Positions 1 to 64,000 of a stretch of DNA of 64,000 nt are shown one piece after another. The translations under genes were made by a program, and so were the position numbers. Source of the DNA: Falsiruegeria litorea R37. Its GTDB lineage: Bacteria > Pseudomonadota > Alphaproteobacteria > Rhodobacterales > Rhodobacteraceae. How positions within the stretch are numbered: the stretch's first letter is position 1; every line of letters starts with the position of its first letter. The DNA lies in contig NZ_FWFO01000006.1 of NCBI RefSeq assembly GCF_900172225.1, positions 1 to 64,000 on the forward strand, in the 5' to 3' direction. Below the pieces are notes generated by a model. The model had not been told where the DNA came from and ran no database searches. It saw nothing but the letters and a program-made list of their open reading frames with translations.

Positions 1-276
1 GACGTCGGTGATGTAGACCACGACCTTGACCAGATGGCTCATGTCACCGCCGCACTCTTCGATCAGCTGGCGGATGTTCTGCATCACCTTGTGGGTCTGC
101 TCGACCGGGTCGTGACTGTCGATGTTGACCGCATCATCCAGGTTCTGCGGACACTGCCCCCGCAGATAGACGGTCTTGCCGCCCTGGGTGACAACGGCCT
201 GACACAGGTCGTTGTCCAGGTTCTGCTCAGGGTACGTCTCGGACGTGTTGAACTTGCGTATGCGTGTATGGGACAT
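1..276 (-). CDS. RidA/YjgF-family protein (3' end beyond window)
   Basis: The first 92 residues of a RidA-family protein are visible, beginning MSHTRIRKFN; the rest lies beyond base 1. The family deaminates reactive enamines and imines or acts in ring-cleavage and amine catabolism in the cytoplasm. The visible part has the family's N-terminal strand order and the VYLRGQ segment, but the C-terminal active-site arginine region is outside the window, so catalytic competence cannot be judged. The ATG at 276 lies 12 bases after the stop of the Rieske gene upstream, so it is the last visible member of the FMO-Rieske-Rieske-RidA operon. A role in clearing imine products of amine oxidation would fit its neighbours; that is inference. 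Confidence 0.85.
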   Translation of the reverse strand, partial: MSHTRIRKFNTSETYPEQNLDNDLCQAVVTQGGKTVYLRGQCPQNLDDAVNIDSHDPVEQTHKVMQNIRQLIEECGGDMSHLVKVVVYITDV

Positions 277-288
277 TTGTTTTCCTTG

Positions 289-1401
289 TTACGCGACGCA
301 TTGCGCCCGATCTTGTTTGGCAAGCCACAACTGAAAGTCGCGGATCGTGCCTTCGTAGTTGTCTTCGGCCAGAGGCCCCGCCAACGCATGAGCCGAGTTC
401 AGCGCCACTTGCATGCGTTCCAGTTTTTCCCTGTCTTCTCGGTTTACGTCTTCCCACAAAGCGATGCGGCGGGCGATGGTTTCATCATCCAGATCGTCGC
501 CATAGGCCGACATCGTCCATTTCACCCGGATCTCACCCGCGCTGAGGGGGAAGATGCTGATCGACACCAACAGACTGGCGGCCTGACTGGCCACTTGCGT
601 CGGGAAGACCGAGAAAAGGGTCGAGCGCAGGCGCTCATCCTCGGACAGGCCCGGCGCACCGTAGCCCCGGGACGGGACGTCCTTGGGGTAATTCGCAGCG
701 TATGATGTGTACCCGTCCCCGCCCAGCAATTTGCGCGCAAGACCCGTGGGCGTGTACCCGTGCAGCGTTTCTGGGTGCACCACCGACAGGTGATACCCTT
801 CCATGAAGTTCTCGACGAGACACTTCCAATTGGTTTTCCACACTTCTTCGGCCACATGCACGAGGCGGAACTTTTCGCTCTCATACGGCGCCAACAGCGC
901 TTCAAGCTCGGGATAGTGGAACGGCTCGGCATCAGCGTCGAGGCTTACATAAATGAATCCGTTCCAGATTTTCACGTTGTGACGATACAGCCCGCATTTC
1001 TTGGCATCGAAGCCTGCGTTTTTCATCCGCGCCGCCCGCATCAACGCGCCATCCAGATCATAGGCCCAGGCGTGATAAGAACAGACAAAGCGCTTGGTCT
1101 GACCACGCCCTTCGGCCAAGGGCATGCCCCGGTGGCGGCAAACGTTGGCCAGGACCGCGACCTTACCGTCGGATTGGCGCACAACGATCAGCGGCTCGTT
1201 CAACAGTTGGGTCGCAAAGTAGTCCCCCGGCTCGGGAACCTCGTCCACGCGTCCTAGGCAATGCCAACCCCGACGCAGGACCGTGGCGGCCTCGTGTTGG
1301 AATTGCGATGGATCAGTGTAGAACGCCCCCGGCATACACATCGGGCGATCTGCTGGCAGGGAAGCAAGTTCCTGCAGTTGCTTGCTCAGTTCGCTGTACA
1401 T
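289..1401 (-). CDS. Rieske non-heme iron oxygenase, alpha subunit (quaternary-ammonium type)
   Basis: This 370-residue protein has a Rieske [2Fe-2S] site (C88, H90, C107, H110) and a mononuclear iron site (H204, H209, probably D323). The residue expected to bridge the two centres is Glu (E201, in the run ENFMEGYH), where classic ring-hydroxylating dioxygenases have Asp. Glu at this place is known from oxygenases acting on quaternary ammonium compounds such as carnitine (CntA), stachydrine (Stc2) and glycine betaine (GbcA). It probably demethylates or cleaves an N-methylated amine using electrons from a separate reductase, and no such reductase is seen in this operon. It starts two bases after the second Rieske gene ends, so the two are co-transcribed. 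The exact substrate is unknown. Confidence 0.88.
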   Translation of the reverse strand: MYSELSKQLQELASLPADRPMCMPGAFYTDPSQFQHEAATVLRRGWHCLGRVDEVPEPGDYFATQLLNEPLIVVRQSDGKVAVLANVCRHRGMPLAEGRGQTKRFVCSYHAWAYDLDGALMRAARMKNAGFDAKKCGLYRHNVKIWNGFIYVSLDADAEPFHYPELEALLAPYESEKFRLVHVAEEVWKTNWKCLVENFMEGYHLSVVHPETLHGYTPTGLARKLLGGDGYTSYAANYPKDVPSRGYGAPGLSEDERLRSTLFSVFPTQVASQAASLLVSISIFPLSAGEIRVKWTMSAYGDDLDDETIARRIALWEDVNREDREKLERMQVALNSAHALAGPLAEDNYEGTIRDFQLWLAKQDRAQCVA

Positions 1402-1403
1402 CT

Positions 1404-2585
1404 TCAGGCCCCCTCCTTGGCGTCAGAAACTGCGATCTTGGGTTCAAAGCTTGGGTCCATCCGGCTCATGAGGTATTGTGCAAAGTCGAAATTCGGACGC
1501 TCGAGATGCGACAGATGCCCCGGCTCGGCCCCATCGGCACAAAGGCCGCGATAGACTTTTTCGGTGCAGCCGCGATCTTCGACGTTGACCTCATCAAGCA
1601 AAGTCTTCAGCTGGACCAAGTTTTCCTGCGCCTCGGCGTCATCGGCATAGTCATCCGACATGCCGCCGCCAAAGCGGATCTGAACCTGAGACGGCCCCTT
1701 GGGATGCAGGCTGAGATACCAGAAATAGCCCGGCGTCAGCGTGATCAGCAAGCTGGGATAGATCGCCAACAGGAAGGTCGTGCGCCGCTCATCGCCCTGC
1801 AAACGATCGTTGCTGGGGTGCGCCATGGCAATCCGCAGCGTCTCATCCTTGAGGATGGTGTGATAGTTGAACGCCCTGCGACCCGGCGGGCAGATCATCT
1901 CGTCCAGCCGCGACAGCCCGCCGATGGTGCCCGCGTGGCAAACCGGCAGGTGATAGCTTTCCATGAAGTTCTCGGCCAACACCTTCCAGTTGGTGTCCCA
2001 CAGATGTTCTTCAAAGAAAGTCTCGGTGTAGTTGGTCATGTCGTAGCCTTTGACCAACTCCTCGACCTCGCTCAACTGCTCGGCCACCGGCTGCGCATCC
2101 GGGTTCAGGGTGACAAAGACCCAGCCCAGCCATTCCTGGCAGGCGATGTTGGGCAGGGAATAGTCATCCTTGCAGAACGCCTTGTTCCCGTTCATCGCAG
2201 GTGCGCCACGCAAAGACCCATCCAGATTGTAGGTCCAGGCGTGATACGGGCAGACGATCGACTTGGTCTTGCCCCGCCCATGCAGCAGGGTCGACATCCG
2301 GTGGCGACAGACATTGGAATAGGCCCGCAATTCGCCATCCTTGTCCCGCAAAACGATGATGGGCTGGTCGGCCAGCTCACAGGTTACATAGTCGCCAACT
2401 TCGGCCAGAGAGCTGGCACGGCCCACACAGAACCAGTCTTTCTTGAAGATATGCTCGATCTCGTGAGCCAGAAACTCGTCAGTGTAGTAGACCGACGGTG
2501 GCATGGCGCGGGCTTGATCAAAGGGGGCCGACACATTCTTGCGCAGCGCATCGACGGGGTTTTCGATGGGGTCAAAGACGGTCAT
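1404..2585 (-). CDS. Rieske non-heme iron oxygenase, alpha subunit (second copy, quaternary-ammonium type)
   Basis: A 393-residue Rieske oxygenase with C93, H95, C112 and H115 as the [2Fe-2S] ligands and H212 and H217 at the mononuclear iron. As in its neighbour, the bridging residue is Glu (E209, in ENFMESYH), the quaternary-ammonium pattern. The ATG at 2585 is chosen because AGGAG lies just upstream; a GTG five codons earlier overlaps that ribosome site and is rejected. The two oxygenases are clearly diverged, so they probably act on different steps or form a mixed trimer rather than being recent duplicates. The gene sits between the flavin monooxygenase (23 bases upstream) and the other Rieske gene (2 bases downstream). 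Confidence 0.88.
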   Translation of the reverse strand: MTVFDPIENPVDALRKNVSAPFDQARAMPPSVYYTDEFLAHEIEHIFKKDWFCVGRASSLAEVGDYVTCELADQPIIVLRDKDGELRAYSNVCRHRMSTLLHGRGKTKSIVCPYHAWTYNLDGSLRGAPAMNGNKAFCKDDYSLPNIACQEWLGWVFVTLNPDAQPVAEQLSEVEELVKGYDMTNYTETFFEEHLWDTNWKVLAENFMESYHLPVCHAGTIGGLSRLDEMICPPGRRAFNYHTILKDETLRIAMAHPSNDRLQGDERRTTFLLAIYPSLLITLTPGYFWYLSLHPKGPSQVQIRFGGGMSDDYADDAEAQENLVQLKTLLDEVNVEDRGCTEKVYRGLCADGAEPGHLSHLERPNFDFAQYLMSRMDPSFEPKIAVSDAKEGA

Positions 2586-2608
2586 CTCAATTCTCCTCAC
2601 GTGGCGCG

Positions 2609-3877
2609 TTATTCAGCGGCGGCTGCAGGGGCTTCGGGGACATATTCGCGATAGTTTTTCTGGATGGCTATCTGATCTGCGACATAGGCCGCGTCGTGCC
2701 AGACCCCCCAGATAAACGTCGAACCGCGGCGCGATTGCCAGGGAAGTCCAAGAAAATAGATCCCCGGCTCGTTCGAGACACCGCGCTGGTGCACAGGGGC
2801 GCCGGTTTCATCAAAGGCATCGACCTGCATCCAGCTGAAGTCTTGACGGAAGCCCGTCGCCCAGATGATCGTGGTGATTCCTGCCGCTTCCAAATCCAGT
2901 TCGCGGATCGGGTTGGTCATGCACTCGGGGTCGGGCAACATGGTGCGTGCCTCGGGCTCCATCGGCAGGTCCAGACCCATCTTGTCCGCGTAAGCATCAG
3001 CCTGATCCAGCATGTCGATATAGTTGGCATCACCCGCGGAAATGTTTTCGCAAAGGTCGCTGTCGATCATCAGCTTACCATCCGCAAAGCCGCTGGCCCG
3101 ACCCAGAAGAGTCATGCCGTCATGCGCCAGGCGACGGAAATCGACGGTCTTGCCACCCTGCGCACCACTGACCGAAATGGTCACGTGCTCGGTTCCCGGC
3201 TCTTTGGCCGGGATGTCCCACAGACCCAGAACACCCAACCACCAGCAATAGTCGCGGCCCCGATAGGCGCGCGGCGGACGGTCATGGGGGCCGACACACA
3301 AATAGGTCTTGCGGCCTGAACGCTGCAGCTCGTCCGCGATCTGGCCACCCGAAGACCCGGCACCGACTACCAGAACAGCACCCTCGGGCAGGTCATTGGG
3401 ATTGCGGTAGGTAGACGAATGCATCTGCGTCACGCCCGCACTTTCTGGCACCAGCGGGGGGATGACTGCATGCTGGAAGGCGCCCGTGGCCGCGATGACC
3501 GAGTTCGCCTCGATCACGCCGTCCGAGGTTTCGACGGTAAAGCCCGACCGCTCCTCGTTCCGTTTCAAGGATGTCACCTCAATGCCTGTCCGGATCGGAG
3601 CTTCGATCTTCTGGGCATATGCATTCAAATAATCCGCCACCTGTTCCTTGGGCGGGAAAGCATCTGCGCCACAGGTGGTGAAATGCAGGTTTGGAAACCG
3701 GTCGTGCCAGGCAGGGCCATTGGCCACCAGAGAATCCCACCGACGCGAGCGCCATGCCTCGGCCACACGATGCTTTTCCAGCACCAGATGAGAGATCGAA
3801 TTGCGGCTCAGGTGTTCGCTCATTGCGATCCCGGCCTGTCCGGCACCCACCACCAGGGTATCGACGTATTCCACCAT
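2609..3877 (-). CDS. Flavin-containing monooxygenase-like NAD(P)/FAD oxidoreductase
   Basis: This 422-residue protein has an N-terminal FAD site (GAGQAG, residues 11-16), a second dinucleotide site for NAD(P)H (GAGSSGG, residues 172-178) and an ATGF segment near the C-terminus, as in class B flavin monooxygenases of the FMO/CzcO group. Such enzymes oxygenate nitrogen or sulfur in small amines or carry out Baeyer-Villiger reactions. The ATG at 3877 has AAGGAG 9 bases upstream; an in-frame start 14 codons earlier lacks this. It is the first gene of the operon, with its own upstream palindrome at 3959-3977. Its position ahead of two amine-type Rieske oxygenases suggests N-oxidation of the same substrate family, which is inference. 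Confidence 0.85.
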   Translation of the reverse strand: MVEYVDTLVVGAGQAGIAMSEHLSRNSISHLVLEKHRVAEAWRSRRWDSLVANGPAWHDRFPNLHFTTCGADAFPPKEQVADYLNAYAQKIEAPIRTGIEVTSLKRNEERSGFTVETSDGVIEANSVIAATGAFQHAVIPPLVPESAGVTQMHSSTYRNPNDLPEGAVLVVGAGSSGGQIADELQRSGRKTYLCVGPHDRPPRAYRGRDYCWWLGVLGLWDIPAKEPGTEHVTISVSGAQGGKTVDFRRLAHDGMTLLGRASGFADGKLMIDSDLCENISAGDANYIDMLDQADAYADKMGLDLPMEPEARTMLPDPECMTNPIRELDLEAAGITTIIWATGFRQDFSWMQVDAFDETGAPVHQRGVSNEPGIYFLGLPWQSRRGSTFIWGVWHDAAYVADQIAIQKNYREYVPEAPAAAAE

Positions 3878-3958
3878 CTCTCTTGGCTCCTTTAGCTGTG
3901 ACAGAAGCAACCCTGCCACGGCGAAAAGCGCTCAAAAAGAACAGTCTCTCTTACTGGG

Positions 3959-3977
3959 AATTAGGCGTTGCCTAATT
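3959..3977. promoter_or_regulatory. Perfect palindrome upstream of the FMO-Rieske operon (operator candidate)
   Basis: AATTAGGC and GCCTAATT form perfect 8-base arms around GTT, 82 bases before the FMO start codon. The size and position suit a dimeric repressor or activator binding site. No regulator gene is visible nearby, so it may lie beyond base 1. Confidence 0.55.
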
Positions 3978-4040
3978 GGAGGTTCGCCCCCACTAACAAT
4001 CTGCAAAAGTTATGGTGGGAAATTCTTAAACAACACCCGA

Positions 4041-5483
4041 TCAGGTCGGCCATGGTAGTGAGTATGTCTTGACGTTGGTGAAGAATTTCATCGCCTCGAT
4101 CACGCCCTCTTTGACCCCATTTCCGCTATCCTTGATGCCCCCAAAGGGCGACATTTCAATCCGATAGCCGGGTTGTTCCCAAATGTTGCAGGTGCCCACA
4201 TTCAGCCCGTTGATATAGGCAATTGCCCGGTGCAGGTCGTTTGTGCAGACACCCGATGACAAGCCAAAAGCCGTACTGTTCGAAATGCGCATCACCTCGG
4301 CATCGTCGTCCGGTACGCGCACAATCGGAATGATGGGGCCAAAAGTCTCTTCCATCACCAACTCACAATCATGCGGCACATGGTCGACCACGATGGGCGG
4401 CAGCAGCGCGCCGACACGCTCGGGGTGGTACAGGATGTTCGCGCCCATCTTGGCCGCGGCCAACAGCCGATCTTCGAACAGTTTTGCCGCGTCCGCATGG
4501 ATCACGCAGCCCAGTTGCGTTTCGGGATCCCGAGGGTCACCAAAGTGGATTGCCTTGGCCTGTTCCACAACAAAGGGCACGAACCGATCCGCGACACTCT
4601 CTTGTACCAGAATGCGTTTGATCGCGGTGCACCGTTGGCCCGAGTTGCCGGTCGCCCCTGCCACGGCCAATGCCGCCGCCCTGTGCAGATCATCCTCGTA
4701 CAGGTCATTGCAGACGATCAGCGGATCATTGCCGCCCAGCTCCAGCGCCTGACGTTTATAGCCCGCCTTCTGCGCAATCAGCTTTCCCACCGGCACACCG
4801 CCGGTAAAGGTAATGACGTCGATATGGTCGTTCGTCACCATCTCGTCCCCGATGTCACCGGGCCACCCAGTGACCACCTGAAACATCTCGGGCGGCAGCC
4901 CGGCCTCATACAGAATATCGGCTAGCGCAAGCGCCGTCAGCGGCGTCAGCTCGGTCGGTTTGCACACCATACAGTTGTTCGTGGCAATCGACGGCGCGAT
5001 CTTGTGGCTGACCATGTTGAGCGGATGGTTGAAAGGCGTGATGGCCGAGATCGCCCGGACCGGTTCACGCATCGTGTAAATCTTGCGCGCCTTGCCATTG
5101 TGGGTCAGATCGCAAGAAAACACTTCGCCGTCGTCTTTCAACGCCTCGGCAGCCGCGAATTGAAACACATCCTGCGCGCGCTTGGTCTCATAGATTGAAT
5201 GCTGGTGGCAGATACCAAGTTCCAGCGTCAGCCATTTCGCCAGCTCCTCCCGTTTTTCCCCGATCAGCTCGGCCGCGCGGCGCAGGATTTCGCTTCGTTC
5301 GTGTCGCGTCAGTTTGGGCGTGTAACGCGCAGCAATTTCAAAGGCCCGCGCGGCATGCTCTGGCTGACCTGCAGGAACGGTTCCGACCACCTCATCTGTA
5401 TAGGGGTAATGAACCGGGATAGTCGCGTCCGTGAACACCACATCACCCCCGATCCGCATCCCTTCATGCCGCTGGTCCACCAT
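4041..5483 (-). CDS. phnY: Phosphonoacetaldehyde dehydrogenase-like aldehyde dehydrogenase (PhnY family)
   Basis: A 480-residue NAD(P)-dependent aldehyde dehydrogenase with catalytic C285 (GQRCTA), general base E248 (LELGG) and N152 (FNHP). It matches the PhnY family closely along its length, for example [15 protein letters not shown] and GIKDSGNG. R102, H153 and R284 correspond, from memory, to residues that contact the phosphonate group in the Sinorhizobium enzyme. PhnY oxidises phosphonoacetaldehyde to phosphonoacetate, downstream of 2-aminoethylphosphonate transamination; sulfoacetaldehyde is a possible alternative substrate. No phnW or phnA is in the window. It lies 163 bases upstream of the FMO-Rieske operon on the same strand. 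The start has GGAG 7 bases upstream. Confidence 0.82.
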
Positions 5484-5584
5484 AACTCTGCTCCGTCCTG
5501 ACTTGCTTTGACCTTAGCGAGTTTGCCCACAACACCTAAGAGCCAAGGCAGACCCGCCTATACAGCCAGACATGTAACAGTTAT

Positions 5585-6379
5585 TTAACCAGCCCATTCC
5601 AACCAAGCCTCGGGTGATCCACGAAATACGTTGATATCCACATTCCCAGCGATTCCAGGCACAATCCCGGTGCCGGTGTATTGCCAGAAGGTCCACGGTT
5701 GGCGTGGATAAACCTCGCGCGGGTGACCAGCCACCGACCGCAACCAGAACTGCGTCGCGCGCAGCTTGCCGATTCCGGTGTCACGGTAGAAATCAACCGT
5801 CGTATAAACGATCGGTCGCTTGCCGTAATGGCGCTCTAGGATGCTCAGGAATTTCAACGCCTCGGACCGGACCGTTGCCCCATCGGGACGCTTTGTGCAG
5901 GTTCGTGAAGTTGGGTTCCATTCCATATCCAACACATGGGGCAAGGCGTTAGGGTCTTTAGGCACGTTCTGAATGAACCAACGGGCTTGCTCAGCAGCTG
6001 TTCGGCAGAAGTAATAGTAGTGATACGCGCCATAGCGGACCCCGGCCTGTCTGGCGCCATCGCGGTGTAATTCGAATTTCGGATCCGCGACGTCGCCCCC
6101 TTCGGTTGCCTTGATAAAGGCAAAACTCACACCTGCATTGCGCGCGACACGCCAATCAATCGCCCCCTGCCAGCGAGAGATGTCGATGCCATGCACCGGA
6201 TAGGCCCGAGGCGATCGTCCCTCCCACTCGTGCGGGTCGCTGTCACCGAACTTTGGATAAGTAACCACCGGGCCGCCGACGGGCGAGATTCGCGCTGTCT
6301 GAGGTTCGGGCGCACGCTGCCTTGACCCGCAGGACACCAAGCTCAGCGCTACAAAAACCAAAACTAATTTCTTGAACAT
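5585..6379 (-). CDS. GH25 (Chalaropsis-type) lysozyme lipoprotein
   Basis: This 264-residue protein begins with a lipoprotein signal peptide ending in LVSC (C17), so it should be exported and lipid-anchored. The remainder is a glycoside hydrolase family 25 domain: HGIDISRWQG near residues 63-72 (D66), the DMEW motif with catalytic D151 and E153, and the closing WQYTGTG segment. Family 25 enzymes cut the MurNAc-GlcNAc bond of peptidoglycan. The length is that of a single catalytic domain with no separate cell-wall-binding module. It is divergent from the transaminase gene and shares no operon with the phnY-like gene, whose start lies 101 bases beyond its stop. A housekeeping role in wall turnover is the simplest reading. 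Confidence 0.87.
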   Translation of the reverse strand: MFKKLVLVFVALSLVSCGSRQRAPEPQTARISPVGGPVVTYPKFGDSDPHEWEGRSPRAYPVHGIDISRWQGAIDWRVARNAGVSFAFIKATEGGDVADPKFELHRDGARQAGVRYGAYHYYYFCRTAAEQARWFIQNVPKDPNALPHVLDMEWNPTSRTCTKRPDGATVRSEALKFLSILERHYGKRPIVYTTVDFYRDTGIGKLRATQFWLRSVAGHPREVYPRQPWTFWQYTGTGIVPGIAGNVDINVFRGSPEAWLEWAG

Positions 6380-6559
6380 TTATCACTCCGGGCTTTGGGC
6401 AAAACGGCCCGCCTTACGCCATTAGATGACGCCGCGCGCGGGTTTGGCCACCTCTTTTTCTGCGCACACGGCCATTTGGTTGGATCATGCCGTTTGCCTT
6501 CGTCGACCTTGGCCCTCATAACAGGCAAAACCTTTGAAATTCAGCGTCAGGACCTCCCC

Positions 6560-7411
6560 ATGACCCGCACCGTTTTCGTCAATGGCTCCTACGTGCCCGA
6601 GGATCAGGCCACCGTTTCGATCTTTGATCGCGGGTTCCTGATGGGGGATGCGATTTATGAGGTCACGACGGTCATCGACGGCAAGTTGATCGAGTTTCCC
6701 GCCCATATGGCACGACTGGCTCGTTCACTGGCCGAGATCGAAATGCCGTTTCAGGTGGACGAGGACGCGCTGCTGGCGATGCACCGCGAATTGATTGCCC
6801 GCAACGATCTGGACCAGGGCATGATCTACATGCAGGTCAGCCGCGGCCCGGCGGATCGGGATTTTGTCTACCCCGCCGATCCCAAACCCACGCTGATCGC
6901 ATTCACACAGTCGATCCCATGGCTTTCGATGCCGTTCATCGAGACCGGGTTCAAGGTCGTATCCTGCCCCGACAAACGCTGGGGTCGCCGTGACATCAAA
7001 ACGGTGCAGATCCTGTGGACCTGCATGAGCAAGGTCGACGCGCAGCGCAAAGGGGCCGACGACGTCTGGTTTGTCGAGGACGGGTTGGTGACCGAAGGGT
7101 CAAGCTGCAACGCCTTCATCATCAAGGGCAACCGCATCATCACCCGCGCCTTGTCTCACGACATCCTGCACGGCGTCACCCGCGCGGTCATTCTGGAGTT
7201 TGCCAAAGAGCAAGGGTTGGAGATCGAGGAACGCGGTTTCTCCGTCGCCGAAGCACAGCAGGCGGACGAGGCCTTCGTCACTGCCTCTCCCCTCTTTGCG
7301 ACCGGAGTGGTTGAGCTGGATGGCGTCACGATTGGAAATGGCAAGCCCGGCCCGCTGACGATGCAATTGCGCGAGGCGCATATTCGCGAGAGTTTGAAAC
7401 AGGGGATGTAA
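6560..7411 (+). CDS. dat: D-amino-acid transaminase family protein (PLP class IV)
   Basis: A 283-residue fold-type IV aminotransferase. The PLP lysine is K147 (RDIKTV), and the class-IV segments FDRGFLMGD (residues 22-30) and EGSSCNAF are present. Fold-type IV enzymes of this length act as D-amino-acid aminotransferases, giving D-glutamate or D-alanine for peptidoglycan; branched-chain aminotransferases and aminodeoxychorismate lyases are relatives, so the substrate is a family-level guess. The ATG at 6560 fits the conserved N-terminus (TVFVNGSYVPE) and has AGGA upstream; the open frame extends to 6395 but that part does not look like protein. Proximity to the divergent lysozyme gene suggests a loose cell-wall theme. 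Confidence 0.82.
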   Translation: MTRTVFVNGSYVPEDQATVSIFDRGFLMGDAIYEVTTVIDGKLIEFPAHMARLARSLAEIEMPFQVDEDALLAMHRELIARNDLDQGMIYMQVSRGPADRDFVYPADPKPTLIAFTQSIPWLSMPFIETGFKVVSCPDKRWGRRDIKTVQILWTCMSKVDAQRKGADDVWFVEDGLVTEGSSCNAFIIKGNRIITRALSHDILHGVTRAVILEFAKEQGLEIEERGFSVAEAQQADEAFVTASPLFATGVVELDGVTIGNGKPGPLTMQLREAHIRESLKQGM

Positions 7412-7485
7412 TTGACAGTAAGTAGTCGTCTTTCTTAGCCATATTTCAGTATATGTTAGTTGTAATCTCATTTGACTAAAGAAAG

Positions 7486-8238
7486 TTGCCCGAGCAAGCC
7501 TGGATTCGCGGCAGTGTTATTGAACATAGGAACTTTGTTAAGTTGGAAAGACCAGAGACAAAATTTGATCAGGTTGTCACAAACCGAGAAATTCGCGCCC
7601 TTCGACATTCGCGACCTTATCATAACCTTCGAGAAGCGGCTGATCAGTGCATAGAGGCAGGGAACGAGCTAATCGGTGTTGCCACTGAGCAAACCTACTC
7701 AAATCTCCTTGCAAGATCGATTGTCATATCATTCGTCACTCACATAGAGGTCTACTTCAGAGACATGCTGGATGCCGTCTTCAAGCAGTGTGATCCCGAC
7801 TTCTTCACTCCAAAACTGAAGCACATCCACAACTCTAAGTATGGAATTGAAGACTTAATCGATATCTACAAACGGCGAATCCATCCATTAGAGTTGGTTT
7901 CAAGTGATGTTTCTTTTCAAAACGTAGATAAGGTAGACAAAGTGTTCTCCAAATTTCTTGGGAAAAGCATATGGAAAGCAGTATTTGATCTTAAGGTACG
8001 AATAAAAGACAAGCCAGAATGCGTGGTTTGCTTTGAGCCAGAGCTATTGAACGCTTTGGAAAGAACTTTTTCACTTAGACACGAGCTTGTTCATAATCCT
8101 AGAGCAGACTTCAAGCTCAAGGAAAACCAACTGAAGGACATAAGGAACGCAGACGGACTTTTGTTCGCTACCGATATTATTCTTGGCAACATGATCGCAG
8201 AGAACATTGATCCAGAACTGCGAATCTCAACCGAATAA
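7486..8238 (+). CDS. HEPN-like hypothetical protein, AT-rich, probably acquired
   Basis: I do not recognise a close family. The 250-residue protein is mostly helical and carries R198-H199-E200-L201-V202-H203, an R-x4-H motif followed by N, typical of HEPN nucleases and seen in RiboL-PSP-type HEPN proteins. HEPN proteins are often RNases in toxin-antitoxin or phage-defence systems. Its DNA is much richer in A and T than all neighbours, and its start is an unusual TTG (the first possible start after an in-frame stop at 7477), both suggesting recent transfer. No antitoxin or nucleotidyltransferase partner is visible. The true start could differ, since no strong ribosome site is present. It is a single gene between dat and the terminator of icd. 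Confidence 0.6.
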   Translation: MPEQAWIRGSVIEHRNFVKLERPETKFDQVVTNREIRALRHSRPYHNLREAADQCIEAGNELIGVATEQTYSNLLARSIVISFVTHIEVYFRDMLDAVFKQCDPDFFTPKLKHIHNSKYGIEDLIDIYKRRIHPLELVSSDVSFQNVDKVDKVFSKFLGKSIWKAVFDLKVRIKDKPECVVCFEPELLNALERTFSLRHELVHNPRADFKLKENQLKDIRNADGLLFATDIILGNMIAENIDPELRISTE

Positions 8239-8312
8239 ACTATAGCTCCAACAGTCGTTCATGGGTGAGCGTTCCCCTGAACACTTGTCAGCTTTAGTGC
8301 GCCTGACACGTA

Positions 8313-8340
8313 AAACGCCCGAGGTTTCCCACGGGCGTTT
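8313..8340 (-). terminator. Rho-independent terminator for icd, possibly bidirectional
   Basis: Nine-base arms AAACGCCCG and CGGGCGTTT enclose a 10-base loop. On the minus strand the stem ends in a short run of T just after the icd stop at 8363. On the plus strand it follows the HEPN-like gene by about 75 bases. Confidence 0.8.
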
Positions 8341-8362
8341 CTTATTCAAAGGATGAACGTGA

Positions 8363-10576
8363 TCAGTCGATGATCGCGTTCAGAGTTGCACTCGGGCGCA
8401 TGACCTTGGCCGTTTTCGCAGCGTCGGTGTGGTAGTAGCCACCCAGATCTACAGGCTGGCCTTGAACGGCTGCCAGCTCAGCCAAGATCGCCTCTTCACC
8501 ATCAGCCAGAGCCTTGGCAACACCGGCAAACTCGGCCGCCAGATCGGCGTCGTCCGATTGTGCTGCCAGGGCTTCGGCCCAGTAGCGCGCGAACCAGTAG
8601 TGGCTGTCGCGGTTGTCGGGCTCTCCCACTTTGCGGCTGGGGCTGCGGTTGTGGTCCAGAATGCCTTGGGTCGCCACTTCGGCCGCGTTGCCCAGAACGC
8701 CCGCCTTGGCGTTGCCCTGTGCATCAGCCAGGAAGTTCAGCGATTCACCCAAGGCACAGAACTCACCCATCGAATCCCACCGCAGGTGGTTTTCTTCGAC
8801 CAGCTGCTGCACGTGCTTGGGGGCCGAGCCACCAGCACCGGTTTCAAACAGACCACCGCCCTGCATCAGTTTGACGATCGACAACATCTTGGCCGAGGTG
8901 CCCAGTTCCAGGATCGGGAACAGATCGGTCAGGTAATCCCGCAGAACGTTGCCGGTGATCGCGATGCTATCGTTGCCAGCCGTGATGGTTTTCAGCGACT
9001 GAGCGGTTGCTTCGCGCGGCGCCATGATCTGGAATTTGTCGGCAACGCCAGCAGATTCCAAAGCGGGTTTGACGTATGCGATCAGCTGTGCGTCATGGGC
9101 GCGGTTTGCGTCCAACCAGAAGATCGCCTCGGAACCGGTCAGGCGCTGACGGTCCATCGCCAGTTGGATCCAGTTCTCGATCGGGGCTTTCTTGACGGTG
9201 CACGAGCGCCAGATGTCCCCACCTTCGACGTCATGGCTGTGCAACGTCTCACCATTGGCCAGAACGATGCGGATGGTGCCGTCGGCAGGGGCCTCGAACG
9301 TGGTCGGGTGCGAGCCGTATTCCTCGGCCTTTTGCGCCATCAGGCCAACGTTGGCCACGGCACCGGCGGTGGTCACATCCAGCGCGCCGTTGGCTTTGAA
9401 GAAATTGATGGTCTCGTCATAGACGGTCGAGTAGCAGCGGTCAGGGATGACGCAGTTGGTGTCGCCCTTCTTGCCTGCGCCGTCCCAGCCCTTGCCGCCT
9501 GCGCGGATCACGGCAGGCATCGAAGCGTCGATGATCACGTCCGACGGCACGTGCAGGTTAGTGATGCCCTTGTCGCTGTCGACCATGTACATCGCCGGAC
9601 GGTCTGCGGTGACCGCTTCGATGGCTGCCATGATCTCGGCATCGTCTTTGACGCGATCCAGCAGGTCACCCATGCCAGAGTTCGGGTTCACACCCAATGC
9701 GTCCAGCTTGTCGCCGAACTGCTCGAACACCGGGGCCAGCCATGCCTTGACCGCGTGGCCAAAGATGATCGGGTCGGACACTTTCATCATGGTCGCTTTC
9801 ATGTGAAGCGAGAACATGGTGCCGTCTTTCTTGGTGTCTTCGATGGCCTCGGCCAGGAACGCGCTCAGGGCGCGTGCCGACATGAACGTCGCGTCAGCAA
9901 CGGTGCCCTCGTCCAGCGGCCAAGCGCCTTTCAGAACGGTCACGGCGCCGTCTTTGCCAACGAATTCGATCTTGGCAACACCGGCCTGCGCGGCGGTGAT
10001 GGTGGCCGAAACTTCGTTTGCGTAGAAGTCATTGCCGGGCATCGACGACACTTTGGTCTGGCTCGACGCATCCCAAGCACCCATCGAATGCGGGTTCTTC
10101 TGGGCATAGTTCTTGACCGCGCGGGCGGCGCGGCGGTCGCTGTTGCCTTCGCGCAGAACCGGGTTCACAGCCGAGCCCTTGATGGCGTCATAGCGCGCGC
10201 GGACATCTTTTTCCGCGTCGGTCTGCGGCTCTTCGGGATAGTCGGGCAGCGCGTAACCTTGGGCCTGCAGCTCTTCGACAGCGGCAACCAGCTGCGGCAC
10301 CGAGGCCGAGATGTTGGGCAGCTTGATCACATTGGCGGCGGGTGTCTTCACCAGCTCACCCAGGGCGGCCAGGTCGTTGGACTGGCGCTGCTCGTCGGTC
10401 AGGCTTTCGGGAAAGGCCGAAATGATGCGCGCGGCCAGCGAAATATCCGGCGTGCCAACAGTGATTCCAGCCGAGGAAACGAACTTGCGGATGATCGGCA
10501 GGAACGAGGCGCTGGCCAGTTCGGGCGCTTCGTCTACAATGGTATACAATAGATCTTGGGTTGAGTTTTCGACCAT
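8363..10576 (-). CDS. icd: Isocitrate dehydrogenase, NADP-dependent, monomeric type
   Basis: A 737-residue monomeric isocitrate dehydrogenase (type II), which converts isocitrate and NADP+ to 2-oxoglutarate, CO2 and NADPH in the TCA cycle. The length fits the monomeric family (about 740 residues) rather than the 400-residue dimeric form. Typical stretches such as [21 protein letters not shown] and the C-terminal GGYYHTD are present. The ATG at 10576 has GAGAAGG upstream; an earlier in-frame ATG 17 codons up gives an atypical N-terminus and is rejected. The gene stands alone, with a terminator at 8313-8340. If this replicon is a plasmid, carrying a central TCA enzyme would mark it as chromid-like. 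Confidence 0.97.
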
Positions 10577-10836
10577 TTTTCTTACCTTCTCGCCCTTCCT
10601 GGGGCGTGCGACTAAGATGAAACTCATGCAGCGGGCTGCTGCGGCTGGTGTGGGGCGAACGCCCCGGCCCCGATGTCAGGGCGCGCACAACATCTCACTG
10701 GTGTGCGAATGCCCCCCATTTAGATGAACTCTTTGCAACGTTCAATCGACTGCGCGCCGATTCAAGGCGCGCAATTTGACCCAGTCTGCAAGTTTTTCTG
10801 TGATCTTGCCGGAAATGCCCGAATTTCGGGCAGCTC
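10577..10836. other. Intergenic leader of icd
   Basis: These 260 bases hold the promoter region of icd and the downstream end of the aldehyde dehydrogenase operon. A short inverted repeat (CGCACA and TGTGCG, around 10682-10706) is the only structure noticed; no gene is supported. Confidence 0.4.
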
Positions 10837-12303
10837 TCAACGCATCACAAATGGATCGGGAATCGGATCATCCGAGGTACGAAGCCACACTGCTTTGACT
10901 TTGGTATAGTCCAACGCGGCCTGAATTCCGCCTTCGCGACCATGTCCGCTCAACCCATGTCCACCAAAAGGCGCGATGGGGGACACCGCGCGATAGGTGT
11001 TGACCCAGACGATGCCGGCGCGAATGCCCCGGATCATCCGATGCGCGCGGGTCAGGCTGTTGGTGAACACGCCCGAGGCCAAACCAAACGCTGTATTGTT
11101 GGCGATCTCAAGCGCCTCATCTTCGGTGTCAAAGGACAGGACCGACAGAACCGGGCCAAAGAACTCGTTGGTGATGCAGTCGGCTTCGGGTGCGTCCGAA
11201 CAGTCGATGATCGTCGGCGGAAAGTAGAATCCATCACCTTCCAAAGCCGAGCCACCGGTAATCACTTTGGCCCCTTGTTGTTCTGATGCCTTGATCAACG
11301 CAATCGCCCGCTCACGCTGGCGCAGCGTACACAGCGGCCCCACTTCGGTCGCCATATCATCCGGCGCACCGATCACCACCTCTTGGGCTTTGACCTTGAG
11401 GCGCTCAAGGAACTCATCCTTGATCGTGTTCGAAATCACCAGACGCGATCCCGCTACACAGCTTTGCCCTGTAGCCGCAAAAATCCCCGACACCTGCGCA
11501 TTCAATGCGCTTTCGATGTCAGCGTCCTCAAAGACGATGAACGGCGACTTGCCTCCCAGTTCCAGAGAGGTCGACGCTAGGTTCTCGGCCGAGTTGCGCA
11601 CGATATGGCGGGCCGTTTCCGGTCCGCCCGTAAAGGCCACATGGTCAACCTTTGGGTGACTGGTGAGTGTCGCGCCCGCCTCGGCCCCGCCGGTAATGAC
11701 GTTCAGCACACCTTTGGGAAAGCCCGCCTGATCAAAGATGCGGGCAAATTCCAGCATCGGCGCGGGGCCGTCTTCGCTGGCTTTCAGCACAACGGTACAG
11801 CCCGCCGCCAAAGCAGGCCCGATCTTGACCGCCGACAGAAACAGTTGCGAGTTCCACGGGACGACAGCCGCCACAACACCCACGGGTTCACGGCGCAACC
11901 AGACCTCCATATCCGGTTTGTCGATGGGCAGATGCGCGCCCTCGATCTTGTCGGCCAGCCCGGCATAGTAGCGGTAGTATTCCGCGACATAAGCGATCTG
12001 CGCGCTGGTCTCGCGGATGATCTTGCCCGTGTCGCGCGTTTCCAACTCGGCCAGACGCGGCGCGTTTTCCGCCACCAGATCCGCCAGTTTCAACAGCAGC
12101 TTGCCCCGCTGCGTCGCCGTCATCAGCGCCCAGTCAGACGACAGAAACGCGCGTTCCGCCGCCTCGACCGCGCGGTTTACATCCGCGACGCTCGCCTCGG
12201 GCATCCGCGCCCAGGGTGCGCCCGTTGCAGGATCAAGGCTGTCGAACTGCGCCGCACCATCATCAAACGCGCCGTCAATGTACTGCTGAAACTGTTGCAT
12301 CAT
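10837..12303 (-). CDS. NAD(P)-dependent aldehyde dehydrogenase
   Basis: A 488-residue aldehyde dehydrogenase with the catalytic cysteine in GQSCVAGS, the glutamate in LELGGK and the cofactor-binding FTGG segment. It belongs to the broad betaine/phenylacetaldehyde-type family; the sequence alone does not give the substrate. It is the last gene of a five-gene minus-strand operon, starting six bases after the luciferase-like monooxygenase ends, with AAGGA before tandem ATG codons at 12303 and 12300. It probably oxidises an aldehyde released by the monooxygenase and hydrolase encoded upstream to the acid. Confidence 0.92.
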   Translation of the reverse strand: MMQQFQQYIDGAFDDGAAQFDSLDPATGAPWARMPEASVADVNRAVEAAERAFLSSDWALMTATQRGKLLLKLADLVAENAPRLAELETRDTGKIIRETSAQIAYVAEYYRYYAGLADKIEGAHLPIDKPDMEVWLRREPVGVVAAVVPWNSQLFLSAVKIGPALAAGCTVVLKASEDGPAPMLEFARIFDQAGFPKGVLNVITGGAEAGATLTSHPKVDHVAFTGGPETARHIVRNSAENLASTSLELGGKSPFIVFEDADIESALNAQVSGIFAATGQSCVAGSRLVISNTIKDEFLERLKVKAQEVVIGAPDDMATEVGPLCTLRQRERAIALIKASEQQGAKVITGGSALEGDGFYFPPTIIDCSDAPEADCITNEFFGPVLSVLSFDTEDEALEIANNTAFGLASGVFTNSLTRAHRMIRGIRAGIVWVNTYRAVSPIAPFGGHGLSGHGREGGIQAALDYTKVKAVWLRTSDDPIPDPFVMR

Positions 12304-12309
12304 CTGTCC

Positions 12310-13347
12310 TTATTGAAACGCGGGCATCACGTCATTGATGAACCGCTCAAGCGAGGCTTTCTTACGCTCGAAACTCATGCTCGAGTCGATCCAGAACGAA
12401 TACTCATCATACCCCAACGCCTCATATTTCTTGAGCCGCTCGATCACCGCATCCGCTTCGCCGATCACCAGATCACGTTCCATCGCTTCGGGCGAATAGA
12501 ACGGATGGGCGGCCATTTCCTCGTCGCTCAGCGTTTTGATCAAGCCCTGGTCGACGGGGCGTTCGTTTTTGAACCACGCGCCAAAGTAGTTGTAGAACCG
12601 GTTCAGTTCCTCAGCACCCAGTTTCACATCCTCGGGGCTGTCAGCCACATAGGTGTGCAAGAGCAGCATGATCTTGGGACGCGGGCGTTCGGGGAATTTG
12701 GCACAGGCGTCGTTGAATTTGACCATCAGGCTCTCGATCTCGCCATCACCCTGCCACAGCGGCGTCACCTGCACGTTGCAGCCATTGGACACGGCGAACT
12801 CATGGCTGTTGGGATCGCGCGCCGCGACCCAGATTGGCGGGCCGTTTTCCTGAACCGGCAACGGAGAGGACGTGGTCGAGGGGAAGGAATGAAACTCACC
12901 CTCATGCGCATAATCCCCCTCCCACAATTTTTGCACCGCTGGGATCAGCTCGCGCATGCGCTGACCTGCTTCCCAGGCGTCCATGCCCGGCATCATGCGC
13001 TCGTATTCATAAGAATAGGCGCCGCGTGCGATGCCCAGATCAAGACGGCCGTTGGTGATGATGTCGGTCATCGCCGCCTCACCCGCCAACCGGATCGGGT
13101 GCCAGAAGGGTGCAATCACGGTCCCGGTGCCAAGGCGCACATTTTTGGTATGACGCGCCACGTCGATCAGGTTCAGGAAGGGATTGGGTGAGATGGTGAA
13201 GTTCATCCCATGATGCTCGCCCGTCCAGACCGCGTGCATCCCGCCCTGATCGGCGATTTTGCACAGTTCAATGAACTCGTCATAGAGCTGCTTTTGATCC
13301 TCATCCGGAGAGATCCGCTCCATATGCGCAAACAGTGAAAATTTCAT
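12310..13347 (-). CDS. LLM-class flavin-dependent monooxygenase (bacterial luciferase-like)
   Basis: A 345-residue TIM-barrel protein of the bacterial luciferase family. It opens with MKFSLFAHME, has WTGEHHGMNF near residue 41, the LGTGTVIAPFWHP strand and the RLDLGIARGAY segment, all typical. Such enzymes use reduced FMN supplied by a separate reductase to hydroxylate, cleave or desulfonate organic substrates. The reductase is the adjacent gene (stop and start 3 bases apart). The pairing resembles RutA/RutF, nitrilotriacetate and alkanesulfonate systems, but the other operon members differ, so the substrate is unknown. GGGAG lies upstream of the start. Confidence 0.9.
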   Translation of the reverse strand: MKFSLFAHMERISPDEDQKQLYDEFIELCKIADQGGMHAVWTGEHHGMNFTISPNPFLNLIDVARHTKNVRLGTGTVIAPFWHPIRLAGEAAMTDIITNGRLDLGIARGAYSYEYERMMPGMDAWEAGQRMRELIPAVQKLWEGDYAHEGEFHSFPSTTSSPLPVQENGPPIWVAARDPNSHEFAVSNGCNVQVTPLWQGDGEIESLMVKFNDACAKFPERPRPKIMLLLHTYVADSPEDVKLGAEELNRFYNYFGAWFKNERPVDQGLIKTLSDEEMAAHPFYSPEAMERDLVIGEADAVIERLKKYEALGYDEYSFWIDSSMSFERKKASLERFINDVMPAFQ

Positions 13348-13350
13348 GCC

Positions 13351-14268
13351 TCAACTCCCTGACATGATCGGGCGGACTTTGCCGCTGATTTGATCGCCAA
13401 AATAGATCCCGTAGTTGCCAAGTCGATTTTCACCGGCAAAGCGTTCGAGCATGATGCGAAGGGCCGGGTCGGCCACATCCATCAAGGTCGATTTGCTCAG
13501 CTCGGTAAAGCTGCCCTGTTTGGGCGCGCCTTCGCCCGCCTGGCACAGAAACGAGATATGCTGGTGTTCGCGCGCACCATCTTCGAAAACGGAATAGATA
13601 AAGCCGGGATCGGCAGGCACACCGGCCTCGGCGATCAACCGGGTCAACGCGGCGGTGGCCCCTTCGGCCCCGACCGGCATTTGGGGAAGTGTCACACCAC
13701 CCAGGCCATCATCCACCATCAGAACCTCGTCACCACGCGAGATCAGAGCGCTCACGACGAGCTTGGCGCCTCGCCGCAACGCTTCGGCCTCGGCCGCCGG
13801 GGTGACATAGGCGCCCCGGGAATAACCAAGACCGGGCGCGGTGCTGGTGTCAAAGGCTTCGACCTTGCCGATCAGGATGACATGATCACCTGCTGGAACC
13901 GTCTGATGCATCGAGCAATCGAACCAGGCTGAAACATTCTCAAACACGGGTGAGCCGTGCGGCCCTTTGGTCCAATTCACGGCAGAAAACCGATCCTCAA
14001 CCGGGCGCGCAAATGTGTTCGACACATCCTTTTGCCCCTCGGACAACACATTGACCGCAAACCCGTTGGCCTGTGTCAGCGCATCGTAGTTCTGCGAGGA
14101 GTTGGCAAGACACACCAGCACCAACGGCGGATCAAGCGAGACCGAGGTGAACGAGTTGGCCGTGAACCCCAGCGGGTTTCCATCAGCGTCATGTGAGGTC
14201 ACCACCGTCACACCGGTCATGAACGTGCCAAAGGCGTTGCGCAAGGCGCGCGGGTCAATCGTGGTCAT
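13351..14268 (-). CDS. Flavin reductase with C-terminal degenerate Nudix-like domain
   Basis: The first 165 or so of 305 residues form a flavin reductase domain (FGTFMTGVTVVT, GFTANSFTSVSLDPPL, and the GDHVILIG and GYSRGAY segments), which makes reduced FMN for the adjacent luciferase-like monooxygenase. The remaining 140 residues are an extra domain whose core (a VLMVDD strand, then LPQMPVGAEGATAALTRLIAEAG) follows the layout of a Nudix fold but lacks the catalytic glutamates of the Nudix box. The start at 14268 has GGGAG six bases upstream and its ATG overlaps the hydrolase stop as ATGA. The extra domain may sense a nucleotide-like ligand or hold the partner; that is a guess. Confidence 0.85.
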   Translation of the reverse strand: MTTIDPRALRNAFGTFMTGVTVVTSHDADGNPLGFTANSFTSVSLDPPLVLVCLANSSQNYDALTQANGFAVNVLSEGQKDVSNTFARPVEDRFSAVNWTKGPHGSPVFENVSAWFDCSMHQTVPAGDHVILIGKVEAFDTSTAPGLGYSRGAYVTPAAEAEALRRGAKLVVSALISRGDEVLMVDDGLGGVTLPQMPVGAEGATAALTRLIAEAGVPADPGFIYSVFEDGAREHQHISFLCQAGEGAPKQGSFTELSKSTLMDVADPALRIMLERFAGENRLGNYGIYFGDQISGKVRPIMSGS

Positions 14269-15071
14269 TCCGGGCTCCCTTTCGTGGCTGGGCGGGCCAG
14301 CCATGTTTGAAGGATATCAGTCACAACATCAGGCGCGGTCAAATTCACCATATGCCGGTGGTCTTCAATGATCACAGCCTCGCCATCCTGTGCGGCATCT
14401 GCCATCGCTTGCGACATCTCAGGCGTGGAGTTCGGATCACCATCGCCGGTCAACGCCAGCATCGGACAGGCCACTTTGGGCCAGCCATCGGCATAAGTGT
14501 CATCGCCGCGCGCAAATGCAGAGTACGCCGTGGCATAGCCGCCCTGATCCACCTGTCGCAGCCAGTTGGCGACTTGATCACGTGCCGCCATTTCTTGCGG
14601 ACCAAACCATCGGTTCAAAGGTGTTTGCAGATCGACCGGACCGTTGCATATCTCATCCGCGCGTGCTTCGACCGCCTGGCGGGCATCGGCTGACCTGCGG
14701 TAGACGCCATTCACCACGGCCACCCGTTTCACCTGATCGGGATGTTCGATCGCCATGCCACCAGCAATCAATGCCCCCATCGAATGACCCGCCAGATTGA
14801 CCGGCCCGAGGTTTAAAGCGATCAGAACCGCACTGGTCCAGGCGACAAAATCCGGCAGTTCTGACGCCTCGGGCAAGGGATCGCTGCCCCCATGCCCCGG
14901 CATATCCACGGCAATCACGTGATGGGTCGCCGACAGCGCGTCAACCTGCGGGCCCCAAGCCGCCGATTGCATGCCGACCCCGTGGATCAGCACCACCGGC
15001 TCGCCCTGCCCCGCCTCGCGATAGGCGATCTGGCCGTATGGCTCAGACAGCTGCAGGGTTGTCAACGTCAT
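14265..15071 (-). CDS. Alpha/beta hydrolase
   Basis: A 268-residue alpha/beta hydrolase with the oxyanion HG at residues 30-31, nucleophile S97 in GHSMG, an acid in the GDGDPNS region and the catalytic histidine in HRHMVNL. It is the size of C-C hydrolases, lactonases and RutD-like hydrolases. It lies second in the operon, overlapping both neighbours: 29 bases with the AA_synth gene and 4 with the flavin reductase. The ATG at 15071 has AAGGA eight bases upstream; a longer in-frame extension reads through the previous gene and is rejected. It probably opens a lactone or amide made by the monooxygenase, which is inference from order only. Confidence 0.9.
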   Translation of the reverse strand: MTLTTLQLSEPYGQIAYREAGQGEPVVLIHGVGMQSAAWGPQVDALSATHHVIAVDMPGHGGSDPLPEASELPDFVAWTSAVLIALNLGPVNLAGHSMGALIAGGMAIEHPDQVKRVAVVNGVYRRSADARQAVEARADEICNGPVDLQTPLNRWFGPQEMAARDQVANWLRQVDQGGYATAYSAFARGDDTYADGWPKVACPMLALTGDGDPNSTPEMSQAMADAAQDGEAVIIEDHRHMVNLTAPDVVTDILQTWLARPATKGSPE

Positions 15072-15645
15072 GGCCCAGATCCTTGAGATCCTGATAGCGG
15101 TCGCCGATCCGGTGATGTGGGCGGCCACCAATACTGGCACCCAGTGCGATCACGATCTCATCCGGCCCCGGCGCATCCGCAACCGAGGTCTGGATGGTCA
15201 GATAGTGCGAGCGGCGGCCCGCGTCGTTCTTGTCCATCAATGGGATCAACAGCGGCGCGTTGGCCGGACCGCGCGTGTTGCAGAAGGAAAGATAGCTCTT
15301 GGCCCCAACCGCCTCGCGGAAGTGATTGCCAAACCGCAACGTATGGATCAGGCCCGAAACATGCTCGACCTCGCCATTCACGCCGACGATGCCGGACTTG
15401 CCATACCCTTCGACTTTGTCGCCGCCGCCAGCCGCGTCGATCACCATCTCGGTCAGCAGCTCACCCAGTCCCGGCGCGCAATCCAGAATGCCGGGCTTCA
15501 AGTCCTCGACAAAACCCTGTCCGGCCCACGGGTTCCGCAGAACCGCAATGGCCGCAATCATCTTGAGCGGCGTGGCTGCTGCCTTGCCGCCTTCGATCAG
15601 GGTGTTTTCGACGAACAGCTGTGTCTTGCGAATTTCTGCGGGCAT
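15043..15645 (-). CDS. AA_synth (DUF1185) family protein
   Basis: This 200-residue protein belongs to the so-called amino acid synthesis family (Pfam AA_synth, formerly DUF1185); landmarks are IRKTQLFVEN, the RNPWAGQGFVEDL segment and IIGVNGEVEH-like text near the middle. Solved members have a chorismate-mutase-like fold and their reaction is not established. It is the first gene of the operon, about 110 bases from the divergent GntR gene and just downstream of the operator at 15685-15704. The ATG at 15645 fits the family start; the frame stays open upstream across the GntR gene but that is antisense read-through. Confidence 0.85.
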   Translation of the reverse strand: MPAEIRKTQLFVENTLIEGGKAAATPLKMIAAIAVLRNPWAGQGFVEDLKPGILDCAPGLGELLTEMVIDAAGGGDKVEGYGKSGIVGVNGEVEHVSGLIHTLRFGNHFREAVGAKSYLSFCNTRGPANAPLLIPLMDKNDAGRRSHYLTIQTSVADAPGPDEIVIALGASIGGRPHHRIGDRYQDLKDLGHDVDNPAAV

Positions 15646-15684
15646 TGAGGCACCTGAATCAAAGAGTGAGTCGTTGGCAAGAAT

Positions 15685-15704
15685 ATGGTATACCATTATA
15701 CCAT
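15685..15704. promoter_or_regulatory. GntR/FadR-type operator between divergent operons
   Basis: ATGGTATACCATTATACCAT holds a perfect 12-base palindrome (15685-15696, core TGGTATACCA) and a second half-site giving 8-base arms ATGGTATA/TATACCAT around CCAT. TGGT-N2-ACCA is the usual operator form for FCD-type GntR regulators. It lies midway between the AA_synth operon and the gntR-like gene, so it probably controls both. Confidence 0.8.
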
Positions 15705-15753
15705 ACGTCAAGATGACCTTGTTCCACGTCCTGCAGATTGTTAGACATCCGCC

Positions 15754-16440
15754 ATGACCCAAACCGGCTTTCCCGACCTCAAGATCGACCACACCCCTGT
15801 TACCTTGCGCGAAATCGTGCAGGAGAAGATGCGCGAAGCCATCATCGAAGGGCATTTCGAACCCGGCCAACGCTTGGTCGAGCGCCCTTTGTGCGATCAA
15901 CTGGGTGTCAGCCGAACGGTGGTGCGGGAAACCATCCGCTATCTCGAAGCCGAAGGGTTGGTCGAGATCCTTCCCAACAAGGGACCTATCGTGGCCAATC
16001 TGGATTGGGACGATGCGCGCCAGATCTATGACATTCGCCGGATGCTGGAATCTGCTGCCGCCATGGCCTGCGCAGAGTTGGGCGACAAGAAAACCCGCAA
16101 GGCGTTGAAGGCAGCACTGGCAGATCTGGAAGGGGCCTTTGACGATGGTTCGCCCCGCGCATTGTTCAAGGCGACGGCGCAGTTTTATGAGGTCATCTTT
16201 ACGGGTGCTGGACATGCCATCGCGTGGGAGGTGGTCAACCGCTTGAACGGGCGCATCAGCCGGTTGCGGGTCATGACGTTGTCGACGGCTGATCGCAAGA
16301 AACCCGGCCTTGGACATATGACAGCGATCTACAATGCGATTGCTGACGGTAATCCCAAAACAGCCCGTGATGCGGTTCACGCCCATATCGACGATGCATC
16401 CACAATCGCCAAACGCCTGTTGGCGCAAGAAGAGGAATAG
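15754..16440 (+). CDS. GntR-family transcriptional regulator (FCD subfamily)
   Basis: A 228-residue regulator with a winged helix-turn-helix near residues 20-85 (RLVERPLCDQLGVSRTVVRE, then RYLEAEGLV) and an all-helical FCD ligand domain after it (RRMLESAAA, HMTAIYNAIADG, HAHIDDA). FCD regulators usually repress catabolic genes and are released by a small acid, often with a bound metal. The palindrome at 15685-15704 between it and the divergent AA_synth operon is a ready operator, so it most likely controls that operon and itself. The DUF1330 gene follows four bases after the stop and should be co-transcribed. Confidence 0.92.
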   Translation: MTQTGFPDLKIDHTPVTLREIVQEKMREAIIEGHFEPGQRLVERPLCDQLGVSRTVVRETIRYLEAEGLVEILPNKGPIVANLDWDDARQIYDIRRMLESAAAMACAELGDKKTRKALKAALADLEGAFDDGSPRALFKATAQFYEVIFTGAGHAIAWEVVNRLNGRISRLRVMTLSTADRKKPGLGHMTAIYNAIADGNPKTARDAVHAHIDDASTIAKRLLAQEEE

Positions 16441-16444
16441 AGCG

Positions 16445-16735
16445 ATGCCCAAAGCCTATTGGATCGCCCAAGTCACCGTGACCGACCCAGATCGCTATGC
16501 CGGGTATCAGGCGGTAGCACCGGCCGCATTCCAGAAACACGGCGCGCGGTTCCTGGCGCGTGGCGGCCGGACAGAGACGGTCGAAGGCCCTGAATGGGCG
16601 CGTCATGTAGTGATCGAGTTCGACAGCATGGACCAAGCGCTGGCCTGTTATCATTCAGAAGACTACACCGCCGCGCGGAAACGGCGCGGCGGTGCATGTG
16701 AGGCTCAGATCTTCATCACCGAAGGGATGGATTAA
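16445..16735 (+). CDS. DUF1330 family protein
   Basis: A 96-residue small alpha/beta protein of the DUF1330 family, with an N-terminal strand AYWIAQVTVTD, then YAGYQAV, FLARGG and a C-terminal Y-x-AARKRR segment, as in dimeric ferredoxin-like barrel proteins. The biochemical function of this family is not established. Its ATG lies four bases past the GntR stop, so the pair forms a small operon; the stop overlaps the end of the convergent tctA by four bases. A link to the pathway controlled by the regulator is plausible but unproven. Confidence 0.85.
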   Translation: MPKAYWIAQVTVTDPDRYAGYQAVAPAAFQKHGARFLARGGRTETVEGPEWARHVVIEFDSMDQALACYHSEDYTAARKRRGGACEAQIFITEGMD

Positions 16736-18246
16736 TCCCCATCCGCCACTCCGGCCTGGCGCGCCCTGGCGCGGCGGGCGCGGTAGCTGGGCAAAAGCAC
16801 CAGGATCAGGGCGATCACCAAAAGACCCAAGGTCATCGGGCGTTCCCAGATAAAACCAATCCCGTCATAGAGCTGCATGGACCGCGAGAAGTTGTCCTCG
16901 AGCATGCCGCCAAGGATGAATCCGATCAGCAAAGGTGCAAGCGGGTAGTCGGCGAACTTCAAAGCAGTGGCGCAGATCCCGAAGGCAACCAGAAGCAGCA
17001 ATTCAGTCGCGTTGTTCTGGCCGATGTAAGCCCCCATCAGGGTAAAGAACAAAATGAAGGGGATCAGATAGTTGCGAGGAACGGACAGCACCTTGGCGAT
17101 ATAGGGGATCAACGGCAGGTTCAGGATCAGCAGGATCAGATTACCGATGAACATCGACATGATCACAGCCCAGAAGATCTGCGGCTCATCAATCATCAGG
17201 CGCGGGCCCGGCGTGACGTTCAGCGCCAGCAGCGCACCCAAGAGAATTGCAGTGGTACCAGAACCGGGAATACCCAATGTCAGCAAGGGCACAAACGATC
17301 CGGTGCAGGCTGCGTTGTTTGCCGTTTCAGGCGCTGCAAGACCCTTGATCGAACCTTTGCCGAACTCATCCTGTTCTTCCTTGGTGGCGATATTGCGTTC
17401 GACCGCATAGCCCAGAAAGCTGGCAATCGTTGCACCCGCACCAGGCAGAACTCCGATAAAGAAACCCTGTAGCGATTGGCGACCAATGACTGGCGCGATT
17501 GCTTTGGCCTCGGATCTGCTGATGCGCAGGTCCTTGATCTCTCCACTATTGTCACCGGAAAGATTCTTGGGCTTGAGCACAAGGAAAAGCGCTTCGGGCA
17601 GGGCGAACATCGCCATGGCCAGCGTGATGAACCCAAAGCCAGATTGCAGGTCCATGATCCCCATTGTGAAACGGGGCATGTTGAACAGGGCACCTTCACC
17701 TACGGTTGCCATGATCAAACCCAGCAGGGTCATCAGCAGGGCCTTGGCCACTTGCCCCGTCCCGGCAAAGGCGGCAATTGCTGATAGGCCAACGACCATG
17801 AGTGCAAAATATTCGGCCGAATGGAACAACAACGCAACCGAAGACAACGCTGGCGCAAACACCATCAACAGCAACGCGCCTATGAAGCCGCCCGAAAAGC
17901 TGGCAATTGCGGCAATCGTCAACGCTTTGCCGGCCTTGCCCTGTCGGGCCATCGGGTAGCCATCAAAGCTGCTGGCAACGGTTCCTGCGACCCCCGGCGC
18001 GTTCAACAGGATCGATGAGGTTGAGCCGCCAAAGATCGCGCCGTAATAGACCCCGGCAAGCAGGATCAGCGCGGCAGATGGATCACCAAGTGAGATCGCA
18101 ACCGGGATCATGATGGCGATGATCGACATCGGCCCAAGCCCCGGCAACATGCCGATGAATGTCCCAATCAGACAACCGCCGATGACCATCAGCAGGTTCT
18201 GAAGCGAAAAGGCCGTTTGGAGGCCAATAAGCAGTCCTTCGAGCAT
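16732..18246 (-). CDS. tctA: Tripartite tricarboxylate transporter, large membrane subunit TctA
   Basis: A 504-residue, highly hydrophobic protein with about a dozen membrane segments and the family hallmarks GTFIGMLPGLGPMS (near residue 33), YGAIFGGSTSSILLN and GVLPGAGATIASFLGY. TctA is the large inner-membrane component of TTT transporters, which import carboxylates with a periplasmic binding protein, driven by the ion gradient. The start at 18246 has GGAGG in the end of tctB, one base before whose stop it begins, so tctB and tctA are translationally linked. Nearby regulators suggest a carboxylated substrate, not necessarily citrate. Confidence 0.95.
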   Translation of the reverse strand: MLEGLLIGLQTAFSLQNLLMVIGGCLIGTFIGMLPGLGPMSIIAIMIPVAISLGDPSAALILLAGVYYGAIFGGSTSSILLNAPGVAGTVASSFDGYPMARQGKAGKALTIAAIASFSGGFIGALLLMVFAPALSSVALLFHSAEYFALMVVGLSAIAAFAGTGQVAKALLMTLLGLIMATVGEGALFNMPRFTMGIMDLQSGFGFITLAMAMFALPEALFLVLKPKNLSGDNSGEIKDLRISRSEAKAIAPVIGRQSLQGFFIGVLPGAGATIASFLGYAVERNIATKEEQDEFGKGSIKGLAAPETANNAACTGSFVPLLTLGIPGSGTTAILLGALLALNVTPGPRLMIDEPQIFWAVIMSMFIGNLILLILNLPLIPYIAKVLSVPRNYLIPFILFFTLMGAYIGQNNATELLLLVAFGICATALKFADYPLAPLLIGFILGGMLEDNFSRSMQLYDGIGFIWERPMTLGLLVIALILVLLPSYRARRARARQAGVADGD

Positions 18247-18247
18247 A

Positions 18248-18730
18248 TCAGCCTCCAACAAATCCGGGCAAGGGTCGCATGTAGATCCCAAGCACTTGCT
18301 GCACGAGATACCAGACAAACACGGTCGCAATGACGGCTATGGGCACCATGATGTGCCATTTGCGTTCGCCTAGGATAAATGACCCAAGGATCAGGAACCC
18401 CGAAGTTGAAAATAGAAATCCGGCAGGACGCAGCAGCAGCGCATAGACGATCATGAGTCCAAGCAAGAACAGCGCTTGCCCAAGGTGGTAATCCGCTAGC
18501 CGCCGGTAATCGATGTCACCGATTTTCTGCTCGCTCTTTTCCAGGCCAAGCAGGATGATCAACGACATGGCGATGCCAAGAACGGACAGAACCTTGGGGA
18601 AGGTGCTCGGCCAGATCGGATTGCGTCGCATGAACGGTGCAAGCTGCGCATCCATCGTGAACCAGGCGGCATAGCCATAAGCCATGCAGATCCCAAGCAG
18701 TATCAATGCAATCCAGCGATCCAAGGCCAT
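18248..18730 (-). CDS. tctB: Tripartite tricarboxylate transporter, small membrane subunit TctB
   Basis: A 160-residue protein with four predicted membrane segments (around residues 7-25, 45-62, 85-105 and 125-150), the size and layout of TctB, the small membrane partner of TctA. Sequence conservation in this family is low, so the call rests partly on position between tctC and tctA. A stem-loop at 18752-18777 precedes it and may lower its expression relative to the binding protein. Confidence 0.88.
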   Translation of the reverse strand: MALDRWIALILLGICMAYGYAAWFTMDAQLAPFMRRNPIWPSTFPKVLSVLGIAMSLIILLGLEKSEQKIGDIDYRRLADYHLGQALFLLGLMIVYALLLRPAGFLFSTSGFLILGSFILGERKWHIMVPIAVIATVFVWYLVQQVLGIYMRPLPGFVGG

Positions 18731-18751
18731 TGCACCCTCCTAGTTTGAAAA

Positions 18752-18777
18752 CGGTCGGGCAACATGGCACCCGACCG
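18752..18777 (-). terminator. Stem-loop between tctC and tctB (attenuator candidate)
   Basis: Eight-base arms CGGTCGGG and CCCGACCG enclose a 10-base loop. On the minus strand it is followed by a TTTT run. Lying between tctC and tctBA it is likely a partial terminator or 3'-end stabiliser that yields more binding protein than membrane subunits. Confidence 0.65.
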
Positions 18778-18786
18778 CGTGAGGTC

Positions 18787-19773
18787 TCAGAGAAAACCGA
18801 GCTTCTTCATCAGATCGCCGATGGCCTTTTCCTGTGCCTCAAGGAAGGTCAGGAAATCATCGCCCGAGTTGTGAATATCGACCCAACCGTTGCGGTCACG
18901 GACTGTGGCCCATTCTTCGGTCTCATACATCTTGGCAATCACGTCCTGGTACATGGCCAGCTTGTCATCCGGCAGACCTGGCGCACCAAAGAACCCGCGC
19001 CAGTTAACGAATGTCGTGTCGATGCCCTGTTCCTTCATCGTCATGGCGTCAGGAGCCGCCGCGACACGTTCGTCCGAGGTCACACCGATGATTTTGACCT
19101 CGCCCGCATTCGCCAGATCAACAGCCTCGGAGAAGCCCGTCGACAAAGCGGCGATCTCGCCCGACAGCAGCGCCGCCATGGCCTTGCCGCCGGCGTCATA
19201 AGGAATGTATTTGACGCCAAGCGCATCCTTGCCGGCCGCTTCCATCACCATGGCTGCAACCAGATGGTCCATGCCCCCCGGAACAGAGCCGCCACCGATG
19301 GCCGTACCCGACGGATCGGCATCAAAAGCTGCCATCAGATCACTCATTGAATTGATCGGGCTGTCCTTGCCCACGACCAGAGCAGCATAGTCACCGATGG
19401 TGCCCGAAACCAGCGTCAGATCACGGAAGTTGTGCGGGAACACGCCGGTCAGCGAACGGATCACGATGGGGGTCGAGTTGACCATCAACGTACCGTGATT
19501 GCTGTCGGCGTTTTCAATCAAGAAGCCAATGGCCTTGCCGCCGCCACCGCCGGACATGTTTTCATAGCTCGCTGTTCCGACCAGACCCGAACCGGTCAGC
19601 GCCTCGCCGGTGCCGCGCGCGGTGCCGTCCCAACCACCGCCGGCACCACCGGGGATCAGAAAGTGGATCGCGTCCACAACGGGTTCCGCGCTGGAGGCCA
19701 CAGGCGCACCAACGCTTAACGCGGCCGCAGCCGCAATCATCAGGGCGCGACGGCCCAGGTTCATCGTCTTCAT
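18787..19773 (-). CDS. tctC: Tripartite tricarboxylate transporter substrate-binding protein TctC
   Basis: A 328-residue periplasmic binding protein. It has a signal peptide with basic residues (MKTMNLGRRALM) and a hydrophobic stretch, then the Bug/TctC features HFLIPGGAGGGWDGTAR near residue 37 and the GGSVPGGMDHL stretch. The ATG at 19773 has GGGAGGAA upstream, and the open frame before it lies in the divergent promoter. It is the first gene of tctCBA, facing the tctD-like response regulator, which is the classic arrangement for induction of TTT transporters by their ligand. Confidence 0.93.
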   Translation of the reverse strand: MKTMNLGRRALMIAAAAALSVGAPVASSAEPVVDAIHFLIPGGAGGGWDGTARGTGEALTGSGLVGTASYENMSGGGGGKAIGFLIENADSNHGTLMVNSTPIVIRSLTGVFPHNFRDLTLVSGTIGDYAALVVGKDSPINSMSDLMAAFDADPSGTAIGGGSVPGGMDHLVAAMVMEAAGKDALGVKYIPYDAGGKAMAALLSGEIAALSTGFSEAVDLANAGEVKIIGVTSDERVAAAPDAMTMKEQGIDTTFVNWRGFFGAPGLPDDKLAMYQDVIAKMYETEEWATVRDRNGWVDIHNSGDDFLTFLEAQEKAIGDLMKKLGFL

Positions 19774-19888
19774 GAGGTTCCTCCCCGGTTGACAGCGGCC
19801 CCTCTTGCCGCCCTTTTGAAAAGGAAAGCCCATGAAACTGACACAGACCTGACATCGGGCCTGACAAAGGCAAAGAAAGGCAAAACGG

Positions 19889-20554
19889 ATGCGGTTCCTG
19901 CTGGTCGAAGACAACGAGCAATTGGCGCGTGCCATCCTCGACCGACTGTCGATCGAGGGGCATGTGGTCGACCATGCACCGTGCCTGGAGGATGCGACCG
20001 CATTCAAGGGCACCACTGCTTATGATCTGATTTTGTTGGATATTATGCTGCCAGATGGGGACGGTCGAACCTTTCTGGAACAGCACCGGCGCAAAGCGGA
20101 CGCAACGCCGGTGATTGTGCTTACAGCGCGGTCCGAAGTATCGGATCGGGTTGGTGTGCTGGACCTGGGCGCAGACGACTACATCACCAAACCCTTCGAC
20201 TTTTCCGAGCTTCAGGCGCGCTGTCGTGCGGTGCTCAGACGCCGTGGAGGGGCGGCGAGGAATCAACTCACGCTCGGCGATGTCCTGTTTGATTCGCTGG
20301 CCGGGACCCTGTCGATTGGCGGCAAAACCATCCATCTGCGGAACCGCGAATTGCGGTTGTTCGAGGTTTTTGCAGGCGCGCCCGAGCAGATTTTTTCGAA
20401 ACCCAAGCTGGTCGATCGGCTGTTCTCGTATGACGATGATGTCAGCGAAAACGCGATTGAGGTCTACGTGGGACGCCTACGGCGCCACCTCTCCGGTACT
20501 CGCGCGCAGATCGTGACCGTGCGTGGGCTTGGCTATCGGCTTTCCATCTCATGA
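19889..20554 (+). CDS. tctD: OmpR-family response regulator, TctD-like
   Basis: A 221-residue regulator with a receiver domain (phospho-acceptor D51 in LLDIMLPDGDG, K101 in TKPFD) and a C-terminal winged-helix DNA-binding domain ending EVYVGRLRRHL and VRGLGYRL. It is divergent from tctC and overlaps the histidine kinase gene by four bases (ATGA), so it very likely controls the tctCBA transporter. AAAGG precedes the ATG at 19889. Confidence 0.92.
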   Translation: MRFLLVEDNEQLARAILDRLSIEGHVVDHAPCLEDATAFKGTTAYDLILLDIMLPDGDGRTFLEQHRRKADATPVIVLTARSEVSDRVGVLDLGADDYITKPFDFSELQARCRAVLRRRGGAARNQLTLGDVLFDSLAGTLSIGGKTIHLRNRELRLFEVFAGAPEQIFSKPKLVDRLFSYDDDVSENAIEVYVGRLRRHLSGTRAQIVTVRGLGYRLSIS

Positions 20555-21936
20555 CGGCGACGATCAACAAACGCGGCTCGATCCTGCGTCAGTTGATTGC
20601 TCTGCTTCTGGCGGGCGCGGCGGTTCTGGCCGTGATCCTGTTTTTTGTGGTTCAGGGGTTTGCCAGGCAATTGGCCGAAGAGAGCCAGGACAACATCCTG
20701 AATGCCTCGGTCACTGCCATTCTGGACACTGCCGCCGTGCAACAGGGGGAACTGACGCTCGACCTGCCCTATTCCGCGTTTTCGATGCTGGGCAACCTGA
20801 GCGATGATCGGGTGTTCTATGCTGTCTATTCGGATCAAACGTTCCTGACCGGGTATGCGGATCTACCACAGATCGGAACACCGGCCCCCGAACGACCGCT
20901 GTTTGAAACCGTGGCTTACCAAGGCGAAGACATCCGCATCATCAGCGCCGCGCGGCGTCTGGTGTCCGAAGGTCGGTTGGTGACGTTGACTGCTTCGGTC
21001 GCGCAAACTCGGAATGGGCAAATAACCACGCTCAACCGGATTTCGCAAAATGCGGCTGCCTTGGGGATGGGGTTCTTTCTGCTGACCGCTTTGATGGCCT
21101 ATCTCGCTGCGCGATCGGCGATTGGGCCACTGCAACGGCTTGCCGCTTCCGTCTCGCGCAGAGGACCTCAGGACTTGCGCCCGGTGGCGGCCCCGGTGCC
21201 CGCCGAAATGGTGCCACTGGTCGGCGCGCTCAACAATTTCATGGACCGCCTCAAGACATCGCTGTCGCGATCCGAGGATTTCATTGCCGAAGCCGCGCAT
21301 CGGATCAGAACGCCGCTGGCGACCGTGCGCACCCACGCGGAAAACACGCTCCACCGGGTTGAACGGGACGAAAACCGCGCCAGCCTGCGCGAAATGATCC
21401 GCGCCATCGACGACAGCAGCCGAGCGGCGGGTCAGCTGTTGGATCACGCGATGGTCACGTTTCGGACCGATCATCTGGAGGAAGAAGAGATCGACCTGTC
21501 CACCCTGGCGCAAGAGATGGTGCACCGCCTGGGCCCATTGGCCGATCTTCGGGACATCACGATGATCTGTGACGCGCCCGATCCGGTGTGGATCCAAGGC
21601 GATCCGATCCTGTTGCAAAATGCGCTGCGCAACCTGCTGGACAACGCGATCAAATATTCCCCCACCGAAGGAGAGATCGAAGTTCTGGTCGCGTCGACGG
21701 ACACCAAAGCCACCCTGACTGTGCGCGACAGCGGCAAAGGGTTCCCACCGGGTGACATTGCCGAGCTGACCAAACGCTTTGCCCGTGGCACCAATGTCGA
21801 GGGGATCGTCGGCTCGGGCCTTGGCCTGACAATCGTGGATGAAGTCACCCGCGCCCACGACGGCACCTTATCCATCACCAACACCCCCAAAGGAACCGGC
21901 GGATGCGTTACCTTATCCTTGCCCTTGCCCTCTTGA
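20551..21936 (+). CDS. tctE: Sensor histidine kinase, TctE-like
   Basis: A 461-residue membrane kinase with a transmembrane helix near residues 15-36, a periplasmic sensor region to about residue 167, a second helix near 168-187, a HAMP-like linker, the phospho-acceptor H250 in EAAHRIRTPLA and an ATPase domain (LRNLLDNAIKYS, DSGKGFP, GSGLGLTIV). It should phosphorylate the TctD-like regulator. Its 3' end overlaps the next gene, a periplasmic binding protein, by 34 bases, which suggests that protein works with the kinase. Confidence 0.92.
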   Translation: MTATINKRGSILRQLIALLLAGAAVLAVILFFVVQGFARQLAEESQDNILNASVTAILDTAAVQQGELTLDLPYSAFSMLGNLSDDRVFYAVYSDQTFLTGYADLPQIGTPAPERPLFETVAYQGEDIRIISAARRLVSEGRLVTLTASVAQTRNGQITTLNRISQNAAALGMGFFLLTALMAYLAARSAIGPLQRLAASVSRRGPQDLRPVAAPVPAEMVPLVGALNNFMDRLKTSLSRSEDFIAEAAHRIRTPLATVRTHAENTLHRVERDENRASLREMIRAIDDSSRAAGQLLDHAMVTFRTDHLEEEEIDLSTLAQEMVHRLGPLADLRDITMICDAPDPVWIQGDPILLQNALRNLLDNAIKYSPTEGEIEVLVASTDTKATLTVRDSGKGFPPGDIAELTKRFARGTNVEGIVGSGLGLTIVDEVTRAHDGTLSITNTPKGTGGCVTLSLPLPS

Positions 21937-22928
21937 TCGTACCGCTGAGTGCGGCGAGTTTCGAGGTCGAAGATCACGCCCGCTTTGGGCCCTCGGATGC
22001 GGCGCAGGTTGTGCGTGTGATTTCGACGGGCGACATCCCCGTTTTCTCACCAGCCATTGCCAAGTTTCTGGAACAAAATCCGGACGTAGCTGTGGATTAC
22101 ACTGTGGCCAGTTCAACCCAGCTTATGCTTGCCCTGACCGAGGACGGGGCGGATTTTGATGTGGCGATATCGTCGGCGATGGATTTGCAAACCAAACTGG
22201 CAAATGACGGGCGCACACGCAGGCATCAATCAGCTGCAACCGAAACCCTTCCCGCCTGGGCCAGATGGCGGGACAACCTGTTTGCCTTTACTCAGGAACC
22301 CGCGGCGATTGTCCTGTCCCGATCCGCCTTTGAAGGGTTGGAAATACCCCAAACACGACAGGATCTGATCGCAATCCTTCGCCAACACCCCGAACGGTTC
22401 CGGGGCAGGATCGGCACCTATGACCTGCGCGCCTCTGGCCTGGGGTATCTTTTTGCCACCCAAGACGCGCGCACATCTGAAACGTTCTGGCGCCTGACCG
22501 AGGTGATGGGGGGGCTCGACGCACGGCTCTATTGTTGTTCGTCCCAGATGATCGACGATGTCGCCACCGGAGAGCTCGCGGTGGCCTATAATGTTCTGGG
22601 CAGCTATGCCAAAGCACGCGAGGATCTGACCCGGTTTGAGGTGGTCCTGCCTGCAGATTTCACCACCGTTATGCTGCGCACCGCGCTTATCCCTGCTGCT
22701 TCAGAGCAACCAGAATTGGCGGGTCGGTTCATCGACCACCTGTTGGAGGTCGCCTGGTCCGAGACACCGCTGGAAAGCTATCCCTTCACCCCGATCAATC
22801 AGAACCGGGGCGAAGCTGACGCCAGCCTGCGCCGGATCCGCATGGGACCCGGCCTGCTGGTTTACTTGGACCGTTTCAAGAAACGCAGCTTTCTGAAGGA
22901 ATGGGAAAGCGCAATTTTGCAGCCCTGA
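21903..22928 (+). CDS. Periplasmic solute-binding protein, probable sensor partner of TctE-like kinase
   Basis: A 341-residue ABC-type (iron/sugar-like, class II) binding protein with a signal peptide in residues 1-18 (MRYLILALALLIVPLSAA). It binds an unknown ligand in the periplasm. No permease or ATPase gene follows: the next gene is convergent with zero spacing. The start lies 34 bases inside the kinase gene. Together these suggest that it is the periplasmic sensor of a three-component signal system, as known for HptA-HptSR, rather than a transporter part. No cleft residues could be assigned. Confidence 0.82.
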   Translation: MRYLILALALLIVPLSAASFEVEDHARFGPSDAAQVVRVISTGDIPVFSPAIAKFLEQNPDVAVDYTVASSTQLMLALTEDGADFDVAISSAMDLQTKLANDGRTRRHQSAATETLPAWARWRDNLFAFTQEPAAIVLSRSAFEGLEIPQTRQDLIAILRQHPERFRGRIGTYDLRASGLGYLFATQDARTSETFWRLTEVMGGLDARLYCCSSQMIDDVATGELAVAYNVLGSYAKAREDLTRFEVVLPADFTTVMLRTALIPAASEQPELAGRFIDHLLEVAWSETPLESYPFTPINQNRGEADASLRRIRMGPGLLVYLDRFKKRSFLKEWESAILQP

Positions 22929-24302
22929 TTAGTGGTGACGCCCGCCTTGACGTTCCAACTCTTTCTGGATCAGCAGCGGATCAACCTGTGACAGCGGCAG
23001 GTTCTGCTGCTTGATCGAGATCGCCGCCGCGATCCCCGCCGCCTGACCGGTCACGGCACAGCACGCCATGTTCCGAGTAGCTGCATGGCTATCTCGATCG
23101 CCGCCAGTGGCGCGACCCGCAACCAAAAGGTTTTCGATCTTTTTGGGCAGCAGATTGCGATAGGGGATCTGGAAATAGCGCCCCGTGGTGGGCAGGATCA
23201 GGATACCGTAACCGTCGATGAATTCAGGGAAAATCCCAACCGAATCCTCAAACCGGCCCTGCTCGCGCACATCCAGGCTGGTCATGTTGTACTGACAATC
23301 GACCTTGCGCGTGTCCCGTACACCCAAGGACATGCCGAAGTTGCGCAATCGGATGCCTTCGCAGCCGGGTGTGTAGCGGCGCAGTGCCTCGATCGCGAGC
23401 ATGGCCTGACGGCGGCCTTCGATCTCGTACTTGGTCAGGCTGTCGGGGTCCGTACCGTCACAATCATCCATGTGGATGAGGTTCATATAGGTCAGCTCGC
23501 CTGTGTCATGCACCGCGCCCCAGGTGCCGGCGATGGTGTTCAGATGCGGTGGGATCAACCCGTCCTTGATCGCCTGTTCAAACGGCTTTTTCAGGAAGGG
23601 CGAAAACATCTCGTCCTCTTTGCCTGAGGTCTCGATGTTCCATTCACCGCCGCCGCCCCAATCGGCGTAGGTTTGCGGATCAGACTTGATGCCATCCATG
23701 AACTTTTGCTTGTCGACACCCGCGACGTGGAACATGACCGAGGCCGCCATCATCTTTTCCAACGGCGTCTTATAGGTCGGTGCCCCGGCCCGTTCGATCA
23801 CATCCGCGTCGCCGGTTGCGTCGATCACCCGCTTGGCAAGGATCGCCTCGCGCCCGGCCTTGGATTCAGTGATGATGCCGACGATGGCATTGCCATCCAT
23901 GATCGGCGCCACGAACTGACGGTGCAGCATGGGGCGGATGTTGGGTTCATCCTGCACCATCTTGTCGGCCACCAGTTTGAACCCTTCGCTGTCGATCTCG
24001 TAGCTGAGCGACTGACTTTCGGGGACGGCGGCGCCCATCTCTTTGGCGCGTTCCTCAAACTCTCGGGCGATGCCGTTCGATTCCACGGTCTCTTCGTGAC
24101 GGTACCAATGCATCCCCTCGACACCCACAACCGTCAGGTTGCCACCGAAACAGCCAAAGCGTTCGACCAGGCAGACCTCGACCCCAGCACGCGCGGCAGC
24201 CAGGGCAGCAGGCAGCCCGCCGGGGCCGGACCCCACGACCAGAACATCGGTTTCGTGAATGACTTCGACCTCGCGGGCCGGTTCCGTGATTGTGTGTTTC
24301 AT
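22929..24302 (-). CDS. FAD-dependent oxidoreductase (FAD_oxidored family)
   Basis: A 457-residue flavoprotein with the N-terminal dinucleotide motif GSGPGG (residues 24-29), an ERFGCFGGN segment, ATGDADVIERAG mid-protein and the closing GRATGGDRDSHAATR and TGQAAGIAAA segments typical of the FAD_oxidored family (Pfam PF12831). Family members include oxidoreductases and dehydrogenases of poorly known substrate. The ATG at 24302 is preceded by GAGGG, and an in-frame TTG six codons earlier is not needed. It lies downstream of the hydrolase and LysR genes on the same strand with an 86-base gap and could be co-expressed. Confidence 0.85.
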   Translation of the reverse strand: MKHTITEPAREVEVIHETDVLVVGSGPGGLPAALAAARAGVEVCLVERFGCFGGNLTVVGVEGMHWYRHEETVESNGIAREFEERAKEMGAAVPESQSLSYEIDSEGFKLVADKMVQDEPNIRPMLHRQFVAPIMDGNAIVGIITESKAGREAILAKRVIDATGDADVIERAGAPTYKTPLEKMMAASVMFHVAGVDKQKFMDGIKSDPQTYADWGGGGEWNIETSGKEDEMFSPFLKKPFEQAIKDGLIPPHLNTIAGTWGAVHDTGELTYMNLIHMDDCDGTDPDSLTKYEIEGRRQAMLAIEALRRYTPGCEGIRLRNFGMSLGVRDTRKVDCQYNMTSLDVREQGRFEDSVGIFPEFIDGYGILILPTTGRYFQIPYRNLLPKKIENLLVAGRATGGDRDSHAATRNMACCAVTGQAAGIAAAISIKQQNLPLSQVDPLLIQKELERQGGRHH

Positions 24303-24388
24303 GCGACCCTCGCGCTGCAATTTCCAGCACCTTTCCCGAACAGTTTGGATTCAGCAAGCCGTCGGCGAACGGATTTGGTCGAAAAGCG

Positions 24389-25363
24389 TCAGACCCGAGT
24401 GGACAGACTGTTCAAGATCGCCCGGTCATAAAATGTTGGACCCCGAACCGTGTCAAAGAACCCGTTGTGGCCGCCAAGCGGGGACATCACGACGTCCATG
24501 TCTCTGCCTGCCATCGCTGCGATATCAGCGCCGTTCACCACCGGGTCGTCGAACGCGCCAAACAGGGTCAAACGCGCAGGGCAGCCGTCAAAGTCCTCAG
24601 GAATCAGACGATAGGCGCGAAAATAGTCGTCCAATGTCTCAAACTCGGTCCAGCCGCAGATGATGTCGTCCGACATGCCCAGAACGCTTTTTTGCTGAGC
24701 GATGTTCCCAGCTTGATACCGATCCGGGAAAGCCTTGGTCTTTTCGCGCAACCACCGCCGCAGCTTACGCGTGAAATACGCCCGCATAAGCGGGTGCGCG
24801 TCGATCATCGGACTCGAAGTAACAGGGTCGATCACCGGGCTGACGGCAAAGACATGGCGCATCTTGGGAATAGGTTGAGAACGCAATCGGCGCGCAACCC
24901 GCAGGGCAAAATTTCCCCCCAAGGAATAACCGATCAGCGACACTTCTTTATCGTCGGTCAAATCGGTCACTTGAGCGATGGCGTCGAACAGGTCTGCATC
25001 TTCGGCCGCGTGATGAAAGCCCGGGTTCAGCGTGACGGCATCACCGTGCTCTAACAAGTTCACCCGGCAAACGCTGAACCCTTGCCGAAACAGGAACTTT
25101 GCGGTCGACACGACATAGGCTGATTGCACCGATCCCAGCCACCCATGCAGGATAACAACCAGCCCGCGTGATTGCGGATGACGCGACAACAAACAGGATG
25201 TCCGCGCACCTGATCCGCCCGTTAACAGGTGGTATTGAGCCGCCTGTTCAATATCCGACGCACCGCGTTTGCGGAACTTGGCGCTGGCCAAGGCCGATTG
25301 CACCACGGGTGAGCGCAGCCAAACGGGCGGAACGAATCCTTGGTGGTCAGTGGTCTCGGTCAA
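24389..25363 (-). CDS. Alpha/beta hydrolase (YheT-like)
   Basis: A 324-residue cytoplasmic alpha/beta hydrolase of the YheT/COG0429 type. It has the oxyanion loop VILHGWLGS near residue 70, nucleophile S147 in GYSLGG, a VSPVIDP strand and the catalytic histidine in GGHNGFFDT. Members are esterases of uncertain substrate. It is followed on the same strand by the FAD oxidoreductase and preceded, 102 bases away, by the LysR gene. Confidence 0.88.
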   Translation of the reverse strand: MTETTDHQGFVPPVWLRSPVVQSALASAKFRKRGASDIEQAAQYHLLTGGSGARTSCLLSRHPQSRGLVVILHGWLGSVQSAYVVSTAKFLFRQGFSVCRVNLLEHGDAVTLNPGFHHAAEDADLFDAIAQVTDLTDDKEVSLIGYSLGGNFALRVARRLRSQPIPKMRHVFAVSPVIDPVTSSPMIDAHPLMRAYFTRKLRRWLREKTKAFPDRYQAGNIAQQKSVLGMSDDIICGWTEFETLDDYFRAYRLIPEDFDGCPARLTLFGAFDDPVVNGADIAAMAGRDMDVVMSPLGGHNGFFDTVRGPTFYDRAILNSLSTRV

Positions 25364-25465
25364 TTCAACCTCACTTCCGCGAGCGCTAGAAAAGCTGGCA
25401 TAACATTTGGTTTTGAAAACGGATCAAGACAAGCGCAATCAAACCTGCCTGCCGCGCCGTCACAT

Positions 25466-26416
25466 TCACAGACGATCCTTGGTTTCGCTGATGTAGGGGC
25501 TGAGGCTGTCCATGAAAGTGTCGACAAAGTCCAAGGACAACAGGGACCGACTGCCCGATGCGGGCTTCAGGATCGAAAGCCAATGGTGAATTTCCGGCTC
25601 GAACCGGCGGATTTCGATGTTGCTGTTGCGGTACTGCTCGGCGTCCAACGCGCTGACGATTGTAACCCCCTGCCCCTGGCCCACCATGATACAAGCGGTC
25701 GAAAACTGCCGCACTTCGACCCAGGTGTTCATTAGCACGCCATAATCGGCAAACGTGTTGGACAAGCGCGTGTAGAAGGGGCTGTCGCGGCGAGCATGGA
25801 TAAAGCGTTCGTCCTTCAGATCCAGGGGTGAAAGACAGTCCAATTCGGCCAACCGGTGCCCCTTGGGCAGAACACAGGCGGTCTTGATCGGGACATTGGT
25901 GTGCTCAACCGCAGGATGACCTGTGAATTCATCCGTGATCCCGCAATCGTATTGCTCGCCGATCATCCATTCCAGAATGCGTTCGGGTCGATCCGGTTCC
26001 AGCGTCAGGCTGACGCCCGGCCGCTCTTTGAGAAATTCGGCGAGTAGTTCGGGCAATAGTGTCGTCGCAAACCCCGGCAAACAAGCGATGCGCAGATGCC
26101 CTGCAGTGCGGTCCGTCAGGTCACGGTTCAGCTCTTCGAGGTGCTGCAGGCTGTCGAACACGCGCCCGACCTCAGATAGCAAATAGCGCGCCTCGCTAGT
26201 TGGAATCAGAACACCGCCCTCACGCCGAAACAAATCAATCGCCACGGTTTTGGAAAAGTCCGACAACAGCCGACTCGTGGCCGGTTGAGATATCCCCAAC
26301 GTTTTTGCGGCCCGTGTCACCGACCCAGTTTTGGCCACGGCTTGAAACGCCTCGAGTTGTCTGAGCTTGAATTTCAATGACTTACCGCCTGCAAGTTTGT
26401 TTCGGCTTTTCTGCAT
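25466..26416 (-). CDS. LysR-family transcriptional regulator, divergent from ugpB
   Basis: A 316-residue LysR regulator with an N-terminal helix-turn-helix (LRQLEAFQAVAKTGSVTRAA, then LGISQPATSRLL, near residues 17-52) and a C-terminal effector domain. Divergence from ugpB suggests it controls the ugp operon in place of, or with, the phosphate regulon. The start is uncertain: ATG at 26416 lies within a GCATA-N11-TATGC box and lacks a ribosome site, whereas TTG at 26377 (giving LKFKLRQ as N-terminus) is preceded by GGCGGTAAG. The open frame continues far upstream, antisense to ugpB, and that part is not coding. Confidence 0.88.
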   Translation of the reverse strand: MQKSRNKLAGGKSLKFKLRQLEAFQAVAKTGSVTRAAKTLGISQPATSRLLSDFSKTVAIDLFRREGGVLIPTSEARYLLSEVGRVFDSLQHLEELNRDLTDRTAGHLRIACLPGFATTLLPELLAEFLKERPGVSLTLEPDRPERILEWMIGEQYDCGITDEFTGHPAVEHTNVPIKTACVLPKGHRLAELDCLSPLDLKDERFIHARRDSPFYTRLSNTFADYGVLMNTWVEVRQFSTACIMVGQGQGVTIVSALDAEQYRNSNIEIRRFEPEIHHWLSILKPASGSRSLLSLDFVDTFMDSLSPYISETKDRL

Positions 26417-26433
26417 ATAATATTGTGTTATGC
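26413..26433. promoter_or_regulatory. LysR-type box in the lysR-ugpB intergenic region
   Basis: GCATA and TATGC are perfect inverted repeats separated by exactly 11 bases, the T-N11-A form of LysR-type binding sites. The box covers the ATG assumed for the LysR gene and lies about 80 bases before ugpB. Confidence 0.65.
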
Positions 26434-26512
26434 TTTTTGTCAAAAAACTTTTGCTTGCATTATGATCAAGCTTGCACACTCTTTGCGCATCCAATGTACG
26501 GGGAGACAAAAA

Positions 26513-27814
26513 ATGTCTGTTAAATCCATTCTCTGCTCGACGGCCATTCTGGCCTCGTTTGCAACAACAACTTTCGCTGAAACCGAGGTTCAGTGGTGGC
26601 ACGCCATGGGCGGCACCAACGGCGAGCGCGTCAACAAGATCGCCGAAGATTTCAATGCCACGCAGGACGAGTACAAGGTCGTTCCGGTCTACAAGGGCAA
26701 CTATACCGAAACCATGACCGCCGCGATTGCTGCATTCCGTGCGAAAGAGCACCCGCAGATCGTTCAGGTGTTCGAGGTCGGCACCGCGACCATGATGGCC
26801 GCCAAAGGCGCAATCGTTCCGGTTGAGCAGATGATGAAGGACGCGGGCGAGCCGTTTGATGGCGACGCGTTCCTGCCGGCGGTTGTGTCGTACTATCAGA
26901 CGCCCGAAGGTGAACTGCTGTCGATGCCCTTCAACAGCTCGACCCCGGTTCTGTGGTACAACAAAGACGCGCTGGACGCGGCTGGCGCCAAGGTTCCCGA
27001 AACCTGGGGCGAAGTGAAAGAGACCGCGCAGAAACTGGTCGACAACGGCATGGACTGCGGCGTTTCGTTTGGCTGGCAATCTTGGGTCATGATCGAGAAC
27101 TTCTCGGCCTGGCACAACCTGGAACTGGGCACCAAGGAAAACGGATTCTCTGGCTTCGACACCGAGTTCACGTTCAACAACGAAAAGGTCGCGGCCCGTC
27201 TGGATGACATCGCATCCATGTCCGAAGGCAACTTGTTCAAATACGGCGGTCGTCGCGGCGACAGCCTGCCGATGTTCACCAATGGCGAATGCGGCATGTG
27301 GTTGAACTCTTCGGCCTACTATGGCTCGATGGTGAGCCAGGCGAAGTTCAACTTTGGTCAGACCATGTTGCCGCTCGACACATCCGTGGCAGATGCGCCG
27401 CAGAACTCGATCATCGGTGGCGCCACCTTGTGGGTTCTGGGCGGCCACGATGCCGAAGAATACAAAGGCACGGCCAAGTTCATGACCTATCTGTCCTCGC
27501 CCGAAGTCCAGGCGTGGTGGCACCAGGAAACCGGCTATGTTCCGATCACCACCGCCGCCTACGAGCTGTCGAAAGAGCAGGGTTTCTATGACAGCAACCC
27601 CGGCACCGACACCGCGATCAAGCAGCTGAGCCTGAACACCCCCACCGCCAACTCGCGCGGTCTGCGGTTCGGCAACTTCGTTCAGGTCCGTGACGTGATC
27701 AACGAAGAGATGGAAGCGGTATGGAGCGGCGAAAAGAACGCAACCGACGCCCTGAACGCAGCCGTCGAGCGTGGCAATGCCCTGCTGCGCAAGTTCGAAC
27801 GCTCGGCCAACTAA
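26513..27814 (+). CDS. ugpB: Glycerol-3-phosphate ABC transporter, periplasmic binding protein UgpB
   Basis: A 433-residue periplasmic binding protein with a signal peptide ending in TTFAET, then VQWWHAMGGTNGERV, VYKGNYTETM and VPVYKGN-like segments that mark UgpB. It binds sn-glycerol-3-phosphate or glycerophosphodiesters for the UgpAEC transporter. GGGGAGA lies before the ATG at 26513; the earlier in-frame ATG at 26423 lies in the promoter region and is rejected. It heads the ugpBAEC-ugpQ operon, with a strong stem-loop after it. Confidence 0.95.
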   Translation: MSVKSILCSTAILASFATTTFAETEVQWWHAMGGTNGERVNKIAEDFNATQDEYKVVPVYKGNYTETMTAAIAAFRAKEHPQIVQVFEVGTATMMAAKGAIVPVEQMMKDAGEPFDGDAFLPAVVSYYQTPEGELLSMPFNSSTPVLWYNKDALDAAGAKVPETWGEVKETAQKLVDNGMDCGVSFGWQSWVMIENFSAWHNLELGTKENGFSGFDTEFTFNNEKVAARLDDIASMSEGNLFKYGGRRGDSLPMFTNGECGMWLNSSAYYGSMVSQAKFNFGQTMLPLDTSVADAPQNSIIGGATLWVLGGHDAEEYKGTAKFMTYLSSPEVQAWWHQETGYVPITTAAYELSKEQGFYDSNPGTDTAIKQLSLNTPTANSRGLRFGNFVQVRDVINEEMEAVWSGEKNATDALNAAVERGNALLRKFERSAN

Positions 27815-27833
27815 GCCTTTTTTGAAACACCGA

Positions 27834-27861
27834 CCATGCCGCCCCCAATCGGGCGGCATGG
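27834..27861 (+). terminator. Stem-loop between ugpB and ugpA (attenuator)
   Basis: Perfect 11-base arms CCATGCCGCCC and GGGCGGCATGG enclose CCAATC and are followed by TTTTC. It sits 20 bases after the ugpB stop and 26 before ugpA, so it probably stops or protects part of the transcript, giving excess binding protein over permease. Confidence 0.8.
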
Positions 27862-27886
27862 TTTTCGCATTTGAACAGGCAAAAGC

Positions 27887-28768
27887 ATGCTGAAACGCGT
27901 TCACTTTCCATCATCGCCCCTGCCCTATCTGCTGGTGGCGCCACAGTTGGCCATCACGTTGATCTTTTTCATCTGGCCCGCAAGCCAAGCGATGTATCAG
28001 TCATTCCTGATCGAAGACGCCTTTGGCCTGGGGTCCGAATTTGTCTGGTTCGAAAACTTCCAGATCCTTTGGGAAGATAGCCATTACCATGCCGCATTCT
28101 GGCGTACGGCTGTGTTTTCCGTGCTTGTCGCGGCGCTGTCGATGGGGTTTGCACTGATACTTGCCGGGTTTGCGCAGCGCGTGGTGCGCGGCGCGATGTT
28201 CTATCGCACGCTGCTGATTTGGCCTTATGCGATTGCGCCGGTTCTGGCTGGTGCGCTGTGGGTGTTCATGTTCAACCCTACGCTTGGCATTTTGCCCTAT
28301 TTTCTGGAATTCGTGGGCATCACCTGGAACCACTATTTGAATGGTGGTCAGGCCATGGCGCTGGTCATTCTGGCCGCGGCTTGGAAACAGGTGGCATATA
28401 ACTTCCTGTTCTATCTTGCGGCGATGCAGTCGATCCCGAACTCGGTGATCGAAGCGGCCGCAATTGATGGCGCAGGCCCCGGACGCCGGTTCTGGACGAT
28501 TATCTTTCCGTTGATCTCTCCCACCACATTCTTCTTGCTGGTAATCAACATGGTCTACGCATTTTTTGAAACCTTCGGGATCATCCACGCGGTGACCCAG
28601 GGTGGGCCCGGTTCCTCGACCACGATCCTGGTCTACAAGGTGTTCAACGACGGCTTTGTCGGCCTCGACCTTGGTGGGTCAGCCGCGCAATCCGTGATCC
28701 TGATGGTGCTGGTCATCGCGATGACTGTCGTCCAGTTCCGCTATGTCGAACGAAAGGTGGAATACTGA
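27887..28768 (+). CDS. ugpA: Glycerol-3-phosphate ABC transporter permease UgpA
   Basis: A 293-residue inner-membrane permease with six predicted membrane segments and the EAA loop ([20 protein letters not shown]) near residue 186 that contacts the ATPase. It forms the membrane channel with UgpE. The gene overlaps ugpE by one base (TGATG), so the two subunits are translated together in equal amounts. Confidence 0.95.
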
Positions 28769-29619
28769 TGGTTGAAAACCGCCCCCTTGCCGATGTCATC
28801 ACCCACCTCGTTCTGGTGCTTGGCGTCATCGCCATCGCCCTGCCGATCTGGATCACCTTTGTCGCCGCCTCGCATGACGAGATCCGCATGTCCCAGGCCC
28901 CGCTGCCCTTGTGGCCCGGTGATCAGCTGTGGGTAAACCTGAAACAAACCCTGTTCGGCGAGGGGCTAAGCGGGACTGAGACCGCGCCCGTCTGGCTGAT
29001 GCTGCTCAATAGCCTGTCGATGGCCCTGATGATCTCGCTTGGCAAAATCGCCATTTCGCTGCTGTCGGCCTTTGCCATCGTCTATTTCAAGTTTCCGTTC
29101 CGCATGACCTGTTTCTGGATGATCTTCATCACCCTGATGCTGCCGGTCGAGGTGCGCATTCTGCCCACGTTCGAGGTGGTCGCGAACCTTGGCATGCTCA
29201 ACAGCTATTGGGGCCTGTCGATCCCGTTGATTGCTTCGGCCACCGCGACCTTCATGTTCCGTCAGGTGTTCCTGACCGTGCCCGACGAGATGCTGGAAAG
29301 CGCGCGAATCGACGGTGCGGGGCCGATGCGATTCTTCTGGGACATCCTGCTGCCGCTGAGCCGGACAAATATTGCGGCGCTGTTTGTCATCCTCTTCATC
29401 TTTGGCTGGAACCAATACCTCTGGCCGCTGCTCATCACCACCGATACGTCGATGACCACAATCGTCATGTCGATAAAGCAGATGCTTGAGGCAGCTGAAC
29501 AAAGCCCGCAGTGGAACATCATCATGATGACCGCGCTTCTGGCGATGATCCCCCCGATCTTCGTCGTGATCTCGATGCAAAAGCTCTTTGTGCAGGGCTT
29601 GACCGAAACCGACAAATAG
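28768..29619 (+). CDS. ugpE: Glycerol-3-phosphate ABC transporter permease UgpE
   Basis: A 283-residue permease with six membrane segments and an EAA loop (LESARIDGAGPMRFFWDI) near residue 176. It partners UgpA. The C-terminal KLFVQGLTETDK and the FIFGWNQYLWPL segment are typical of UgpE. It starts within the ugpA stop and is followed 12 bases later by ugpC. Confidence 0.95.
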   Translation: MVENRPLADVITHLVLVLGVIAIALPIWITFVAASHDEIRMSQAPLPLWPGDQLWVNLKQTLFGEGLSGTETAPVWLMLLNSLSMALMISLGKIAISLLSAFAIVYFKFPFRMTCFWMIFITLMLPVEVRILPTFEVVANLGMLNSYWGLSIPLIASATATFMFRQVFLTVPDEMLESARIDGAGPMRFFWDILLPLSRTNIAALFVILFIFGWNQYLWPLLITTDTSMTTIVMSIKQMLEAAEQSPQWNIIMMTALLAMIPPIFVVISMQKLFVQGLTETDK

Positions 29620-29631
29620 GACGCCCAAGAC

Positions 29632-30687
29632 ATGGCTGACATCACACTGACCGATCTGACCAAATCTTATGGCCCGACCGAAGTCCTGCACCACATCGAG
29701 GGCGACATAAATGATGGCGAGTTCATCGTCATCGTCGGCCCTTCGGGCTGTGGCAAGTCGACCCTGCTGCGTATGGTGGCGGGGCTGGAAACCGTGACCT
29801 CTGGCGAAATCCAGATCGGTGGCAAGCGGGTGAATGAGCTGGAGCCGTCTGCCCGCGACATCGCGATGGTGTTTCAGAATTACGCTCTGTATCCGCATAT
29901 GAGTGTGCGCGAGAACATGGCGTATGGCTTGAAGATCCGCAAACTGTCCAAGGACGAAATCAACCGACGCGTCGAAGAGGCCGCCGACATCCTGGAAATC
30001 CGTCAGTACCTGGACCGCAAGCCCCGGCAATTGTCGGGTGGTCAGCGTCAGCGGGTTGCCATGGGTCGCGCCATCGTGCGTGACCCGCAGGTGTTCCTGT
30101 TTGACGAACCGCTGTCGAACCTCGATGCCAAGCTGCGGGTGCAAATGCGGCTCGAGATCCGCAAGCTGCAACAGCGCCTTGGCGTGACCTCGATCTATGT
30201 GACCCACGATCAGGTCGAGGCGATGACATTGGGCGACCGGCTGATGGTGCTGAACGGCGGCTATGTCGAGCAGTTCGGCACGCCGATTGAGCTGTATGAT
30301 CGTCCCGCATCTGTTTTTGTGGCCGGTTTCATTGGCAGCCCCGCGATGAATTTCATTCCGGCGCAGGCAACGGGTGGCACCATCTCCTTGCCCGCTGGCG
30401 CGCAGGTGAACAGTGTAACGGAAGCGAAGGGCGACGTTCTTCTGGGTATGCGCCCCGAGCATCTGACACCCGACGAAAACGGGCCTGTGTCCATCGACGT
30501 CGAGATGGTCGAGCAATTGGGTGCCAACACGTTGCTTCACGGCACGCTCAGTGGGACCAACCATGAAATGGTGGCCTCCGTCGCCGGTCACGTCGCAGCG
30601 GACAGCGGGGCGCAACGGCGTTTCTCGATCTCGCCTGACCTGGTTCATCTGTTTGATACCCAGACCGAGAAGCGGTTGAACCCATGA
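29632..30687 (+). CDS. ugpC: Glycerol-3-phosphate ABC transporter ATP-binding protein UgpC
   Basis: A 351-residue ABC ATPase of the MalK/UgpC type. It shows Walker [10 protein letters not shown] (36-44), Q-loop Q82, signature LSGGQ (134-138), Walker B FLFDEP (155-160) and a C-terminal regulatory TOBE-like domain. It powers uptake by UgpBAE from the cytoplasm. Its last four bases overlap the ugpQ start (ATGA). MalK-type regulatory domains can bind enzyme or PII partners; no such site could be judged here. Confidence 0.95.
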
Positions 30688-31634
30688 CAACCTTTCCCCA
30701 GCTTGACGCCTTTCGGCGCGGCCCGGGCCTGATCCGATTGGTGGGGCATCGCGGCGCGCGCGGGGTCATGCCCGAGAACACGATGGAGGGGTTCGAGTTT
30801 ACGCTGGCCTGCGGTGTCACGTTGCTGGAATTCGATGTCGCCATCACCCGCGACGGCGTGCCGGTCATCACCCACAACCACCACCTGACACGCTCGGTCG
30901 CGCGGGATGCGTCAGGCGCCTGGTTGCAAGGTGAAGAGCCGAAACTGTCAGCGCTGACTTGGGACGAACTGGCCCAATACGATGTTGGCGGGCTGGACGG
31001 GCAGAGCGCCTATGGCCAGCGGTTTCCCGACCAGGCCTACCTGAACGGCGTGCGCATCCCTCGTTTGCGCGACCTGTGTGATCTGGTGGCGCAGCCACAG
31101 CACAAAGACGTGCACCTGATGCTGGAAATCAAGTCGGATCCCGAGCGACTGCAAGACGCTACAGCTCGCGCCGAGATCGTCGCCGCCGTCATCGCAGAGG
31201 TGCGTAGCGCCGGGCTGACCCAGCGAACGTTGATGCACAGCTTTGACTGGAACTTGCTGGCCGAATGTGCGCGGCAAGCACCAGAGATGCCCACCTCATT
31301 CCTGACGCAACTGCCCGAGAATGACGCAGATGTTGGAGAGGACGAGGCGACGCAGGCGGGGCCAGAGATCACGGCGGACACCTATAACACCTTGCCCGGT
31401 CTGGTGGCCGAGGCGGGTGGCAAATTGTGGTGCCCCTACTATCTGGACGTCACGGCAGACAGCGTTTTGCGGGCGCGTGAGTTGGGTTTGATCGTGGCCG
31501 TCTGGACCGTGAATGAACCGGACGACATCGACCAGATGATCGATCTGGGCGTCGATGCCATCGTCACCGACTACCCTGGCCGGGTGCAGCGCAAGCTGCT
31601 GGATCGAGGGCAGGATTGGTTGGAGCGGGGTTAA
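30684..31634 (+). CDS. ugpQ: Glycerophosphodiester phosphodiesterase UgpQ
   Basis: A 316-residue GDPD-family enzyme with the family motif GHRGARG (H22, R23), metal-site E49 and D51 (LEFDV) and H64 in THNHH. It hydrolyses glycerophosphodiesters such as glycerophosphocholine to glycerol-3-phosphate and an alcohol. No signal peptide is visible, so it acts in the cytoplasm on diesters brought in by Ugp. It is the last gene of the ugp operon; its end overlaps the convergent ureohydrolase gene by four bases. Confidence 0.94.
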
Positions 31635-32608
31635 CCCCGCGCCACGAGGGCTTGCGACAAAACACACATCAACTCGAACATCAGCGAAATCCCAAGCCAG
31701 GCCGTGCCCCCGCCTTGATCAAAAGGCGGGGAGACCTCGACCAGATCCGCCCCGATCAGGTTCAAGCCTGCAAGCTCGCGAATAACCTGCTGCGCTTGAA
31801 AACTGGTCGGACCACCAATCTCGGGCGTGCCGGTGCCAGGCGCATAGGTCGGATCGACAAAATCGATGTCATAGGTGCAATAGGTGGGCTGATTGCCCAG
31901 GATCTGCCGAGCCTCGCGCATAACATCCGGGATGCCGCGATCAAGCAGCTCTTCGATCCGGATGATCCGCACGCCCTGTTCGATGCCCCATTCAACGTCT
32001 TCGATGTTATAGGCCGTGCCGCGGATGCCGATCTGGACAAAGCGTTTGGGGTCCACCAGCCCCTCTTCGATCGCGCGGCGGAACGGGGTGCCGTGGGTAA
32101 ACTTATTGCCGCCAAAATAGCTGTCAAACAGGTCCGTGTGGCTGTCGAACTGGATCAGGCCAACAGGTCCGTCACTCGCCAAGGCGCGCAGGATCGGTAA
32201 GCTTGACAGGTGATCCCCGCCCGCCGTCATCGGGACAATGCCGTTGTTTTTCAGGTCGGTATAGAATTCTGCAATCCTGTTCAGACTGTCCTGAATGTCG
32301 ATCGGGTTCGGCGGCACGTCACCCAGGTCGGCGCAATTCACCGATGCAAAGGGATTTACCCCAGTCGCTGCATTCATCGCCCGGATCATCGAGGAATAGT
32401 CGCGCAGCTGCCGCGGGCCATGTCGCGCACCGGCCCGATTTGTTGTGCCCCCATCCCACGGGACGCCCACCAAGCCCATTTGAACATCCCCGTATCTGTC
32501 ATGATCGGGGGTCAGATGCGGCAAGCGCATGAAGGTGGGAACGCCCGCAAACCGCGGCAAATCCATCGCGGACACAGGTTGAAAGAAAGGATCACCGCCG
32601 CCGACCAT
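31631..32608 (-). CDS. Ureohydrolase (agmatinase/guanidinobutyrase family)
   Basis: A 325-residue manganese ureohydrolase with all metal-binding motifs: GGDHLSSLP, DSHTDLFDS and DIDFVDP. It removes urea from a guanidino compound. Agmatinase (SpeB), guanidinobutyrase and guanidinopropionase are all in this family and cannot be separated by eye. A strong GGAGGTG precedes the ATG at 32608. It stands alone between ugpQ (convergent) and the malyl-CoA lyase gene. The two amine-oxidase-like flavoproteins at 40-42.5 kb could take its putrescine-like product, but no direct operon link exists. Confidence 0.9.
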   Translation of the reverse strand: MVGGGDPFFQPVSAMDLPRFAGVPTFMRLPHLTPDHDRYGDVQMGLVGVPWDGGTTNRAGARHGPRQLRDYSSMIRAMNAATGVNPFASVNCADLGDVPPNPIDIQDSLNRIAEFYTDLKNNGIVPMTAGGDHLSSLPILRALASDGPVGLIQFDSHTDLFDSYFGGNKFTHGTPFRRAIEEGLVDPKRFVQIGIRGTAYNIEDVEWGIEQGVRIIRIEELLDRGIPDVMREARQILGNQPTYCTYDIDFVDPTYAPGTGTPEIGGPTSFQAQQVIRELAGLNLIGADLVEVSPPFDQGGGTAWLGISLMFELMCVLSQALVARG

Positions 32609-32675
32609 ATCGCACCTCCAAGGCTTTACTTTGGGTCACTATGCAGAGTGGCTGGCGTGTTTCAAAGCGTTAATC

Positions 32676-32707
32676 GCCGGTGCCCGATTGAGTTTTCGGG
32701 CACCGGC
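32676..32707 (-). terminator. Strong hairpin after the malyl-CoA lyase gene
   Basis: Perfect 12-base arms GCCGGTGCCCGA and TCGGGCACCGGC enclose an 8-base loop, 10 bases past the malyl-CoA lyase stop. There is no T-run after it on the minus strand, so it may act as an mRNA end stabiliser or a weak terminator. Confidence 0.65.
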
Positions 32708-32716
32708 TGGTGTCGG

Positions 32717-33694
32717 TTAAGCGCCTGAAATCTGGCGTGCTTTTTCAACCAGAACCTCGGCCTGACGGATCGAAGCGTAGTCGATCAAACGACCGTCCAG
32801 AGACACCGCACCCTTGCCCGCAGCCTCGGCATCGGCCATCGCCTCGAGAATGCGCTGCGCTTTGGTGACTTCGGCGTCACTGGGTGACATGACCTCGTTG
32901 GCGAGCGCAATCTGGCTGGGATGGATAGCCCATTTGCCTTCGCAACCCAGAACGGCGGCACGTTTTGCGGCCGCTTTGTAGCCTTCGGGGTCCTGGAAAT
33001 CACCGAACGGACCATCAATCGGGCGTAGCCCGTTGGCCCGCGCCGCAACCACCATCCGTGCCAGAGCGTAGTGCCACATGTCGCCCCAATGGGTCATGCG
33101 CGCGCCGTCATCCATCGGGTCGGTCAGCACCGAATAATCGGGGTTCACACCGCCGATGATTGTGGTCCGCGCACGGGTGCTCGCGGCATAGTCGGCAACC
33201 CCGAAATGAAGGCTCTCATTCCGCTTGGATGCGGCCGCAATTTCGCTGACATTTTGCATACCCAAAGCGGTCTCGATGATGTGCTCAAATCCGATCCGTT
33301 TTTTCAGACCTTTGGCGTCCTCGATCTGGGTCACCAGCATGTCGACGGCATAGACATCTGCGGATGTTCCGACCTTGGGGATCATGATCAGATCGAGGCG
33401 TTCGCCGGCCTGCTCAACCACGTCCACCACATCGCGGTACATGTAGTGCGTGTCCAATCCGTTGATGCGCACCGACATCGTCTTGGTGCCCCAATCAATG
33501 TCGTTTAGGGCCGCGATGATATTCTTGCGCGCCTGTTCTTTTTCGTCGGGTGCAACCGCATCTTCGAGGTCGAGGAAGATCACATCGACGTCGGATTTTG
33601 CAGCTTTTTCAAACATTTGTGACTGCGAGCCAGGAATGGCCAATTCGCTGCGATTTAGCCGTGCCGGGGCTTGTTCGATGGGGAGAAAACTCAT
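32717..33694 (-). CDS. mcl: L-malyl-CoA/beta-methylmalyl-CoA lyase (HpcH/HpaI family)
   Basis: A 325-residue lyase close to Rhodobacter Mcl1: VIFLDLEDAVAPDEK near residue 40, RINGLDT, IMIPKVG, GPFGDFQD and GKWAIHPSQIALANEV. It cleaves malyl-CoA to acetyl-CoA and glyoxylate, closing the serine cycle. The ATG at 33694 has AAGGAG upstream; a longer in-frame start 15 codons earlier is atypical. It lies 122 bases after the LuxR-type regulator on the same strand and opposite the rest of the serine-cycle genes, whose product malyl-CoA it consumes. A hairpin follows it. Confidence 0.92.
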   Translation of the reverse strand: MSFLPIEQAPARLNRSELAIPGSQSQMFEKAAKSDVDVIFLDLEDAVAPDEKEQARKNIIAALNDIDWGTKTMSVRINGLDTHYMYRDVVDVVEQAGERLDLIMIPKVGTSADVYAVDMLVTQIEDAKGLKKRIGFEHIIETALGMQNVSEIAAASKRNESLHFGVADYAASTRARTTIIGGVNPDYSVLTDPMDDGARMTHWGDMWHYALARMVVAARANGLRPIDGPFGDFQDPEGYKAAAKRAAVLGCEGKWAIHPSQIALANEVMSPSDAEVTKAQRILEAMADAEAAGKGAVSLDGRLIDYASIRQAEVLVEKARQISGA

Positions 33695-33816
33695 CTGTGA
33701 CCGCTCCTTTTCAATCTGGTCAGTGGACGTGACGGCCACAAAAGGAGCGAGAATCGCGCGCTGTCAAGAAATTTTATTGCGCACAATCGCATACATTTGA
33801 AACATGATTCACCCTC

Positions 33817-34497
33817 TCATTCGGAGTCGGAACTCTCTCCCGGAAGGCGCGAGGAATAGTAGAACGCGATGGCCTGCGCCCGGTTCTTGACCGAGAGCTT
33901 TTCGAAGAGGTTCGAGAGGTGAAATTTGACCGTATTGATGGTGATCCCGAGCTCCTTGGACAGCTCGCGATTTGTCAGCCCTTTCGACAGCGCCTCGAGC
34001 ATCGTTCGTTCACGTCGCGACAGGCTGTGGATCGGGTCTTTTTGCAGCTCGCGCACGTCGATGTAGGGAAACACCATCTTGCCTGCGGCAACGTCGGCGC
34101 AAGTGGTCAAAAGACCTTCGACATCGCCGGCCTTGTCGGCAAACCCTGCCGCCCCCGCCGTCATCGCCAGACGGGGCAGATCGCCGTTGCCATCGCCGTA
34201 AACCACCAGTCGGGGCGCGTTGACCTGATCGCGCAGCACCTCGATCAACTTGGCGGCCCCCAGAACCGGCAGATCCCAGTCGATGACGCCAACCTGAACC
34301 GGCACTCGCATCACCGTGCCCAGGAACCCTTCGGCGGTGGCAGAGGTGGCCACAAGCGAGAATCGCGGATCACGGTCAAAAATCTCGGACATGGCCGACA
34401 GAACCAGCGGATTGCTGTTGGCCAGCATGACGTCGATTGGCTTTGCAGGTGCAGCAAGATCTTGCATTTTCAGCTCATTTTCCCGGAACCTACCCAT
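33817..34497 (-). CDS. LuxR/NarL-type transcriptional regulator of the serine-cycle block
   Basis: A 226-residue protein with a receiver-like N-terminal domain (VMLANSNPLVLSAM; D in VIDWDLPVLGA) and a C-terminal LuxR helix-turn-helix near residues 160-215 (LSRRERTMLEALSKGLTNRE, then ITINTVKFHLSNLFEKL). The usual acidic pocket of a receiver is only partly kept, so phosphorylation is doubtful. The ATG at 34497 is used, but ATG at 34467 is equally possible. It is divergent from the serine-glyoxylate aminotransferase gene and upstream of mcl, so it probably controls both. TACCC repeats at 34489-34575 may be its sites; one of them spans its own start region. Confidence 0.87.
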   Translation of the reverse strand: MGRFRENELKMQDLAAPAKPIDVMLANSNPLVLSAMSEIFDRDPRFSLVATSATAEGFLGTVMRVPVQVGVIDWDLPVLGAAKLIEVLRDQVNAPRLVVYGDGNGDLPRLAMTAGAAGFADKAGDVEGLLTTCADVAAGKMVFPYIDVRELQKDPIHSLSRRERTMLEALSKGLTNRELSKELGITINTVKFHLSNLFEKLSVKNRAQAIAFYYSSRLPGESSDSE

Positions 34498-34575
34498 TCG
34501 GGTAGGACATAATTTGGTATACTTTCGTATCCTTACACTAAAGGGTGGGCATTTTCCTACCCATTTAGCTACCCA
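34489..34575. promoter_or_regulatory. TACCC repeat cluster in the divergent serine-cycle promoter
   Basis: CCTACCCATTCGGGTAGG (34489-34506) is a perfect 7+4+7 inverted repeat, and two further CTACCCA copies (34557-34563 and 34569-34575) repeat with a 12-base period. They flank the LuxR-type gene start and the promoter of the aminotransferase operon and are good operator candidates. Confidence 0.6.
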
Positions 34576-34676
34576 AAAGCAGGATTAACGGGCGTTGTGA
34601 GAAAACTCAATCGGGTTTTTTCTCTGTCGAACGATCAAACTCCCCCTGATCGGGGGCCGCAACCTGAGGTCAATTG

Positions 34677-35921
34677 ATGAACGCGCTAACCGCCTTTCCC
34701 CCTCTCGACATCCCCGAGACGATTGCCGCAGGTCCCGGCCCCGGCCAGACCGACACCCGTGTCCTTGCCCGGTTTGCCGGTGCCGGTCTGGCCGACCACA
34801 TGCAGGCCGACGTGTTGCGGGGCATGATCGAATGCAAGCATATGCTGCGCAGCCTTTGGGGCACCACGAACACCTACACCTTCGGCGTGGCCGGAACTGG
34901 GTGGAGCGGTCTGGACGCGATGTTCTGCGCCGTTCAGCCGGGCGACACGGTTGTGGCCTTCGTCAACGGCACCTTTTCGGGCATCGACGGCCAGACCCTG
35001 CGGATGAAAGCTGCAACCGCAGACGAACTGGCCGCCAATCCGCTGGATCCGCTGGCCGCATCAGTCGTGACCATCAACGTGCCGCACGGGACATCCGTGA
35101 CACGCGAGGTGATCGAGGCTGCGCTGACCGAACACAAACCGAAATGGGCCTTCATGGCGCATTGGGAAACCGGATCAGGCCGGATCAACGACATCCGCGC
35201 GCTATCGGATGCGTGCCAAGCAACCGGTGCCATGGGCCTGGTCGACGCGGTGTCGTCGCTGGGTGTCTCGGATTTTGCCATCGACGACTATCCGGGCATC
35301 GTCGGTTGGGCGTCCTGCCCACAAAAAGGTGTCGCCTGCCTGCCGCTGACCTATGCTCCGGTCAGCTTTTCGGATCGCTACATCGACGTGCTCAAAGAAA
35401 CCGGCGCGCGCACCTATGCGCACCATCCGATCCTGGAAGCGCGTCATTGGGCGATCATCGACGGTAAGGATGCGGAAAAAGGCACCTATCACCGCACGCA
35501 CTCGGGCTATGCCGTCGCCGCATTCCATGAAGCCTTGCGGATCGCGCTGGAAGACGGTGTTGCCAACCGCGCAGCTGAATACACCCGGCACGAAGCAATC
35601 CTGCGCGAAGCGGTCACCGTCATGGGCTGTGACGTCACATCGAATATGACCAGCCTTTTGGTTCTGGACCTGCCGCCCGCGTTCAAAGGGCGCGAGATGG
35701 AGCTGGTTCAAGCCTGCCGCGCGCAAGGGTTCGGCATCTGGCCCACCCTGTCGGAACCGGTACAGGTGCGCATCGGCATTCTGAACCTGCTGTCAGAACA
35801 GACGATCACCGATATTGCTCTGCGATTTGGTCAGGCCCTGAATGACCTGGGCGCCCAGATCGACCTGGCAGAGATCGAAACCCTTCTTCGCAACCGCTAC
35901 TCCGAAGCACTCGCAGCGTAA
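34677..35921 (+). CDS. sga: Serine-glyoxylate aminotransferase
   Basis: A 414-residue class V PLP aminotransferase with D190 (GLVDAVSS) and the PLP lysine K217 (SCPQKGVA). N-terminal GPGPGQTDTRVL and the WGTTNTYTFGVAGTG segment are typical of serine-glyoxylate aminotransferases. It converts serine and glyoxylate to hydroxypyruvate and glycine in the serine cycle. The start is ATG 34677, with GAGG upstream; a TTG directly before it is not needed. It heads an operon with mtkA, mtkB and a hydroxypyruvate reductase. Confidence 0.93.
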   Translation: MNALTAFPPLDIPETIAAGPGPGQTDTRVLARFAGAGLADHMQADVLRGMIECKHMLRSLWGTTNTYTFGVAGTGWSGLDAMFCAVQPGDTVVAFVNGTFSGIDGQTLRMKAATADELAANPLDPLAASVVTINVPHGTSVTREVIEAALTEHKPKWAFMAHWETGSGRINDIRALSDACQATGAMGLVDAVSSLGVSDFAIDDYPGIVGWASCPQKGVACLPLTYAPVSFSDRYIDVLKETGARTYAHHPILEARHWAIIDGKDAEKGTYHRTHSGYAVAAFHEALRIALEDGVANRAAEYTRHEAILREAVTVMGCDVTSNMTSLLVLDLPPAFKGREMELVQACRAQGFGIWPTLSEPVQVRIGILNLLSEQTITDIALRFGQALNDLGAQIDLAEIETLLRNRYSEALAA

Positions 35922-35930
35922 GGTGAGACA

Positions 35931-37130
35931 ATGGACATTCACGAATATCAAGCCAAGGACATCCTGTCCGGTTTCGGCGTCGAGGTACCGCCCGGTGCCA
36001 TCGCCTATAGCCCCGAGCAGGCCGCCTATCGCGCCCGCGAATTGGGTGGCGAGAAATGGGTCGTCAAGGCACAGGTTCACGCCGGTGGTCGCGGCAAGGC
36101 GGGTGGCGTCAAGCTCTGCTCGTCCGACACTGAGATCCAAGCCGCCTGCGAAGGCATGTTTGGCCGCAAGCTGGTCACCCATCAGACCGGCCCCGAAGGC
36201 AAAGGCATCTACCGCGTCTATGTCGAGGCTGGCGTGCCGATTGATCGCGAGATTTACTTGGGCTTTGTGCTGGACCGCTCCAGCCAGCGGGTGATGATCG
36301 TTGCATCCGGCGAAGGCGGGATGGAGATCGAGGACATCTCGGCCGAGAAACCCGAGAGCATCGTGCGGTCCACCGTGGAACCCGCCGTTGGTTTGCAAGA
36401 GTTTCAGGCGCGCGAGATTGCGTTTGCCCTTGGCATCGATCCTGCGCTGACTGCGCAAATGGTGCGCACGCTTCAGGGCTGCTATCGCGCGTTCACCGAG
36501 CTGGACGCGACCATGGTCGAGATCAACCCGCTGGTGATCACGGGCGACAACCGCATTGTTGCGTTGGATGCCAAGATGACGTTCGACGACAACGCCCTGT
36601 TCCGTCATCCGCAGATTTCCGAGTTTCGGGACAAGAGCCAGGAAGATCCCCGCGAAAGCCGCGCGGCGGATCGGGGTCTGTCTTATGTGGGTCTGGACGG
36701 CAACATCGGCTGCATCGTCAACGGTGCCGGTCTCGCGATGGCCACGATGGACACGATCAAGCTGGCCGGGGGCGAACCTGCAAACTTCCTCGACATCGGC
36801 GGCGGCGCCACGCCCGAACGGGTCGCCAAAGCCTTCCGGCTGGTGATGTCGGACGACAATGTGCAGGCCGTTCTGGTCAACATCTTTGCCGGTATCAACC
36901 GCTGCGACTGGGTCGCCGAAGGTGTGGTTCAGGCATTGAAAGAGGTGCAGGTGGACGTGCCCGTCATCGTCCGCCTTGCCGGAACCAACGTAGAGGAAGG
37001 GCAAAAGATCCTGGCCAAGTCCGGCCTGCCCATCATCCGCGCCACAACACTGATGGAAGCCGCCGAGCGTTCGGTGGGCGCATGGAAAAACGACCTGTCT
37101 CAGGCCACCAGAGTAAGGGCTGTCAAATGA
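35931..37130 (+). CDS. mtkA: Malate-CoA ligase, beta subunit (succinyl-CoA synthetase family)
   Basis: A 399-residue ATP-grasp protein of the succinyl-CoA synthetase beta family, opening [12 protein letters not shown], with [16 protein letters not shown] near residue 46, [21 protein letters not shown] and a C-terminal [11 protein letters not shown]. Placement between serine-glyoxylate aminotransferase and hydroxypyruvate reductase points to malate-CoA ligase (malate thiokinase, MtkAB) of the serine cycle rather than the TCA enzyme. It overlaps mtkB by four bases. Activity on succinate cannot be excluded from sequence. Confidence 0.88.
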
Positions 37131-38017
37131 GCATTCTTCTTGATCGCGACACAAAGGTCATCGTTCAGGGCATCACCGGACGGATGGCGACGTTCCACAC
37201 ACGGGACATGATGAACTATGGCACCAATGTTGTCGGCGGCGTTGTCCCCGGCAAGGGTGGCGAGACGGTCGAGGGCGTGCCGGTGTTCAACACCGTGAAA
37301 GAGGCGATCGCCGCCACCGGCGCCGAAGCGAGCCTGGTTTTTGTGCCGCCTCCCTTTGCCGCGGATTCGATCATGGAGGCCGCAGATGCAGGCATCCGGT
37401 ACTGCGTCTGCATCACCGACGGCATTCCGGCGCAGGACATGATCCGGGTCAAGCGCTATATGTACCGCTATCCCAAGGACAAGCGCATGGTGCTGACCGG
37501 TCCGAACTGCGCCGGAACAATCAGCCCCGGCAAGGCGCTGCTTGGGATCATGCCTGGTCACATCTATCTGCCGGGCAATGTCGGCATCGTAGGGCGCTCG
37601 GGTACACTTGGGTATGAAGCAGCCGCACAGCTCAAAGAGCTGGGTCTGGGTGTTTCAACCTCTGTCGGTATCGGTGGTGATCCCATCAACGGCTCATCGT
37701 TCAAGGACATCCTGGAGCGGTTTGAACAAGATGACGAAACCCACGTGATCGCCCTGATCGGCGAGATCGGCGGCCCGCAAGAGGCAGAAGCGGCGGAGTA
37801 CATCCGTGACCACATCACCAAACCGGTCATTGCTTATGTCGCGGGCATGACAGCGCCCAAAGGGCGAACCATGGGGCATGCGGGCGCCATTATCTCGGCC
37901 TTTGGCGAAAGCGCCAGCGAGAAGGTGGAGATCCTCTCTGCCGCCGGTGTGACCGTGGCCGAGAACCCCGCCGTCATCGGTGAAACAATCGCAAACGTCA
38001 TGAGAAAGGCCGCGTGA
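37127..38017 (+). CDS. mtkB: Malate-CoA ligase, alpha subunit
   Basis: A 296-residue CoA-ligase alpha subunit. It has [15 protein letters not shown] near residue 11 (CoA site), [11 protein letters not shown] and the phospho-histidine segment [13 protein letters not shown]. It joins MtkA to make malyl-CoA from malate, CoA and ATP. The ATG at 37127 overlaps the mtkA stop (ATGA) and the stop overlaps the next gene start by one base, so all three are translationally linked. Confidence 0.9.
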
Positions 38018-38988
38018 TGGTAAAACCCAGTGTTTTTGTAACCCGCCGTTGGCCCGCCGCTGTCGAGGCGCGCCTGGCCGAAGATTATGACGTCGTGCTC
38101 AACACCGGGGACAAGCCGCTGGCGGCGCCCGAATTGCGCGATGCGCTCAAAACCTATGACGCTGTGCTGCCAACCGTAACCGACAAACTGGGTGCAGAGG
38201 CATTGGATGTACCTCAGGCCCGGGCACGCATTTTGGCCAACTATGGTGTCGGCTATAGCCACATCGACGAGGGCTGCGCCCGCGATCTGGGGCTGACCGT
38301 GACCAACACGCCGGATGTGCTCAGCGAATGCACCGCCGACATTGCCATGACGCTGATGCTGATGGCAGCGCGCCGTGCCTCCGAAGGTGAACGCGAGTTG
38401 CGCAACGGTCAGTGGAGCGGTTGGCGTCCGACGCACCTGATCGGAACCAAGGTGAGCGGCAAGACATTGGGCATCATCGGCTTTGGCCGTATCGGCCAGG
38501 AAATGGCGAAACGCGCCCACCACGGGTTCGGGATGAAGATCCTGGTACAGAACCGCTCGACCGTTGATCCCAAGGTGTTGGCGCAGTTCAACGCCACCCA
38601 GGTCGACAGCATCGACGCGTTGCTGCCGCAGTGTGATTTCGTCTCGCTGCATTGCCCCGGTGGACCGGCCAACCGCCATCTGATCAACGGGCGGCGGCTG
38701 GATCTGATGAAACAGGACGCTTACCTGATCAACACCGCCCGTGGCGAGGTCGTGGACGAACATGCACTGGCCCAAGCGCTGTGGTTCGACATCATCGCCG
38801 GAGCGGGGCTGGATGTTTATGACGGCGAACCCCGGATCAACCCGGACCTGGCGGGATGTGATAACCTGGTGATGTTGCCCCACCTCGGCAGCGCCACCCG
38901 CGAAGCGCGCGAGGCCATGGGGTTCCGTGTGCTGGACAACCTCGACGACTTCTTTGCCGGGCGCACCCCAAGGGATCGCGTGATCTAA
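38017..38988 (+). CDS. hprA: D-2-hydroxyacid dehydrogenase, probable hydroxypyruvate reductase
   Basis: A 323-residue dehydrogenase with the NAD site GFGRIGQEM near residue 150, NTARGEVVDEHAL (catalytic arginine region) and the catalytic histidine in MLPHLGSAT. It is of the glyoxylate/hydroxypyruvate reductase group and, in this operon, should reduce hydroxypyruvate to D-glycerate, the step after serine-glyoxylate transamination. The start is ATG 38017, overlapping the mtkB stop. Glycerate kinase, PEP carboxylase and glyA, needed to complete the cycle, are not in the window. Confidence 0.9.
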   Translation: MVKPSVFVTRRWPAAVEARLAEDYDVVLNTGDKPLAAPELRDALKTYDAVLPTVTDKLGAEALDVPQARARILANYGVGYSHIDEGCARDLGLTVTNTPDVLSECTADIAMTLMLMAARRASEGERELRNGQWSGWRPTHLIGTKVSGKTLGIIGFGRIGQEMAKRAHHGFGMKILVQNRSTVDPKVLAQFNATQVDSIDALLPQCDFVSLHCPGGPANRHLINGRRLDLMKQDAYLINTARGEVVDEHALAQALWFDIIAGAGLDVYDGEPRINPDLAGCDNLVMLPHLGSATREAREAMGFRVLDNLDDFFAGRTPRDRVI

Positions 38989-39021
38989 AGATGTGGGACC
39001 GTCGGGTTTCCGGCGGTCTCG

Positions 39022-39450
39022 TCATTCTCCGATCGTGTCGTGATCCGTCAGGCATTCGGAGTGATTGTTCAGCACCTTGAGCACATTGCAGTCCCTGCCC
39101 GACTCACCAGCGCAATTGGCAATCATGCGCTCCAACTCGGCCTCCAGCGCCTGCAGGCGCAGGATGCGCTGTCGCACCTGAGACAATTGCCGACGCGCGA
39201 TGGAATCCGCAACGCTGCAAGATTGTTCGGGGTTGTCCGACAGGTCCAGAAACTCGCGGATCGCATCCAACGAAAACCCCAACTGCCGCCCGTGCCGAAT
39301 GAACGCAAGACGTTCCAGGTCTTCTGCTTCATACCGACGCTGCCCTCCGGATGTGCGCCCAGGTTCATTCATCAGGCCGATCTGCTCGTAATAACGGATC
39401 GTCTGAACCTTGGTTCCGGTTTGCCGGGACAATGCACCAATCGAGAGCAT
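39022..39450 (-). CDS. MerR-family regulator, metal-sensing type (CueR/ZntR-like)
   Basis: A 142-residue MerR protein with the N-terminal winged helix (LSIGALSRQTG, IRYYEQIGL), a dimerisation helix and a C-terminal cysteine loop C113-x7-C121, the spacing of metal sensors like CueR; C78 and C133 could add ligands as in zinc or lead sensors. It may sense copper, zinc or a similar ion. No efflux pump or metal chaperone gene is adjacent; the next gene, divergent, is the WGR mini-protein, so its target is unclear. Confidence 0.88.
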   Translation of the reverse strand: MLSIGALSRQTGTKVQTIRYYEQIGLMNEPGRTSGGQRRYEAEDLERLAFIRHGRQLGFSLDAIREFLDLSDNPEQSCSVADSIARRQLSQVRQRILRLQALEAELERMIANCAGESGRDCNVLKVLNNHSECLTDHDTIGE

Positions 39451-39608
39451 GCGAAACCCCTAGTCTGTATAGCTTTTGCAAACAGGTAATCGCTAACCTA
39501 TTGACCCACAAGCCACACATTCGAATTTTCCCAACCCTCGAAGTAACGACTCATTCAAACGTCGCGTTTACATTCGTAAACAGTCCCCCCACGCAAAAGG
39601 GAACAGTC

Positions 39609-39860
39609 GTGCAGATTCGCTTGGAAAAGATCAATCATGTGAAACGGCAGAGCCGGTATTGCGTGTTGAGCGTATCCGAGACGCTGTTTGGCGAATGGTG
39701 CCTGACCAAGGAAACCGGCCCGATGGGAACAACTGCGGGTCAGAAAAGCATCCTCTACATGCGGACGCGCGAGGATGCGGTGGCCGCATTGACCACCATG
39801 AAAGACGACAAGACCCGGTCCGGCTATGCGCCTATTCCGGTTCAATTGCCGCTGCTCTAA
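39609..39860 (+). CDS. WGR-domain mini-protein
   Basis: An 83-residue protein that is essentially one WGR domain. The order matches the family: RYCVLSVSETLFGEWCL, KETGPMGTTAGQK in place of the WGR-IG core, then REDAVAALTTM, DDKTRSGY. The namesake tryptophan-glycine-arginine is changed to TGP here. WGR domains bind DNA or RNA ends in PARP and in bacterial MolR-like proteins; a single-domain form has no fixed function. The GTG start at 39609 has AAGGG upstream. It is divergent from MerR and its end overlaps the next gene by four bases in convergent fashion. Confidence 0.72.
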   Translation: MQIRLEKINHVKRQSRYCVLSVSETLFGEWCLTKETGPMGTTAGQKSILYMRTREDAVAALTTMKDDKTRSGYAPIPVQLPLL

Positions 39861-41197
39861 GACGACATCCCGTCGCGCATCCGATACCAGGCAAAGGCCA
39901 GCGGCAGGGACACACGTCGGAACGGTCCCAATTCAAACGGACGCAAGGGGCGCTTCATCAAATCGGGGTGTCGCCTACGTGACTTGCCAAGGGCCATGTC
40001 CGCGATCAAGGCACCAGCATAGTTGCCCATCGTCACACCACTGCCATGATAGCCAAGCGCGGCAAAGGCCCCCGCCATTCCCGGAACCGGTCCGGCAAAG
40101 GGCACCAAATTGCGGGTCATGCAGATCAGGCCGGACCAGAAGAAAGGCGTGTCGACATGGCGCCATTCCGGGAACATTCGATCAAAATCGGCGCGCGCGG
40201 TGGCACGGGTTGCGGCCAGGGTCTGCTCGGTTGCCCGGACCGAGCCGCGCAGCCCCAAAAGCATCCGGTTGTCTGGCAACAGGCGGAAGTAATGCAGCAA
40301 GGTTCGGGAATCCACCAGCATCTGACGGCTCCACCAGCCTTGTGCAGCAATCTCATCTTCCGTTAGCGGGCGAGAGACGAGGATGTTCGATTGCACCGGC
40401 AAGTATCGCCCCGCAAAGGCGCCGGGCATGTCATCGCTGGAATAGCCATTGGTAGCAATCAACAGCTTCTTGGCCCGCACGCGTCCTTTTGGTGTGTGCA
40501 GGACAAAACCATTTGCCTGCTCAATTCGTGTCACCGGCGTTTTGCTGAAAATCCGAACGCCACGTGCAGCAACCGCCCGATAGAGCCCCAGAACAAATTT
40601 CATCGGGTTGAGCGCAAAGCCAAGCGGCAGATGCACTGCCCCGTGAAAATCAGGGCTGTTCAACCCATGTGCCGCCATCTCCTCTTTCGGGACAAACTCG
40701 TATGGCAGGCCATAGCGGTGAGTGTATTCTGCGCCATAGTTCTTGACCGCTTGCACCGCGCCGGGTTTGTGCGCCACAAAGGTGTAACCTGTAGAGTGAC
40801 GGTCGACGTTCAACTCCAGCTCGGTCACATACTCTTCGACCAGTTCGACCGAGGCGCGTTCGGCGTCAAAGAACGCTTGCGCATCTGCCGCGCCATACTT
40901 GCGGATGATAACGTCGTCACCCAGCTTAGCGCTGCCAACGGACACCAGCCCCCCGTTGCGGCCTGATGCCCCCCAGCCCGGCGGGTTTGCATCGACCAGG
41001 ACCACATCCGCCCCTTCGGCGGACAAGGTCAGTGCTGCAGACAGCCCGGTGTAGCCGCCGCCGATGATCGCAAACTCGCAGCTGTGTTCCCCCTCCAACG
41101 TGGGAAAGCTGGGCGGCGCTGTGTCCAGCGTGCTTGGCCAATACCGTTCCTGAATGGGACGATCACCATAGGCCATGTCTTCGTAGATACGTTTCAT
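39857..41197 (-). CDS. FAD-dependent amine oxidase (DAO/PuuB-like)
   Basis: A 446-residue D-amino-acid-oxidase-fold flavoprotein with the FAD motif GGGYTG (residues 46-51), WGASGRNGG and the C-terminal GYHGSGVTMG segment. It is closest in type to gamma-glutamylputrescine oxidase (PuuB) and related secondary-amine oxidases, which yield an aldehyde or imine, ammonia or amine, and peroxide. It lies 8 bases after a second, related oxidase gene, and the pair probably forms an operon. Substrate not determinable by eye. Confidence 0.88.
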   Translation of the reverse strand: MKRIYEDMAYGDRPIQERYWPSTLDTAPPSFPTLEGEHSCEFAIIGGGYTGLSAALTLSAEGADVVLVDANPPGWGASGRNGGLVSVGSAKLGDDVIIRKYGAADAQAFFDAERASVELVEEYVTELELNVDRHSTGYTFVAHKPGAVQAVKNYGAEYTHRYGLPYEFVPKEEMAAHGLNSPDFHGAVHLPLGFALNPMKFVLGLYRAVAARGVRIFSKTPVTRIEQANGFVLHTPKGRVRAKKLLIATNGYSSDDMPGAFAGRYLPVQSNILVSRPLTEDEIAAQGWWSRQMLVDSRTLLHYFRLLPDNRMLLGLRGSVRATEQTLAATRATARADFDRMFPEWRHVDTPFFWSGLICMTRNLVPFAGPVPGMAGAFAALGYHGSGVTMGNYAGALIADMALGKSRRRHPDLMKRPLRPFELGPFRRVSLPLAFAWYRMRDGMSS

Positions 41198-41205
41198 CGC
41201 GCCCC

Positions 41206-42513
41206 TTACAGTTTGTCGCGAAAACTGTACCAGAGCATCGCCAGGATCAGCAGTGGTGACCGCAAAGCTGCCCCGCCAGGAAACCGCTGTGTGGGGACCG
41301 AGGCCATCAGATCAAACCGCTCGGCTTGTCCCGCAATGGCCTCGGCCGCGATCTGACCCGCAAGAGAGGCCATCGCGACGCCATGACCCGAAAACCCCGA
41401 CAAGCTCAAGATGTTGCCTCGCAACCGTTCGAAGTGGGGCATCCGGTTCATCGTGATCCCCAGCGTTCCGCCCCAGGCGTGGTCGATGCGCACGTCGCTC
41501 AGTTGCGGAAAAATCTCGAGCATCGGCACCCGCACCGCGCCCGCAATGTCATCGGGGAACTTGTAGCGATAGCTTTCGGTGCCGCCAAAGAGCAGGCGGT
41601 GGTCATCTGAGAAACGAAAGTAGTTCACCACAAACTTGCTGTCCGCCACCGCGTGGTTGTTGCGGATAAGCTCTTCTTGCCGCTCGGGCCCCAAGGGTTC
41701 GGTCGCCACCACATAGTTGTTGATCGGCATCACCCGAGCCGCGACATGGCCATTCAGGCGGCCCAGGTATCCATTACACCCCAGAACGACGTGATCTGCG
41801 GTAACGGTTGCGGCGTCTGTCTTGACCACGGCAGGCGCGGTTTCTTGCAGAGAGGTCACCCGCGACTGCTCAAAGATCCGAACACCCGCTGCCTCGGCCA
41901 TGCGGGCCAAACCCAGCACAAATTGAAGCGGATCAATGTGGCCCGCGTCCTCAAAGATTCTACCGCCGAAATAAGCAGGCGAATTGACCAGCGACCGCAG
42001 TTCATCCCGATCCAGCGCGCGAATGTTTCTGTACCCGTATTTGTCCTGCAGGTGTTTGACATAGTCGTGGCTGTGTTTGACATAACGCGCCCGGTGATCG
42101 GCATGAATGATACCTGGGTGGAAATCTGCATGCACCAGATCGGATGTGCTGAGGTCACGCACCAGATCCACGGACTGGCGCGCGATCTGCCACAGCGCCT
42201 GCGCGCGGTCTTGGCCGACCATATCCTCAAGCTCGTCCTGCTCAACTCGCTGCCCCTGCCCCACCTGGCCACCGTTGCGACCCGAAGCGCCAAAGCCCAC
42301 GCGCTGCGCCTCGAGCAGGATGACATCATAACCGCGCTGCGCCAGATGAAGAGCACTGCTCAGGCCAGTAAAACCGCCGCCAACAACACAGACATCGCAC
42401 CGCAGATCACCCTTGGCAGGAACACGCAGTTCCATTGTGTTCGCATGCGCGTTCACCGCGTAGTAGGAACCGGGGTACCGGCCCGGTTGATCATTGATGG
42501 TCAGCAGATCCAT
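41206..42513 (-). CDS. FAD-dependent amine oxidase (DAO/PuuB-like), second copy
   Basis: A 435-residue relative of the downstream gene with the same FAD motif (GGGFTG near residue 45), FGASGRNGG and a C-terminal GFSGHGVAMASL segment. It heads the two-gene operon and is divergent from the truncated globin. The N-terminus (MDLLTINDQPGRYPGSYY) is typical of PuuB-like oxidases. The two copies differ clearly, so they are old duplicates with probably different substrates. Confidence 0.88.
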   Translation of the reverse strand: MDLLTINDQPGRYPGSYYAVNAHANTMELRVPAKGDLRCDVCVVGGGFTGLSSALHLAQRGYDVILLEAQRVGFGASGRNGGQVGQGQRVEQDELEDMVGQDRAQALWQIARQSVDLVRDLSTSDLVHADFHPGIIHADHRARYVKHSHDYVKHLQDKYGYRNIRALDRDELRSLVNSPAYFGGRIFEDAGHIDPLQFVLGLARMAEAAGVRIFEQSRVTSLQETAPAVVKTDAATVTADHVVLGCNGYLGRLNGHVAARVMPINNYVVATEPLGPERQEELIRNNHAVADSKFVVNYFRFSDDHRLLFGGTESYRYKFPDDIAGAVRVPMLEIFPQLSDVRIDHAWGGTLGITMNRMPHFERLRGNILSLSGFSGHGVAMASLAGQIAAEAIAGQAERFDLMASVPTQRFPGGAALRSPLLILAMLWYSFRDKL

Positions 42514-42743
42514 GTTGCGTTCTACTCCATGCTCAGGACTGGGTGGTTCTGAGCAAGATTACGCGCCCTGCCTCTTCAAATCCAGATATGATCAAATTAT
42601 TTTTCTGAATTTTTCCTGTATCCTTGGCGCAAGTAATATTTTGATCATTAAATCCCGGCCCGCAACGCACATGTTGGGTCAAAACCCCGCATTGCACCCG
42701 GGCCTCAGTCGCGTCAGTAACCCTTGAACAAAAGGTTTACTCC
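42514..42743. promoter_or_regulatory. AT-rich divergent promoter region
   Basis: A 230-base stretch between the oxidase pair and the globin, noticeably AT-rich around 42583-42660. It should hold both promoters. No clear operator palindrome was found. Confidence 0.4.
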
Positions 42744-43160
42744 ATGACCCCAGACAGATCGCCAAGGGCTGACATCACCCGCTCGGACATTCGTTCGTTG
42801 TTGACCCTTTTCTACGCGCGTGTGCGTGCCGACGAAACCATCGGTCCGATCTTTCGCCATCACATCGGCGACGACGATGCGACATGGGCCGTGCATTTGG
42901 CCAAGATCGAAGATTTCTGGGCCAATGTCATGCTTCGTGACCGGGCCTACCAGGGCAATCCAATGCAAACCCATCTGGGCATGCCCGAGATCAAGTCACA
43001 TCATTTCGACGTCTGGCTAACCCTGTTCGAGCAAACCGCACAAGAGGTTCTGTCACCCGACAAGGCCAAACTATTCGATCTGATGGCGCGGCGCATTGGT
43101 CAATCGCTGCTCATGGGCATGCAGCGAGTGTACTCGGGGCAGGTGCCGAACCTGGGTTAA
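42744..43160 (+). CDS. Group III truncated hemoglobin
   Basis: A 138-residue globin with the group III pattern LLTLFYARVRADETIGPIF, a W-x2-HLAKIEDFW helix, NPMQTHLGMP and HHFDVWLTLF. These small heme proteins bind O2 or NO and may protect against nitrosative or oxidative stress. AAAGG precedes the ATG at 42744. It is divergent from the FAD oxidase pair across a 230-base AT-rich region and its end overlaps pobR convergently by four bases. Confidence 0.9.
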   Translation: MTPDRSPRADITRSDIRSLLTLFYARVRADETIGPIFRHHIGDDDATWAVHLAKIEDFWANVMLRDRAYQGNPMQTHLGMPEIKSHHFDVWLTLFEQTAQEVLSPDKAKLFDLMARRIGQSLLMGMQRVYSGQVPNLG

Positions 43161-44074
43161 CGCGATCCGCCTTGGACTTGGCCCGCGCTCTGTCTGAATG
43201 CGCGTGGAGAAGACCCCGTGCCCGACGCAAAGACGCGCGAGAAGTGCGCAGGATCGGAATATCCAAGTTCATATGCTATTTCAGCTACCGACAAATTGGT
43301 AAAAATCAACTTCCGTCGCGCCTCTCTCAAGACCCGGTCGCGAACAAGGACCGAGGCTGATCGCCCGGTTTCTTGCTTGGTCACCCGATTGAGGTGCGTG
43401 GGCGAGACGGCGAGGGTCTTGGCATACTCTGCGACCTTGAGCTGCCTGCGAAACTCGGCATCAATCAGCGTTTCGAACCGCTGCACCAGCCCACCTGACA
43501 CACGTGGCGCATCCCGCGGTGAAAGGACCTGCATCTGTCGCGCGATCTGCCCCAACAGCAGACCCGACAAAGATCGCAATATCTGTGCGCGTCCAAACCC
43601 TCGATCAAGATACTCGTGATGAAGCGTGCTGATCGCATTGGACAGTTCCTCAGATGCCAGTGAAACAGTCGGCGCCGCTAGAACGGCCCGTACCCCTTCG
43701 CCCACAGGCAACAGTTCGTCCAGCAATTCATTGGTGATTGTCAGAACCCAACCTTCGGTGCCTGGAACAAAGTCGAACCCATGCACGATGCCCTGCGGCA
43801 CGTTCACGAAACACTGGGCCTCGAGCTCTTGGATCGTTCCATCAAGGTTGGCCGTTCCACCACCTGCCTGAATGACCAACACCTGGTGCAGGCGCGCGTG
43901 GCGATGGGGTTTGAGCTCCCAATTGTGCAATTTCGACCGTGTTTCAATCCGTTCGCAGTGCACCACATCCGGCAACTCGGCAGTTTCTCCAAACAGGTTA
44001 TAGGTTTGGATTGTGGTCAGATCACTCTGTTTGCCCATGTTCGAAATATGCAAGTTTCTGCCGGTCCTGTCCAT
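43157..44074 (-). CDS. pobR: AraC-family regulator, PobR-like
   Basis: A 305-residue AraC regulator. It has an N-terminal cupin-like effector domain (ELKPHRHARLHQVLVIQAGGG near residue 54) and two C-terminal helix-turn-helix motifs (VAEYAKTLAVSPTHLNRVTK, then VAEIAYELGYSDPAHFSRVF). PobR senses 4-hydroxybenzoate and switches on pobA, which is divergent 50 bases away. The ATG at 44074 is used, but ATG at 44038 is also possible. Confidence 0.9.
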   Translation of the reverse strand: MDRTGRNLHISNMGKQSDLTTIQTYNLFGETAELPDVVHCERIETRSKLHNWELKPHRHARLHQVLVIQAGGGTANLDGTIQELEAQCFVNVPQGIVHGFDFVPGTEGWVLTITNELLDELLPVGEGVRAVLAAPTVSLASEELSNAISTLHHEYLDRGFGRAQILRSLSGLLLGQIARQMQVLSPRDAPRVSGGLVQRFETLIDAEFRRQLKVAEYAKTLAVSPTHLNRVTKQETGRSASVLVRDRVLREARRKLIFTNLSVAEIAYELGYSDPAHFSRVFASGTGSSPRAFRQSAGQVQGGSR

Positions 44075-44124
44075 TCCCCAGACTCAGCGCCTTGGAAATA
44101 ATCACAGGCTAGGGAGACGCGAAC

Positions 44125-45297
44125 ATGAAAATTCAAGTTGCCATCATTGGCGGTGGCCCCTCGGGGTTGTTGCTGTCGCAGTTGCTTCACGTGCGGGGCA
44201 TAGAAACCATCGTATTGGAAAAACACAGCCGGGACCATGTGCTGGAGCGCATTCGGGCTGGCGTGCTGGAGCACGGGTTTGCGGACCTGATGCGCAAGGC
44301 GCAGTGTGGCGACAGGATGGACGCCGAAGGAGAGATCCACCACGGGTTTTACATCGCACGCAACAATCGCAAGTATCGGGTCGACCTGAGCGGCCAGACC
44401 GATGGAAACTCGGTCGTGGTCTATGGGCAGACCGAGGTGACCCGCGACCTGTATGAGGCGCGCGATCGTATGAACGGAACGGTGCTACACGATGTTAAGG
44501 ACGTCGAACTGCACGACGTGACCAGCGCGGCGCCCCATCTGACCTTTCTCTCAAACGGCGATCGCAAAAGGATCGATTGCGATTTCATTGTCGGGGCGGA
44601 CGGTTTTCACGGGGTCAGCCGCAAGTCCATCCCCGCGGACGTTCTGAAGGAATACGAAAAGGTCTATCCTTTTGGCTGGCTTGGGGTTCTGTCGCGGACA
44701 AAGCCCGTGTCACCAGAATTGATCTATGCCGCCAGCCCGCGCGGGTTTGCGCTCTGCTCCCTGCGCAGCCAGGTGCTCAGTCGCTATTACATTCAGGTTC
44801 CCCTATCCGACAGCGCCGAGGATTGGAGCGACGAGGCCTTTTGGGCCGAACTCAAGCGGCGCCTGCCCGATGAGGTGAGCTCGAACCTGATTACAGGCGC
44901 CTCGATCGAGAAGTCCATCGCACCACTGCGCAGCTACGTGGCCGAACCGATGCGATATGGAAACCTGTTTCTGGCTGGGGATGCCGCGCATATTTTTCCA
45001 CCAACCGGGGCGCGGGGATTGAACTCAGCAGCGTCAGACATCCACTACCTGTATGAGGGTTTTGTCGATCACTATTTGAACGGGGACAGCACCGGGCTGG
45101 ACGCCTATTCAGACCGCGCCCTGGCCCGCGTCTGGAAAGCGCAGAGGTTCTCGTGGATGATGACGTCGATGCTGCACAGCTTTGATGGCGAAAACTCCTA
45201 TGATCGCCGGTTGCGTAAGGTCGAGTTAGACTACCTGTTGTCCTCCGCCAAAGCTCAGGCCGCCTTGGCAGAGAACTACGTGGGCCTGCCTTATTAG
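44125..45297 (+). CDS. pobA: 4-Hydroxybenzoate 3-monooxygenase
   Basis: A 390-residue flavoprotein hydroxylase with all three class A motifs: GGGPSG (residues 9-14), the VGADGFHGVSRK segment and LAGDAAHIFPPTGARGLN. Length and motifs match PobA, which turns 4-hydroxybenzoate, NADPH and O2 into protocatechuate. AGGGAGA precedes the ATG. The regulator is divergent; the reductive dehalogenase gene is convergent after a structured 237-base spacer. Protocatechuate ring-cleavage genes (pca) are not in this window. Confidence 0.96.
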   Translation: MKIQVAIIGGGPSGLLLSQLLHVRGIETIVLEKHSRDHVLERIRAGVLEHGFADLMRKAQCGDRMDAEGEIHHGFYIARNNRKYRVDLSGQTDGNSVVVYGQTEVTRDLYEARDRMNGTVLHDVKDVELHDVTSAAPHLTFLSNGDRKRIDCDFIVGADGFHGVSRKSIPADVLKEYEKVYPFGWLGVLSRTKPVSPELIYAASPRGFALCSLRSQVLSRYYIQVPLSDSAEDWSDEAFWAELKRRLPDEVSSNLITGASIEKSIAPLRSYVAEPMRYGNLFLAGDAAHIFPPTGARGLNSAASDIHYLYEGFVDHYLNGDSTGLDAYSDRALARVWKAQRFSWMMTSMLHSFDGENSYDRRLRKVELDYLLSSAKAQAALAENYVGLPY

Positions 45298-45534
45298 CCC
45301 GGAGACACTCCCGCGCCCGCGCCAACCTGACTGCGTCAGCTCAGCGAACGGCCTTGGGCCGAGCGCCTCGCCTATCGGCTCGGCGCGGCACCGCTTGGCA
45401 AACAGGGAGCGTGTGACATCAAACCTTGGGCGGCAAGCGCCAACCGCCGAGCGAAGCGAGGCCCGGCCCAACGGGAGGAGGTTTTTCTGCCAAGAAAAAT
45501 TGACGACGGGCGGGAGCGCCCCCGATCTCGGACT
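45298..45534. repeat. Structured intergenic region between pobA and the dehalogenase gene
   Basis: This 237-base spacer has several inverted repeats: GCCGAGC/GCTCGGC (45358-45384), a TTTTTCT-GCCA-AGAAAAA hairpin (45482-45499) and short GC arms between. A terminator function for both convergent genes is plausible, and the mosaic of short palindromes is like a REP-type element. No gene is supported. Confidence 0.5.
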
Positions 45535-48500
45535 TCACGCGTCGATTTCGACGATTCCACCAGGTTCCGCGGCGCGGGATTGGCAAGTGATAATTGCCGT
45601 TTCCCGTTGCTTGTTGGACAGAACAAAATCGCGATGCTCTACCTCGCCAGAGATCAAGCCGCATTTGCAGACACCGCAGATCCCGTCTGAGCATTTGATG
45701 TCAACAGGCAACCCGTTCTCGACCATGACATCGGCTGCGGTTTTGTCTGCGGGCACCTCCAGCACTTTACCGGAACGCGCCAATTTCAGTGTGAAGGGAT
45801 GGTTTTCGTATTCAGGCTGTTCCGGCACACTGAAATACTCCAGATGCCGAGCCTCTTCGGGAAAGCCTTGCCGCTCGGCCGCTTGCATTACCCCGTCCAT
45901 GTAGCGATCCGGTCCGCAGGTATACACGTGCCATCCTGTCCGGTAGCCAGCCAACACCTGATCCAAGTCCGCGCGGTTGCCCAGATCCGAGAAATGCAAG
46001 TGCACCCGATCCGACCAGGGAACTATGGCCAGATCTTGCAGATACCCCGCTTCATCCTTCCGGCTGGCAGAGTAGTGCAGTTCGAACTCTGCACCGAGAT
46101 CATGCAGCCGATGAGCAAAGGCGATCATCGGCGTGATCCCGATCCCGCCGCCCATCAGAAACGTCCTGGTAGCGGTCTCTTCCAGTTCGAAATGGTTGAT
46201 CGGCTTAGAGATAAAGACCTTGCGCCCCTCGGTGAAAATTCGATGCAACAGGGCCGATCCCCCGCGCCCTTCCTCCTCGCGCAGCACACCAATTTGATAC
46301 GAGCTGGTATCCGCCGGGTTGCCGGACATGGAATACTGCCGCAGAAACTCGGGCGCGACGACTACGTCCAAATGCGCGCCGGCGGTCCATTCAGGCAACG
46401 GCGATCCGTCGAGGGTAGAGAATTCGTATTTGGTGACCCCTGCGGTCATCTTGTCGACCTTGGTGATCGAGACCTGAATGACCGGCGCATCCCCGTCATT
46501 GGCAAACCGGTGCACCATCGAGGTATCACCGCGCGCCAGCCGCTCCTTGTACTCGTCGGCAGGGATCATTGCCTCATACGCCGCAATCCCGGCCTCGCGG
46601 TCCATTGGAAAGGGATAGGGATAGGGCGGCGGAGCAAGTGGTGCAGGATAAACAGCGAGTGTCTGGTCCTCGTACTTCAGGTCCAGATCCCGCTGCAGAT
46701 CGCGCCGGTTCACGGAATGCTTGGGTTTGCGATAGCCCCCGCTTTCGTCCAGCTCGACGTCCCACCACCACTTCTTGACCTCATTGAGCCCGCCATTGCC
46801 AACGGCGTCATCCAACTTGGCCAACATGGGCGCTGACGATGGAACATTGGTTGCCGCCCATCGGAACGGCGCCTGTGAAAACAGACCTTCCAGGTTCCAC
46901 GGGCACGTTTTCATGCACCGCCCACACATCGCCCCGCCCTGTTGCGTGATCCGGTATGTGGTGCACTTCTGGCTGTCGGACTTCCAGATTTCATAGCCGT
47001 TGAACATCAGCTTGGGGCCGGCGGTGATCGCCCCGGACGGACATTCGCGCGCGCATTTGTTGCACGAGTTGCAAAAGTTCTGCAGGCCAAAGTCGATGGG
47101 CTTGTCGTGCGCCATTGGCATGTCTGTGGTGACCGCGCCAGATTTCAGGCGCGGGCCAAGGTACGGGTTCAAGATAACCTCGCCAATCCGGCTGACCTCT
47201 CCCAAACCGGCCAACAACAGCAGCGGCGGTTGCAAAACCTCACCGTCCATCACCGTGTGCGCCTTGGCGCTATAGCCGAGGTTGCGGATCTGTTGCGCGA
47301 TCACCCCGCCGAGCAGCGAAAACCGCAGATAGGCCCGCATGGATTGGCTGACCGCGATCCAATCATCTCCGCTGGCCCCCTCCATCGTTTCAAACCCCTG
47401 ATCGATGATCATGCTGACAGCTTTGTCATGGGGCGGGTTGATTGGCTGACCTGCCGCGTCATGGCTGTACCAGCTCCATTCCGGGCATCGGCTGGTGCCG
47501 ACAGCATCGACGCCCAGAAAATAACTCGCTGCCTTCAGGTTGTCGGCATTGCGCTGCTCTTGTGTCGGGCGCGCGCCTTGCGGGTTTGCATCACCATCCT
47601 GCAGCAGGACAAAGGCCCCAAGCGCGCGGCGCTGCGCAAAGCTGGGCGCGGATTTGCGGACATAATGCCCGCCCCGTGCGGCCTCTTGATTGCCTTTGCC
47701 CATGTCGCCAAACAAGGAGCGCGCAAACATGTCGGCCCGTTTGGGCACGCGGGCAACGTTGGCCTCATCAATGTAGGTCGTGGGTTTATCCACCCGTTTG
47801 AGCCGCTCAAAGGGGTGTGCCCCATCGACGTAATTTCGCCGAGCAAAGGGATCTCGGTTCAAGGCGGATTTGGCAAACCCTTTGCCCAGCCACCACGCCG
47901 GGCCTTGGGTCTTGAACCAGGGCTGTTCGGACATCGGAGCCAATGGTTGATCGCTGGCCAGGTCCATTTCGGTCGTGATAGCAGCCAGACCAAATCGCGT
48001 GCCAAGCCACGGCGCGATCAGTTCTCCCTGCTCGGCGGTGACCAGTCCTGCAGAGACGGCAAGACGGCCCAGGTCCACTTCGGTCGTGGTCAGGGTATGG
48101 GCGCGCGCCTCGTATCCCAGAAGGCGTATGTAGTTGGCGATCACAACGGCCGTTTCGGTTCCACGTAGACAGGCGCGATGTTCCTGCGCATCCAATATCC
48201 AGTCGCTGCCCGGTTCATCAGATCGAGGATCGCGGGTGTACTCATACAGAAAGACAATCGCGTTCTTATGCCCGTCCACTGGGGTGTCCGGCGCTTCGAT
48301 GCTTTCTTTGAGGTCGGCCATGATCATGTCGATGCCCGAGGCAAAGGTCTTGGTCTGCCGGGTTTTCAACGCATGCGCCAACCGTTCGATGTCGGGGTTT
48401 CTGCGCGGGGCGTCCAGAATGGCATCCGCTTTCAACCGCCCTACCCCCACCATCGAGGCATCATTGTAGTAACCAAACGCCTTGAGGTGATTTGACCGTT

Positions 48501-48750
48501 CTTGCGGATCGCTGGGAATGTCTGATTTTGCCTTGTTCACGAACCCATCTCGGATCGCGTCCATCATCGCCTGGAACTCTCCCATTGCGTTGACGATGCT
48601 TTCGGGGGTTTCAGGCCGCTCAAAACTTAGGGTCGGCATTACTGGCACGCGCGACAATTCTGGCGCCGATGACAGTCGGGACAATCGCTCCAGCGGGTAG
48701 GATCCCATGTGAACCGGCCGGTTCCGATCCGAAAAGAATCGAAGTCCCAT
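45535..48750 (-). CDS. rdhA: Catabolic reductive dehalogenase fused to a ferredoxin reductase module
   Basis: A 1071-residue fusion. Residues 1 to about 700 are a cobalamin-dependent reductive dehalogenase with two related halves, a possible catalytic Y428 and K496, and two [4Fe-4S] sites (C560, C563, C566, C570; C596, C609, C612, C616). Residues 755-970 are an FNR-type reductase (R804-QYS for flavin, GGGIGITP at 867-874, CGPDRYM at 945-951). The tail is a plant-type [2Fe-2S] ferredoxin (C1020, C1025, C1028, C1056). There is no Tat signal, so it should be a soluble, oxygen-tolerant catabolic enzyme like BhbA and NpRdhA, driven directly by NAD(P)H. With pobA convergent next door, a halogenated 4-hydroxybenzoate is the likely substrate. 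GGGAGGG precedes the ATG. Confidence 0.93.
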   Translation of the reverse strand: MGLRFFSDRNRPVHMGSYPLERLSRLSSAPELSRVPVMPTLSFERPETPESIVNAMGEFQAMMDAIRDGFVNKAKSDIPSDPQERSNHLKAFGYYNDASMVGVGRLKADAILDAPRRNPDIERLAHALKTRQTKTFASGIDMIMADLKESIEAPDTPVDGHKNAIVFLYEYTRDPRSDEPGSDWILDAQEHRACLRGTETAVVIANYIRLLGYEARAHTLTTTEVDLGRLAVSAGLVTAEQGELIAPWLGTRFGLAAITTEMDLASDQPLAPMSEQPWFKTQGPAWWLGKGFAKSALNRDPFARRNYVDGAHPFERLKRVDKPTTYIDEANVARVPKRADMFARSLFGDMGKGNQEAARGGHYVRKSAPSFAQRRALGAFVLLQDGDANPQGARPTQEQRNADNLKAASYFLGVDAVGTSRCPEWSWYSHDAAGQPINPPHDKAVSMIIDQGFETMEGASGDDWIAVSQSMRAYLRFSLLGGVIAQQIRNLGYSAKAHTVMDGEVLQPPLLLLAGLGEVSRIGEVILNPYLGPRLKSGAVTTDMPMAHDKPIDFGLQNFCNSCNKCARECPSGAITAGPKLMFNGYEIWKSDSQKCTTYRITQQGGAMCGRCMKTCPWNLEGLFSQAPFRWAATNVPSSAPMLAKLDDAVGNGGLNEVKKWWWDVELDESGGYRKPKHSVNRRDLQRDLDLKYEDQTLAVYPAPLAPPPYPYPFPMDREAGIAAYEAMIPADEYKERLARGDTSMVHRFANDGDAPVIQVSITKVDKMTAGVTKYEFSTLDGSPLPEWTAGAHLDVVVAPEFLRQYSMSGNPADTSSYQIGVLREEEGRGGSALLHRIFTEGRKVFISKPINHFELEETATRTFLMGGGIGITPMIAFAHRLHDLGAEFELHYSASRKDEAGYLQDLAIVPWSDRVHLHFSDLGNRADLDQVLAGYRTGWHVYTCGPDRYMDGVMQAAERQGFPEEARHLEYFSVPEQPEYENHPFTLKLARSGKVLEVPADKTAADVMVENGLPVDIKCSDGICGVCKCGLISGEVEHRDFVLSNKQRETAIITCQSRAAEPGGIVEIDA

Positions 48751-48843
48751 GCGCCATACCCTCCCCGATTGATGACAACCTCATTGGCTTGGCAGAAGAA
48801 GCCGCAGATCAGTTGCCATGTCAACACCTTCGCTCACAACGTT

Positions 48844-48885
48844 CGAAAGATGCAATAACGAAAAAAACCGAAACCATATCGAAAA
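48844..48885. promoter_or_regulatory. CGAAA direct repeats upstream of the DeoR-family gene
   Basis: CGAAA starts at 48844, 48859, 48869 and 48880; the last three repeat about once per helical turn. Tandem TTTCG/CGAAA half-sites are typical for GlpR-like DeoR regulators, and this cluster lies between the divergent dehalogenase and deoR-like genes. Confidence 0.55.
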
Positions 48886-48952
48886 TCCCTTCGTGACATT
48901 CGACGACAGAATGCCTAAGTAGCACGCAGTGAGTCACCAAGGGCTGCCAACC

Positions 48953-49729
48953 ATGGATGCCGAAGAACGACACGACAAAATCCTGGACCTGCTGCGCGAA
49001 CACGAGCGCGTGAACGTTGATGACCTGTCGACGCTCTTTGGCGTTTCCAACCAGACCATTCGGGCCGACCTGCGGGATCTGAGCAATCGGGGTCTGGTCA
49101 CGCGGACCCACGGGGGTGCCGTGAGGGTCGATCAGGTGTCAAACCGCGAATATGCCGAACGGCGCAAACTGAAAGGGCAAGAGAAAGAGGCGATGGGGGT
49201 GCTGTGTGCCTCGTTAATCCCCGATACCTGCTCGGTCAGTTTGAATATCGGCACATCAACCGAACAGGTCGCCAAGGCGCTGTCGCATCACAAGGATCTG
49301 ACCGTCCTGTCCAACAACATCAACATCATCAACATCCTGATCGGCACCCAATCCAAAGAGCTGATCTTGGTCGGCGGTGCGGTCCGTCAAAGCGATGGTG
49401 CCATTGTAGGTGAGGATGCGGTCGAATTCATCGAACGCTACAAGGTGGACTATGCGGTCATCGGGGCCTCGGCCCTGGATATGGATGGCTCGGTTCTGGA
49501 TTTTGACACCCGCGAGGTTTCGGTGGCCCGCGCGATCCTGCGCAATTCGCGGATCAAGATCCTGGTTTGTGATAGCTCAAAATTCGAACGCTCGGCACCG
49601 ATCCGCATCTGCGCTGTTCAGGACCTGGACTATGTGGTGACCGACCAGATGCCCCCGATGGAATTTATTGAAGCAGCCCGCGCAGGGCAGACAGAGATTT
49701 TGGTATTGGACGAGCTGAATGCAGGTTGA
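48953..49729 (+). CDS. glpR: DeoR-family regulator, GlpR-like
   Basis: A 258-residue DeoR regulator with an N-terminal helix-turn-helix (ERHDKILDLLREHERVNVDD, then FGVSNQTIRADLRDL; THGGA motif) and a C-terminal sugar-phosphate-sensing domain (LNIGTSTEQVAKAL, LVGGAVR). It overlaps glpD by 11 bases, so it is most likely the repressor of glycerol-3-phosphate use, relieved by glycerol-3-phosphate. The ATG at 48953 has AAGGG upstream; a GTG at 48929 lacks one. Confidence 0.9.
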   Translation: MDAEERHDKILDLLREHERVNVDDLSTLFGVSNQTIRADLRDLSNRGLVTRTHGGAVRVDQVSNREYAERRKLKGQEKEAMGVLCASLIPDTCSVSLNIGTSTEQVAKALSHHKDLTVLSNNINIINILIGTQSKELILVGGAVRQSDGAIVGEDAVEFIERYKVDYAVIGASALDMDGSVLDFDTREVSVARAILRNSRIKILVCDSSKFERSAPIRICAVQDLDYVVTDQMPPMEFIEAARAGQTEILVLDELNAG

Positions 49730-51326
49730 CGCTAAACGCTCCGAAGGCGAGCCGCTGGATATTTTCATCATCGGCGGTGGGATCAACGGCTGTGGCATTG
49801 CCCGCGACGCGGCAGGCCGTGGCTTTTCGGTCGCTCTGGCCGAAATGAACGACCTGGCATCGGCGACGTCTTCGGCCTCGACCAAGCTGTTCCACGGTGG
49901 GTTGCGGTATCTGGAATTTCTCGAGTTTCGCCTGGTCCGAGAGGCCCTGATTGAACGCGAAGTTCTGCTGAAGGCCATGCCCCACATAAGCTGGCCCTTG
50001 CGGTTTGTCGTGCCCTATCACAAGGACATGCGGTTCGAGAGCGACACACCCGTATCCCGCCTGTTGGGCACGGTAATGCCCTGGATGAAAGGCCGCCGCC
50101 CCAGTTGGTTGGTGCGGCTCGGCCTGTTTTTGTATGACACGATGGGGGGGCGTGAAATCCTGCCGTCGACCAAGACGCTGGATCTGAAAACAGACCCGGC
50201 TGGACGTCCCTTGCAGACCAAGTTCCAGAAGGCGTTTGAATATTCGGACTGTTGGATTCAGGACGCACGTCTGGTGGTATTGAACGCCCGCGATGCGCAA
50301 GCCCGTGGCGCGCAGATCATGACGCGCACCAAAGTTGTCAGCGCCGAACGCACAGATGACCTGTGGGCCATAACGACCGAGGACATGGCGACCGGAAATC
50401 GCCATACCACTCACGCCAAAATGCTGATCAACGCAGGCGGTCCATGGGTGGGCGACATCATCCACAACACGCTGCGCGTCAACTCGACCGAGGGTGTGCG
50501 GCTGGTGCGTGGAAGCCACATCGTAACCCGTAAACTGTTCGAGCACGACAAGGCCTATTTCTTTCAAGGCACCGATGGGCGGATCATCTTTGCTATTCCC
50601 TATGAGGGCGACTTTACCCTGATCGGCACCACGGATGCAGATCACGCTGATGCCAGCACAAAACCCGAATGCACCGAGGCCGAGCAGAAATATCTGCTCA
50701 ACTTCGCCTCGCAATATTTCGCCACTTCGCTGAGTGTCGATGACGTGGTCTGGAGCTATTCCGGCGTGCGCCCGCTCTATGACGACGGTGCAAAGTCTGC
50801 GACGGCGGCGACGCGGGAATACGTGCTGACGCTGGACCAATCCGACGGGGCGGCGCTGTTGAATGTCTTTGGCGGCAAGATCACCACATACCGCAAACTG
50901 GCAGAGGCAGCGTTGGACAAGGTAGCCAGGGTTTTCCCCGACACCGAACCCAACTGGACCGAAGGCGTCCCCCTGCCCGGCGGCGATTTCCCGGTCGAGG
51001 GGCTGGACAGCCTTATCGCCTCGACCCGAGCGCAATATCCGTTCCTGGATCAGACCTGGGCCACGCGGTTGGTGCGCGCCTATGGCACCGAAGTCCCCGA
51101 GGTTTTGGGGAATGCGGCCACAGAGCAAGCCCTTGGTCGTGATTTCGGTGCGACCCTGACCGAACGCGAAATCAACTGGTGCATCGACAACGAATGGGTG
51201 CGTTCTGCCGACGACATGCTGTGGCGCCGGTCCAAGCTTGGTTTGCGTCTGACCTCGGATCAGGCCGCCGCAGTTGAGGCATACATAACCAACGCGCTGC
51301 AGCCGAAACCGGCGAAAGCCAGCTGA
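49719..51326 (+). CDS. glpD: Aerobic glycerol-3-phosphate dehydrogenase
   Basis: A 535-residue FAD enzyme with [19 protein letters not shown] near residue 17, [21 protein letters not shown] and a C-terminal [12 protein letters not shown] segment, all GlpD features. It oxidises glycerol-3-phosphate to dihydroxyacetone phosphate at the inner membrane and passes electrons to quinone. It is translationally coupled to its regulator. With the ugp operon about 18 kb away, it gives a route from phospholipid-derived diesters to central carbon. Confidence 0.95.
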
Positions 51327-51400
51327 ACCGCCATTCCCACTTGGCGCGCCTTGGCGGGCTGGTTAAACAGGGTGTCCGACCCAACCCGACGGAGGCCCCC

Positions 51401-53734
51401 TTGGACACCGGACAGCGCATCGCCCAGACCATCGCAACCGAAATCAGCGCCCGCCCCCAACAGGTGCGCGCCGCCGTTGCCCTGCTGGACGACGGCTCGA
51501 CCGTGCCCTTCATCGCGCGCTATCGCAAAGAGGCAACGGGTGGGTTGGACGACACCCAACTGCGGCAGCTGTCGGACCGGCTGACTTACCTGCGCGAACT
51601 GGACGCACGGCGGGATACGATCCTGACATCGATCAAGGACCAGGGGAAGCTGACTGATGACCTGGCCAAATCTATCGCGCTGGCCAGCACCAAGGCCGCG
51701 TTGGAAGACATCTATCTGCCGTACAAACCCAAGCGTCGCACCAAGGCGATGATTGCACGTGAAAACGGGCTGGACCCACTGGCCGAGGCGATTTTGGCGG
51801 ACCGGACGCAGGTACCGGAAACCCTGGCCGAGGCCTATGTGACAGAGACCGTGCCAACGACCCGCGACGCCCTGAACGGCGCTCGTGACATCATTGCCGA
51901 AGGGTTGACCGAAAACGCGGGCCTTTTGGGTGAGCTGCGTAAGTTCATGCAGGCCGAGGCGTTTTTGACCTCCAAGGTCATCGCGGGGCAAGAGACCAAC
52001 GGCGCCAAATTTTCAGACTATTTCGATCACCGCGAACGGTGGGCAGATGTACCTTCGCACCGGGCGTTAGCCATGTTGCGCGCGTCAAAAGAGGGGGTGG
52101 TCACGCTGGACGTGGCCCCCGACCCGGAAACCGGCGCCGATCGGGCCGAGGGAATTGTCGCCGCCCAATTGCAGACCCGCAGCGATACGGCGGGAGACAA
52201 GTGGTTGCGCAAGGTTGCCGGCTGGACCTGGCGGGTCAAGCTGAGCCTGTCGATGATGGTTGAACTGATGGCCGATCTGCGCAACCGCGCTCAAGAGGAT
52301 GCGATCACCGTTTTTGCCCGCAACCTGAAGGATCTGCTCTTTGCTGCCCCGGCGGGTGCACGCCCGACCTTGGGCCTGGATCCTGGTATTCGGACCGGCG
52401 TCAAGGCCGCCGTCGTCGATACGACCGGCAAACTGGTGGCGACTGAGACACTCTATCCGTTTCAGCCAAAAAACGATGTGCGGGGTGCCGAGGCCGCGAT
52501 CCTGAAGCTGATCGCAACCCATGGGATTGAACTCGTCGCGATCGGCAATGGCACCGCAAGCCGCGAGACCGAGCGGTTGGTGGCGGATACATTGAAACTG
52601 TTGCCCAAAGGGGTGAAGGCACCGACCAAGGTCGTGGTGTCCGAAGCCGGTGCCTCGGTCTATTCGGCATCCGAATTGGCGGCGCGCGAGTTTCCCGATC
52701 TGGACGTGTCGCTGCGTGGTGCAGTGTCGATTGCACGTCGCCTGCAAGACCCGCTGGCGGAACTGGTGAAGATCGAGCCCAAATCCATTGGTGTGGGTCA
52801 GTATCAGCACGACGTCGACCAACACCGGCTGAGCAAATCGCTGGCGGCTGTGATCGAAGACGTGGTGAACGCGGTCGGTGTCGACCTGAACACTGCCTCT
52901 GCCCCGTTGCTGGCCCATGTCTCGGGCCTTGGACCTGGATTGGCCGAGGCCATTGTCGCCCATCGGGACATGAACGGGGCGTTTGGCGCGCGCAAGGATC
53001 TGTTGAAGGTGTCGCGCTTGGGTCCGCGTGCCTTTGAACAATGCGCGGGATTTCTGCGTATCCGCGATGGGGCCGAGCCGCTGGATGCCTCGTCTGTTCA
53101 CCCTGAAGCCTATGATGTTGCGCGGAAAATCGTTCAGGCCTGCGGGCGGGACATTCGTCAAATCATGGGCCAGGATGGTGCGTTAAAATCACTGCGCGCC
53201 GAACAGTTCGTGGACGAAAGCTTTGGTCTGCCCACGGTTCGCGACATCTTTGACGAGCTGGAAAAACCCGGCCGCGATCCCCGACCCAGTTTTGTCACGG
53301 CCTCTTTTGCCGACGGGATCGAAGATATCAAGGACCTCAAGCCCGGCATGTCGCTGGAAGGCACGGTAACCAACGTCGCGGCCTTTGGCGCCTTTGTCGA
53401 CATTGGCGTGCATCAAGACGGGCTGGTGCATGTCAGCCAATTGGCGGATCGTTTCGTCAAGGACCCCCACGAAGTGGTCAAGACGGGTCAGGTGGTGAAA
53501 GTGCGCGTGACCGAAGTGGATGTTGCACGCAAACGCATCGGATTGAGCATGCGCAAGGATGGCGGCACGTCTGACCGTTCCGAACGGGGCAACCGCGGAT
53601 CCGCGCCGCGCGGCAAACCTCAGGCCAAGGGGCGAGGACCGCAGAAAGGCCACCATCAGGCCAAATCAAACCCAAAGACACCTGACACAGGTGCGTTGGG
53701 TGCTGCCCTTATGGATGCACTGAAGAAAACGTGA
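51401..53734 (+). CDS. tex: Tex family RNA-binding transcription accessory protein
   Basis: A 777-residue Tex protein, the usual length. It shows the N-terminal helical region ([18 protein letters not shown]), the YqgF-like RNase H fold ([18 protein letters not shown]), helix-hairpin-helix repeats ([20 protein letters not shown]) and a C-terminal S1 RNA-binding domain ([20 protein letters not shown]). Tex binds nucleic acid and affects transcription. The start is TTG at 51401 with GGAGG five bases upstream; the frame opens earlier at 51341 but that has no ribosome site. The basic, low-complexity tail after the S1 domain is common in alphaproteobacterial Tex. Confidence 0.94.
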
Positions 53735-54257
53735 CGTGGAAGACGCGCCTTTGCCTTCTCGCGCAACCTTGCGCTGAGTGGATTTGCGCCCCAAGTTCGA
53801 ACCCAGTTACCGTGAAAAAATCGTCAAAATTCGCTTCACGTTTCACGGAATATTGACCCGATAATCGCAATTGCAGACGGTTGGGCCGCAACCTGACGAA
53901 GCAGAATCGATGAGGGAGCAACCGGGCATTTCGCATGCTCCCGGTGCTCGGATGATGTTTCGCCGGATTATGTGGGCAGGCCCGTGCTGATCCGACATCG
54001 GACCATGAACTTTCAGCTGCACTGAAAGTACCCCAAAAGATACGGATCTTGGGATACAGGCGCGCGTTGAGTGGCCGTGCTGCCTGTTTCGTCTGAGTCC
54101 CCAACTTGGACGAAAAACGAGGGCCTGACATGATTCCCGTCGGGCCCTCGTTCATTTCAGGGAATATTTCTAAGGATTGGTCGCAACACAATACCAGACA
54201 TCTGATGGAATACCGACGGCACGCAGCGCCCGGAACAGATCGGGAAGTCCGCCGATG
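53735..54257. other. Intergenic region between tex and the 54-56 kb gene
   Basis: These 523 bases hold no supported gene. A perfect ACTTTCAG-CTGCA-CTGAAAGT palindrome lies at 54009-54029 and a terminator at 54116-54152. The open frame on the minus strand here has no family resemblance. Confidence 0.5.
54116..54152 (-). terminator. Rho-independent terminator for the 54258-56318 gene
   Basis: Ten-base arms AACGAGGGCC and GGCCCTCGTT (54116-54125 and 54143-54152) enclose a 17-base loop. On the minus strand the stem runs into TTTTT. It lies about 105 bases past the stop of the minus-strand gene. Confidence 0.75.
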
Positions 54258-56318
54258 TTACTTGTGCAACAGCCGAACCGGGGCGTCGAATTCTTGGGAT
54301 GAAACCAGCGTGAGCCCAGAAGTCAAAACACCAGAACGTGCGCTTTGTTCTTCGGGTGCGACGGGCAAGCCCATCACATCACAATCATCTGCCGACACGG
54401 ATTTTGAATTCATCACCCGCTTCGTTTCATTTTCCTGGTCATAGGTTCCGCCCACCACATAGACATCAGCCAAACTGCCGTCGGGATAGGCCGAGAATGC
54501 CCCCAACCGAGCAACCCGCCCCACTGTCCACAAGGGCACGTTGCGCGCCACCTCGGTTTCAGAACTGATGCCGTCGATACCGGGTCCGTCCGCACGGGGC
54601 TGCGGTGCGAAGTCCGGAACTGTTCGCACGCTGTTGTTGCAGCGCAGCGTGATTTCTGCGTGCAATGGTGCGCCGGCTTCGTTGGTCAATTCCAACCTAT
54701 AATCTCCAGTCGGCACGGATTGACCACGGTTGTCCCGGTTCAGACTTGGGGCAAAGGCCACAACAATCTGCGTCTTAGCCGTGTCACCGAAGCGACGTAC
54801 GTAAGCCCGAGAAATCACAAACTCGCCCCGCCCTGTTACCAGACGCTTGCGGTCGACAGTGTATGACGCGCGTGCAATGGACCCATCATCGCCTACAATC
54901 TGACTGCGAGTCAGTTTTAGATCCACCTGATCCCCCCCGGGCCCGGTGATAACCAAAGTGGCACGGTTCAACTGTTCCAGCCACACTTCGACAAAGGAAA
55001 CCGCCTGAACCTCAGGCTGGATCTGCCAGTTCACAACATCCGTTTCTTTGCACGGCAGCCTCATGTTCACGCGTTGGCTCTCGTGAGTAGCAGAGTCATT
55101 TGACATCACTACTGCTGTCGCCACGCCTTCGGCATTGCGCAACCGCGCCAGTCGTCGGATTTCACGTTCAAGGAAACCGGTGCCGTCCGTGGCATCGGAC
55201 AAGTTCTTGTAGCTGATGTTAATGACTACCGCGACGCGGCGCGTTTTTCCTTTGTTGTCTTTCCAGTTGTCCGCCCACCGAAGCAAGCGGATCACTCCGG
55301 TCAAAACATAGAATTCCAGTCGCCCGGCCCAAGGTTCGTCGCTTGCCAACTTCGGCAACTGAACAAACATGACCGGTCGCGCATCGCTGGGGTTCTGAGC
55401 CGAGTGACTTTCGGTCGTTTGTGCATCCAGGTTGTCCTCTGTAATACGGGCTTCCAGCGGTCGGTTAATGTTTCGGGCCATGCATTTGCCAGCCGCCATC
55501 GCGATTGATTTCTGCTTGTTGGCATTCAATAGCCGATAGAATTCGACCTCGTCGACGGCACCGTCATAGATCATATCATCCATTTCAGCGCTCAAGTCGG
55601 ACCCGTTCGAACTGTGTCCAAACTCCAATGCGGCTCCGGTCCTGGACACTGACCAGGACTGCCGCCAGTAGTGATCAATTCGAGAAGGAGCTGTGGAGTT
55701 CACCTCTTCCGTTTCGCAACGAAACCGCTCGTTTGCAACCGAGATTTCGTCATCAACGTATCCGGTGACAACCTTGTCGCACAGCGGACGATCTAAAACA
55801 TAATGATGCTGAACCACAGCAGGCATTTCACCAGATGCAGCGTGTCGCGCATAACGTTTGGCACCGCGAAAAGCTCTGTCCAAGCCATCCAAGTTTCCAG
55901 ATGTCACTAACCGTGAGATCGGAATACCCACACCGATGTGTAGTGTTTCGCATCCCAAGACGGAATCGTAGGCGATGGCTTCAGGGCGGTACAGAAAGAA
56001 ACGCGTAAACCGCTCGACATTCTCACCGGCCAACTCTCCGACGATAATGTTGACCACCACAGCCAGAAAATCCCGATCATATTGGAGAGTTTTCCCTTTG
56101 TCGGTTCGGATCATGTGGTTGACCAAAGACTGAAGTGTCGACGTGTAATCGCCTTGTTTGCCCCGATTCAATTCGACAAACACAGGCTTCCAGACCCGCG
56201 CCCCCTTGGCCGATTTAGGGTCGCGCATAGCCTGTTCCCAGTCTTCAAAGGGTTCCACGATATCTGCTGGCTTGTTGCCCGACACCATCGACTTCGGCTC
56301 GTTCCAGATAACGTTCAT
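54258..56318 (-). CDS. Large protein of unknown function, possible inactive subtilase-like protein
   Basis: I do not recognise this 686-residue protein with confidence. From about residue 310 it follows the layout of plasmid-borne S8 (subtilisin-like) proteins: VMFVQLPKLASD, then VVINISYKNLSDATDGTGFLE where active forms have NISYG-x-GPHDG, and a late VGRVARLGAF-x-VYVVGG region. The expected HGTH and GTSMAAP catalytic motifs are not seen and the C-terminus ends about where the serine motif would begin, so it would be inactive or truncated. The ATG at 56318 is chosen for GGGAGG six bases upstream. It is downstream of the replication gene on the same strand and has its own terminator. A parS-like palindrome lies inside it at 55711-55725. 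Confidence 0.6.
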   Translation of the reverse strand: MNVIWNEPKSMVSGNKPADIVEPFEDWEQAMRDPKSAKGARVWKPVFVELNRGKQGDYTSTLQSLVNHMIRTDKGKTLQYDRDFLAVVVNIIVGELAGENVERFTRFFLYRPEAIAYDSVLGCETLHIGVGIPISRLVTSGNLDGLDRAFRGAKRYARHAASGEMPAVVQHHYVLDRPLCDKVVTGYVDDEISVANERFRCETEEVNSTAPSRIDHYWRQSWSVSRTGAALEFGHSSNGSDLSAEMDDMIYDGAVDEVEFYRLLNANKQKSIAMAAGKCMARNINRPLEARITEDNLDAQTTESHSAQNPSDARPVMFVQLPKLASDEPWAGRLEFYVLTGVIRLLRWADNWKDNKGKTRRVAVVINISYKNLSDATDGTGFLEREIRRLARLRNAEGVATAVVMSNDSATHESQRVNMRLPCKETDVVNWQIQPEVQAVSFVEVWLEQLNRATLVITGPGGDQVDLKLTRSQIVGDDGSIARASYTVDRKRLVTGRGEFVISRAYVRRFGDTAKTQIVVAFAPSLNRDNRGQSVPTGDYRLELTNEAGAPLHAEITLRCNNSVRTVPDFAPQPRADGPGIDGISSETEVARNVPLWTVGRVARLGAFSAYPDGSLADVYVVGGTYDQENETKRVMNSKSVSADDCDVMGLPVAPEEQSARSGVLTSGLTLVSSQEFDAPVRLLHK
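55711..55725. repeat. parS-like palindrome inside the 54-56 kb gene
   Basis: GTTTCG-CAA-CGAAAC, six-base arms. It is one of five copies of the same GTTTCG-N3-CGAAAC form near the partition genes and is the farthest from the origin. Confidence 0.5.
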
Positions 56319-56507
56319 GTCTACACCTCCCACTTGCACCGGGAAATTTGACATAACTGGCAAACAAGTACAGTTCGACGGGCACGATTCACGGTTTTTT
56401 TGCGATGCATTCACGCGTCAAACTAGAAACTAGTCAGGTCAGAACTCGCTGTGTCTGCAGGCCCCAATCCGTATGCGTTTACGACCAAAGGACAATGCTT
56501 GGATCAT

Positions 56508-56528
56508 TTGGCGACGGCGGGTCGCCAA
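56508..56528. promoter_or_regulatory. Palindrome between repB and the next gene
   Basis: TTGGCGAC and GTCGCCAA form perfect eight-base arms around GGCGG. It lies after the rep stop and about 190 bases before the start of the next gene, so it may be a weak terminator or an operator. No T-run follows it. Confidence 0.4.
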
Positions 56529-56578
56529 GAACAATTAGCGAACACTTATGCGGTATCCACCAAGAGATCACCAGAACC

Positions 56579-57844
56579 TCAATCGATCCCTTCAAAGGCA
56601 TCCGGCTCAAGTTGTGCCCAAAACGCGAAAATTGCCGTAGCATTCAGCGCAGATTGCCAGCCATGAGTTCGAAACTCGGCCCGCTCGAGATCATCATCCA
56701 ACCCGGCCAAGAACAACCGTTTGTCTGCGTCCCTTTGGGTGGGGTTTCGTCGCGAAACCAGCTCCGAAACAACTTCGAATTTGCGTGACCGCTTGGCACG
56801 CTCGGCCAAACGGGCATCCAACTCCTCATCTGCCTCACGCTCTTTTGCGCGTCGTTCTTCTGCCAGCTTCAATGCTTCGGGGTTTGGCGGAGAGGGCACT
56901 TTGGCTTGATTGTTATAGTCATCCTTTAGCGCTGCATTAAGATAACCCGCAGCGGATTTTACGTCTGGCTGCCGACGAACGTAGTCCAGTTTTTCGGCCA
57001 CGTAATCTTCGCCGTGTTCAACAATCCACTGACGCGCCAATCGGTCAGACACACCTTGCTCGATCAACTTCTTGTACACACCCATGTTCCGAATGCCGTC
57101 GTCATCACCGATCTGGAACATTGCCAGTTGTGGATTTTCCTTGATCAAAAATCGAACATCAGCGACCGCCCTGCCCTTCTTTTTGAACTCTGGTGTGATC
57201 TCAATGTCCGAATTCCGATTCACCTCGACCACAGCCGGTTTGATAATCTTTGCATTCAGGTGCTTGAAACTCTCGTAATAGCTTGACCCATCCACGCCCA
57301 TCAATTTGCGAAAGATCTCAAGCGACCACCAACCGGTCGACCCGGTGCGCACGAAACGATAACAATTTTCATAGAGCGCCAGACCGTGACCCGAAGTGAA
57401 GTTGCGCTGAATGTGGACATTGATCAACGCGTAGATCTTGGGATCGTGCAGCTTTTGCGCAAGCGCAGGAGAATACGAATACTCGCAAACACCGTTCTTG
57501 AGTTTAGCAAACGAAAGCAGCGAAGAGACGCCCCATTCCTGTCGGCCCTCTTCATCCAGCATGTCCCATTCTGCCACCGTCTCGGCCAAAGCGCGCAGAC
57601 TGGCACGCAAAGTGTCCATGTCGTTGGAGTTGTAACCAACCATAGTGGCCAAGGTCCTGGCATCGATGGTGTGGCTCTGTGCGCTGGTCAATGCATCATA
57701 GGCATTGAGCAACAGCACGTTCGACAGCTTACGCTGCAGCAAACTAAGTTTGCCGCTGATGTGGATTGCCGCCACATTCTTTTTCACCGTCTCGCGGCGC
57801 AAAGCACCGGTCAACTGATCCATATCTATTTGTGCGTTGGTCAT
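56579..57844 (-). CDS. repB: Plasmid replication initiator (Rep_3/RepB type)
   Basis: A 421-residue replication initiator of the Rep_3 superfamily. It has two winged-helix-like regions (ARTLATMVGYNSNDMDTLRASLRAL-type text near residues 62-85 and the WWSLEIFRKLMGVDG region) and a charged C-terminal tail. Such proteins bind iterons at the origin and recruit the host replication machinery. The origin with iterons and a DnaA box lies directly upstream, between it and parA. The gene carries a parS-like palindrome at 56743-56759. RepB is one of the common initiator types on Rhodobacterales plasmids. Confidence 0.88.
   Translation of the reverse strand: MTNAQIDMDQLTGALRRETVKKNVAAIHISGKLSLLQRKLSNVLLLNAYDALTSAQSHTIDARTLATMVGYNSNDMDTLRASLRALAETVAEWDMLDEEGRQEWGVSSLLSFAKLKNGVCEYSYSPALAQKLHDPKIYALINVHIQRNFTSGHGLALYENCYRFVRTGSTGWWSLEIFRKLMGVDGSSYYESFKHLNAKIIKPAVVEVNRNSDIEITPEFKKKGRAVADVRFLIKENPQLAMFQIGDDDGIRNMGVYKKLIEQGVSDRLARQWIVEHGEDYVAEKLDYVRRQPDVKSAAGYLNAALKDDYNNQAKVPSPPNPEALKLAEERRAKEREADEELDARLAERAKRSRKFEVVSELVSRRNPTQRDADKRLFLAGLDDDLERAEFRTHGWQSALNATAIFAFWAQLEPDAFEGID
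56743..56759. repeat. parS-like palindrome inside repB
   Basis: GGTTTCG-TCG-CGAAACC, seven-base arms. Same form as the copies at 55711, 58263, 59088 and 59837. Confidence 0.6.
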
Positions 57845-58061
57845 TTTTTCTTTCTGCTCTGGCCTAGTTGTCGCACAAAAGGTACCTCAAATCAAGTATA
57901 CGTGGGTTCTCTAACCTCATCCCGTATGCGGGTACCCTAAGACAAGTTTTGTCGGGACTCACCGTAAATATCGCCTGGGATGGCATCGAATATGGCCTAG
58001 AAAACACGCGAAAACGATCCAAAACAGGCTCTATTGCGTGGTTTTCGTCCAAACCGAGAAT

Positions 58062-58171
58062 CGGTACCTTAAGCCCTGTATTCGGGTACCCATGCACCTG
58101 CAGATGGGTACCTTTGGCACTGTATTTGGGTGCCTTTAATCCTGTTCAAAGGTCCTCTGTATACCGTAAGC
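58062..58171. repeat. Iteron array, 22-base period
   Basis: Four direct repeats begin at 58062, 58084, 58106 and 58128, each opening with GGGTACC or a close variant and ending with a CTGTATT-like segment; a fifth, degenerate unit begins at 58150. The spacing is exactly 22 bases, two helical turns, as expected for Rep_3 initiator sites. Confidence 0.85.
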
Positions 58172-58239
58172 CTTTGTTGATAAATGATTTCTCTTCCGCA
58201 AAGATTCTAAATCTCATAAAGATAATAAACAGTTTGTTG

Positions 58240-58248
58240 TGTGGATAA
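58240..58248. promoter_or_regulatory. DnaA box
   Basis: TGTGGATAA is the exact complement of TTATCCACA, the consensus DnaA box. It follows the AT-rich stretch of the origin. Confidence 0.8.
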
Positions 58249-58262
58249 CTTTGATTTTCCCT

Positions 58263-58281
58263 TGGTTTCGTGGCGAAACCA
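58263..58281. repeat. parS-like palindrome in the origin
   Basis: TGGTTTCG-TGG-CGAAACCA, eight-base arms, the longest of the five copies. It lies 116 bases before parA and is the best candidate for the main centromere. Confidence 0.65.
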
Positions 58282-58397
58282 TTGGTCTTGGATCAATTCT
58301 CCGCCCAGAATCCCAATTCATGGTAGTCTAAGTCCACGATGTTCGCTAATGTAGTCAATATACGCTGAAAAGGCGAACATACTGTGAGGCACAGACA

Positions 58398-59777
58398 TTG
58401 AGCAAACAACCCACACAATCGGTTCCACCATATTTGAACCTCAACCCCGAGGCCGCTGCCGCCCGTCTGCCCGATCCTATCGACACAACGCGATTCGCCA
58501 AAGCCGCCGCTTTTTGTGCGAAGGGACGCGAGGATCTGGCACGTCGTGGGTATGCACCGGATGGGCAGAAACGTCTGCGCAAGTTTTCGACGTGGGAAAT
58601 CACCAAATACCTTATCCCTGTCGCCCCTGCCCATCTGCGTCGGGTGCTAAAGGCAAACCCCGAACTGCCTCAAGGCGAGGGGGACGGTGGGTCCAAATGG
58701 TTTACTCTCGAAGAGGTACTCACGCTTCGTCAGCATTTCGCAAGCGAGGGGGTCAGCACCAAAGAGTACCTGCCCTATCGGCCAAAAGACGCACAGGCCA
58801 AGGTCGTGTCGGTTGCCAATTTCAAAGGTGGCGTTGGCAAGACCAGCACGGCGGCCCATCTGGCAATGTCGGCCGCTTTGGATGGCTACAAGGTTCTTGT
58901 AATCGACCTTGATAGCCAGGGATCGATGACCTCGATCTTAGGCGGAACTGTTCCTGACGAATGGTCCACAGTGTTTCCCCTGATTGCCAAGGACTTTGCC
59001 AAGGCGGTCACGGCCGAGAATAAGGTGCGCAGCGCCGGTGGTCAGACAGAGATCCCGTTGGATGAGACGCTGCAAGAAGCCCTGGAGGTTTCGTCGCGAA
59101 ACGTCATTCAGAAAACCCACTGGCCCAACATCGATCTGATCGGCGCACAGTTGAACCTTTATTGGGCCGAGTTTCAGATCCCCGTGTGGCGCATGGGACT
59201 GCGGTCTTGGCCGTTGTGGGATGGGCTGACCAATTTCCTAGAAGATGAGGGCGTGCTGGATGACTATGACATAATCTTCCTAGATACGCCCCCTGCCCTT
59301 GGCTATTTGACGATCAACGCCCTGGCTGCTGCCGATATCCTGCTCGTGCCGCTTGGCGCATCCTTTCTGGAGTTCGATTCCACGGGCCGTTTCTTTGACA
59401 TGCTCTATTCGACCTTTGCTTCGATCGAGGATGGAGAGAACGCATCCCGTCGTGCGGCGAGCCTTCCTGAGATGAAATTTGAATGGGATGTGGTGCGGGC
59501 CATCGTTACCCGATTTGATGCATCGCAACAGACGGACATGGCGAATGTGATCCAGGCCTATTTCGGTGATTTCATGAATGCCTATCGGCAGGACTATACC
59601 GCATTGGTTGGTCAAGCCGGCGAACAGGTCAACGGGATTTACGAGGCCGACTATCGCGAGTTCAACCGCGAGACCTATGTGCGGGGACGCGAGACATTTG
59701 ACCGTACCTATGCCGAATTCAAAGAACTGCTAATCGGCTGCTGGTGGCGGGATGTGAACTTGGAGGGGAATGATTGA
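58398..59777 (+). CDS. parA: Plasmid partition ATPase ParA
   Basis: A 459-residue ParA of the type Ia kind: an N-terminal DNA-binding extension (FSTWEITKYLI near residue 63) and a deviant Walker A NFKGGVGKTS (residues 141-150), with IDLDSQG and FLDTPPALGYL downstream. It drives plasmid segregation with ParB and usually represses its own promoter. The start is TTG at 58398 with GAGG eight bases upstream. It overlaps parB by one base, and carries a parS-like palindrome at 59088-59102. Confidence 0.93.
   Translation: MSKQPTQSVPPYLNLNPEAAAARLPDPIDTTRFAKAAAFCAKGREDLARRGYAPDGQKRLRKFSTWEITKYLIPVAPAHLRRVLKANPELPQGEGDGGSKWFTLEEVLTLRQHFASEGVSTKEYLPYRPKDAQAKVVSVANFKGGVGKTSTAAHLAMSAALDGYKVLVIDLDSQGSMTSILGGTVPDEWSTVFPLIAKDFAKAVTAENKVRSAGGQTEIPLDETLQEALEVSSRNVIQKTHWPNIDLIGAQLNLYWAEFQIPVWRMGLRSWPLWDGLTNFLEDEGVLDDYDIIFLDTPPALGYLTINALAAADILLVPLGASFLEFDSTGRFFDMLYSTFASIEDGENASRRAASLPEMKFEWDVVRAIVTRFDASQQTDMANVIQAYFGDFMNAYRQDYTALVGQAGEQVNGIYEADYREFNRETYVRGRETFDRTYAEFKELLIGCWWRDVNLEGND
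59088..59102. repeat. parS-like palindrome inside parA
   Basis: GTTTCG-TCG-CGAAAC, six-base arms. Confidence 0.5.
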
Positions 59778-60835
59778 TGGCAAAACGTAGACGTTTGACC
59801 GCCCCGGATGCTGACACTCTGCGTGAGTTGGATGAGGGTTTCGCCGCGAAACCAGTGGATGCGTTGTCGATGACAGCTCCGATTGCTCAGGTCGCAGGCG
59901 AGGCCGCTGCGCTTGCCGGCATGACATCCGTGACAGATCGGGCGACCCAGGCAAGGGACTCGGCCGAGGCCGAGCAGTTCCGACAGGCCAAGGCAGCAGG
60001 ACTTGTCGCCCAACCCATTGCGCTGGACGAGATCGACGCGGACTTCATCCGACGTGACCGGCTGACCGAAGACCCCGAGTTGATGGCGGAATTGCTGGCG
60101 TCGATCCGCGCGTCGGGTCTGCGCAGCCCGATCGAGGTTTCTGCCACATCTGAAGGGTTTGGTCTGATCTCGGGCTACCGGCGTTTGAAAGCCTATCAGG
60201 TGCTGGCGAGCGAAGACCCGGCTTTCGGTCAAATCCCGGCCTATGTGCGCGATGCGGATGCAGGGCAGGATGCCTATGTCTCGATGGTCGAAGAGAACGA
60301 GGTGCGCGCCAACCTGACACCATATGAACGAGGTCGGATTGCAGTGCTGTCGGCGGGGCAGGGCGTGTTCCCTAGCGTTTCTGACGCAGTGGATGCGCTG
60401 TTTGCTTCGGTGTCCAAGGCCAAACGTTCCAAGGTGCGTAGCTTTGCTTTGGTTCATGAGTGTCTCGGTGACCTGCTGCGTTTCCCGGCGGCCTTGACTG
60501 AAAAAGCAGGGTTGCAATTGGCGTCTGCATTGCGGGACGGGGCGCAGGCAGAATTGCGTGTGGCGCTTGACGGATCTGATTGCACTTCAGCCAGCGAAGA
60601 ATGGAGTGTTCTCAGCAAAGCTTTGTCGACGCGTGGCAAGTCCGAAAAGGACCCGCGCAAAGGTGGGCGCCCAAGCAGCAACACGCGCTTGCCGTCAGTC
60701 TATGTGGAAGATGGGTCTGAGTTGCGCGGAGAGTTGTCTGCCAACGGGTTCAGGGTCGAGCTATTTGGCCGCAAGATCGACCCGACTACTGGTGAAATCA
60801 TCATGCGCGAAATTCGCCGGATTCTGGAAGACTGA
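59777..60835 (+). CDS. parB: Plasmid partition protein ParB
   Basis: A 352-residue ParB with the conserved ParB/Srx-like boxes LISGYRRLKAYQVL near residue 134 and the VEENEVRANLTPYERG helix region near 170, followed by a C-terminal dimerisation part. It binds parS sites and loads onto flanking DNA. The start is ATG 59777 with GGAGGGG upstream, overlapping the parA stop (TGATG); a TTG one codon earlier is not needed. A parS-like palindrome lies in its 5' part at 59837-59853. Confidence 0.92.
   Translation: MAKRRRLTAPDADTLRELDEGFAAKPVDALSMTAPIAQVAGEAAALAGMTSVTDRATQARDSAEAEQFRQAKAAGLVAQPIALDEIDADFIRRDRLTEDPELMAELLASIRASGLRSPIEVSATSEGFGLISGYRRLKAYQVLASEDPAFGQIPAYVRDADAGQDAYVSMVEENEVRANLTPYERGRIAVLSAGQGVFPSVSDAVDALFASVSKAKRSKVRSFALVHECLGDLLRFPAALTEKAGLQLASALRDGAQAELRVALDGSDCTSASEEWSVLSKALSTRGKSEKDPRKGGRPSSNTRLPSVYVEDGSELRGELSANGFRVELFGRKIDPTTGEIIMREIRRILED
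59837..59853. repeat. parS-like palindrome inside parB
   Basis: GGTTTCG-CCG-CGAAACC, seven-base arms. Confidence 0.6.
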
Positions 60836-60853
60836 CACTTTCAATGTTGGATG

Positions 60854-60901
60854 TCCTGAAGTAGCGATCAAAATGTCGAAATTTAGATCGCTACTTCAGG
60901 A
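60854..60901. terminator. 16-base-pair hairpin downstream of parB
   Basis: TCCTGAAGTAGCGATC and its exact complement form a perfect 16-base stem around a 16-base loop, 18 bases after the parB stop. There is no T-run directly after it. It may terminate parAB transcription or mark a site used in plasmid maintenance. Confidence 0.6.
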
Positions 60902-61383
60902 TTGCTTGATTTTCAAACCGTTTCTTTGGATACATCTGTCGAGCGCCTCAAATTGGGTTCTAAGCAAACAGAAGGCTGATGAGGATCTACTGCCAAGTGT
61001 TTGAGGCTCAGCCTCAGCCGCGTTCCCGAGCGAACTGTTGAAAGCGATAGCATCGGTGGCTTTGGCTGATCGCAAAGATCGGAAGCTTTGTCGGTAGCCG
61101 AGCGACCCTCAGCACGGTTGAGTCAATCCGCGCCATCAAACGCGGCGACATCCATCACAAACTGCCGGTGACTGTAAACTGGGCACCGTGGTCCTTCAGT
61201 GCGGCCCCCGTCGCCTTCAGAAATGGTGGTGGGGATCCCATAAGCTCGACATCGTTTCCGGAATGTCCAGCAATCACGCCGATGGTGCCTCATTGTTGCC
61301 CGAAATGCAGGCCAAAACGGTTCTTGGTGTTTAGAGGGTATAATGACATGGGTTTGGAATAAATTGAAAATACGATTGCCACC
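60902..61383. other. Non-coding stretch between parB and the desaturase-like gene
   Basis: About 480 bases with no supported gene. Short open frames on both strands lack family features; decayed insertion-sequence debris is possible but not recognised. A consensus TATAAT (61339-61344) lies 40 bases before the next start and is a likely -10 element. Confidence 0.45.
61339..61344 (+). promoter_or_regulatory. Probable -10 promoter element
   Basis: TATAAT, a perfect -10 hexamer, 40 bases before the ATG of the desaturase-like gene. No good -35 hexamer is seen 17 bases upstream. Confidence 0.45.
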
Positions 61384-62355
61384 ATGTGGCATAACACAGG
61401 CGGTGTTCTGTTCAATGCGGGGCATTTTCTGAGCATTGGGTCACTTCTGATTGCGTTTCTGATCGCCTTTCTTGTTGTGGTGGCACGCATTCACAAGCGG
61501 ACGGGCGGCCTGCCGACACCGCGGCGCATATTGGCCGTCTTGTTTCCCCGCAGTGTTTTCCTGCACGGCTCTGCCAAGATTGATTATTGGATATTCCTCA
61601 TTAATCAGGGCGTTCTGTTTTGGATGACGGTGACCGTTCTTCTAAGCCCGGCGCTGGTATCGGAACTGGTTCTTGGTCTGGCAAATTGGATCGGTCTGGA
61701 AGGGGGCAACGTGGAAACCGGTCTTGCCGGGCGGGTCTTCTATTCGGCGATGCTGGTGCTGCTATGGGACTTTGGCGCGTCTTGGGCTCACTACCTCAAG
61801 CACCGCGTTCCCATTCTTTGGGAACTGCACAAAGTTCACCATTCCGCCGAGGTGATGACCCCCGTCACAGCGATGCGCCGTCATCCGATCGAGGCTGTAT
61901 TCGGCTCTTTGGTAAGCGCCGTTGTCATGGGGACAGGCATTGCGGTGTGGGTCTTTGCTTTTGGTCAAAGCCCGATGCCCTTCACGATCTTTGGCACCCT
62001 CGCGGGGATCTGGGTCTGGCGCATGGCCGGGTATAACCTGCGACATACTCATGTCTGGATCAGCTATGGTGATTTCTGGAACCGGGTCTTCATCTCACCT
62101 GCCCAGCATCAGGTTCATCACAGCAAGTCGCCTGAGCATTTTGACACGAATTTCGGTCACATCTTTTCGTTCTGGGACACGCTGTTTGGAACGCTTTACC
62201 TTCCCCAAAAGGACGAGCGCGTGGAATTTGGCATCGAAGACCGCGACATGGAACAGTTCCGTTCTCTATGGGGCGTCTACATTACGCCAGTCGTGAAAAT
62301 CTGGCGGCGGTTTTGTAAAAAGCCATCGCAAAACGGCCAGGTTCCAGCGGAATAA
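61384..62355 (+). CDS. Sterol desaturase/fatty acid hydroxylase family membrane protein
   Basis: A 323-residue membrane protein with several hydrophobic segments and the histidine boxes of the di-iron fatty acid hydroxylase family: HYLKH near residue 136, HKVHHS near 149, HTHVW and HQVHHS. Members hydroxylate or desaturate lipids. Together with the MBOAT gene 21 bases downstream it may modify a lipid or surface glycan. Its substrate is unknown. Confidence 0.88.
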   Translation: MWHNTGGVLFNAGHFLSIGSLLIAFLIAFLVVVARIHKRTGGLPTPRRILAVLFPRSVFLHGSAKIDYWIFLINQGVLFWMTVTVLLSPALVSELVLGLANWIGLEGGNVETGLAGRVFYSAMLVLLWDFGASWAHYLKHRVPILWELHKVHHSAEVMTPVTAMRRHPIEAVFGSLVSAVVMGTGIAVWVFAFGQSPMPFTIFGTLAGIWVWRMAGYNLRHTHVWISYGDFWNRVFISPAQHQVHHSKSPEHFDTNFGHIFSFWDTLFGTLYLPQKDERVEFGIEDRDMEQFRSLWGVYITPVVKIWRRFCKKPSQNGQVPAE

Positions 62356-62376
62356 TCTGAAAAGGACGTTCGTACC

Positions 62377-63798
62377 GTGCTCTTCGCATCCCTTCCATTT
62401 CTGCTTGGGTTCCTGCCGGCGGTGTTGATCGCAACCTATGCGATGCGCCGCGGGTTTGGCCCGCGCGGAGCATTGGCGGCGTTGACCATCGCGTCACTTG
62501 TTTTCTATGGCTGGTATCATCCGCCGTTCCTGGCTCTGTTGTTGGGTTCGGTTGGAGCGAACTTCTTTCTTGCCCATAGAATTGCGGCACGTCCCACCCG
62601 GCTGCTGACCGGAACAGGGGTTGCGTTCAATCTGGGTCTTCTGGGGTGGTACAAATACGCCGGGTTCTTCGATGATATCGCGCGGGCCGTGTCTGGCAGT
62701 GGGTTGGGCATTCCCGAGATCCTGTTGCCTTTGGGCATTTCCTTTTTCACCTTCCAGCAGATCGCCTATCTGGTTGACATCCATCAGGGTAAGGCAAAAC
62801 CGGGCGACGCGCTGGAATACCTCTTTTTCGTCTCCTTCTTTCCGCAACTCATCGCCGGGCCGATCGTTCACCACCGCGACATGATCCCCCAATTGTCACA
62901 GCCTCGATTTGCCATGTTCAAGTCCGAGGACATCGCGTCAGGGCTTGTTCTGTTTTGCATTGGTTTGGCCAAGAAAGTCCTGATCGCGGACGGGCTGGCC
63001 CCCGGGGCGGATGCCATGTTCCAAGCGCAATCGCTGGGAATAGAGCTGAGCCTTGCCGAAGCATGGTTGGGAATGCTGTGTTACACGTTCCAGATCTACT
63101 TTGATTTTTCGGGCTACGCAGACATGGCTTTGGGCCTTGGCCTGCTCTTTGGGCTGAAGTTGCCGGTCAACTTCAACTCTCCGTACAAATCCACCGATAT
63201 CATCGAGTTCTGGCGGCGGTGGCACATAACGCTGTCCACATTCCTGCGGGATTACCTTTATATCCCGTTTGGCGGGAGTCGACACGGACCTGTTCGCCGG
63301 TATGCAAACCTTTGGATTGTGATGTTGCTTGGTGGTCTGTGGCATGGGGCCGGGTGGCAGTTCGTTGTCTGGGGTGGTTTGCACGGGGCATATCTGACAG
63401 CGGCTCATTTCTGGCGGGCAAACAGCATGCCCAAGCTTTCACCAAAAATTGGGTTTGCGTTGACCTTTGCCGCTGTGGTCATCGCCTGGGTGTTTTTCTG
63501 CGCGGAAACCGTGCACCAGGCATTCGCCGTTCTGCACGCAATGTTTGGCGCGACAACGGTAAATTACACGTCAGTCGTCGTATTTCCTGAGTTGAACCCG
63601 CTTTTGGTCACCCTGCTTCTGGCCATGCTCCTTGCGTTCTTTGCACCGAATTCAATCGAGATTTCAAAAAGGCTGGAAACTCCGTCAATCAGGACATCGC
63701 GGTCCCTTTGGTACGCCGTCGGCGGGTGTATTGCTGCTTTGTCCCTTACTCATCTTTATTCAAGTGGAAGCCATGCATTCATTTACTTTCAGTTTTGA
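62377..63798 (+). CDS. MBOAT-family O-acyltransferase (AlgI-like)
   Basis: A 473-residue polytopic membrane protein of the MBOAT family, with QIYFDFSGYADMALGLG, then FNSPYKSTDIIEFWRRWHITLS and the catalytic histidine in GGLWHGAGWQFVVWGGLHG. AlgI/DltB/PatA-like members move acyl groups across the inner membrane to decorate exopolysaccharide, teichoic acid or peptidoglycan. The start is GTG at 62377. It overlaps the next gene by 26 bases, and that gene looks like the periplasmic partner. Confidence 0.9.
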   Translation: MLFASLPFLLGFLPAVLIATYAMRRGFGPRGALAALTIASLVFYGWYHPPFLALLLGSVGANFFLAHRIAARPTRLLTGTGVAFNLGLLGWYKYAGFFDDIARAVSGSGLGIPEILLPLGISFFTFQQIAYLVDIHQGKAKPGDALEYLFFVSFFPQLIAGPIVHHRDMIPQLSQPRFAMFKSEDIASGLVLFCIGLAKKVLIADGLAPGADAMFQAQSLGIELSLAEAWLGMLCYTFQIYFDFSGYADMALGLGLLFGLKLPVNFNSPYKSTDIIEFWRRWHITLSTFLRDYLYIPFGGSRHGPVRRYANLWIVMLLGGLWHGAGWQFVVWGGLHGAYLTAAHFWRANSMPKLSPKIGFALTFAAVVIAWVFFCAETVHQAFAVLHAMFGATTVNYTSVVVFPELNPLLVTLLLAMLLAFFAPNSIEISKRLETPSIRTSRSLWYAVGGCIAALSLTHLYSSGSHAFIYFQF

Positions 63799-64000
63799 CA
63801 ATAAAAACAAAGCGGTGTTTCGCATGCTGTCGGCTTTTGCGGGGACATTGGCTATTGCGGTCCTGGCCAGCGAAGCCCTGTTAAGGACACAGGTTCTTCC
63901 CCAAGACAGTTACGCAAGTCATGTGTCAATTTTGGAAACCACGGATCGCTCGGACGTCGCATTTGGCGACAGTCGAACCGCTCGGGGCTTTGTTGCGGGC
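63773..64000 (+). CDS. SGNH/AlgX-like acyltransferase partner (5' part, cut by window)
   Basis: The first 76 residues of a protein whose remainder lies past base 64000. It has a membrane or signal segment near residues 17-38 (MLSAFAGTLAIAVLASEALL) and FGDSRTARGF (residues 64-73), a GDS-type motif as in SGNH hydrolase-like acetyltransferase partners of MBOAT proteins (AlgJ/AlgX, DUF1574). It starts within the MBOAT gene. The periplasmic partner would transfer the acyl group to the final target. The call is limited by the short visible length. Confidence 0.65.
   Translation, partial: MHSFTFSFDNKNKAVFRMLSAFAGTLAIAVLASEALLRTQVLPQDSYASHVSILETTDRSDVAFGDSRTARGFVAG

Follow-up and report, generated by a model that had tools for sequence, protein, structure and literature searches.

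The window, a 64,000-nucleotide stretch of the Falsiruegeria litorea R37 genome, encodes an intact catabolic reductive dehalogenase fused to its own reductase (rdhA; 45535-48750, minus strand), and sequence evidence confirms this protein as a member of an already characterised enzyme type. By analogy with its relatives, it is very probably a cytoplasmic, NADPH-driven enzyme of the catabolic “RdhA fused to reductase” subfamily that acts on several bromophenolics, with products that can include 4-hydroxybenzoate. Next to rdhA lies pobA, which encodes 4-hydroxybenzoate 3-monooxygenase. Both the enzyme type and its occurrence across roseobacters have been published before; the recurrence of this neighbour in other genomes is a small addition.

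The rdhA open reading frame is uninterrupted, begins with ATG, and encodes 1071 amino acids. An earlier note had described a one-piece protein comprising a dehalogenase, a flavin reductase, and a ferredoxin, and this description is upheld by the intact frame, by the NCBIfam family model, and by matches to the NpRdhA and 2pia structures. Specifically, the TIGR02486 model scores 204 bits (cut-off 160), with the match split over two stretches. The first is the catalytic reductive-dehalogenase domain (residues 443-651; 46798-47424, minus strand), which contains Y474/K536 and R600, and the second is a putative vestigial, N-terminal copy of this domain (47941-48510, minus strand; E 1.7e-11, alone below the family cut-off). 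A vestigial-plus-catalytic duplication of this kind has been described for catabolic RdhAs in the available part of PMC10463259. The NpRdhA structures align with residues 160-729 (E about 1e-159), while phthalate dioxygenase reductase (2pia; E 1.5e-50) and the reductase portions of self-sufficient P450s align with residues 758-1062 (45565-46479, minus strand), pointing to a module composed of flavin and NAD(P)H domains and a ferredoxin. The fold of RdhA is settled by these sequence matches to solved structures. Pfam likewise recognises a double [4Fe-4S] region at residues 560-619 and a Fer2 [2Fe-2S] ferredoxin at residues 991-1060, the latter being the plant-type, C-terminal ferredoxin (45571-45780, minus strand) with C1020, C1025, C1028, and C1056. 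Among 13 aligned relatives, including one (L146) that lacks the reductase, these four cysteines are nearly invariant, and the eight cysteines of the two [4Fe-4S] motifs (C560, C563, C566, and C570; C596, C609, C612, and C616; 46903-47073, minus strand) are invariant. Inspection of the N-terminus by eye revealed no twin-arginine signal.

The catalytic residues are also present. In the available text of PMC10463259, residues F291, S422, M423, Y426, K488, and R552 of NpRdhA are reported to be conserved in JtRdhA. Counted along the structure-match alignment, they correspond to F342, S470, M471, Y474, K536, and R600 of the window’s RdhA. All six are invariant in 13 aligned sequences, and five of the letters were confirmed in the printed sequence. 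The earlier note had instead named Y428 and K496 as the catalytic pair, and had set their alignment with the NpRdhA pair as a test of its claim. When this alignment was made, the named residues failed it: both align elsewhere, with Y428 falling opposite Y379 of NpRdhA (hand count) and not opposite the catalytic Y426, while the true pair, Y474/K536, is in place.

JtRdhA of Jhaorihella thermophila, a marine bacterium, serves as the functional guide. It was characterised in 2023 as an NADPH-dependent, oxygen-tolerant enzyme with brominated and iodinated phenols as substrates and chlorinated phenols as inhibitors (PMC10463259, available part). Its best substrate was 3,5-dibromo-4-hydroxybenzoate, equalled by 3-bromo-4-hydroxyphenylacetate, with 2,6-dibromophenol being slower. 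The chlorinated analogues tested, including chlorinated 4-hydroxybenzoates, were inhibitors that were not turned over, according to the same text. The proposal that chlorinated 4-hydroxybenzoates serve as substrates thus finds no footing in JtRdhA, and because JtRdhA does not turn over the analogues tested, chlorinated substrates are less likely for the window’s RdhA as well. The authors of PMC10463259 themselves caution, in the part available, that a single example cannot tell whether all such fusions behave like JtRdhA.

The domain architecture, the conserved residues, the neighbouring genes, and the presence of pcaH are observed in the window and its genome; cofactors, electron donor, substrate range, and oxygen tolerance are taken over, by homology, from the JtRdhA paper. 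On this basis, NADPH would reduce the flavin, and electrons would then flow through the [2Fe-2S] ferredoxin and the two [4Fe-4S] clusters to base-off cobalamin, which would remove bromine (or iodine) ortho to the phenolic hydroxyl. The proton would be supplied by Y474 together with K536, a Tyr-Lys/Arg dyad by homology to JtRdhA. 4-Hydroxybenzoate, one possible product here, could then be consumed by PobA and enter the protocatechuate 3,4-dioxygenase route. The oxygen tolerance of JtRdhA may not extend to the window’s RdhA, as a short-type relative, Ros_A3X954, lost its activity in oxygen. Elsewhere in the genome, a gene for the protocatechuate 3,4-dioxygenase beta subunit (pcaH) was identified (G000:C4; 365 bits, cut-off 296), as was a CobN-like cobaltochelatase match (G000:C2:310118-313411) that is in two pieces, one of which has an internal TGA. 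We infer a route through PobA in this organism, and a link between RdhA and PobA is plausible.

That a genuine PobA is encoded next door is well founded, as the 390-aa product of pobA (44125-45297, plus strand) scores 658 bits against TIGR02360 (cut-off 539) over residues 1-390 of 390 and matches p-hydroxybenzoate hydroxylase structures over the same residues. A co-directional rdhA-pobA cluster, as seen in bromoxynil-type clusters, was looked for in the window, and the two genes proved to be convergent. Their 3' ends face each other across 237 bases, and they therefore have no common transcript from one promoter. Divergent from pobA is a gene for an AraC-type regulator (43157-44074, minus strand) with HTH_18 and AraC_binding domains. 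This gene is probably pobR, a name given by position only: its best NCBIfam match, HpaA, scores 158 bits against a cut-off of 275, and there is no PobR model among the 25 matches listed. A bacterial-globin-like gene (42744-43160) directly adjoins pobR; its Pfam score is barely above the cut-off, and it is kept in both close relatives. On the 5' side of rdhA, a DeoR/GlpR-type regulator gene lies at 48929 and is divergent from rdhA. Adjoining rdhA, no gene was recognised as a dedicated regulator or transporter.

The upstream region of rdhA contains a 14-base near-palindrome (48812-48825), which includes TTGACA on the minus strand and is possibly an operator or a -35 box. It sits in a well-conserved part of the rdhA-glpR gap, and among 191 upstream regions, some of them from a contig fetched twice, the window and its two closest relatives (L036 and L148) are the only ones to have it without a mismatch. 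As the other 188 were no better than shuffles, a family-wide rdhA operator was rejected. An operator common to the pobR-pobA intergenic region and the rdhA promoter was also considered and discarded. The best common match in the window, 14 of 16 bases, was reached in none of 60 mononucleotide shuffles, but in the two closest relatives its site on the rdhA side is not preserved (alignment by eye). Because of this, it was not retained as evidence of PobR control, and the earlier suggestion that PobR regulates rdhA is left unsupported. A search of the window found no riboswitch at the Rfam gathering cut-off. The Ruegeria Cis8 sRNA family (Rfam RF02646) has a match at 17081-17208, with 94 bits against a cut-off of 58.

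Comparison with Tropicibacter sp. R16_0 (L148), which has the closest named homologue among the best 80 (92% identity), is informative with regard to the locus. By blastn, the R16_0 flanks align to 42002-43159 and 45534-50998 of the window, with rdhA intact and pobRA missing. The pobRA block (43160-45533), which is present in the window and in another genome of its genus (G073), is replaced in R16_0 by 48 bases. R16_0 does possess a pobA elsewhere in its genome, beyond the 19 kb retrieved around rdhA, and it is 59% identical to that of the window. As R16_0 is nearer to G073 (83-84% DNA identity) than to the window’s genome (78-81%), loss of pobRA in R16_0 is the simpler history. R16_0 has kept rdhA without its pobRA neighbour, and pobRA is dispensable at this locus.

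Fused rdhA genes are common in the family. They were found in 112 of the 295 family genomes in the sample (294 genera; the window’s own counted) at 54-100% identity, a count that includes G269 (in-frame stop), G099 (split frame), and G102 (runs to the contig end), and excludes the truncated type of G033 as well as the fragments in G096, G160, and G212. Among the 112 carriers, only G269 and G099 show frame breaks. Across the class, a match with an E value no higher than 1e-100 was obtained in 31 of 385 genomes; nine of these were full-length fusions by coverage (five in the window’s family), with the rest being mostly of the truncated type. A scan of genome contigs produced at least 539 relatives, the best 80 being led by R16_0 and including many from Ruegeria, and eight of 72,556 plasmid records matched over at least 80% of RdhA, among them pBHB, the plasmid of BhbA. 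The neighbourhoods of rdhA vary: at the thresholds used, no neighbour family occurs in more than 13 of the 112 loci, and for this reason a conserved neighbourhood was dropped as a clue to substrate. The commonest neighbour is a MarR-type regulator (13 of 112 loci, nine of the 13 upstream and in the same direction; for example, L119 2988-3455). These neighbour counts are approximate, as open reading frames were picked greedily and rdhA was missed in four of the 112 loci; tblastn recovered it in all 112. On the Jannaschia M317 plasmid (L235), too, rdhA is flanked by a divergent MarR gene.

The association of pobA with rdhA was examined by tblastn on fetched loci with flanks of up to 8 kb; for 23 of the 112 family loci, a contig end shortened the flanks. 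Within about 8 kb, pobA was found in three of the 112 family loci, always adjoining rdhA: it is convergent in G073, as in the window; divergent in G197; and in tandem in G227, where 78 of the 86 intervening bases are N. Two of 80 named loci, which partly represent the same contigs, also possess it, and both belong to alphaproteobacterial MAGs. In L217 (13-4472; the G227 contig), the tandem pair spans the N run, and in L223 (8001-12408), the genes are 16 bases apart. On plasmids, pobA is about 3.4 kb from rdhA in pOM-1 of Nitratireductor OM-1, pBHB of Comamonas 7D-2 has a partial match (residues 120-389) immediately preceding ligAB and bhbA, and no pobA was found in the stretch fetched around rdhA of the Jannaschia M317 plasmid. 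Beyond the family, 26 genomes of the class-wide sample matched, and in the 20 of their loci that were fetched (four fused, 16 of the truncated type) there was no pobA near rdhA.

With the window’s genus set aside, pobA is the next gene in two genera versus approximately 0.04 expected (P about 0.0009), and in one if G227 is dropped because of the N run between its two genes. Within 8 kb, the same two genera compare with 0.40 expected, which is not significant (P 0.06); when the distance is extended to 20 kb, there are at least five (G197, G227, G089, G108, and G169) versus 0.90 expected (P 0.002). PobA also scores over its cut-off in 85 of the 112 rdhA carriers versus 106 of 183 non-carriers (Fisher P 0.0017), with 27 carriers having none. 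None of these statistics allows for phylogeny or genome size, and it was the window that prompted the question. The adjacency and co-occurrence tests suggest a functional rdhA-pobA link in some lineages, albeit short of proof. A literature search for such pairing in roseobacters, judged by titles and the openings of abstracts, found none, which is a weak negative, since the original BhbA paper also failed to surface.

What, then, does pobA contribute? There is an even chance that the enzyme mainly debrominates mixed bromophenolics, whether to detoxify them, to release bromide, or to open up several carbon skeletons for use, and that its pobA neighbour is incidental. The variable contexts of rdhA, the many phenols accepted by JtRdhA (PMC10463259, available part), and the 27 carriers devoid of PobA all agree with such a role, and it is the recurrence of pobA adjacency and clustering that it leaves unaccounted for. 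A rival reading is a dedicated unit, in which rdhA and pobRA support growth on bromo-4-hydroxybenzoates, as in the bromoxynil route of Comamonas, and have been selected to stay together. The adjacent pairs in G197 and G227, the closely spaced tandem of L223, the same cluster on pBHB (with ligAB) and pOM-1, and the higher frequency of PobA among rdhA carriers argue for this possibility, which we nevertheless consider doubtful. The genes are convergent in the window, R16_0 lacks pobRA at the locus and has only a distant pobA elsewhere, one of the three family loci with pobA nearby is from the window’s own genus, the class-wide loci have none, the 8-kb test is not significant, and a single genus is left once G227 is removed. 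The bromoxynil-type route put forward in the earlier note therefore stands in part: the enzyme class, self-sufficiency as judged by sequence, a likely ortho-dehalogenation of phenolics, PobA, and pcaH are consistent with it, but the convergent genes, the R16_0 locus, and the PobA-negative carriers are not.

It is quite improbable that PobA attacks the halogenated 4-hydroxybenzoate directly while RdhA serves other substrates. PHBH1 and PHBH2 of Pigmentiphaga do catalyse the first step of 3-bromo-4-hydroxybenzoate degradation (PMC12016517, available part), but this precedent comes from a different bacterium. Debromination of several bromophenolics by RdhA, with 4-hydroxybenzoate as one possible product, remains our preferred reading of the enzyme. 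A broader proposal is that roseobacters and their relatives have repeatedly brought pobA beside the debrominase, in convergent, divergent, or tandem order, and that in some lineages, including this one, the pair is a naturally occurring marine equivalent of the bromoxynil route, supporting growth on bromo-4-hydroxybenzoates of biological origin; we regard this as rather unlikely. If the pair does work as a pathway, brominated 4-hydroxybenzoates could be a carbon source for the host and a few of its relatives, and marine bromine cycling would be tied to ordinary aromatic catabolism. The recurrent pobA neighbour marks the lineages of interest: G197, L223, and perhaps G227.

The marine setting emphasised in the earlier note is reasonable for a host from a largely marine group (judged from relatives), but it is not new, since both JtRdhA (PMC10463259) and Ros_A3X954 (PMC13101508) have been published, and the available part of the former includes a tree with the RdhA of Ruegeria pomeroyi and “Tropicibacter phthalicicus”. 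Putative bhbA homologues are likewise described as widespread in the Roseobacter clade in the available part of PMC13101508. There, Ros_A3X954 of Roseobacter sp. MED193 is reported as a 2,6-dibromophenol debrominase that, unlike JtRdhA, is inactivated by oxygen. Judged from the cysteine positions given in that text, it is of the short type without a fused reductase, and in this it differs from the window’s RdhA; MED193 also carries a fused-type RdhA (L216). The window’s own genome encodes a second, short RdhA-like protein of about 422 aa (G000:C1; locus L002, 922-2190), with cysteine motifs CDICTKCADACP and CAICMRVCP, the same as those reported for Ros_A3X954 in the accessible text.

Among the characterised systems, JtRdhA shares the fusion of RdhA to a phthalate-dioxygenase-reductase-like module, the duplicated cobalamin domain, the absence of a TAT signal, the active-site residues, and a marine host (PMC10463259, available part). 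Activity was measured for JtRdhA alone, and the likeness is based on the NpRdhA residues, the common architecture, and the relatives. NpRdhA of Nitratireductor pacificus (PDB 6zxu, 4ras) has the same catalytic core and catalytic residues, but, unlike the window’s RdhA, has no fused reductase. Finally, BhbA of Comamonas sp. 7D-2, encoded on pBHB, is a full-length homologue (49.6% identity over residues 3-1070), and its cluster also includes a partial pobA match together with ligAB. BhbA, however, comes from contaminated soil, is plasmid-borne, and is co-directional with 4,5-dioxygenase genes, whereas in the window pobA is convergent with rdhA and the 3,4-dioxygenase is encoded elsewhere in the genome.
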